Source: Candidatus Methanoperedentaceae archaeon
Lineage (GTDB): Archaea; Halobacteriota; Methanosarcinia; Methanosarcinales; Methanoperedenaceae
Direction: 5' to 3'
Assembly (NCBI GenBank): GCA_003104905.1
Contig: PQAS01000059.1
Coordinates: 1-34,141 of the forward strand
DNA length: 34,141 nt
Of this stretch, positions 1-34,141 are shown piece by piece. The position numbers and the translations under genes were made by a program. Each line of letters opens with the position of its first letter. Position 1 is the stretch's first letter. A model generated the notes under the pieces. It worked only from the letters and a program-made list of their open reading frames with translations. It did no database searches and had not been told where the DNA came from.

Positions 1-63
1 GTATTTATCTGCGAAATATGGGGAAAAGGATAATTTATGGAAATTATCAGTGCTGGCTGCCGC

Positions 64-1521
64 TCAAATCACTGTACTCTTCCTAAGCCAGTCGATATCG
101 CTCTGGTATAATTCCCTCAGGTCCTTAAGTCCCAGGCGCAGCATCGCAACGCGGCTTACGCCCAGCCCCCACGCAAGCACAGGTTGTTTTATGCCAAGCG
201 GAAGGGTGACTTCTTTCCTGAAAACACCGGCGCCGCCAAGTTCGACCCATTTTCCCCTGCTTTCGATATATACCTCAGGCTCAACGCTTGGTTCAGTGTA
301 AGGGAAATATCCAGGCCTGAAACGTACTTCATCAAAACCCATCCTGTGATAGAACTCTGTGAGGCAGCCAAGAAGGTTCTTGAAGCTCACATCCTTATCC
401 ATCACCACACCTTCCAGTTGTTCGAACTCAGGGGTATGGGTTGGGTCAATGGCTTCACGCCTGTATGCCCTGTCGATGCAGAAAGCTTTGACAGGCGTGT
501 CAGGATGATCTGCGAGGTATTTTATGGTGACTGCGGTCGTATGAGTACGAAGCACCTGTTTGCGGGCAACATCTTCACTCCATTTGCCTCCCCATCCATG
601 GGAAATGCCGCCGCCGTTTTCATGCATTTCCTTCACCGGTTTTATGTATTCTTCAGGCAGATCGCATTCAGTGGCAAGATGAAAAGTATCCTGCATCTCC
701 CTGGCTGGATGCTCCTGCGGCTGGAAAAGAGCGTCAAAATTCCAGAATGAGCTCTGGACGATGTCTCCTTTTATCTCGGTAAAGCCCATCTCAAGGAAAA
801 TTTGCCGCATCTCATTTATTAAGCGCCGGTAGGGATGGAGTTTTGCGCCGTATATCGGTTTTATCCTGGTATGGATATCATAAGGGCGCATGTGTGCGTT
901 TTTCCACGAACCGCTTGTGATAATAGTGGGTGTTAGCTGCGCTATTTCCTCCTCAATGTTCAAACCCCCTTCTGCAAGGGCTTTTCCGTCTTCTGTAATA
1001 ATAATGATCCGGCTCTTTTTTTCTGTTTTTTCGACCAGGTTCCTTTTGATCAGGTCCCTGACGGCTTCCCCGATATCTGAAAGCGGGCCTTTCTTGAGTT
1101 TTGAAAGTATAGTTTCATCTTCCCCGACTTCTGCTTTCTCAAGGGGAATGATCCTGTCGCCTTCTATTTTCACCCAGTTTTTCTTTCGAAGCCAGCCAAG
1201 GGCGATCCCCACCATTTGCGGCGGGAATTTCTTTTTCAGGTCTGAAAGCAAGAGGGGGGCTTTTATGGCATCTATGACCTGCCTCTCAGGAAGTGATATT
1301 TGCGAATACTGTTCTCCTTCTTTTGTAAGGTTGTATATGGTCGTGATAGTTTCTTTTACTTCACACAGTTTTTTTTCAGCCAGCATGAATGCAGATTGCA
1401 TTGTAGCTTCGATATTTAATTCCGAGGCTGCAGCAAGGTCTTCCGGTGAAAAATTCTCTTTTTTCGAAAGTGCCAGCAAAACCCGCTTTTCATTGTTTGT
1501 GAGATTGATGTCTTGTGTCAT
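64..1521 (-). CDS. pheS: Phenylalanine--tRNA ligase alpha subunit
   Basis: This 485-residue protein is the catalytic alpha subunit of the tetrameric cytoplasmic enzyme that charges tRNA-Phe. Residues 1 to about 190 look like the tandem winged-helix domains of archaeal and eukaryotic alpha subunits. The class II catalytic core follows, with a motif 1/2 region ([20 protein letters not shown]), a motif 2 strand-loop ([13 protein letters not shown], then FEQLEG) and a C-terminal motif 3 ([13 protein letters not shown]). The length and N-terminal extension fit the archaeal rather than the bacterial form. The ATG start lies just after a TATA-like element (GATTAAATAT read on the minus strand, near 1545-1555), which would give a very short leader. 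The beta subunit gene is not in the window; only 63 bases remain downstream and nothing is recognisable there. The identification is secure from the motifs. Confidence 0.97.
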
Positions 1522-1692
1522 AATATGGCATTAGAATGAACAGGAGGATATTTAATCATTTTTGAGACCTGCACAAAAGCGAATTATTAAATACAATACA
1601 AAGTCAATGTGGGATGAACTGGAAATAAAAGTAATTATGGATTCAGGAAAAATGGGGTTTGTTTTTGATCATAAGGTGCATATATGAAAAAC

Positions 1693-1719
1693 CACAGAGA
1701 GCACAGAGGACACAGAGAA
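1693..1719. repeat. Short 9-bp tandem repeat (CACAGAGnn x3)
   Basis: Three imperfect 9-base units lie head to tail (CACAGAGAG, CACAGAGGA, CACAGAGAA) in the spacer before the helicase gene. I recall similar CACAGAG-rich strings from intergenic DNA of other prokaryotic genomes; no function is known to me. The surrounding 1522-1754 spacer holds no other gene. Confidence 0.6.
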
Positions 1720-1754
1720 AAACAACAACTCTGGGCGTCCTGGTAGGATGAAAT

Positions 1755-4022
1755 ATGGGTTTAAAAAAAAAACCTGTTCATGATGCTGGGTTTATTCCAG
1801 CCAATAAAATTAATAAAACTACACGCCCTGAAAAAAGGATAAAAATTCAAGACCTTAACCTGCCAAATCCTGTAAAAAAATTTTACATGGATTCAGGAAT
1901 AACATACCTTTACCCCCCGCAATCGGATGCCATTGATGCAGGGCTTCTTGAGGGCAAGAATATCGTTGCTGCCATACCCACGGCATCAGGTAAAACCCTC
2001 CTTGCAGAATTTGTTATGCTGCAATCCGTCCTGGACGAAACTAAAAAAGGAAAAGCCCTCTATATCGTACCCCTGCGCGCTCTTGCCACTGAAAAATATG
2101 ACCGTTTCCTGGGTTTTGAGGCAATTAAGAAAAGAGACGGGCGAGCAGTATCAACAGGGATCGCAACAGGTGATTTCGATTCCCGCGATGAGTGGCTGGG
2201 AAATTTTGATATCATCGTCGCTACCTCCGAAAAAGTAGATTCCCTCCTTCGGAACAGTTCCCATTGGATGCATGAGATAACGGTAGTGATAGCAGATGAG
2301 GTTCATCTCATCGATTCGCCTGATCGCGGACCAACGCTTGAAATAGTGCTGGCAAAATTAATGAAACAAAAACCGCAAATAATAGCGCTTTCGGCGACTA
2401 TAGGCAATGCATGGGAAGTGGCAAAATGGCTGACAGCAGAACTTGTTTTGAGCGAATGGCGTCCCATCGGATTAAAAGAAGGAGTCTTTTTCGGGAGCGC
2501 CATCAATTTTGGCGACAGGAGCCAGCGCCATGTCAGGGAATTCCACAAAGACAGCGCCATATCGCTTGTAGCCGATACTATCAAAGAGGGTGGTCAGTGC
2601 CTTGTTTTTGAAAGCAGCCGGAAGAACTCTGAAGGTATGGCGGGGCGTCTTGGCGTGTCAATATCAAACCTTCTGGACCATGATGCAAAGGAAAAATTGC
2701 ATGTTCTTGCAGCCCAGGTCAGGGAAACAAGTGAAGTGGATACAGCAAAAAAACTTGCTATGTGTGTCGAAAATGGAAGCGCTTTTCATCATGCAGGTCT
2801 TATTTCCGAGCAGCGCAAGCTCATAGAAGGGGGATTCCGTAACGGAATTATCAAAGTAATATCATCGACCCCTACGCTTGCGGCAGGTCTTAACCTCCCG
2901 GCGCGGCGGGTCATAATAAAAGGATATAGGCGTTATGATGTGAATTTTGGCCAGGTGCCTATACCTGTTCTCGAATACAAGCAGATGGCAGGAAGAGCAG
3001 GAAGGCCCGGTCTTGACCCATATGGGGAATCAGTCCTTGTCGCAAAAACATATGATGAACTGGATGAACTCATGAAGCAATATGTACTTGCCGGTGCTGA
3101 AAATATCTGGTCGAAACTCGGCTCGGAAAATGCATTGCGCACACACATCCTTTCCATAATCGTCACGGGATTTGCAAGAAATATGAATGAATTGATGGAA
3201 TTTATACGTGCCACTTTTTATTCAACACAGCAGGAACCATGGAGTCTCAAGATCGTGATAAATAATATCATAAGTTTCCTTGTTGAAAAGGAGATGATTA
3301 TCCAAAAAGAAGGACTTTTTGCCACCCGGCTGGGTGAAATGGTCTCTCGCCTGTATATTGACCCGCTTTCCGCATCATTGCTCGTTGAAGGGATGAAGAA
3401 GATCGATGAGAAAGAAATAGATTATAATGAACTCACCCTTCTTCATCTGCTGGCAACCACACCTGATATGCGCCAGCTGTATCTGCGCTCAAATGATTAC
3501 AATTGGCTGGGTGACTTTATCATGGACCACCATACTGAATTCCTGCATATACCGCCCCAATTCAAAGTTGATTACGAATGGTTCCTTTCACAGGTAAAGA
3601 CCGCATGTGTTATGCTTGACTGGATAAATGAGAAAAAAGAAGAAGATATGGTGAAAAAATTCGGTATAGGGGAAGGAGATATCAGGGCGCTTTCCGAAAC
3701 TACGCTATGGCTTGTCCATTCAATGGCGCAACTGGGAGAATTTCAAAAACGACGCAGTGCAGGTAAAGCAAGAGAACTTGAGAAACGTGTTGAGTACGGG
3801 GCAAGTCCCGAACTTCTTGACCTCATACAAATACGAGGCATTGGAAGGGTACGCGCACGCAAGTTGTTTGATTCCGGGATAAAAGATATGGAGGCATTGC
3901 GTATTTCAGAGCCGGCCAAAGTTGCAAAGATAATTGGTACGAAAGTTGCTATAAGAGTCTTAAAGCAGATCGGAACAACTCCACCGGAAGAGGAACAGCG
4001 CAAACTGCAGGATTTCGGGTAA
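1755..4022 (+). CDS. hel308: ATP-dependent DNA helicase Hel308
   Basis: This 755-residue Ski2-like superfamily 2 helicase acts at stalled replication forks in archaea, unwinding lagging-strand duplex 3' to 5'. Visible motifs in order are the Q-motif region around YPPQSDAI, Walker A PTASGKT near residue 77, motif II DEVH, motif III SATIGN and motif VI QMAGRAGRPG. A C-terminal helix-hairpin-helix follows (IQIRGIGRVRARKLFDSGI). The family normally begins close to the segment IKIQDLNLP, so this copy has about 28 extra basic N-terminal residues if the ATG at 1755 is used; an AGGATG sequence just upstream could serve as ribosome binding site. The gene is transcribed away from pheS. Confidence 0.95.
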   Translation: MGLKKKPVHDAGFIPANKINKTTRPEKRIKIQDLNLPNPVKKFYMDSGITYLYPPQSDAIDAGLLEGKNIVAAIPTASGKTLLAEFVMLQSVLDETKKGKALYIVPLRALATEKYDRFLGFEAIKKRDGRAVSTGIATGDFDSRDEWLGNFDIIVATSEKVDSLLRNSSHWMHEITVVIADEVHLIDSPDRGPTLEIVLAKLMKQKPQIIALSATIGNAWEVAKWLTAELVLSEWRPIGLKEGVFFGSAINFGDRSQRHVREFHKDSAISLVADTIKEGGQCLVFESSRKNSEGMAGRLGVSISNLLDHDAKEKLHVLAAQVRETSEVDTAKKLAMCVENGSAFHHAGLISEQRKLIEGGFRNGIIKVISSTPTLAAGLNLPARRVIIKGYRRYDVNFGQVPIPVLEYKQMAGRAGRPGLDPYGESVLVAKTYDELDELMKQYVLAGAENIWSKLGSENALRTHILSIIVTGFARNMNELMEFIRATFYSTQQEPWSLKIVINNIISFLVEKEMIIQKEGLFATRLGEMVSRLYIDPLSASLLVEGMKKIDEKEIDYNELTLLHLLATTPDMRQLYLRSNDYNWLGDFIMDHHTEFLHIPPQFKVDYEWFLSQVKTACVMLDWINEKKEEDMVKKFGIGEGDIRALSETTLWLVHSMAQLGEFQKRRSAGKARELEKRVEYGASPELLDLIQIRGIGRVRARKLFDSGIKDMEALRISEPAKVAKIIGTKVAIRVLKQIGTTPPEEEQRKLQDFG

Positions 4023-4023
4023 A

Positions 4024-4031
4024 TTTAAATA
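4024..4031 (+). promoter_or_regulatory. TATA box for the cis-prenyltransferase gene
   Basis: TTTAAATA begins two bases after the helicase stop codon and 40 bases before the TTG start of the next gene. This is the spacing expected for an archaeal promoter with a leader of roughly ten bases. It suggests independent transcription rather than read-through from hel308. Confidence 0.55.
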
Positions 4032-4063
4032 CTTCTCATACTGTAAGTGACACCAGTGATAGA

Positions 4064-5008
4064 TTGAGCTTATCGGGATTATTATATAGTAGTTATGAGG
4101 CATTGCTTGCCAATGAAATAAAGGACAAACCAGTCCCGGCGCACGTTGCAATTATAATGGATGGGAATCGGCGGTTTGCAAGAAGGCACGGCCTGGCGCA
4201 ATATTATGGCCATTTTAAAGGAGCCGACACGACAGAAAAGGTACTTGACTGGAGTTTTGACCTTGGGATCAAGCAGTTAACAGTTTACGCCTTTTCAACA
4301 GAGAATTTTGAGAGGAATGATGCCGAGAAGGACAGGCTTTTTGAACTTATCGGGATCAAGTTTGATAAAATATGCGCGGATGAACGCACTCACCAACGCC
4401 GTATGAGGGTAAGGGTGCTCGGGAATATAGAGATGCTCCCGCCTGCGCTTAAATCATCAGCAAAACATGCCGAGGATCTCACAAGGAATTATGACGGCGT
4501 ATATCTGAATGTGGCCCTTGCTTATGGAGGGAGGCAGGAACTTGTGGACGCTGCACAAAAGATGGCCTGGAAAGTGAAAAATGACGAATTGTCACTTAAT
4601 GAAATTAACGAACGGACAATATCCAATAATTTATATCCTTCAAGCGGTTCAGTTCCATATGTGGATCTAATAATACGGACGGGGGGGGATGAAAGGATAT
4701 CCAATTTCCTTCCCTGGCAGGCAAATGGTAATGAGTGCGCTGCGTATTTTTGTGCACCTTTCTGGCCAGAGTTTCGAAGAATTGATCTTCTTCGTGCGAT
4801 TCGCACTTTCCAGACACGAGAACATGAGAGACAAAAGAACACAATTTTGCGTGTCGTGAAACTTTTAAGCTATTACGGCAAGGTGGAAGTGGAAGATGTG
4901 ATTCGAATATCAAGGAGGTCCATAACAATCCCGAAAGAAGAAGTTGTAAAGATTCTCCATGAACTTGCATATCGCAACGTGGTATTGAATAATATGATAA
5001 AATGGTGA
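4064..5008 (+). CDS. uppS: Cis-prenyltransferase, catalytic subunit (undecaprenyl/polyprenyl diphosphate synthase)
   Basis: This 314-residue protein elongates an allylic diphosphate with isopentenyl diphosphate to make the polyprenyl carrier for glycans. The pyrophosphate-binding motif IIMDGNRRFARR is intact near residue 30, and the IPP-binding segment IIRTGGDERISNF and the following PWQ are present near residue 210. The normal C-terminal RxG block of homodimeric enzymes (RERRFG in E. coli) is not there: at that place the protein reads QTREHERQKN and continues into a tail of about 60 residues. This is the pattern of the catalytic half of a heteromeric enzyme. The start is TTG; no in-frame ATG exists before the DGNRR motif. 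The next gene, convergent, encodes an apparent partner subunit. Confidence 0.92.
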   Translation: MSLSGLLYSSYEALLANEIKDKPVPAHVAIIMDGNRRFARRHGLAQYYGHFKGADTTEKVLDWSFDLGIKQLTVYAFSTENFERNDAEKDRLFELIGIKFDKICADERTHQRRMRVRVLGNIEMLPPALKSSAKHAEDLTRNYDGVYLNVALAYGGRQELVDAAQKMAWKVKNDELSLNEINERTISNNLYPSSGSVPYVDLIIRTGGDERISNFLPWQANGNECAAYFCAPFWPEFRRIDLLRAIRTFQTREHERQKNTILRVVKLLSYYGKVEVEDVIRISRRSITIPKEEVVKILHELAYRNVVLNNMIKW

Positions 5009-5050
5009 ACTCACGCTAAAACTGAGACTCTCCCCAACTCCCTGTTATTC

Positions 5051-5704
5051 CTATTTTCCGAATCTTCTTTGTCGTCTCTGAAAATCTCTTAATACCCTTA
5101 AGAAATCAACTTTCCTGAAATCCAGCCAGTTCACATCCGTAAAATAGAGCTCGGAATAAACCGACTGCCATATAAGAAAATCCGTTAATCGTTTTCCTCC
5201 TGCCCGGATTACGATATCAGGTTCTGATTTGAATAATAAATGGGATTCGATCACATCTTCATTTATCTCATCGGGTGATATGGTTCCCTCTTTTACTCGG
5301 GACATGATTTCCTTCAATGCCCTTGTCAACTCATATTTTCCACTATAACCAAGTGAGATATCAAGAACCATATCATCCGTATTGTGTTTTCTGATTTCTT
5401 TGTCCCCTCTTTTAATAATATTAATATTCGATGTGATGTCCTTGAGCGCAGGCGGTATCTGGGCGGATAATTTACTGCAGATCCTGTTGCTAATGAGCGT
5501 ATCCACATCTATTATACTAATATAAATGGTTACGGTATTAATCCCCATATCTTTGCACCAGGAAGCAAAGGAATGTAGCTTAAGATAATTCGTGTCGGAA
5601 AATAGATCACTTTCGGAAAGTGCAAGGACGATATGATATGGCACATTCATTTTCCTTAACTTTTTCTTAAGGTTCCATTCGTATATACTTGAGATAAATC
5701 CCAT
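5051..5704 (-). CDS. NgBR/Nus1-like non-catalytic cis-prenyltransferase subunit
   Basis: This 217-residue protein belongs to the UppS fold family: IVIRAGGKRLTDFLIWQ, SELYFTDVNW and RDFQRRQRRFGK align with the C-terminal half of bacterial UppS. The N-terminal catalytic DGNRR motif is absent (ALSESDLFSD is found in its place), and RTGGExRISNF has degraded to RAGGKRLTDF. It does keep a C-terminal RxG (RRFGK), the residue set that NgBR/Nus1 subunits supply to the active site of their catalytic partner. Heteromeric enzymes of this kind are known from eukaryotes and reported for Methanosarcina. I infer it forms a complex with the protein encoded at 4064-5008. A GAGGAC ribosome binding site precedes the ATG. 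Unlike operon pairs, the two genes are convergent, 42 bases apart. Confidence 0.8.
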   Translation of the reverse strand: MGFISSIYEWNLKKKLRKMNVPYHIVLALSESDLFSDTNYLKLHSFASWCKDMGINTVTIYISIIDVDTLISNRICSKLSAQIPPALKDITSNINIIKRGDKEIRKHNTDDMVLDISLGYSGKYELTRALKEIMSRVKEGTISPDEINEDVIESHLLFKSEPDIVIRAGGKRLTDFLIWQSVYSELYFTDVNWLDFRKVDFLRVLRDFQRRQRRFGK

Positions 5705-5765
5705 TGTCCTCTAAATGGAGGATAAGGATAAAGTATTTGCCTGTAAATACCATCTCAGAGAATAA

Positions 5766-7142
5766 ATGTGGCCGATAAAGGAATATGAGAAACAGTGCAT
5801 TTATATTCTTCTTGGGTTGCTTGTCCTATTTTTTCCTTTTTTCAATTCAAACCATTTTATTCTGGCTTCTATATTTCTTATGACTTCGATTCTGCTTTAT
5901 GAGGTTTCCCCGGATTCATCGTTTTTCCGCTTCTTTGCAAGGGAATCGGATACGAGAGCGGGAAAGCTAATTGGAATAATTCAGCTGTTCACGACTACGG
6001 CAATTCTTCTTATGATCAGCCTTATAGTGGGAGTAGATATTGCGGGAGTGTATAAATTCCCAATATTCATTATAGGGGCTGCTTTTGCCATTACAACATT
6101 TGGTGACGGCATCGCGGATATCATACATATTATTGAAAAAGAAAAAAAACAAAACCCAGGTGATAAGAAAAGTAAAGTTTATTCCGCAAAATCAAGTATT
6201 GTTTTTCTGATTGCAGGGAGTGTTTTTGCTTTTATTTCAGGGGCATGGATTGCAGGCTTTACCCTGTATGTTCCTGTGGGAATGTTAATATTCCTTTCAG
6301 TTATTGGAGCCCTTACCGGGGCTCTTCTTGAATCCATGACAAAAGATGAAGATAATATAGTGATTCCTTTTGGCTCGGCAATGGTTATGTGGCTTTTCTA
6401 TATGTTCGGATACAATGTGGATACTTCATATCTTATGAAGGTGCTATTATTTTCTTTCGTGCTGGGTTATCTTTCATATAGGGCGCGCGTTGCAGATATA
6501 TCCGCCATGCTTTCTGCAACATTGCTTGGAGTAGTTATAATAATATCAAGCGATATCAACTGGTTCTTTATCCTGCTTGCTTTTTTCTTGCTTGGCAGTA
6601 TGTTTACCCGCTACAAATACAATTATAAATTAGCCCGGGGGATAGCCCAGGGAAAAGGAGGTGCTCGCGGATATAAAAATGTTTTCAGCAACTCCCTCGC
6701 TGCACTCACACTGGCTATTGCATATGGGATATTTCCATCCCACGGGCAGATCCTGATGGCAGCATATCTGGGTTCAGTGGCAACAGCTTGCGGTGATACT
6801 CTGGCAAGTGAGATCGGCGAGACATATAAGGGTGAACCAAGAATGATAACGACCTTCAAAAAAGCAAGAGCAGGTACGGATGGCGCAGTCTCGATCCTGG
6901 GTGAAGGTGCGTCATTTTTCGGCGCATCGGTTATAGCAATTCTTGCCTTTATATTGATCCCGACAGATATTTCCCTTGTATTTGCAGTGATAGCAGGAGG
7001 TTTTATCGGTACGAACATAGATAGTGTGCTTGGTGCTACACTTCAACAGAAAGGTTATCTCACGAATAATGGGGTAAATCTTCTTGCAACTGTTTCAGGA
7101 GCTGTCGTATCCGGTTTACTTTATCATGGGCTCGTAGTATAG
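5766..7142 (+). CDS. Fused dolichol/phytol kinase-like and DUF92 membrane protein
   Basis: This 458-residue, strongly hydrophobic protein has about twelve membrane segments in two parts. The N-terminal half carries a loop FGDGIADI followed by a Lys-rich stretch and KSS, resembling the CTP-dependent dolichol/phytol kinase (SEC59/VTE5) and CDP-diglyceride synthase superfamily. The C-terminal half (about 280-458) is a DUF92 domain with GKGGARGYKNVFSNS, CGDTLASEIG, KKARAGTDGAVS and GGFIGTNIDSVLGA; the plant DUF92 protein VTE6 phosphorylates phytyl phosphate. A two-step prenol kinase (alcohol to monophosphate to diphosphate) is therefore an attractive reading, supported by its position beside two cis-prenyltransferase genes, but the substrate is not shown. 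The last 15 bases, including the stop codon, lie inside the following tRNA gene. Confidence 0.82.
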   Translation: MWPIKEYEKQCIYILLGLLVLFFPFFNSNHFILASIFLMTSILLYEVSPDSSFFRFFARESDTRAGKLIGIIQLFTTTAILLMISLIVGVDIAGVYKFPIFIIGAAFAITTFGDGIADIIHIIEKEKKQNPGDKKSKVYSAKSSIVFLIAGSVFAFISGAWIAGFTLYVPVGMLIFLSVIGALTGALLESMTKDEDNIVIPFGSAMVMWLFYMFGYNVDTSYLMKVLLFSFVLGYLSYRARVADISAMLSATLLGVVIIISSDINWFFILLAFFLLGSMFTRYKYNYKLARGIAQGKGGARGYKNVFSNSLAALTLAIAYGIFPSHGQILMAAYLGSVATACGDTLASEIGETYKGEPRMITTFKKARAGTDGAVSILGEGASFFGASVIAILAFILIPTDISLVFAVIAGGFIGTNIDSVLGATLQQKGYLTNNGVNLLATVSGAVVSGLLYHGLVV

Positions 7143-7201
7143 TCCGGATAGTACTTGGGCCTCCGGAGCCTAGGACCCGGGTTCAAATCCCGGCGAGCCC
7201 G
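7128..7201 (+). tRNA. tRNA-Arg (anticodon CCG)
   Basis: A 74-base cloverleaf can be drawn by hand. The acceptor stem is GGGCTCG/CGAGCCC with discriminator G. The D arm GTAT/GTAC has GG in the loop. The anticodon stem TGGGC/GCCTA holds the loop CTCCGGA, giving anticodon CCG at 7163-7165. The T arm CCGGG/CCCGG holds the loop TTCAAAT. There is no encoded CCA, as usual in archaea. The first 15 bases overlap the end of the upstream coding sequence. Confidence 0.95.
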
Positions 7202-7253
7202 TAATTAAGAAAGAACATGATGAGCATGAGTATTATTATTTATTCATTTAGAT

Positions 7254-7264
7254 ATATTTAAATA
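7254..7264 (+). promoter_or_regulatory. TATA box before a 54-residue small gene
   Basis: ATATTTAAATA lies 39 to 49 bases before the ATG at 7303. Together with a GAGG ribosome binding site at 7290-7293 it supports expression of the small ORF. Confidence 0.5.
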
Positions 7265-7302
7265 GCTAGACAGCTAACTATGTATTAGTGAGGAAGGGTT
7301 AA

Positions 7303-7467
7303 ATGACAAAAAATACTACAGCTGGAGTGATAGTTGAATGGAACACCGGGAAAGCAACTGGATTTGCATCAAAACAGGAAGCAGAACGGTTTGTCAAACG
7401 TATATGCAGAAAAACCGCGCCAAATTTTGATTATAACATATATAGTATAAATAGGATAAGCGGATAA
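7303..7467 (+). CDS. Small hypothetical protein (54 aa)
   Basis: The protein begins MTKNTTAGVIVEWNTGKATG and ends YSINRISG. It is basic, with a beta-like N-terminal half and an amphipathic helix around KQEAERFVKRI. I do not recognise the family. It is credited as real because a strong TATA element (7254-7264), a GAGG ribosome binding site nine bases upstream and an ATG are correctly spaced, and because the composition is protein-like rather than random. It stands alone between the tRNA and a small gene on the other strand. Confidence 0.55.
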   Translation: MTKNTTAGVIVEWNTGKATGFASKQEAERFVKRICRKTAPNFDYNIYSINRISG

Positions 7468-7539
7468 AATTAAAATAATTACATGAGCATGTGGTAATTT
7501 CGATAGAATTCTTTCTTTTCTAATCAAAAATAGGATCAA

Positions 7540-7689
7540 TCAAAGCAGCAAATCCTCAGATAAATTAAGGAAATACTGTTTGAGAGATACAGGGCTGCCA
7601 TCAGGAGATTTTGCGGGATCTCTTGAAGTAGAACCTGTTTTCCGTTTCTTATTTGTTTTATTACACCTACCAAAAGTTGAATCTTCCAT
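7540..7689 (-). CDS. Possible small hypothetical protein (49 aa)
   Basis: The frame encodes a Lys/Ser-rich N-terminal half (CNKTNKKRKTGSTSRDPAKS) and a short hydrophobic C-terminal helix ending LSEDLLL. A GAGG sequence sits about eight bases before the ATG at 7689. An in-frame ATG at 7716 would give 58 residues. A TATA-like TATATAAATA is readable on this strand near 7776-7790, downstream of the UbiB gene stop. No family is recognised, and this is a weak call based on signals only. Confidence 0.35.
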   Translation of the reverse strand: MEDSTFGRCNKTNKKRKTGSTSRDPAKSPDGSPVSLKQYFLNLSEDLLL

Positions 7690-7824
7690 ATATGATCCTC
7701 GCACTATATTTGTCATTGCAATATTAATCGATATCTATTATTAAAAAATGAAGATAATTACTGTGATGATAATCATGTATTTATATACTATATCGATTTC
7801 ATATCGTTTTTCATTCCTCCATCA

Positions 7825-9510
7825 TTACCATTTACCCGACCGTATGATCGAAATCAGCAGCCCCAATCCCAGAAATCCTGCGATCAGGAACCCGATGATC
7901 CCCAGAAGCGGCACTCCAAACAAAGTCGGCGACATCCTTGTCTGGATTATCAATGAAGAACCTACTATAAGAGCAGCGATTATCATGCTAAAAGAGAGCC
8001 TGTTGCTTATAATATCCAATTCCTCAACAAGACCATCAAGCCCCAGGTGCTCAAGTTCAAGTTTGAGCGTCCCCTTTTCTGCTTTACTGAGCAGGTGATT
8101 CATCCTTTTCGGGAAATGCTTGATAAGGTTGATAAAGTCAATTACAGTTTTCCGGGCGCTCTTTATTATGTGTGAAGTTTTTGTTCGATCCTCAAGCATT
8201 TTTTTAACATAGGGTCCTGTCATTTCTCCAAAATTATGGTCAGGATCAAGATTTCTGCTTATCTCATCCCTTATCACAAGTGTTTTGGATAGCAGCATCA
8301 AATTTGTTGGGATTCTTCCTCTTGTTTTTGCAAAGATATCGATTATATCGCGCAGGAAAGCAGTAGGATCTATGAATTTACTGGAAAGATTGTAATATTT
8401 GTTCAGGAGTTCCTCCAGTTTAGTCCGAAGGATCTGGCTTTCGCTTCCCACATCACTGATCAGTCCAAGATCTGTTAGAGCTTCTATAAGAAAATCTATG
8501 TCGTCGGATTGTATGGCCATTATAAGATTCGAGAGATTTTCACGAAGCCCCGGATCAATGTGTCCTGCCATCCCGAAATCAAGAAAGATGATTTTTCCCT
8601 CAGGCGAAACAAGAATATTTCCCGGATGCGGGTCCGCATGATAGAAGCCATCTTCGAAGATCATTTTTAAATATGCGTTTGCAAGGTCTGTCGATATTTT
8701 CTTCTTATCCAGTCCTGCCGCCTCAAGTTGTTGAAGATTGCTGATCCGTATACCCTCTGAAAATTCCTGGCAAAGAACATGTTTTGTGGAATATTCCCAG
8801 TACATCCGGGGAATTTTTACGGTGTCACTTCCATGGAAATTGAAGTAAAACCTTTCCGCATTCTGAGCCTCATGGGTATAATCGATTTCATGCCTTATGA
8901 TCCTGGAAAATTCATCCACAAAACCAACAGGATTAAAAAATTTACTTTCCCTTATGTGCTTTTCCGCAAATCTTGCCATGCTCAACAGAATTGCGATATC
9001 GGTCTCTATAATAGTCTCAATCCCGGGTCTCATGACTTTAACTGCCACTTTTTCGCCCTGGTACAATGTGGCGCTATATACCTGTCCGATTGAAGCCGCA
9101 GCGATTTGTTCCTGGTCAAATGTCCGGAAAATATCCTCTATTTTTTCCTCAAATTCCTTTTCAATAACCTTTTTTGCTTCGGAAAATTCAAACGGAGGGA
9201 CATTGTCCTGCAGCTTTTCGAGTTCCACAATGTATTCTTTGGGAACAAGGTCATGCCTTGTACTTAATATCTGCCCGAATTTTATGAATGTAGGCCCCAG
9301 TTCTTCCAGCGCAAGGCGGAGTCTTAGAGCTTCCGAAAGAATAAGAATTTGTTCCTTGAGGGGTTTGGGCCCGAAAAGTTTCTCGCGAAACGATCTGAAA
9401 GGACGAAGCCCAAACCTGTCCACAAGGTACCCAAAACCATGTTTGATCATTACGTCCACTATTTGCCGGTATCTTCGGACGTAAACGTATTGTTTATCAA
9501 GCAGGTTCAA
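7825..9510 (-). CDS. ABC1/UbiB-family atypical protein kinase
   Basis: This 561-residue member of the AarF/UbiB/ADCK family has the diagnostic KxGQ motif (FIKFGQILSTR) near residue 80. It also has the Ala-rich loop AAASIGQVYSA, the VAIK-type lysine VAVKVMRPG, the catalytic loop DPHPGNIL and the metal-binding FLDFGMAG. Two hydrophobic segments at the C-terminus (about 505-555, rich in Ile/Leu/Gly) should anchor it in the membrane. Bacterial and mitochondrial relatives support quinone biosynthesis. In an archaeon the lipid substrate could be methanophenazine, menaquinone or a prenyl lipid, which the sequence cannot decide. The phasin-like gene lies 20 bases upstream on the same strand and probably forms an operon with it. 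Confidence 0.92.
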   Translation of the reverse strand: MNLLDKQYVYVRRYRQIVDVMIKHGFGYLVDRFGLRPFRSFREKLFGPKPLKEQILILSEALRLRLALEELGPTFIKFGQILSTRHDLVPKEYIVELEKLQDNVPPFEFSEAKKVIEKEFEEKIEDIFRTFDQEQIAAASIGQVYSATLYQGEKVAVKVMRPGIETIIETDIAILLSMARFAEKHIRESKFFNPVGFVDEFSRIIRHEIDYTHEAQNAERFYFNFHGSDTVKIPRMYWEYSTKHVLCQEFSEGIRISNLQQLEAAGLDKKKISTDLANAYLKMIFEDGFYHADPHPGNILVSPEGKIIFLDFGMAGHIDPGLRENLSNLIMAIQSDDIDFLIEALTDLGLISDVGSESQILRTKLEELLNKYYNLSSKFIDPTAFLRDIIDIFAKTRGRIPTNLMLLSKTLVIRDEISRNLDPDHNFGEMTGPYVKKMLEDRTKTSHIIKSARKTVIDFINLIKHFPKRMNHLLSKAEKGTLKLELEHLGLDGLVEELDIISNRLSFSMIIAALIVGSSLIIQTRMSPTLFGVPLLGIIGFLIAGFLGLGLLISIIRSGKW

Positions 9511-9530
9511 GATTTAATTCCAGGAATATT

Positions 9531-9857
9531 CTATTTTGGTTCTTTTTTTCCCATTGCCTGAATGGTCTTTTCAAGCTTCTCGATCTTTTTTTCAAGAGTT
9601 GCGATATCGCTTTTCATAACCACACCGCTTTTTTCAAGAGTTTCTTTTACTTTATTATTTATTTTATCTTCAAGTTCTTTCATCTGCTTTTCTTGCACTG
9701 AAAGAACTTCCTTTACGAATTTTTTCCCTTCTTCCCTGCTAAGTTCCCCTTTTTTTATCATTTCCTGCGAAAATTCCTCGATCTTTTCCTGTGTAAGAGA
9801 AATTACACCTATCCCGAACAATCCCATTTTCTTTAACATCTCTGACATTTCGGTCAT
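9531..9857 (-). CDS. Phasin-like coiled-coil protein
   Basis: This 108-residue, highly charged protein is predicted to be mostly helical. It has a short apolar N-terminal segment (LFGIGVISL), a GELSREEGKKFVKEVL stretch typical of polyhydroxyalkanoate granule-associated (PhaF/PhaI-like) proteins, and a heptad coiled coil in the last 50 residues (IATLEKKIEKLEKTI). No catalytic residues are expected. It is the first gene of a two-gene operon with the UbiB-like kinase; to my knowledge this pairing is common. A role as a membrane-surface scaffold for the kinase is inference. Confidence 0.7.
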   Translation of the reverse strand: MTEMSEMLKKMGLFGIGVISLTQEKIEEFSQEMIKKGELSREEGKKFVKEVLSVQEKQMKELEDKINNKVKETLEKSGVVMKSDIATLEKKIEKLEKTIQAMGKKEPK

Positions 9858-10511
9858 TTTACCTCCGATATTTTCAGGCGCAAGATTTATTATAACGCCC
9901 CAATATGAAATTGGCTTATTAACTGATAAGATTTTATTAATATTAGATTATCAATTTCTAACCCAATTTCTAACAAAGATAGATATGTTCTTCAATTTAT
10001 AAAAAACCATCTAAGCAGATTTCTAAGTGATGTCAAGACTCCGATTGGAAACAGAGACTTTTAATCTTCGTAAATTATTTAAATAATTGAGGTTTTTATC
10101 ATCTTAAAATCATAAATATACCTATTTTCCCCAGGAATTTCAAGATTTTTGGATCCTTCGGTCTATTCCCGGTCAAATCTTCCGGTTCTCGGCGTCAAAC
10201 CGATTAATCTATCTTTATTTCCATCCAGGCTGCGATTGTATAGATTTTCAAACCCATCTTAGAGTAAATCTGCGAACCTATTTTTATGTTTATCCCGGAA
10301 GTTGCCTGGATTAATGCCGGTAAGATATGAGTTGAAATGATTTCAAGTTTAAAATCAACCTGGATCCAGGTCATATAAGATTTAATGGAATTGAAATAGG
10401 GTGTTTTGCGCCATCCTTATTTAATATAAAGTAAATAAAAATACAAAACTATAACTCTGTAAAAGTAATCTGTAATTTGTTCAATAAGTCTATAATATTT
10501 GGAGCTTAATA
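9858..10511. other. AT-rich intergenic region, no gene seen
   Basis: This 654-base stretch has no convincing ORF, tRNA or array. It contains a direct repeat CAATTTCTAAC at 9952-9962 and 9964-9974, a CCTGGATCCAGG palindrome near 10360, and A/T-rich blocks near 10415-10445 that could carry the promoter of the DUF4145 gene. Confidence 0.5.
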
Positions 10512-11108
10512 ATGAAAAGGAATAGGGTAGAATGGCAAGACGAAAAAACATTAGATTCTACAAATTATATATGTGGGCATTGTGGCATCCCCGTTGCATC
10601 TCAAAAGGGTTATTATGCCGTAGTGAACACCCTAACAGGAACTTATTATGAATATATATTTATATGCCATTATTGTAAAAAACCAACTTATATTGATGAA
10701 CAAAGAAATCAAATACCTGGTAGTATTTATGGTAATGAAGTTTCGGATCTTCCAACAGAAATTGAAAATCTTTATAATGAAGCTAGAAATTGTGTAAGTT
10801 GTAAAGCTTATACGGCTTCAGTTCTTTGTTCAAGAAAACTCTTGATGAATATTGCTGTTTTAAAAGGCGCTAAGGAAGGACTAAAATTCTTTGAATATGT
10901 TAATTTTCTTTCCGATAAAAATTATACTCCGCCTGATGGAAAAGATTGGGTAGATCATATTCGAAAAAAGGGCAATGAAGCAGCGCATGAAATTGCTATA
11001 ATGAATAAAGAAGATGCTGAAGAACTAATAGACTTTATCGAAATGTTATTGAAATTTATTTATGAATTTCCTGCAACCATGAAAAAAAAGAAAGGCATTT
11101 CTGTTTAA
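10512..11108 (+). CDS. DUF4145 domain protein with N-terminal zinc ribbon
   Basis: This 198-residue protein starts with a CGHC...CHYC pair (about residues 22-57) suggesting a zinc ribbon. A DUF4145 helical domain follows, with EARNCVSCKAYTASVLCSRK and the conserved IRKKGNEAAHE near residue 155. DUF4145 proteins are often found beside restriction or other defence genes, but their activity is not established. A GGAG ribosome binding site (10501-10504) precedes the ATG. The gene is isolated and AT-rich, at the start of a segment that looks acquired. Confidence 0.8.
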   Translation: MKRNRVEWQDEKTLDSTNYICGHCGIPVASQKGYYAVVNTLTGTYYEYIFICHYCKKPTYIDEQRNQIPGSIYGNEVSDLPTEIENLYNEARNCVSCKAYTASVLCSRKLLMNIAVLKGAKEGLKFFEYVNFLSDKNYTPPDGKDWVDHIRKKGNEAAHEIAIMNKEDAEELIDFIEMLLKFIYEFPATMKKKKGISV

Positions 11109-11177
11109 AACCAATCTTTAACCTATACCGTTTTAAACCCAGGTCAAGACAAATATCCATCCATGAATGTCGATTTA

Positions 11178-12140
11178 TTATACACTCAAACCTATTTCTG
11201 TACATCCAGATAATTCCGATATTTCAGAAATAGTATAATTAAAAGAATAGCCTACTGCCAAGAAATAACGCAATACACATCGATTTGAACCTTTGCACTT
11301 TGTTTTTAAATAACCGTCAGCAGTGGATAGCCTTTCTGGTGTGAGTATTTGGTCTAATTCTCGAACCGTGTTAATGTTTTTAGATTTGAGGAATTTGATT
11401 AGATCCCTAGTGTGCTGAACGTTATTTTGCTCATTAATATTCACATTATGATATTTTTTTAAATAAAAACTGATTGATTCAAAGTCTATTGGTATATCCA
11501 AGCTTTCTATGTTTATTTTATTTTCAATTTTTCTACTTACTTCCTTTTTCATATTGCGAATTAATTCAAATTCCCTATCTGCTACTTCCAATAATCCGGC
11601 AAGAGAGGAGAAATTTCTTCTAAGATCGAAAGGTATTTCTTCAGTAGATTTATAAACAATATCATGTTCAATTTCAGCCCATGCATGTTGGAGGATTGTC
11701 CTTACCTGAATTTCACATGTCATATCTTTGTAAGATGAATATTCTGGTAAATTTAGTCTATCAGCCGAAAGGTCAACTATTAGATGAACAGAGGCATATC
11801 CAAAAATAGATAGATCTGAATTTTTTCTTTTATCTATTGATTTTTCTTTATCAATTACAAAATTTTCTTCTATTTCTCTGACAATTGGATCCACATCGCT
11901 CGGATAATAGGTAATTACTCTAACCCCGGCCAAATCTGTAATTTCTCGCAGGTCTTTATACTTCTTCTCCTCAATTTTTTTCTTAAGGCTTTTTAAATCT
12001 TTTGCTCTATAAGTTATAGAGTGAGGTCTGATCGCTTTCTTTTGTAAGATAGGTGATAATATTTCCTTTATTGTTGAAGCAAGTAATCTATATTTTTCTT
12101 TATCATATTTATTAATTATAGCTTCTGTATCAATGGGCAT
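11178..12140 (-). CDS. RelA/SpoT-domain nucleotide pyrophosphokinase
   Basis: This 320-residue stand-alone RelA_SpoT nucleotidyltransferase contains LREITDLAGVRVITYY with the metal-binding Asp near residue 89. It also has IFGYASVHLIV, equivalent to the G-loop region (GYxSxH), and CEIQVRTILQHAWAEIEHD with the catalytic Glu near residue 143. No HD hydrolase domain is visible. The last 120 residues form a separate, mostly helical domain that I do not recognise; it could be regulatory, as in the self-inhibited CapRel toxins. Products could be (p)ppGpp-type alarmones or pyrophosphorylated tRNA. The gene is AT-rich and divergent from a membrane protein gene, with an operator-like palindrome between them. 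Confidence 0.85.
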   Translation of the reverse strand: MPIDTEAIINKYDKEKYRLLASTIKEILSPILQKKAIRPHSITYRAKDLKSLKKKIEEKKYKDLREITDLAGVRVITYYPSDVDPIVREIEENFVIDKEKSIDKRKNSDLSIFGYASVHLIVDLSADRLNLPEYSSYKDMTCEIQVRTILQHAWAEIEHDIVYKSTEEIPFDLRRNFSSLAGLLEVADREFELIRNMKKEVSRKIENKINIESLDIPIDFESISFYLKKYHNVNINEQNNVQHTRDLIKFLKSKNINTVRELDQILTPERLSTADGYLKTKCKGSNRCVLRYFLAVGYSFNYTISEISELSGCTEIGLSV

Positions 12141-12232
12141 TTTGTTCCTATCATTTTCATTTAGATTTGTTTATTATTTTATTTGGAAAGAGTCCCTGGT
12201 GGCATAGCATTTATTAATAAAGACTACTCTGT

Positions 12233-12251
12233 CTATGATATTATATCATAG
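12233..12251. promoter_or_regulatory. Perfect palindrome, candidate operator
   Basis: CTATGATA-TTA-TATCATAG is a perfect 8-base inverted repeat with a 3-base centre. It ends 11 bases before the ATG of the membrane protein gene and lies in the shared upstream region of the divergent RelA/SpoT gene. Position and symmetry suit a dimeric regulator; the regulator is unknown. Confidence 0.5.
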
Positions 12252-12262
12252 GAAATTTAATA

Positions 12263-12826
12263 ATGTCTGAAAGCACTTGGATAGAACGATTTTATACACA
12301 TTTCCTTGGTCGGGATCTCACCTATATCTATGCCGGAGGACTATTTATTTGCGTCGGTGAATATACTTTATTTTATACGGTTTTTATGCCAAAGGAATTA
12401 TCCTTTGAATTAATTAGTTTCCTTCTTTCTTCATATTTCCTTGGTATAGCCATTCGTGAAATTGGACTTAATTATTTTCCTTTAAGAAAAAAGCTTTTTG
12501 CCCCCAGTGACCTAATTTTCTATCAAAAACTTATAAAAAACTACGATGGTAGAATACTTGATAAGTATGAAAGAATGATTAATATATTAGCATTTTATAC
12601 TTCAGTGGGTACTTCATCCCTATTAAGCGGTGGCTTTATGATAATAGTTGGAATTTATAAATGGTATTTTTAAATAGCCCTTTCTATAAAATATTTTGGA
12701 TTTGCAATTGGTTTGGTAGGACGTTTCTTAATTAAAAAAGGAATTGGATTTGCCCGACACTTGGAAGAGCAAGATGAGGTTTTGAATAATGATATTCTTT
12801 CAAGATCGTCAGACTTCATTTATTAA
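12263..12826 (+). pseudogene. Small membrane protein interrupted by an in-frame TAA
   Basis: The first open segment (12263-12673, 136 residues) encodes three hydrophobic segments: around residues 21-42, 50-71 and 107-136. It stops at TAA 12671-12673. In exactly the same frame, 50 further codons run to a second TAA at 12824-12826. These encode another apolar stretch (YFGFAIGLVG) and a charged tail (FARHLEEQDEVLNND) that reads like the natural cytoplasmic end of such a protein. I therefore think the ancestral protein was about 186 residues and was shortened by a nonsense change, although the 136-residue form may still work. No family is recognised. The stop is TAA, so pyrrolysine (TAG) read-through does not explain it. 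Confidence 0.6.
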
Positions 12827-13198
12827 ACAATAAAAGGCCTTTATATATGTGATTAAGCCCGGATCCCGTAAAAATCTTGGATCCAGGCAAATGTAGGATT
12901 CATTGTTTTTACACCTCCTGTTTTTTAAGTTCCTCATTTTCTTTTCTAATATTTATCCTGAGTTCCCACTAAATTAGGCACAATCAATTATTTTTTTCAA
13001 TTTTTCCATTTTGCCTGAGGCTCTGATCTTTCGATTAGTCATCTTCACCATGGGCTCAGATGAACTTTTCATTTGTAGAAGAATTCCGGCGAAATAATTT
13101 CGGGATACTACATGTGTAGTCTTCCACAGATAACTTTTTAATGCCAATATTCGATTAAGTAAGATTAGTTTTAATAGATTTGATAATCTTTTTGGAGT
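12827..13198. other. Intergenic region with no complete gene
   Basis: No complete gene is supported here. On the minus strand a strong GGAGGTG (12912-12918) is followed by an ATG, but the frame closes after 16 codons (12853-12903). Other short minus-strand frames near 12965-13180 could be relics. The promoter of the radical SAM gene should lie in the A/T-rich part near 13130-13180. Confidence 0.45.
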
Positions 13199-13207
13199 AT
13201 GATGAAA

Positions 13208-13975
13208 ATGATCTTTAGCGGTGTAGTGATTCCAGTATCCACGATCGACTGGTACGGAAAGTCCGTATCTGTGATTTTTTTTAACGGCTGCAATTTTAAG
13301 TGTTTATATTGCTCGAACAATAATTTCATCAGGGTAGCAAACCAGCGCATAGAGCCCCTATATAAAGGAGGCAGCGTGATGGAAATAGAAGAAATAGAAA
13401 AAATGATCCTTGATGCAAGGATCTTTATAAGCGCCGTGGTATTTTCAGGAGGAGAACCCACAACACAATATGAAGCATTAGAGCATCTTGCCCGATTCGC
13501 CAAAGAACAGGGATTGCTCGTAGGTATCGAGACGAACGGGTCCTATCCGGAGCGGCTTTCAAAACTGATAGAGAAAAAGCTCATTGATAAAATATTCCTT
13601 GATATTAAAGCCCCCCTTGATGACCCGCAAAAATACAGTTATATAACAGGAGGCAGAGATGATGCTGCCCGGCGCGCAGGAATGTCACTGGACCTCAATA
13701 ATGTTGAAATTGAGGTCAGAACAACCGTTTTTCCATCGATTTCCGATGTTTCGGGAATCGCCAGATGTCTTTCAGGAAGGAATTGCACATACGTCATCCA
13801 GCAGGGTATTCCTGAGAATGCTCCCGAAGGTGAAATCAGGAAAGAAAAGGCATTTACAAGGGATGAACTTGAGGCAATGGCCAGAAGTATCTCTTTCTTG
13901 AAAGATGTCAGAATAAGAACAAAAGAAAGAGGAGAAGAAAAAATATGCACGAATCCTTTAACTTCGTGGGGTTGA
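13208..13975 (+). CDS. Radical SAM activating enzyme (anaerobic NrdG-like)
   Basis: This protein of about 255 residues carries the SAM-binding iron-sulfur cluster motif CNFKCLYC near residue 30, FSGGEP near residue 85, a GIETNG segment and LDIKAPL. This is the pattern of the anaerobic ribonucleotide reductase activating protein family (TIGR02495-like). The ATG at 13208 is preferred because GGAG at 13194-13197 is ten bases upstream and homologues begin MI-F-G-IP-STIDW. ATGs at 13199 and 13202 are also possible. The last residues (NPLTSWG) follow the normal family end and run into transposon-like sequence, so the tail may be a by-product of insertion. No nrdD is in the window, so the activated partner is unknown. 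Confidence 0.85.
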   Translation: MIFSGVVIPVSTIDWYGKSVSVIFFNGCNFKCLYCSNNNFIRVANQRIEPLYKGGSVMEIEEIEKMILDARIFISAVVFSGGEPTTQYEALEHLARFAKEQGLLVGIETNGSYPERLSKLIEKKLIDKIFLDIKAPLDDPQKYSYITGGRDDAARRAGMSLDLNNVEIEVRTTVFPSISDVSGIARCLSGRNCTYVIQQGIPENAPEGEIRKEKAFTRDELEAMARSISFLKDVRIRTKERGEEKICTNPLTSWG

Positions 13976-13982
13976 GGGCAGA

Positions 13983-14007
13983 GAAGTCCCCTCCGAAAGG
14001 GAGGGGA
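13983..14007 (+). repeat. TnpB-element hairpin, upstream copy
   Basis: The sequence holds a GC-rich hairpin (CCCCTCC, loop GAAAG, GGAGGGG at 13988-14006). It matches 23 of 25 bases of a copy at 14809-14833 on the other side of the tnpB gene. Hairpins of this kind mark the ends of IS200/IS605-type elements and form the RNA scaffold read by TnpB. Confidence 0.7.
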
Positions 14008-14094
14008 TGAATCGTGCCCCGCTCATAGCAGAGATAGAAACCATGAAAATCAAAATCGTACCTGTCCCCAGAAAAACAGTATGCGAAGACTGAC

Positions 14095-14778
14095 ATGAAT
14101 AAAGCATATACATTTCGGATATATCCGAACAGGAACCAGGAAACTAAACTGAACAGAACACTTTCTATATGCAGACATCTCTATAATGATGCACTTGAAG
14201 AACGAAGGAGACAGGCAGAACTGAACAGGATAAGGAGAGAGTTTCAGGTATTTCCGTGGGAAAAACCTGAATGGATAAGCTATGAAGATCAGCAGAACGC
14301 TCTTCCCGATTCAAAAACTCCTCTTCAGAAACAGGTACATTCTCAGGTTCTCCAGAATGCTCTGAAAAGACTGGACAGAAGCTTTCAGAATTTTTTCAAA
14401 GGTTTTGGCTATCCGAGATTCACAGTCGATATTGATAAGAAAGTAGAGAAAGTGCCCATCAAAACAAGGACTGGTATAGATGTTGGTCTTGAATCCCTGC
14501 TCACATTAAGCAGTGGGTTGATCAGATTCACAAATTACAAAGCAGAATACGCTGGTAAATGGATAGAATTGGTTGACCCGTACTGGACTTCTCAGACATG
14601 TCTATGCGGTGCTGATGTACCCAAAGACCTGTCAATAAGGATACATATATGTCATGAATGCGGTCTGATCCTGAATAGAGATCATGTTTCTGCAATCATA
14701 ATAGAGAACAGAGGAACAAGATCAGTACCTATGGACTGTAGGGAATTTACGCCTGTGGAGACTAAGCCTCTACTATGA
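14095..14778 (+). pseudogene. tnpB: TnpB, internally deleted and nuclease-dead
   Basis: This 227-residue frame keeps the TnpB N-terminus (YTFRIYPNRNQETKLNRTLS), the first RuvC strand (IDVGLESLLTLSSG), the zinc ribbon (CLCG...CHECG) and the last RuvC Asp (LNRDHVSA). Normal TnpB proteins have about 370-400 residues. Here most of the wedge domain is missing between YPRF and TVDI, and the region from SSGLI to NYKAEYAGK has lost the helical part with the RuvC-II glutamate. Catalysis is therefore not possible. Both deletions are in frame, so a shortened protein could still be made. RNA-guided, nuclease-dead TnpB relatives exist, but these losses are larger, so decay is the simpler reading. Confidence 0.8.
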
Positions 14779-15683
14779 CAAAGATAGCAAGCTCTATCGG
14801 AGAAGCAGGAAGTCCCTCCCGAAAGGGAGGGGAGGATGTCACAGGATATGGCGAAATAGTCATTGCCGCTATATTATGGAGCCTGGCGGGAATATTTGCC
14901 AAACAGATACAGGGGATGTCTGCCGAGAGTATTACTTTTTACAGGGTCCTATTTGCTTTAGTGATATTTTTCATATTTATTCTAATTTCGGGGAACCTCA
15001 GGATAATCGAGCTAAAAGATAAGAAAATTTATCTGCTGTTATTCGGCATACTGCAGGCGGGCACAATGCTGACATTTTTTATTTCATTATTAAAAGGATC
15101 AGTCTCAATTGCGGTATTATTATTGTACACGGCGCCAGTTTATATTGCTATATTATCCCCATGGCTCTTAAAAGAAAAATCCACAAAAAAAGGAATTGTC
15201 GCCCTTGTTTTATCGATACTTGGCATTCTTTTCATAGTTGATCCCGGAAAGCTTGATCTGGCGCCGATAGGAATACTTGCAGGGATAGCATCCGGTATTA
15301 TATATGCTTTCCAGATAATGATCTCAAAATATACAAGCTCAACTTACTCGGGCTACGCCCAGGCTTTCTGGAGTTTTCCGGTAGCGATTATTATCCTTCT
15401 TCCTGCAGGAACCGCCCCTTTTAATGTGGTGATCGATAATCTGGGTTATCTGATACTTCTAGCCATATTCCCCACAATCATGGCGGTCTCACTGTATTTT
15501 AACGGATTGAAAAAAGTAAATGCACACAGCGCAAGTATAGTGGGATTAATTGAGCCTTTAAGTGCCATTATCTTATCTGTCCTTATCCTTCATGAGCAAA
15601 TATCAATTCTTGAAATAATCGGAGGTGCACTTATATTGGCAGGAGTTTCATTAGTCATCAGAGATGAACCACTATATTCATGA
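14775..15683 (+). CDS. EamA/DMT-family transporter with transposon-derived N-terminus
   Basis: This 302-residue membrane protein has about ten helices in two EamA repeats (AAILWSLAGIFAKQ near residue 32 and the second half from IGILAGIASGIIYAF). It is a drug/metabolite-type exporter with unknown substrate. The only possible start is the ATG at 14775, which overlaps the tnpB stop (ATGA). Residues 1 to about 25 are then translated from the transposon end, including the hairpin (SPSRKGGEDVT). The domain proper begins at GYGEIVIAAILW. The insertion apparently removed the original start and replaced it with its own. The last 20 bases overlap the methionine aminopeptidase gene. Confidence 0.85.
   Translation: MTKIASSIGEAGSPSRKGGEDVTGYGEIVIAAILWSLAGIFAKQIQGMSAESITFYRVLFALVIFFIFILISGNLRIIELKDKKIYLLLFGILQAGTMLTFFISLLKGSVSIAVLLLYTAPVYIAILSPWLLKEKSTKKGIVALVLSILGILFIVDPGKLDLAPIGILAGIASGIIYAFQIMISKYTSSTYSGYAQAFWSFPVAIIILLPAGTAPFNVVIDNLGYLILLAIFPTIMAVSLYFNGLKKVNAHSASIVGLIEPLSAIILSVLILHEQISILEIIGGALILAGVSLVIRDEPLYS
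14809..14833 (+). repeat. TnpB-element hairpin, right-end copy
   Basis: CCCTCCC-GAAA-GGGAGGG (14814-14831) is a perfect 7-base stem with a GAAA tetraloop, near-identical to the copy at 13983-14007. It lies inside the EamA coding frame and would be translated as part of its N-terminus. Confidence 0.75.
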
Positions 15684-16512
15684 TTACTACATTGAAGCCG
15701 GAAGAATAGCGGCAATTGTCCGAACTGAAACGGTTTCCAGGATCAAAGAGGATATTCCTCTACTTGAGATAGCGGAATTTGTTGAAGAAAGGATAAAAGA
15801 CCTGGGTGCAACTCCTGCTTTTCCCTGCAATATCTCAATAAATGAAATTGCATCCCATTACACTCCGCAGGATTACGTGCCGTGTTTCAGGAAAGGAGAT
15901 GTTGTAAAATTAGACCTGGGGGCCCACATCGAAGGCTTTATTGCAGACACAGCAGCAACTGTTGAAATCGGGACGAATCATCATAACAAATTGATCCGAA
16001 CATGTGAAGAAGCACTGGATAATGCTATCGAATCCATAAAAGAGGGGGTTGAAACGAATGATATCGGGAAGATAATTGAAGATACCATAAAACACCGGGG
16101 CTTTAATGCCATAAAAGATCTGACAGGCCATAACCTTCAACAATATGTACTGCATGCAGGCGTTACAATTCCAAATTATAAGAGCTTTTTCAGCCATACC
16201 ATAAAAAAGGACATGGTCTTTGCTATCGAACCTTTCGCAACATATGGAAAGGGAAAGATAAAATATGGCAAACCATCTATTTTTGCATTAAATAACAGAT
16301 GCTCCGGAAATTCAGCAGACGAGATCAGGAATAAATTCGGTTCACTTCCTTTTACCCCCAGATGGATCCCGGGGAAAGGAATCAACGAGCTAAAAGGAGC
16401 GAGAGAATATTTGGAAATGATCGAAAACGATGGGGAAATAGTTGCCCAGGCCGAACATACTGTTATTGTAAACGAAGACGGCTGTGAAGTGATAACAAGA
16501 TTAGCAAAGTAA
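15664..16512 (+). CDS. map: Methionine aminopeptidase, type II
   Basis: This 282-residue enzyme removes the initiator methionine from nascent proteins. The five metal ligands can be seen in order: Asp in VVKLDLGAH, Asp in FIADTAAT, His in GHNLQQY, Glu in AIEPFATYG and Glu in AQAEHT. An insertion of about 60 residues between the last two ligands is the type II hallmark of archaea and eukaryotes. The ATG at 15664 lies inside the EamA gene (20-base overlap), so the two are translationally linked. The gene has no direct functional link to its neighbours. Confidence 0.96.
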   Translation: MNHYIHDYYIEAGRIAAIVRTETVSRIKEDIPLLEIAEFVEERIKDLGATPAFPCNISINEIASHYTPQDYVPCFRKGDVVKLDLGAHIEGFIADTAATVEIGTNHHNKLIRTCEEALDNAIESIKEGVETNDIGKIIEDTIKHRGFNAIKDLTGHNLQQYVLHAGVTIPNYKSFFSHTIKKDMVFAIEPFATYGKGKIKYGKPSIFALNNRCSGNSADEIRNKFGSLPFTPRWIPGKGINELKGAREYLEMIENDGEIVAQAEHTVIVNEDGCEVITRLAK

Positions 16513-16520
16513 TATGAGGT

Positions 16521-17159
16521 ATGAATCACAATTATAAATGTGGCAAAATGAACAAGAAAGATACCATCATTTATGAGGCGCATGGCAACTTATATTTGAA
16601 TATTACAAATAGATGTACTGCTGATTGTATTTTTTGCCTGAAGCGTTACTCTGATGGGGTATATGGCTATAACTTGCGTCTCATGAAGGAACCCACACTT
16701 GCTGAGGTAATAAAACAGCTTTCTGAGCATGAACTCTCAAAATATAATGAAGTTGTTTTCACAGGCTTTGGAGAACCGCTTGTACGTCTGGATGATGTGC
16801 TCAAGATCACAAAATGGCTAACCAGCCGCGGAATCCATGTAAGACTTGATACGAGCGGCCATGCTAAACTCCTGTATCCTGACAGGAACGTCGCGGGGGA
16901 AATAGCTGATTCGGGAATGAAAGTAGTGTCCCTCAGCCTGAATGCCCAGGATGCTGACACTTATAATCATTTATGCGATCCAAAGTACATACGGGCATAT
17001 CAAAAAATGCTTGAGTTTGCTAAAGACATTTCAAAATCCGGGATGGAACTCAGGTTTACAGTTGTTAACCTGCCGGTTGTGGATATCGAAAAATGTAAGG
17101 AAATAGCTGCTAAATATCGCGCAGACTTCAAAGTGCGGGGTTATAGCGGTTCTGATTGA
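16521..17159 (+). CDS. TatD-associated radical SAM protein
   Basis: This 212-residue radical SAM protein contains LYLNITNRCTADCIFCLKR, whose CxxxCxxC cluster motif and preceding strand are typical of the small family found next to TatD nucleases (TIGR04038). VFTGFGEPLVR supplies the GGEP-like SAM contact, and SLNAQDADTYNHLCDP is also characteristic. Its substrate is unknown. No tatD gene is present in the window. The ATG at 16521 follows GAGGT very closely; an ATG at 16548 (MNKKDTII) is an alternative that would place the start nearer the usual family beginning. Confidence 0.85.
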   Translation: MNHNYKCGKMNKKDTIIYEAHGNLYLNITNRCTADCIFCLKRYSDGVYGYNLRLMKEPTLAEVIKQLSEHELSKYNEVVFTGFGEPLVRLDDVLKITKWLTSRGIHVRLDTSGHAKLLYPDRNVAGEIADSGMKVVSLSLNAQDADTYNHLCDPKYIRAYQKMLEFAKDISKSGMELRFTVVNLPVVDIEKCKEIAAKYRADFKVRGYSGSD

Positions 17160-17227
17160 GCTTCTGTAACCACAAGTTATAATTATTACATTATTCATTT
17201 ATTTGTTTTGACAGGAGAGAGGATTTT

Positions 17228-17515
17228 CTGAAGAAGCTGCTCTGGTATCTTATCGCAGGAACACGCGGCGGGCAAACCCGTGCATTACTCCTGAAGCTGC
17301 TCATTGACAGGCCTTATAATGCAAATCAACTATCTGAGGCTATGGATATGGATTATAAGACCATTAGACATCATCTTGATGTCCTTATCAAGAACGGTGT
17401 AATAACGATGGAAGGTGAAAAATATGGCGCAATGTATTTCATTTCAAAAGAAATGGAGGCTAATGTAAATGAATTTAATCAGATTTGGGAAAAAATTGAT
17501 AAACAAAGCCATTAA
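17228..17515 (+). CDS. Winged-helix regulator with CTG start
   Basis: This 95-residue frame encodes a classic archaeal winged helix-turn-helix. KKLLWYLIAGTRGGQTRA leads into a helix, then NANQLSEAMDMDYKTIRHHL (recognition helix), then a wing with GVITMEGEKYG. In its frame there is a stop at 17180 and no ATG, GTG or TTG before the domain. The codon where homologues have their first Met (M-KKLLW) is CTG, placed about six bases after GGAGAGAGG. Initiation at CTG is therefore inferred, with ATT at 17201 less likely. The gene is 20 bases from the next membrane protein gene and probably controls that small operon. Confidence 0.75.
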   Translation: MKKLLWYLIAGTRGGQTRALLLKLLIDRPYNANQLSEAMDMDYKTIRHHLDVLIKNGVITMEGEKYGAMYFISKEMEANVNEFNQIWEKIDKQSH

Positions 17516-17535
17516 ACATAACAGGAGGAAATTTT

Positions 17536-17853
17536 ATTCAGATAACTGAAATCTCCTATTATGTTTCGGCAGGAAATATTGTATTGCTCTTAGTACTCCT
17601 GGTTTCATATATTCAGATTTATAATAAGATAAAATCCAACTTTACCCTTGGTCTTATTATCTTTACGGTTGCGCTATTATTGCAGAGCTTTTCCAGGGCA
17701 ATCATGCTGCTCCTGATAATTAATAATCCGCCTCCACAGCATGTATATCCCATAATTATCAATCTGCTGGGTTATAATCCGATATATGTGATAATCCCGG
17801 ACATTCTTGAGTTTGTGGCTTTGAGTATATTGCTGTATTTCACCAGAGAATAG
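17536..17853 (+). CDS. Small membrane protein with probable ATT start
   Basis: The protein of about 105 residues has three predicted membrane segments: IVLLLVLLVSYIQIY, LGLIIFTVALLLQSF and the C-terminal ILEFVALSILLYF. A TTG at 17584 would start it in the middle of the first helix with no ribosome binding site. Upstream in frame, a perfect AGGAGG (17523-17528) is followed after seven bases by ATT at 17536, giving MQITEISYYVSAGN before the helix. ATT initiation is the best fit. The arrangement, a winged-helix gene followed by a three-helix membrane protein, resembles haloarchaeal and methanogen pairs (DUF7521-like). The function is unknown; the membrane protein may sense or be regulated by its partner. 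Confidence 0.65.
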   Translation: MQITEISYYVSAGNIVLLLVLLVSYIQIYNKIKSNFTLGLIIFTVALLLQSFSRAIMLLLIINNPPPQHVYPIIINLLGYNPIYVIIPDILEFVALSILLYFTRE

Positions 17854-17866
17854 AAAAAGGTGGCAG

Positions 17867-18694
17867 ATGCGGATATCATGCTCATCTCTCTTTCTCTGGG
17901 AATATCCTGTCTACGATATCATGGATATCCTGCGCAAAGCAGGTATTAATAGTGTTGAATTCTGGGCCGAGACCCCTTCTTTCTGGATTGACAGGCATGA
18001 TGAAACTACGGTAGCCGAATTGATAGAATCAATTTCTTTAATGCCTGATGGCTGCACCATGCATGCACCCATAATGGATCTAAATCCATCTTCTTATAAT
18101 GACCTCGTCCATGAGGCAACGATCAAGGAAACTTTATGGTCTCTTGAGCTTGCCGGAATTATTGGAGCCAGGATTGTTACTATCCATCCCGGGAAAAGGA
18201 CAGCTCATCGCAAACCTACGAACGAGGATTGGGGGAAATTTATGAAATATCTGGAGATCGCAACAAAAAAAGCAAGAAGTCTTGGGATTGATCTTTCACT
18301 TGAAAACAGCATGCCTGGTGTTCAATCAATGTGTTCCTGTCCCCGTGAAATGAAAGATGTGCTGGATCAGTTCCCTGGTCTATTTTTCACGTTCGATGTA
18401 GTCCATGCATTCATGGAATCCCCTGGGACGACATTATCTTTTATAAATGAGCTTGGCGATAAAATAAAGAATGTCCATATCGGAGCTCCTCACGATGGAA
18501 AGCCGCATTATCCTGTACGATATGAAAAAAAAATGGATATTGTATTACAACGCTTGCGTGATTCCGGGTATAATGGAGACCTTACTATTGAGATAGATGA
18601 TAAGACATATCCAGGATCTTTATCGAGAAGGGAAAAAATTAAGGAATTAACCGATGAAAGAAAATATATTGAATCGATATTTGACGAAAAATAG
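17867..18694 (+). CDS. Xylose isomerase-like TIM-barrel protein (sugar phosphate isomerase/epimerase)
   Basis: This 275-residue protein of the AP-endonuclease-2/xylose isomerase fold has the barrel strands SVEFWAE, CTMHAPI, IVTIHPGK, DLSLENS, LFFTFDVVHA, IKNVHIG and LTIEID. The His, Glu, Asp and His residues are in the usual metal-binding places. The family contains isomerases, epimerases and endonuclease IV-type enzymes, and the sequence does not allow a substrate to be named. A GGTGG ribosome binding site precedes the ATG. It begins 13 bases after the membrane protein gene and may be the last gene of that operon. Confidence 0.85.
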   Translation: MRISCSSLFLWEYPVYDIMDILRKAGINSVEFWAETPSFWIDRHDETTVAELIESISLMPDGCTMHAPIMDLNPSSYNDLVHEATIKETLWSLELAGIIGARIVTIHPGKRTAHRKPTNEDWGKFMKYLEIATKKARSLGIDLSLENSMPGVQSMCSCPREMKDVLDQFPGLFFTFDVVHAFMESPGTTLSFINELGDKIKNVHIGAPHDGKPHYPVRYEKKMDIVLQRLRDSGYNGDLTIEIDDKTYPGSLSRREKIKELTDERKYIESIFDEK

Positions 18695-18713
18695 GGTGAG
18701 AACTTATATCAAA

Positions 18714-19616
18714 TTATTTTCTTTTCCCATCAAATATCCCTATTGCGATTAATGAAATAACGAACGAAATGACTGTAAATCCCGGTGTGGATTTTCCGGT
18801 TTCATCCGCTTTTTGGCCCGACTGTGTGGGGACAGCTTCAGACTTTACGGAAAAGGCCATTGCCTGGGGGAAATTATCCAGAACATTTTTGGCACCTTTA
18901 ATAACATACGCGCCGCTACCGCTATAATCGCTCCAATAATTTCCCATTTTGTCGAAATCCCATGAATTCAGGCCGCTGTTATCATAAGCCTGGCCGTCTT
19001 TGTTGTCCAGAAAATTATTTGAGTATAATCGATTTGTTTTTGAATCATATAAGTAGATCCCGATCTTATTGTTCTTTATATTGTTATTGATAATCTTATT
19101 GTCATTTGAAGTATGAAGATAAATACCATATCCCAACTTGCCTAAATTTGAATCGACAATATTTCCTGAAATGGTATTATTGTTGCTGTTTTTATATATC
19201 GAAATACCCACGTAATTATTAATGACATTTAAGTTAGAAACAGTATTGCCATTTCCCATATATATTGTAACTCCTGCGGCTTCTGAAGCCGCTCCGCCGC
19301 CGTTCTTAATGGTAAATCCGCTGATCACCACATTATCCACTTCATCGATCCTGATCCCGCTGTTTTTGTTATTGCCATCGATGATCGTATTTTCCTTGTT
19401 ATTACCAAGAATTGAAATCCCGTTCGTATTAATAACAGGATTTTCAATATATATGCCTTCATTGACAAGAATTGTATCGCCGGTTTTTGCAGCGTCAATA
19501 GCCGATTGAATAGTTGTATAAGCCTGGTCCTTGCCTACATTAAGAGTTGACGCAGTTGCCGAACCTGCTGTAAATAATATCAGACAAATCAGTATAATAA
19601 TATTTCTTGATATCAT
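18714..19616 (-). CDS. NosD-like parallel beta-helix surface protein with PGF-CTERM
   Basis: This 300-residue exported protein begins with a signal peptide (IIILICLILFTAGSATAS). A right-handed beta-helix follows, built from repeats such as GISILGNN, NVVISGFTIKN, NGNTVSNLNVINNYVGI and NNTISGN (about residues 25-215; NosD/periplasmic copper-binding repeat type). The C-terminus is TPGFTVISFVISLIAIGI followed by basic DGKRK, a PGF-CTERM sorting signal. This implies removal of the tail by an archaeosortase and lipid attachment to the cell surface. The ligand or substrate is not indicated. It is followed upstream on the same strand by another surface protein gene, with separate spacing. Confidence 0.85.
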   Translation of the reverse strand: MISRNIIILICLILFTAGSATASTLNVGKDQAYTTIQSAIDAAKTGDTILVNEGIYIENPVINTNGISILGNNKENTIIDGNNKNSGIRIDEVDNVVISGFTIKNGGGAASEAAGVTIYMGNGNTVSNLNVINNYVGISIYKNSNNNTISGNIVDSNLGKLGYGIYLHTSNDNKIINNNIKNNKIGIYLYDSKTNRLYSNNFLDNKDGQAYDNSGLNSWDFDKMGNYWSDYSGSGAYVIKGAKNVLDNFPQAMAFSVKSEAVPTQSGQKADETGKSTPGFTVISFVISLIAIGIFDGKRK

Positions 19617-19676
19617 AATCTCACCGATATGGTATCGTCTTATGACTTTAAAAAGATTATGAATTAACTCAAAAAA

Positions 19677-20609
19677 TCACTTGCTTGCATTAACTCTTAC
19701 ACTAATAGTCATGGTGCTCGGATCCCCTCGCATCTTATTATAATAAGCTCCGAACTTGTAATCGCCTGTTGTGTTAAATATATATGAAAGCCGGCTTTTC
19801 AGTACCATCTTTGGTATCTTCTCGTCCATCTCGACAATGTCATAATCTTCGAGTGCATTATAATTTATCCATTGAATTTCATCACCTGCATCAATTTGAA
19901 GATGCGCAGTAGCAAATTTATCACTCATGACTCTTACTGGAATCATTTTTCCTGTCGGTGTGGCAACAACAACTGGCTCTGGAGTGGGGGTCGGAACTGG
20001 AGTTTCAGTCTCTTTGACCTTTGGGGTGGGAGTTGCAGATGGGGTGGGGGTCACAAGAGGAGTTGGTGTGGGTGTAATTTCACGTACTTCTCCAGAATGG
20101 AGCGTAATCGGAAAAATCCTGGCTTCAACTTTTTGTCCATTAACTGATAAAGTTATAGTGATTTCATAAGTCCCTGCAAGGCTTCTTCCCTGCATCTCTT
20201 TGATGGTTTGAAATTTCACACTTAATGATTTTACTGCCCCGGGTTTGATCTCTGTTTGAAAGTTTATGGGGTCTATAACCCTGGTTTTCTTTTCCTCGCT
20301 CATAGTCTTTAAATATAGGTTCGCAAGGGAATCATCAAGTGTCATGACTTTTGCTGTAATTTCCACAGTTTCATTTATTATTTTTTCAGAACCTGTGTTT
20401 GCAATAAATAATTCAGGAGTTGCTATTTCTCCTGCCCTGGTGTCATCCCGATCAAACTTCACATCAACTATTTTGCCATCAAGGTTGGGATTGGCGAGAT
20501 CGAATTTCTGCACTTCTATGGGCGTCCCTTTTGAAGAACCTTCGCCCGTACAACCGGATAACGCTACTGCTATGAGAATCAATACTATGATCAGGAGATT
20601 TTTGCTCAT
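19677..20609 (-). CDS. Lipoprotein with Pro/Thr linker and cupredoxin-like domain
   Basis: This 310-residue protein has an N-terminal lipobox signal (VALSGCTGEG, Cys 20) for attachment outside the membrane. Residues 30-180 form an Ig/CARDB-like beta domain (LFIANTGSEKIINETVEI, PGAVKSLSVKF). A linker of about 35 residues repeats PTPTP-type units. The last 90 residues resemble a cupredoxin sandwich (HLQIDAGDEIQWINYN, then FNTTGDYKFGAYYNK). The usual copper ligands (two His, Cys, Met) are not visible in those positions, so copper binding is doubtful. A role in surface electron transfer or adhesion is open. Confidence 0.8.
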   Translation of the reverse strand: MSKNLLIIVLILIAVALSGCTGEGSSKGTPIEVQKFDLANPNLDGKIVDVKFDRDDTRAGEIATPELFIANTGSEKIINETVEITAKVMTLDDSLANLYLKTMSEEKKTRVIDPINFQTEIKPGAVKSLSVKFQTIKEMQGRSLAGTYEITITLSVNGQKVEARIFPITLHSGEVREITPTPTPLVTPTPSATPTPKVKETETPVPTPTPEPVVVATPTGKMIPVRVMSDKFATAHLQIDAGDEIQWINYNALEDYDIVEMDEKIPKMVLKSRLSYIFNTTGDYKFGAYYNKMRGDPSTMTISVRVNASK

Positions 20610-20741
20610 TTAGTCACCAGCACTTAGTACAACGTCCCTGTTTAAAAAGATTTCTCATTATAATAATGATGATGGATATTATATAATAACTGCCCGGTAT
20701 TTTTGCGAATAATTTTATACCACGAAACTAATTCTAGGTTA

Positions 20742-21215
20742 ATGCGCAGATCTGCAATTCTATTTGTTTTTATGCTTTTAATAATTAATCCTGCAAATGC
20801 CCGGACCACACAATGGTATACCTATGAAAATGGTATGGCCGCTGCGGATTCAATGGAAAAACCCGTAATTATTGATTTTTATGCCGATTGGTGCGGTCCG
20901 TGCGTAGCCATGGAAAATAGTACATATCCCGATTCGCGTGTCGTTTCCGAAATGGAGGATTTTATTGCCATCAAAGTAAATACGCAGGTAAGGATCGATA
21001 TTGAAAGGAAATATAATATTGCTTATTATCCCACGATTGTGTTCCTTGATCGGGATGGCAGTGAAATTTCACGGCATGTAGGGTATCTCGGACCTGAAGA
21101 TATGGTGAAAACGATCCGGAACTCCCGCGGGAAATTACCAAAGGAAGCGCCGGGAGCCCAGGCATCATACACAATACTGGCATTGTTAATATTAAGAAAA
21201 AGAATTATCGGGTGA
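20742..21215 (+). CDS. Exported thioredoxin-like protein
   Basis: The mature fold is thioredoxin-like with the redox motif WCGPC (in FYADWCGPCVAME), the cis-Pro segment YYPTIVFLDRDG and a GYLGPEDM end. The ATG at 20742 is preferred over an upstream TTG at 20703 because it places a signal peptide (RRSAILFVFMLLIINPANA) exactly at the start. The C-terminus, after a hydrophilic APGAQA, has a short apolar stretch (SYTILALLIL) and a basic tail RKRIIG, so the protein may be anchored at both ends or carry a degenerate sorting signal. It probably reduces or forms disulfides in surface proteins. Its end overlaps the convergent thiI gene by 11 bases. Confidence 0.85.
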   Translation: MRRSAILFVFMLLIINPANARTTQWYTYENGMAAADSMEKPVIIDFYADWCGPCVAMENSTYPDSRVVSEMEDFIAIKVNTQVRIDIERKYNIAYYPTIVFLDRDGSEISRHVGYLGPEDMVKTIRNSRGKLPKEAPGAQASYTILALLILRKRIIG

Positions 21216-22371
21216 ATTTCTTAATATTGTTGACCATATGTTCAACAAGGCTCCGGACATCTATGAGTTTCTCGGCTTCGATGACTTCCCCGGGTTTTGC
21301 CGCTGTTGAGGGATATTCCGGTACTGCCATACAGCATGTGGCTGGCTTTGTTGAGGGCTCTAATGTTCCGATATTTCTTGCCATGTTCGTTATTTCAAGC
21401 TTATCAAGCCCGATCAGAGGATGGTATATCGGAAATTCCATACCATGCATCTCAGCAAGCATATTCTCTGAGGTCTGAGATGCTACCTGGCCGAGGGAAG
21501 AGCCTGTGATTATTCCGTGCGCATCTTCCATTTTCATCACTTCCCCTGCGATCCTGTACATCATGCGCCTGCAAAGGACGCAATTCAGCCTGTTATTACA
21601 GTTACTCAGGAAAGCCAGGAGGTTTTCGCCATGCGGCGCTTCGTAAATGGTCATCTTCTTATGCGGCGACCATTTCTGGAGGACATCTATGCAGTCCATG
21701 GCTCTTTGACGTGTGGTTTCATCGGAAAAGGGATCATTATTCAAATACAGGGGTATTATGTCGCAGCCGCGTTTCATCATTAACCATGCAGCAACCGGTG
21801 AATCTATACCTCCTGAAACCAGAGCCACCATCTTTCCCTGAGTTCCGAGCGGCAGCCCCCCCACCCCTTTGACCGATCCTGTGAACACATATCCTTTATC
21901 CTGCCTCATCTCCACGAATATTTCTACATCAGGATCATCCAGGTCAACCCTGATTTTCCGGTTCATTTTTTCATATACTGCATCCCCGCAGGCCACACCT
22001 ATATCCCTTGATGTGAAATCGTGGTTTCCCGCTCTTCGTGCCCTTATTGCAAATGACTGGCCTTCCTTCAGGATATCACACGCAATATCTGCGGATGAAC
22101 TTGTAGCGGACAGAAGTGTCGCTTCGCATGTATAAGCCGGACTTACGGATACAACCCCAAAGACTTTCGATGCGCTTTTTAAGGCATTCGGGTCTTCAGA
22201 ATGTATGAAAATACGCCCCATTTCGCGGGTTATATCGGAAAAATTGCAGCCTTCTGCTTTGAGCATTGATTTTAAATTCCTGACCAATATATGCTCATAT
22301 CTTGTCCTAACATTCTTACTCTTGAGGGCAAGTTCATCGTACCTGACTATGATAACATCAGTATTTTTCAA
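21205..22371 (-). CDS. thiI: tRNA uridine 4-sulfurtransferase ThiI
   Basis: This 388-residue enzyme installs 4-thiouridine at position 8 of tRNA and can feed thiazole synthesis. A THUMP domain spans about residues 60-165. It is followed by the PP-loop ATPase domain with ALVSGGIDSPVAAW near residue 185. Cys pairs in NCVLCRR and TCCMAVP could take part in sulfur handling. The rhodanese domain of bacterial ThiI is missing, as in most archaea, so sulfur delivery must occur by another route. The start is TTG, eight bases after GGTGA; no ATG is available. Confidence 0.95.
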   Translation of the reverse strand: MKNTDVIIVRYDELALKSKNVRTRYEHILVRNLKSMLKAEGCNFSDITREMGRIFIHSEDPNALKSASKVFGVVSVSPAYTCEATLLSATSSSADIACDILKEGQSFAIRARRAGNHDFTSRDIGVACGDAVYEKMNRKIRVDLDDPDVEIFVEMRQDKGYVFTGSVKGVGGLPLGTQGKMVALVSGGIDSPVAAWLMMKRGCDIIPLYLNNDPFSDETTRQRAMDCIDVLQKWSPHKKMTIYEAPHGENLLAFLSNCNNRLNCVLCRRMMYRIAGEVMKMEDAHGIITGSSLGQVASQTSENMLAEMHGMEFPIYHPLIGLDKLEITNMARNIGTLEPSTKPATCCMAVPEYPSTAAKPGEVIEAEKLIDVRSLVEHMVNNIKKFTR

Positions 22372-23038
22372 TATCTTTTCACCTTTTTTTTAGAAAATAT
22401 CCACTTTTTATAACAAGCTCTCGAAGACCACACAAGTATTTAAATAAAACCCTTATTTCAAGATGACTGTATATTATTACAGTAACAAGAAAGCATAGGC
22501 TCAAAAAGACACAAAGGAGAGCAATAGAAGCATATTAAAATGGATGCGATTTCAAAATATGCGGAGATGGATTAAGCAAATTAGTGATGAAAATTTCACC
22601 ATGAGCATAGACCATCTACTAACGGGGCTCAAGCAAAAGAATATTCGTGGTCGCCGCCCTGCCATGAAAAAAGAACAGCCTGAAACCATCAAGGGGCGCA
22701 AGTTTCCGTATTAACTTTGGTAGGGGTGGCGATAGCACCATAGATATTCTCTTTTGGTCTTCCAACTACATTGAGGGCGCATTACGAGCAGGATGGTTTT
22801 TACGAAGGCATGGATGGCTCCTGCTTCCCTAGATACCTCCATCATGTCCTTGGGACGGTTTTCAGGATATACGGGATTTATGGTAAATTGTAGTTATGTA
22901 TATAACTTTTATTGACACGTTTCATTTTAACTTTTGAATTACATTTAAATAATAAGTATGCATAAAATATAGTGTTTTTAGATTGACTCAAAACTATCTT
23001 AAGGTTTAAATAGATTATAATCCATAAGGATTGATTAG
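22372..23038. other. Gene-poor region with possible decayed coding fragments
   Basis: No intact gene is seen in 667 bases. Protein-like but broken frames occur: a plus-strand fragment near 22550-22715 (containing IRGRRPAMKKEQPETIKGRK) and a minus-strand fragment near 22725-22855 (MMEVSREAGAIHAFVKTILL). I do not recognise either. TTTAAATA at 23005-23012 at the right edge is a good promoter for the antitoxin gene. Confidence 0.4.
23005..23012 (+). promoter_or_regulatory. TATA box of the antitoxin gene
   Basis: TTTAAATA lies 34 bases before the ATG at 23039, so transcription should begin only a few bases before the start codon and the mRNA may be essentially leaderless. Confidence 0.55.
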
Positions 23039-23230
23039 ATGACTAATGCCGCAATAACTGGAGAACATCGAACAGGCTGGATTACGATATCAACCGATGA
23101 ATACGATTCAATGAAAGAAACGATAGAAGTTATATCAGATACTGATATTATGAAACAACTTGAAGAAGGCAGGAAAGAAGGTACTAAAGTTAGAAACTTT
23201 GAAGAATTAGCTGAGGAACTCGGGATTTAG
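23039..23230 (+). CDS. Type II antitoxin-like protein
   Basis: This 63-residue acidic protein has an N-terminal part resembling the DNA-binding half of small antitoxins (WITISTDEYDSMKETIEV). The C-terminal helix IMKQLEEGRKEG and the FEELAEELGI tail are typical of antitoxins paired with RelE/ParE toxins. Its toxin gene is not downstream: the frame ends in a degenerate copy of the 3' end of a toxin on the opposite strand. The intact related toxin lies one kilobase away at 24164-24415 on the minus strand. It may still neutralise that toxin in trans; this is inference. Confidence 0.7.
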   Translation: MTNAAITGEHRTGWITISTDEYDSMKETIEVISDTDIMKQLEEGRKEGTKVRNFEELAEELGI

Positions 23231-23290
23231 AGCCTATCTTTGTGTAATGTGGCTTCAATAGTAGGGCATGTTCCTTATAATCAATTATTT
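23231..23290 (-). pseudogene. Remnant of the RelE-like toxin 3' end
   Basis: Read on the minus strand this segment encodes IIDYKEHALLLKPHYTKIGS, which aligns with TIDYKEQTVTIEAIKHKDGF at the end of the intact toxin. The DNA shares 17 identical bases (23270-23286 with 24208-24224) and weaker flanks. It begins right at the antitoxin stop codon and decays within about 60 bases. Confidence 0.6.
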
Positions 23291-23340
23291 CTTTTGCGAT
23301 ATCTGGCTTTATCTCATTAGAACAATGTCTTGATGGAAAT

Positions 23341-24141
23341 CTATTTTGATTCTTTTCGTAGCATAGTTTCTAAAGAATTTTTTGCTGTGGATAGTGTTGT
23401 CAATATCCAGTCTATGTCGTCAGGATATAAATCCACATACAAGAAGGCATTAGCATTTATCATTAAATTTATCGATATATTTTCGCCTTTTTTAACTACT
23501 GATACAGTTATGCTGATTTTTCTAAATTTATCTAATTCTTTCTTTCGTTCCCATAGAGTCAAACGATCTACAGCCTTATTTTTAGATGTTTTATATTTGT
23601 CGTAAGTTTCTAATGATTCTTTTAGGGTACTTTCTAACCATTGAACTGAATTATCATCCAATAATGCAAACGAAAAAATACCGGGTTTAGATATAGTTCC
23701 CAATCCAATTGCAATTGATGGCTGGCGATATACCTCATTTGTAGAATGGATCCAGAATTTCAAATTATATTTAGTTAAAGGAAGAATCCACTTATCGACT
23801 AATTCACTTATCTTGGGTTTGGGATAAATGTTTAGCTTTCCATTCTCTTTTTTCACAGTAAAATCATATGTTTTGAAATCATCGATTTTCAGGGTTGCTT
23901 TGGTTTTTTCAATATTTAGGCTAAAAGAAAGAATTTTTTTTTCACACGAAATATTAATAGTCCTACCATTGTCCATTTTTTCAATTTTCGCCACCAATCC
24001 GTCTATACCAAAACTCTGTAGAAACTTTAAAAATCTGGGTTTATCCTTTTCTGTAATTTCATCCCAACAAAATAAATCCTTTTTAGATTTATCTTTTCTA
24101 ATAGATGATTGATTTTTTTGTATTGTAATTTCTGTATCCAT
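23341..24141 (-). CDS. Hypothetical protein with an archaeal repeat-type domain
   Basis: This protein of about 266 residues begins best at ATG 24141, six bases after AGGA; ATGs at 24156 and 24174 are alternatives, the last overlapping the toxin gene. Residues 20-110 contain CWDEITEKDKPRFLKFL, IEKMDNGRTINIS and KTYDFTVKKENGKLNIY. I recall this pattern from small proteins of Methanosarcina relatives, where it occurs as a stand-alone module of unknown role. The remaining part is beta-rich (FSFALLDDNSVQWLESTL). No catalytic motif is apparent. The gene is very AT-rich and follows the toxin gene on the same strand, so it may belong to the same acquired segment. Confidence 0.6.
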   Translation of the reverse strand: MDTEITIQKNQSSIRKDKSKKDLFCWDEITEKDKPRFLKFLQSFGIDGLVAKIEKMDNGRTINISCEKKILSFSLNIEKTKATLKIDDFKTYDFTVKKENGKLNIYPKPKISELVDKWILPLTKYNLKFWIHSTNEVYRQPSIAIGLGTISKPGIFSFALLDDNSVQWLESTLKESLETYDKYKTSKNKAVDRLTLWERKKELDKFRKISITVSVVKKGENISINLMINANAFLYVDLYPDDIDWILTTLSTAKNSLETMLRKESK

Positions 24142-24163
24142 TATTATCCTGCTCATTAATATT

Positions 24164-24415
24164 TTAGAATCCATCTTTGTGTTTGATGGCTTCTATAGTG
24201 ACGGTTTGTTCCTTATAATCAATTGTATATATTATCCTAAATTTATTCTCGAAATATAATTCCCAGTATCCATGAAGATTTCCTCTTAAAGGTTTGCCAT
24301 GCAGGTCTGGATTTTCTTTTAATTTTCTAATTTTGGTAGCAAAACGTCTTTGGATTTCTCTATTGTATTTTCGGAGCCATTTTTCTGCAGGTTCATTGAT
24401 TTTGACCAGGAACAT
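24164..24415 (-). CDS. RelE/ParE-family toxin
   Basis: This 83-residue protein has the RelE/ParE fold signature: a helical start (KINEPAEKWLRKYNREIQRRF), KLKENPDLHGKPLRGNLHG, and the strand pairs YWELYFENKFRIIYTIDYKE and VTIEAIKHKDGF. Such toxins cleave ribosome-bound mRNA or poison gyrase; the sequence does not settle which. No antitoxin gene is adjacent upstream. TATA-like TATATATATAA lies on this strand near 24481-24491 and an AGGTG ribosome binding site precedes the ATG. A broken copy of its 3' end is found next to the antitoxin gene at 23231-23290. Confidence 0.8.
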   Translation of the reverse strand: MFLVKINEPAEKWLRKYNREIQRRFATKIRKLKENPDLHGKPLRGNLHGYWELYFENKFRIIYTIDYKEQTVTIEAIKHKDGF

Positions 24416-24639
24416 TTATATTTCACCTTTTAAACTTGCATGCAAATTTTTCTTTTGTGAACTATACTTATACTAAATGCTTATATATATACTTAATTGT
24501 TCTAAATTATAATGAACACATTAGTTTTTACCTTTGGGCCTATTGTGCTTATCCGAAATATATTACTCAATATAGGAAAGCATATTCTCCGGATTAATTT
24601 TGCATATAGAATTCACATTTTCACATGAATATCACAACT

Positions 24640-24651
24640 CTATATATATAC
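24640..24651 (+). promoter_or_regulatory. TATA box for the 127-residue membrane protein
   Basis: CTATATATATAC is centred about 35 bases before the ATG at 24681, leaving a leader of roughly ten bases. Confidence 0.5.
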
Positions 24652-24680
24652 AGCCCACTATATGTTTATAAAGAAAGATT

Positions 24681-25064
24681 ATGATCACATTAAAAATCCC
24701 TGTACTGATCCTCACAATATTATTCGCACTCATTGGTGTTTACCTTGCGATCAGGATATATCTGGCAGGGAGAAGAATCGATCCTGCTACCCTCAGGGCG
24801 CGGGCTTTTCTTAATGAATCATTCCTCATGGAAAGCTGGAAACTGATCCTTATATCACTGATCTTTTTCATTATCCGCGCTATTGTTGAGCTGGAAGAAG
24901 TGTTTGAAGCGGTAATTGATGAGAAAAGTTCTGAAGTCATTGATGAGTTCATCGTTCTCTGGATACTTATATGCCTCATTTTATTATTATATAAGTGGCT
25001 CGAATTAATGAATCCGCCAAAACCGAGTCTAAAAGATAAATCAAAAGTTTCAGACAATAAATAG
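24681..25064 (+). CDS. Hypothetical membrane protein (127 aa)
   Basis: Three hydrophobic segments are visible: residues 5-27 (IPVLILTILFALIGVYLAI), about 53-68 (LILISLIFFIIRAIV) and about 90-107 (VLWILICLILLLYKW). A polar basic tail of about 20 residues follows. Acidic residues cluster between helices two and three (VELEEVFEAVIDEKSSEVID). No family is recognised. The gene has its own TATA box and is followed after 61 bases by the deoxyribosyltransferase gene on the same strand. Confidence 0.7.
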   Translation: MITLKIPVLILTILFALIGVYLAIRIYLAGRRIDPATLRARAFLNESFLMESWKLILISLIFFIIRAIVELEEVFEAVIDEKSSEVIDEFIVLWILICLILLLYKWLELMNPPKPSLKDKSKVSDNK

Positions 25065-25125
25065 AATCACTGAAATACCCGGGAATTCTGGAAATCTTAT
25101 TTAACTACCAGGTGATGTATAATAT

Positions 25126-25539
25126 ATGAAAACCGTTTATCTTGCTGCACCGCTTTTTAGAGAAGCCGAGTGTGATTTTAACCGTAAGCTAAGGAATGAG
25201 TTAATAAGCGCTGGCTTTGATGTATTCTTGCCTCAGGAAGATTCGAACAATATAAAAGACAATAAAGATCGGCAGAAAATAATTTTCAATAAGAACCTTA
25301 AGGGGATCGAGAATTCGGATATACTCGTTGCTGTTTTAGATGGAGCGGATGTTGATTCGGGAACCGCGTGGGAAATCGGTTTCGCATTCTCAAAAGGTAA
25401 ACCCGTTCTTGGTCTTCGGACAGATTTTCGGACCCTCGGTATTGAGGGCACGGTGAATCTCATGATAGAGCGGTCTTTGGTTCTTTGCTCGAGCGTTTCG
25501 GAGTTATTAAATCATTTGAAATCAATGCAGAGTACATGA
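25126..25539 (+). CDS. Nucleoside 2-deoxyribosyltransferase family protein
   Basis: This 137-residue protein of the PF05014 family, which cleaves or exchanges N-glycosidic bonds of (deoxy)nucleosides or nucleotides, begins YLAAPLFREAECDFN. It contains the catalytic Glu/Asp region VLDGADVDSGTAWEIGFAFS and ends in a C-terminal helix. The GTAWEIG segment carries the nucleophilic Glu. The specific substrate is unknown; relatives include DNPH1-like N-glycosidases. An AGGTGATG ribosome binding site precedes the ATG. The stop overlaps the start of the iron-sulfur flavoprotein gene (ATGA), so they are co-transcribed. Confidence 0.85.
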   Translation: MKTVYLAAPLFREAECDFNRKLRNELISAGFDVFLPQEDSNNIKDNKDRQKIIFNKNLKGIENSDILVAVLDGADVDSGTAWEIGFAFSKGKPVLGLRTDFRTLGIEGTVNLMIERSLVLCSSVSELLNHLKSMQST

Positions 25540-26099
25540 AAATTACATGCATATCCGGAAGCCCCATTGCCGGAGGCAATAATGAGAAGATGGTGGATAT
25601 GGTTCTCAAAATTGCACAGGAACGGGGATTTGAAACAGACAGGATTTTATTATCAAATCTTAAAGTGGAACCGTGTACGGATTGCGGCGCCTGTAAGAAA
25701 TCCAGGGACTGCCCGATCGATGACGACATGAAGGGTATTTATAAAAAACTTGAATCAAGCGATGCTTTTATTGTCAGTTCGCCTGTTTTTTTCGGGAGCC
25801 TGTCAGCCCAGTTAAAGGCATTGTTTGACCGCACTATCCTTCTTCGAAGGAACGGATTTTTACTCAAAGGGAAAATAGGAGCAGCCATAGCTATAGGTGG
25901 AAGCAGGAATGGCGGACAGGAATTCACGATACAGACTATCCATTCCTGGATGCATATACACGGAATGGTAGTGGTGGGTGATGCCGGTCATTTTGGCGGG
26001 ATCGCTGTGAAACCGTTCGAATCCGATAAAGAGGGTTCAAAGACGGTAATGGATACCGCTAATATGTTATGCAATACATTGTCGAGATTAAATGGATGA
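25536..26099 (+). CDS. Iron-sulfur flavoprotein (Isf/NADPH-dependent FMN reductase family)
   Basis: This 187-residue flavodoxin-fold protein has the FMN phosphate loop CISGSPIAGGNNE and a compact cluster motif CTDCGACKKSRDC, typical of the archaeal Isf family with a [4Fe-4S] cluster and FMN. SSPVFFGSLSAQLKALFDR is the second flavin-binding segment. Isf proteins carry electrons, and some reduce oxygen or peroxide. The start is taken at ATG 25536, which overlaps the stop of the upstream gene; an in-frame TTG further upstream would only add unrelated residues. It overlaps the next gene by eight bases. Confidence 0.9.
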   Translation: MKITCISGSPIAGGNNEKMVDMVLKIAQERGFETDRILLSNLKVEPCTDCGACKKSRDCPIDDDMKGIYKKLESSDAFIVSSPVFFGSLSAQLKALFDRTILLRRNGFLLKGKIGAAIAIGGSRNGGQEFTIQTIHSWMHIHGMVVVGDAGHFGGIAVKPFESDKEGSKTVMDTANMLCNTLSRLNG

Positions 26100-26493
26100 A
26101 AATCATTTATTAAAAAAATTTTCCAAACCTCACGAAGGAGAATATGTACCCATCACTTTTGTTGAGTTCAAACGAGAGCTTGTAGGCTGGTCTCCCGAAT
26201 TAAAAAGAAGCGTCTATATCGGGAGCGAAGAGGAGAAAGCAAAGCTAAAGAGGATAAGAGAAGTAAATTTAATGATAGCTATAAATCATTTATCTGGAAA
26301 GCTGTCCTCTATCGAACTCAATGATGACGAAAAGGAACAGTTTGAAGAAGTATATGGCCTGTTTCTTGAAAAAGGCGGCCAGTTATTTTATACCCGGAAA
26401 AAAACAGGAGCGAAGAACCTTCCATTTTTTGAGCTTCGGGAGAAAAAAATCGGGGATAAACCTGAGAAAAATCTGCTGTCTGATATGTTATGA
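26092..26493 (+). CDS. Conserved-looking hypothetical protein (133 aa)
   Basis: This 133-residue soluble protein has no signal peptide and no membrane segment. Features include an N-terminal EGEYVPITFVEFKRELVGW, a basic helical region (EEKAKLKRIREVNLMI), an acidic helix (ELNDDEKEQFEEVYGLF) and a Lys-rich tail. I do not recognise a family. It overlaps the iron-sulfur flavoprotein gene by eight bases and precedes queA by 38 bases on the same strand, so it belongs to that transcription unit. Confidence 0.7.
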   Translation: MDENHLLKKFSKPHEGEYVPITFVEFKRELVGWSPELKRSVYIGSEEEKAKLKRIREVNLMIAINHLSGKLSSIELNDDEKEQFEEVYGLFLEKGGQLFYTRKKTGAKNLPFFELREKKIGDKPEKNLLSDML

Positions 26494-26531
26494 GAGAAAT
26501 TACTTAAACATAAATGCAGACTAAGCTGTCA

Positions 26532-27542
26532 ATGAAACTTTCCGAATTTGACTATCATCTTCCAAAAGAACTTATCGCCCAATCTCCTGTTGAACCAAGG
26601 GATGCATCAAAATTGATGGTACTCGGACAAAAAATCGAGCATGGTTCTTTTTCAAATATCCTAGATCATTTTGAAAAAGGAGATACTCTTGTTCTTAACG
26701 ATTCAAGAGTAATACCTGCGAAGCTCACGGGAAAAAAAAGCACGGGAGGTCATGTGGAAGCCCTGGTTGTTTCAAAAAATGATGCGGGGCATGTTTGCCT
26801 GATACGGGGGAAGAATATCCACGAAGGTTCAATACTTAATTTTGGCGATCTGGAAGCAACAGTACTTCAGCTTTTAGAAAGGCCAAATACTAACAGGTAT
26901 CTTGTAAAATTCAATTGCAATGGCAACCTTCCCGACATCCTTGAAAAAATAGGAGAAGCGCCGCTTCCCCCTTATATCAAATCCAGGCTTGATAATAAGA
27001 ACCGTTACCAGACGGTCTATTCCAGAGAAAAAGGTTCAATAGCAGCACCCACTGCGGGCCTTCATTTCACGAAGGAGTTATTGGAGAGGATCAAAGCAAA
27101 AGGTGTCAATATCGCTTATGTTACGCTTCATGTAAGCCTGGGAACCTTTACACCTGTTAAAGCACCGGACATTGAAACACATGTCATGGAAGCCGAATAT
27201 ATTTCCGTACGAAAAGAAAATGCAGAGATTATCAATACAACACCGGGAAAGGTCATAGCGGCAGGAACAACAACTGCCAAGGCGCTTGAGAGTTCATGCA
27301 TCGAAGGGAAAATTGTGGAAAATGAAGGATTCAGCCAGCTTTTCATTTACCCCCCATACCGATTCAAATCAAGGATAGACGCCATGATAACAAATTTCCA
27401 TCTTCCCAAATCCACACTTTTGATGCTTGTGAGCGCTTTTGCAGGCAGGGAACGGCTGATGGAGGCTTATAATGAAGCCATATCACAATCATACAGGTTT
27501 TACAGTTTTGGGGATGCGATGCTTGTTTTCAGGGGGAAATAA
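26532..27542 (+). CDS. queA: S-adenosylmethionine:tRNA ribosyltransferase-isomerase QueA
   Basis: This protein of about 336 residues transfers and rearranges the ribosyl part of SAM onto preQ1 at tRNA position 34 to make epoxyqueuosine. The start MKLSEFDYHLPKELIAQSP, VLNDSRVIPAKL, SIAAPTAGLHFT, LHVSLGTFTPVKAPDIETH, AGTTTAKALES and TNFHLPKSTLLMLVSAF are all classic QueA blocks. The ATG at 26532 matches the usual family start; an ATG at 26514 would add six residues. Queuosine is a bacterial and eukaryotic modification and archaea normally make archaeosine, so a full-length queA here points to transfer from bacteria. Six bases separate it from tgt. Confidence 0.96.
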   Translation: MKLSEFDYHLPKELIAQSPVEPRDASKLMVLGQKIEHGSFSNILDHFEKGDTLVLNDSRVIPAKLTGKKSTGGHVEALVVSKNDAGHVCLIRGKNIHEGSILNFGDLEATVLQLLERPNTNRYLVKFNCNGNLPDILEKIGEAPLPPYIKSRLDNKNRYQTVYSREKGSIAAPTAGLHFTKELLERIKAKGVNIAYVTLHVSLGTFTPVKAPDIETHVMEAEYISVRKENAEIINTTPGKVIAAGTTTAKALESSCIEGKIVENEGFSQLFIYPPYRFKSRIDAMITNFHLPKSTLLMLVSAFAGRERLMEAYNEAISQSYRFYSFGDAMLVFRGK

Positions 27543-29116
<1,574 letters not shown>

Positions 29117-29119
29117 TAT

Positions 29120-29692
29120 ATGATTTCACACATATGCGGCAAAATCACCCATAGCGGTGAAGGATCTGTTGTAATCGATATTGGCGGCATAGGATATCAA
29201 GTATTTGTGACAAAACCAACATTGAATGAGCTCGCCGATAAAAAAGAAAAAGTGAAGCTTCATACTTATCTTCATGTCAGGGAAGATGCGCTCATTCTCT
29301 ACGGCTTTTTAAGCCAGAGCGAACTTGAGATGTTCAAACTCCTGATAAGTGTTACAAGGGTCGGCCCCCAGATAGCCATGAACATACTTTCCCAGATAAA
29401 GATCGAAGAACTTGCCGCTGCAATTATCCATGAGGATGAAAAAGTCCTGACACGCATCTCAGGGGTGGGGGCAAAGAATGCCAAGCGGCTGATACTGGAA
29501 TTGAAAGAAAAAATGACAAAGAAGATGGAAGGATTCGTCCTTCCTGCCGCAAGCAGTATCAATTATGATGCGGTGAGCGCGCTTGTTTCGCTTGGGTTCC
29601 CGAGGCAGGCTGCGCAAAGGGCGGTAGAGTCAGTTTCGGGGGGCAACGTGGAAGCCATAATCAAGGCAGCGCTTTTGAAATTGAAGGAATAA
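29120..29692 (+). CDS. ruvA: Holliday junction branch migration protein RuvA
   Basis: This 190-residue protein forms the tetramer that holds the junction. Domain I (residues 1-65) has VVIDIGGIGYQVFV and LHVREDALILYGF. Domain II has two helix-hairpin-helix motifs (VTRVGPQIAMNIL and ISGVGAKNAKRLILELKEK). Domain III, which binds RuvB, is the UBA-like end (AVSALVSLGFPRQAAQRAV). All parts expected for a functional bacterial RuvA are present. The gene immediately follows ruvC, and two unrelated genes separate it from ruvB. Confidence 0.96.
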   Translation: MISHICGKITHSGEGSVVIDIGGIGYQVFVTKPTLNELADKKEKVKLHTYLHVREDALILYGFLSQSELEMFKLLISVTRVGPQIAMNILSQIKIEELAAAIIHEDEKVLTRISGVGAKNAKRLILELKEKMTKKMEGFVLPAASSINYDAVSALVSLGFPRQAAQRAVESVSGGNVEAIIKAALLKLKE

Positions 29693-29784
29693 TGAAAATT
29701 ACATGATGATGAGTAGAGCAAAGTATTAATAACAATAATACTCAATGATAGATTGTTATAATTATATTGTTTATAGGAGTAACT

Positions 29785-29955
29785 ATGGTCACGGATTGCA
29801 GGTCATGCGGAATGCATCTAGGCGAAGAGCATCCACAATTGAATGATATGTGTATTGATTGTTTTGCCGATAGTTGGGGAGAGTTAGTCGAAAAGTCGCC
29901 AATGGTAAGTCCACAGACCCTTTATAAGATTGAGAGTAAAAAAGAGACTTTTTAA
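29785..29955 (+). CDS. Small zinc-ribbon protein (56 aa)
   Basis: The sequence contains CRSCGMHLGEEHPQLNDMC and then CF after ID, two CxxC-type knuckles that can bind one zinc atom, with an acidic/hydrophobic C-terminal part (WGELVEKSPMVS). GGAG at 29776-29779 precedes the ATG at 29785; an upstream in-frame TTG (29767) is less likely. It has 12 bases to the next gene, so the two probably form an operon. Its role is unknown; it could be a partner of the fusion protein that follows. Confidence 0.7.
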   Translation: MVTDCRSCGMHLGEEHPQLNDMCIDCFADSWGELVEKSPMVSPQTLYKIESKKETF

Positions 29956-29967
29956 GAGAAGATTTTT

Positions 29968-30894
29968 TTGAGGGAGATTTTTTTTGATGAAAACAGTATA
30001 GACAATGGTCTGCGCCAGGCATACAAAAAAATTGTCAAGGAAGGATTTGATTCTTACATTGTCTTAGCTGTTGGCAGTGGGGGAGAACAGATAGTTAGAA
30101 GACTAAATAAATATTGGAACTGTAAAGATATTGTTTTTTGTGTGGTAAAAAATGGTGATATCCAGATTTCAGATGGCTCAAAGATCAAAGATAACAAAAT
30201 ATTTGTCTGTGATGACACTACGATAACAGGAAGAACTTTTATCAATATCTTTAACAAATTATCAGAGCTTGGAGCAGACGATATAAAATTATTATCACTG
30301 TTAATGCGCAGGAATTCATCTGTGGTCCCAAATATATTTATTTTTGAAATTGAAGCAGATACAAAAGTATATTTTCCCTGGAGCGATTATCCCATCCGAA
30401 TATATTCAAAGGGAATTGTCCGAAAAATATGCTATGAAGATTGCAGAAAGGAGTTCAGATGTGGAGATCCAAATATTGATAAAAACTCTCTTTCAGATTT
30501 TTTCAAGAACCAGCAACATTCATCAGCCAAGATTTATCTGGTTGAAGATATGGGGGAGATATGTTCAATCGTTCAATTTTATGAAAAGCATCTCGATATT
30601 TATAAAGGGTTATTTCTTGACATAATTGCAACAGCAGAAGGGAAAATCGGGAACAAATATGCCAGCACATTGCTAAAATTGATCAGCTATTACATGTTCT
30701 ATCATGAATTTAGCTTCATATATGGCTACGCTTTCGATAATGAAGAGCTTATTGGCATGTATAAAAAAAGAGGATTTGAAGTAATTGGTTCGATCCAGGA
30801 CCCCCATTATGGAACCCTACATAAAATTGTCATAATCAACGGAACAAAAGATATGAAAGAACATGTGATTTCAACTATTAGACCCCATATTTAA
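29968..30894 (+). CDS. Phosphoribosyltransferase-like and GNAT-like fusion protein
   Basis: This 308-residue protein has two recognisable parts. Residues 1-150 resemble type I phosphoribosyltransferases of the xanthine/hypoxanthine kind: VLAVGSGGEQIVRRL, the PRPP motif VCDDTTITGRTF (DDxxxxGxT), and FPW. Residues 180-308 resemble a GNAT acetyltransferase: IIATAEGKIGNKYASTLL (acetyl-CoA loop) and ELIGMYKKRGFEVIGS (the YxxxGF element). A short Cys-containing linker (CYEDCRKEFRCGD) lies between. The start must be TTG 29968; the ATG nearby is out of frame. I do not know a named family with this order. It lies between ruvA and ruvB, 12 bases after a zinc-ribbon gene and 12 bases before ruvB. A base-salvage or nucleotide-modifying role is speculative. 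Confidence 0.75.
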   Translation: MREIFFDENSIDNGLRQAYKKIVKEGFDSYIVLAVGSGGEQIVRRLNKYWNCKDIVFCVVKNGDIQISDGSKIKDNKIFVCDDTTITGRTFINIFNKLSELGADDIKLLSLLMRRNSSVVPNIFIFEIEADTKVYFPWSDYPIRIYSKGIVRKICYEDCRKEFRCGDPNIDKNSLSDFFKNQQHSSAKIYLVEDMGEICSIVQFYEKHLDIYKGLFLDIIATAEGKIGNKYASTLLKLISYYMFYHEFSFIYGYAFDNEELIGMYKKRGFEVIGSIQDPHYGTLHKIVIINGTKDMKEHVISTIRPHI

Positions 30895-30906
30895 AGAGAC
30901 AACAAC

Positions 30907-31893
30907 ATGGAAGAGCGAATAATCACCCCGATCTCGCAAAATGAGGAAAAAGAAGAACTCACCATCCGCCCCGGCCGGCTTGAAGATTTCATAGGACAGC
31001 ATGCCCTCAAGGAATCCCTGAAGATCTTCATAGAGGCTGCGAAGAAACGAAATGAACCACTTGATCACATCCTGTTTTCAGGGCCTCCCGGCCTGGGTAA
31101 AACCACCCTTGCCCATATAATTGCCCGCGAACTGGGCTCCAATATCAAGAGCACATCCGGGCCGGTTCTTGAAAAACCTGGAGACCTTGCAGCCATCCTC
31201 ACGGCATTAAAGAAAGGGGACGTGCTGTTCATTGATGAGATACACCGCCTGAATTCTGTTATTGAAGAAATATTATATCCTGCGATGGAGGACTACGAGA
31301 TCGATGTCATGATAGGTGAGGGGCCAGGTGCGCGCTCCATAAAATTGACCCTCGAACGATTTACTCTCATTGGCGCCACGACCAGGGTGGGACTCCTTGG
31401 TTCGCCATTTCGTGACAGGTTCGGTCTTATTTCCAGGCTCAAGCTTTATTCTGTGGATGAGCTTGTTGAGGTTGTGTCCCGAAGCGCCTCCATATTGAAA
31501 ATCCCAATATCAAGGGAAGGATCCATTGAAATCGCAAAAAGAAGCCGCGGAACTCCCCGTATTGCTAACAGGCTGCTTCGGCGCGTATGGGATTTTGCGC
31601 TTGTGAGGGCACAGGGTAATATCACGCAGGAAGTTGCCGATGCCGCCCTGACCATGCTTGGGATCGACAGGCTTGGGCTTGATGAGCTTGACAGGAAGAT
31701 CCTTGGAATAATATCCGAGGATTTCGGCGGAGGGCCTGTCGGGGCTAAAACGATTGCAATATCAGCAGGTGAAGAAGTCAGGACGATTGAAGAAGTATAT
31801 GAGCCCTATCTTATACAGATAGGATTTATCAAACGTACGCCGCAGGGAAGAGAAACTACTGCTGCTGCTAAAGAACATCTGGACAAAAAATAG
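30907..31893 (+). CDS. ruvB: Holliday junction branch migration ATPase RuvB
   Basis: This 328-residue AAA+ motor pumps DNA through the RuvA-held junction. Visible motifs are the RuvB signature [12 protein letters not shown] near residue 22, Walker [13 protein letters not shown], Walker [10 protein letters not shown], sensor 1 and arginine-finger region [19 protein letters not shown], and sensor 2 [17 protein letters not shown]. The C-terminal winged helix has [18 protein letters not shown]. All catalytic elements are intact and the protein looks fully functional. Together with ruvC and ruvA it completes the bacterial resolvasome. Confidence 0.97.
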
Positions 31894-32016
31894 TACAAGG
31901 CTAAATTTTCAAATAATATCGAGATTAACACTTTCCGTCATTCTCAATAATATGGCACCAATCCATACATGCATGATTGAATACTATACAACCAGTGATT
32001 TTACGTTTCACACCGC

Positions 32017-32058
32017 CAGCGGCGGCGCAGCCGTTGGGGGTCTGGGGTCGCACCCCAG
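32017..32058. terminator. Two GC-rich hairpins between convergent genes
   Basis: Stem CAGCGGC/GCCGTTG with loop GGCGCA (32017-32036) is followed by the perfect stem CTGGGGT/ACCCCAG with loop CGC (32042-32058). They lie between the ends of ruvB and the convergent DUF447 gene. This suggests a bidirectional terminator, or a dispersed GC-rich intergenic repeat. Confidence 0.45.
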
Positions 32059-32103
32059 CGCCGTTAAGATAATATTGACCGAAAGTGTTAACTTATCTGT
32101 TGC

Positions 32104-32673
32104 TTACGACCGTATCAAATCAAAAAGCAGCTTCATCGCATCCTTGTCGCCCTGACTTCCGCATTTTTGGACTATTGTATTGTAGTAATTGATTTTATCC
32201 AGGTATTGTTGTTCCTTCAAAACTACGAAGCGTGTGGCATGAACAGTTGCCTCGATAACGGCATTAAAACCGCGATTTACAGGCACTATCTTTCGCTTCA
32301 GGATTTTTGATCTGACAGGTGAAAGCTCAACGACAGAAATATTCTCACCTTTCCTGCATCTGCAATCGAACATGATCCAGCCAAGGGCATCTTTCAGAAC
32401 CGGAAACTTATCTGTGAATTCGAATTTCCCTCTTTCGACATCAGCAAGCGCAGACTGCACGAATAAAAAAGGATCATCAACGATATTTGCCGCAGCAGTC
32501 TGGTTGCTCAATATGTTATCCAGGGTCTTTGAGTTGTAGATCCTGGCAGAAAACTTTATGTCTTTCAGGTGCAGACCAATCGGCGCAGCATTCGGGACGC
32601 CTTCAGGAGATATTGTTGACAAAATCACTTCCGATATTCCCTCATGAATCCCGAATTCTTCGATATCTATCAA
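32104..32673 (-). CDS. DUF447 family protein
   Basis: This 189-residue soluble protein belongs to the archaeal DUF447 family, which has a flavin-reductase-like split-barrel fold. ISEVILSTISPEGVPNAAPIG at the start and ANIVDDPFLFVQSA are characteristic, as is VNRGFNAVIEATVHATRF in the second half. Its reaction is not established; relatives are often found with C1-cofactor genes in archaea and methylotrophs. It overlaps the CitG-like gene by four bases on the same strand (ATGA-type coupling) and is the second gene of that operon. Confidence 0.88.
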   Translation of the reverse strand: MIDIEEFGIHEGISEVILSTISPEGVPNAAPIGLHLKDIKFSARIYNSKTLDNILSNQTAAANIVDDPFLFVQSALADVERGKFEFTDKFPVLKDALGWIMFDCRCRKGENISVVELSPVRSKILKRKIVPVNRGFNAVIEATVHATRFVVLKEQQYLDKINYYNTIVQKCGSQGDKDAMKLLFDLIRS

Positions 32674-33533
32674 AATCTCATCCCCTCAAAAAGCGAAACG
32701 AACAATCCTGCGATGATGATATCAGCCGTCGAACCCGGATTAACGCCTTCATTCAATAGCACTTCATCAAATTGCCGGATTTCATCCCTTATCCTGTCCA
32801 TATCACCTTTTAGCAAAATCTTCCCTGCCCGCATTGAAACTTCTTCTGCCTTATTTACATTGAATTTTGTAGAGATGAATGTGTCATTGTTTCTGGATAA
32901 AAGTTCCATGAATGTGAGGACAACAGCATCATTTATCCCGTATTTCCTGATCTTATTCTGTATCATGGCACTGCATTCAAATGTTTTTTCAAAACCATTG
33001 ACCCATTCCCCTGCTATCATATCATAACTTCCGGATATCTCCATCATATTAAAAAGGGTCAACCCCTGTGCTTTTATTTTACCTATCGAATCTATGTCCG
33101 AAATATCAAGGTCATCAACAGGTTTGACCTTCACCCTGGCCCTGGTAAAAGCCCTGTAAAATTCAACTGCATCCTCAACCGTTGTTTCCTTTACGATCTT
33201 TTGAACCTGCTCTTTCAAGCACCTTTTGTTTTCGCACCTGCCTCCCGCCATAACAAGCGGTATAAGCAGGATAAATGCCCCAAAATGAGTGTTTCCGCCT
33301 CGCTGCCACTTGCTGCTTTCTGTTACCGACAGATCAATGAGTTCTCCCACCCCTGAATCCGAACGCGCGGCTTTCTCAAGTATCGGATAGACCCCGACAG
33401 CGCTGGCCAGAAAATGTTCGAAGCGCGTGTCGCAATAGTTGTGATCGCGGTCGATATTGCCTGGTTTTGGGGTTGCTGAGACCTCAAGCATCATGGCCAG
33501 CTGGGCGCATCGGGCGATGTGTGATGGAGACAT
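32670..33533 (-). CDS. CitG-like triphosphoribosyl-dephospho-CoA synthase family protein
   Basis: This 287-residue protein of the CitG/MdcB superfamily has EVSATPKPGNIDRDHNYCDT with the ATP-contacting Lys-Pro-Gly, FEHFLASAVGV, and GGNTHFGAFILLIPLVMAGG. The C-terminal block LNEGVNPGSTADIIIAGLFV is also typical. In citrate-fermenting bacteria the family makes the prosthetic group of citrate lyase. Archaea and methylotrophs have versions in C1-cofactor gene clusters, where a role in methanopterin or methanofuran synthesis has been suspected, so the present substrate is uncertain. The downstream partner is DUF447 with a four-base overlap. Confidence 0.85.
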   Translation of the reverse strand: MSPSHIARCAQLAMMLEVSATPKPGNIDRDHNYCDTRFEHFLASAVGVYPILEKAARSDSGVGELIDLSVTESSKWQRGGNTHFGAFILLIPLVMAGGRCENKRCLKEQVQKIVKETTVEDAVEFYRAFTRARVKVKPVDDLDISDIDSIGKIKAQGLTLFNMMEISGSYDMIAGEWVNGFEKTFECSAMIQNKIRKYGINDAVVLTFMELLSRNNDTFISTKFNVNKAEEVSMRAGKILLKGDMDRIRDEIRQFDEVLLNEGVNPGSTADIIIAGLFVSLFEGMRF

Positions 33534-33566
33534 TTTAAGGTTATATTGTATTAATTTTAGATAAAT

Positions 33567-34141
33567 TCAGGTGTCTGTAAAATCCATTAAACGGCTTTCC
33601 TTCTTTTTTATTTCCTCAGGTAATAGTTCATCTGATTTAGTAATCTTTTTCACAATATCACCTACGATTTCTCTTTCTTCTATCTGTAAACTATAATATT
33701 TTTGAATATCTTTGGTTTCAACGATTTCTATAGCTCTAATAATAGGTTTGATACGTTCCTCATACTTATTTCCGTACAATTTTATTATCTCATCAACTGC
33801 TACTTTAACAATTTGAAGATCCCCTGAATATGCGGCACTTTTCAAGAAATTTATCGTCAACATGGTAACTTTATCTTCTTTTAGCTCTGTGCTAATTTTA
33901 TGAACCACTTTCATGAATTTAGTTGAATTTCCACGGTTTCCAGCCCCTAATTCATCGAGGGCAAAATTGAAACAAATTTCTATAGTGCCTTCAATAAAAA
34001 CTTCATCTTTCGGAAAGATCTCAACAGCATTATTGAAAGCCTCAAGAGCTTCTTCATATCTTTCGAGATTTCCTAAAGCAGCCCCTTTCCTCGACAATGC
34101 ATATCCATCCTTCGGGTCAATCTCGATTGCTTTATTAAAAG
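33567..34141 (-). CDS. TPR-repeat protein, 5' end outside the window
   Basis: The frame is open through the right edge, so the start lies beyond the window. At the edge it reads FNKAIEIDPKDGYALSRKG and then LGNLERYEEALEAFNNAVEI, two successive 34-residue tetratricopeptide repeats. The rest (about 150 residues to the stop at 33567) is helical but lacks the TPR consensus. TPR proteins are protein-interaction scaffolds, and no specific partner can be named. A TTG at 34097 is not a credible start because the repeat pattern continues upstream of it. Confidence 0.85.
   Translation of the reverse strand, partial: FNKAIEIDPKDGYALSRKGAALGNLERYEEALEAFNNAVEIFPKDEVFIEGTIEICFNFALDELGAGNRGNSTKFMKVVHKISTELKEDKVTMLTINFLKSAAYSGDLQIVKVAVDEIIKLYGNKYEERIKPIIRAIEIVETKDIQKYYSLQIEEREIVGDIVKKITKSDELLPEEIKKKESRLMDFTDT

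Follow-up and report, generated by a model that had tools for sequence, protein, structure and literature searches.

A two-gene archaeal cassette, encoding a small Cys4 zinc-ribbon protein (ZnR) and a fusion of a phosphoribosyltransferase (PRTase) with a GNAT acetyltransferase, moves as a unit between unrelated sites and, on balance, we think it is a toxin–antitoxin-like or abortive-infection module that has yet to be described. It was found in a stretch of 34,141 nucleotides (the window), contig C59 of a 2.9-Mb genome, where it lies between ruvA and ruvB; the gene has its closest named relatives in Candidatus Methanoperedens. To our knowledge, few characterised toxin–antitoxin or abortive-infection modules are known in anaerobic methane-oxidising archaea, and searches of the literature returned nothing specific on a PRTase–GNAT family or on toxin–antitoxin work in Methanoperedens. 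The original prediction regarded the pair as an undescribed two-gene system, and this view holds: no family in Pfam or NCBIfam scores above its cut-off for the window pair, and the matches in PADLOC and PHROGs are weak only, those in PADLOC being to ShosT (E = 0.009) and, for one member, to PsyrT (0.02).

The locus between ruvA and ruvB

A CxxC protein and a larger fusion had been predicted between the two ruv genes and both are present there (Table 1). ZnR carries its cysteines as two CxxC pairs (C5, C8 and C23, C26) and has no match to any Pfam family. The fusion is separated from ZnR and from ruvB by 12 bases each, as had been claimed, but 92 bases separate ruvA from ZnR. Since this longer gap contains a promoter-like block, the pair probably has a transcript of its own.

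Table 1 Positions of the cassette, its parts and the adjoining ruv genes in the window
Feature	Position	Strand	Basis or remark
ruvA	29120–29692		Flanks ZnR on its upstream side
DNA without counterpart in the closest relative, G012	29693–30906	+	Junction comparison
Promoter-like conserved block upstream of ZnR, AT-rich	29717–29784	+	Comparison among G000, G001, G002, G007 and G009
Inverted repeat AGTATTA-N7-TAATACT inside the upstream block	29722–29742	+	Sequence
GGAG ribosome-binding site before ZnR	29776–29779	+	Sequence
ZnR, Cys4 zinc-ribbon protein, 56 aa	29785–29955	+	ORF and CxxC-CxxC motif
PRTase–GNAT fusion, 308 aa, TTG start, uninterrupted by stops	29968–30894	+	Proposed effector
PRTase half, residues 1–145, Gpt-type fold	29968–30402	+	Profile match, Foldseek, alignment
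GNAT half, residues 146–308	30403–30891	+	GNAT structures matched by Foldseek and by profile; alignment
ruvB	30907–31893		Directly after the PRTase–GNAT gene

The upstream block, ~65 bp long, is kept in the window (G000), G001, G002, G007 and G009 despite their differing flanks, and it stops at the edge of the cassette. The inverted repeat within it is exact in the window, G001 and G009 and has diverged in G002 and G007. A repeat of equal size arises in ~11% of shuffled sequences and is commonplace in AT-rich shuffles; that it might be a palindromic operator is a suggestion only. The start signals in the window's form of the cassette are a strong ribosome-binding site at ZnR and a TTG or GTG start codon at the fusion. 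We propose that ZnR is a putative antitoxin and autoregulator.

The genes of this part of the window run queA–tgt–ruvC–ruvA–ruvB, with the cassette in the ruvA–ruvB gap. The three ruv genes score above their NCBIfam cut-offs, and a complete set of bacterial-type RuvA, RuvB and RuvC is encoded in an archaeon (28646–31893). Immediately upstream of ruvC are a bacterial-type QueA and a queuosine-type Tgt (26514–28649), again in an archaeal genome. A RuvC homologue was detected in 55 of the 186 genomes examined in the order, all belonging to families f1, f3 and f4. A ParE-type toxin gene (24164–24415) and a nucleoside 2-deoxyribosyltransferase (25126–25539) are located a few kilobases upstream of the ruv cluster.

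A diverged PRTase joined to a GNAT domain

Searched as a single sequence, the fusion matches Pfam below threshold in both halves (Pribosyltran, 7e-4; Acetyltransf_9, 0.009). A profile built from 11 homologues and compared with known structures matches the Pyrococcus purine PRTase 1vdm over residues 2–146 with E = 1.8e-16, and the next matches include Sulfolobus GpT-1 and GpT-2. The AlphaFold2 model of the N-terminal half (pLDDT 69, compared with 76 for the full protein; residues ~114–145 are modelled poorly) found HGPRT (E ~ 2.5e-7) and 1vdm (E ~ 3.5e-6) using Foldseek. With the full-length model, Foldseek returned several GNATs at E ~ 2e-8 and a probability of 1.00, and the 11-sequence profile recovers GNAT structures such as GCN5 at ~1e-4. 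Residues 1–145 are a diverged archaeal Gpt-type PRTase and residues 146–308 are a GNAT domain; both of the folds that had been predicted, the first from its PRPP motif, are recovered.

The PRTase half has the same fold, PRPP loop and VPN/FPW hood motifs as the archaeal Gpt-type PRTases (1vdm; GpT-1 and GpT-2 of Sulfolobus), but differs from them in the loss of the PPi-loop arginine, in a short flexible loop and in the attached GNAT. The PRPP loop of the window's fusion, CDDTTITGRT, is at residues 81–90 and the hood reads VYFPWSDYP; CDDTTITG and the FPW hood are retained in the window's form of the cassette. A second form, described below, has CDSIINTG or CYTRVDTG as its PRPP loop, with the loss of acidic residues. 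Alignment with the resident Gpt-like PRTases located the main changes: the arginine of the ARGG PPi loop is gone, GxGG or GESG being found instead, and the flexible loop is shorter by ~8 residues. The intact ARGG loop and full flexible loop that are features of a catalytic Gpt salvage enzyme are therefore absent, and because of this we infer that the PRTase half binds a ligand without efficient catalysis. Base modification by PRPP chemistry, which had been suggested for the fusion, is unlikely in its simple form given the same two changes and the lost acidic residues of the second form. The half is also not the orthologue of the resident Gpt, separate Gpt-like copies of which occur in the same genomes. 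One fusion (G007:C245, L007 2270–3028) carries an in-frame deletion of ~55 residues, by which the PRPP loop is lost and the GNAT domain is left intact.

The GNAT half begins with an F-x-C-G-x(3)-I-D-K motif, and Tyr265, the tyrosine preceding GF in an MY..GF motif, is invariant across the aligned members. The acetyl-CoA loop (GNAT consensus Q/R-x-x-G-x-G/A) retains the second Gly/Ala, and most members have Lys in place of the first Gly; the loop reads K-Y-A in most fusions of the window's form, G-Y-G in G019 and G-Y-A in G042. The best structural relatives are SpeG, Naa50 and RimI-type enzymes. An F-x-C-G...(I/L)D motif is common to this half and to two weakly matching structures, 7byy (E 0.014), whose entry is titled ‘bacterial toxin’, and 6g96 (E 0.28), which we take to be TacT3. 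Membership of the clade of DUF1778-paired GNAT toxins is unproven. Scored against a profile made from seven of these toxins and the toxin-like archaeal GNAT of G011, the family reaches 8.5–12.6 bits compared with 17–19 bits for two unrelated GNATs, and an hhalign probability of 90% indicates general relatedness only.

Distribution, movement and loss

The same gene pair occurs in other genomes of the order, mostly with unrelated neighbours. The window's form, ZnR and PRTase–GNAT, is present at nine loci (G000, G001, G002, G007, G009, G015, G048, G059 and G185), and the second form, which consists of an HTH gene, ZnR, PRTase–GNAT and an OPRT-like PRTase, at three (G019, G056 and G183). The genes are real, since their homologues in other genomes show dN/dS of 0.05–0.17 in the window's form and ~0.27 in the second; the low values of the window's form are also compatible with an ordinary conserved enzyme. 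A search for ZnR in 393 genomes sampled across the phylum gave matches in this archaeal order alone, and one pattern-based scan that covered bacterial genomes returned only archaea. No relative turned up among plasmids, phages or IMG/VR when the fusion of the window, the GNAT half alone or the profile was the query, nor in a viral scan with a second-form protein; plasmid matches to the second-form fusion proved to be generic GNATs with unrelated neighbours. The cassette is so far known from Methanoperedens and from other, related families within its order.

The pair moves as a mobile cassette. ZnR is immediately upstream of PRTase–GNAT in all 12 fusion loci (no fusion is without it), in constant order and with a short gap, and the flanks are unrelated. 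The closest relative, G012, has ruvA and ruvB 95% and 96% identical to those of the window, and there the two genes are adjacent, reading ...GAAGGAATAATATGGAAG... across the junction, with the cassette absent. Between the window and G001 the fusion is more alike than the ruv genes (DNA identity 85.1% compared with 70.6% for ruvB and 68.9% for ruvA). Housekeeping genes adjoin most of the Methanoperedens copies. The neighbours, as named from sequence, are Hsp20-like and TldD-like genes in G001, ABC-transporter genes in G002, leuS and deoxyhypusine synthase in G048 and small toxin–antitoxin-like genes in G185; those of G056, of the second form, are type I restriction–modification (RM), DUF1016 and AbiEii-like genes. 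It is the absence from G012, the unrelated neighbours and the greater likeness of the fusion that establish the mobility.

Thus, the gap between ruvA and ruvB is a site of insertion and the location is incidental to function: the pair occurs at unrelated loci, the ruv genes of G012 are intact without it and the conserved upstream block goes no further than the cassette. Ruv clusters hold only two of the nine window's-form loci, the window and G009, and none of the three second-form loci. The cassette of G009 is likewise in the ruvA–ruvB gap and a fusion scar occupies the same gap in G004, adjoining two small genes, one of them a DUF2283 member, which makes this gap a repeated site of insertion or loss. 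The shared placement in the window and G009 may reflect either independent insertion or shared descent with losses. The small pair (L083 841–1500 in G004; L129 4394–4894 in G003) is found at two sites of destroyed PRTase–GNAT cassettes, and consists of a 108-residue protein without Pfam match with, in G004, the DUF2283 partner. A GNAT resembling the DUF1778-paired toxins occupies the ruvC–ruvA gap of G011 (L136 166–687), so insertions recur in the ruv cluster of the genus.

Loss of the cassette is polar. A search for ZnR alone located nine loci without an intact PRTase–GNAT, and the ZnR frame is intact in six of these: G043, G044 (with an altered C-terminus), G051, G054, G058 and G184. Scars of the fusion are readable in three. 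Its start and end are left in G051 with the middle deleted, ~27 codons are left in G058, and in G184 it ends after about nine codons. In the other three loci there is a stop in ZnR (G045), fragments of both genes (G003) or a ZnR split by an insertion (G042). The dN/dS of solo ZnR is 0.16 (G051/G054), and these genes could reflect an independent function of ZnR. A free toxin would not be expected to last without its antitoxin, and orphan antitoxins are common (PMC7192599). It is mainly because ZnR outlasts the fusion and never the reverse, in few loss events and 12 fusion loci, that ZnR appears to be protective and PRTase–GNAT harmful.

The gene that splits ZnR in G042 encodes a protein of 774 residues (L060 3781–6105), in which an N-terminal region without assignment is followed by an nSTAND3 ATPase (E = 4.5e-21) and a C-terminal GNAT 56% identical to that of the window. 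The nSTAND3 fold is used in antiviral ATPases. The gene is at a leuS–deoxyhypusine-synthase locus, where G043, G044, G048, G051 and G054 carry ZnR with or without PRTase–GNAT, and we read it as an apparent insertion into ZnR. A local recombination with PRTase–GNAT was considered and rejected, as the ZnR C-terminus comes only after the GNAT and the identity is just 54–56%. A single putative effector domain joined to two different sensors is in keeping with a conflict system.

Proposed mechanism, alternatives and known systems

In the mechanism that we propose, ZnR would be made in excess, having a strong ribosome-binding site compared with the TTG or GTG start of the fusion, and would keep PRTase–GNAT inactive; it would probably also be an autoregulator. 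The PRTase domain, no ordinary salvage enzyme, would bind PRPP or a purine nucleotide as a sensor, and a change in these, for example on virus infection, or the loss of ZnR would release the GNAT. With acyl-CoA as donor, the freed GNAT would acylate an amino group on some component of the cell, the most plausible being one that takes part in translation. The target is perhaps aminoacyl-tRNA by analogy with the GNAT toxins, which acetylate it (PMC9177977). There are precedents for the other half: the PRTase domain of RqlH is toxic unless RqlI is present (PMC4670107), and regulators or ligand sensors with the PRTase fold, PurR and PyrR, are cited in PMC9005727. We count in favour of the toxin–antitoxin-like reading the RM, DUF1016 and AbiEii-like neighbours in G056 and the toxin–antitoxin-like genes in G185. 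Counting against it are the low scores of the GNAT half with the DUF1778-toxin profile, the K-Y-A loop of most window's-form fusions, the low dN/dS, the housekeeping neighbours of most Methanoperedens copies, a possible separate function of solo ZnR and the small number of fusion loci.

More tentatively, the cassette may stand for a new class of archaeal module, for immunity or addiction, in which a salvage PRTase has been repurposed to sense PRPP or purines and directly gates a fused acetyltransferase toxin, with the zinc ribbon as antitoxin, an effector that can be plugged again onto an nSTAND ATPase, and the OPRT-like PRTase of the second form as an additional sensor. If true, this would be an architecture not described before, with an acetyltransferase under the control of a PRTase that senses nucleotides and a zinc ribbon as guard, and would raise the question of whether a salvage-enzyme fold can trigger an immune effector. 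The nSTAND3 swap in G042 would be a natural test of the GNAT as effector, as two sensors would fire one domain.

The fusion might instead be a non-toxic, nucleotide-gated regulatory acetyltransferase, whose PRTase senses PRPP or purine nucleotides and whose GNAT acetylates a metabolic or ribosomal protein, with ZnR as regulator or substrate adaptor. Purifying selection on both domains, the existence of PurR and PyrR and the likeness of the GNAT half to SpeG, Naa50 and RimI-type enzymes are in keeping with this, and a use of its own for ZnR would explain its solo retention and the selection on it. We think it rather unlikely, however, as the patchy distribution, cassette transfer and deletion scars are unusual for housekeeping regulation, as are the RM, Abi and toxin–antitoxin neighbours and the link to an nSTAND3 ATPase. 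An antiviral system in which PRTase–GNAT senses virus-induced nucleotide changes, ZnR is an accessory and not an antitoxin, and the second form splits sensing with the OPRT-like protein is less likely again. The HTH and OPRT-like genes of that form, the GNAT swapped onto nSTAND3 and the PADLOC match to ShosT, weak as it is and lying over the PRPP loop, would agree with it, but the retention of ZnR without the fusion is better explained by a protective ZnR.

Two further explanations are very improbable. The PRPP motif and the place in the queA–tgt–ruvC–ruvA–ruvB run had led to the suggestion of a nucleotide- or base-modifying enzyme linked to recombination or tRNA base exchange, acting with RuvAB or the queuosine genes. 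This is largely refuted by synteny, since the cassette is outside ruv clusters at seven of nine window's-form loci and at each of the three second-form loci, and ruvA and ruvB are intact and adjacent in G012; the catalytic loops are also eroded. The other is a split ComFC-like DNA-handling protein, ComFC having a similar composition of zinc finger and PRTase (PMC9005727). We give it no more credence, as the PRTase half is Gpt-like in its match to 1vdm, none of the best 60 profile matches is named as a ComFC structure, ZnR has no Pfam match and ComFC has no GNAT.

Returning to the toxin–antitoxin-like reading, one likeness in layout is to the GNAT–DUF1778 type II systems (TacAT, AtaTR and KacAT), which likewise have a small upstream partner and a GNAT effector in a mobile cassette, and whose toxins carry a comparable F-x-C-G-x(n)-(I/L)D motif where the GNAT domain begins. 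The effector here differs in its N-terminal PRTase and the partner in being a Cys4 zinc ribbon rather than a ribbon-helix-helix DUF1778 protein, none of which is in the gene lists beside the cassette copies. PsyrTA/RqlHI and ShosTA have a PRTase-domain effector with a neutralising partner (PMC4670107), as the cassette would have if ZnR neutralises the fusion. Unlike them, it has no helicase and no DprA-like partner (the gene lists of the neighbourhoods hold no DprA-like gene beside the copies), and it has a GNAT domain instead. ComFC, which binds PRPP, nucleotides and single-stranded DNA, combines a Cys4 zinc finger with a PRTase in one protein (PMC9005727), whereas in the cassette the zinc ribbon and PRTase are on separate proteins, the PRTase is of another subfamily and a GNAT is present. 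The nSTAND3 conflict proteins are linked to the cassette through G042, which has the same GNAT on an nSTAND3 ATPase; the window's form is without a STAND NTPase.
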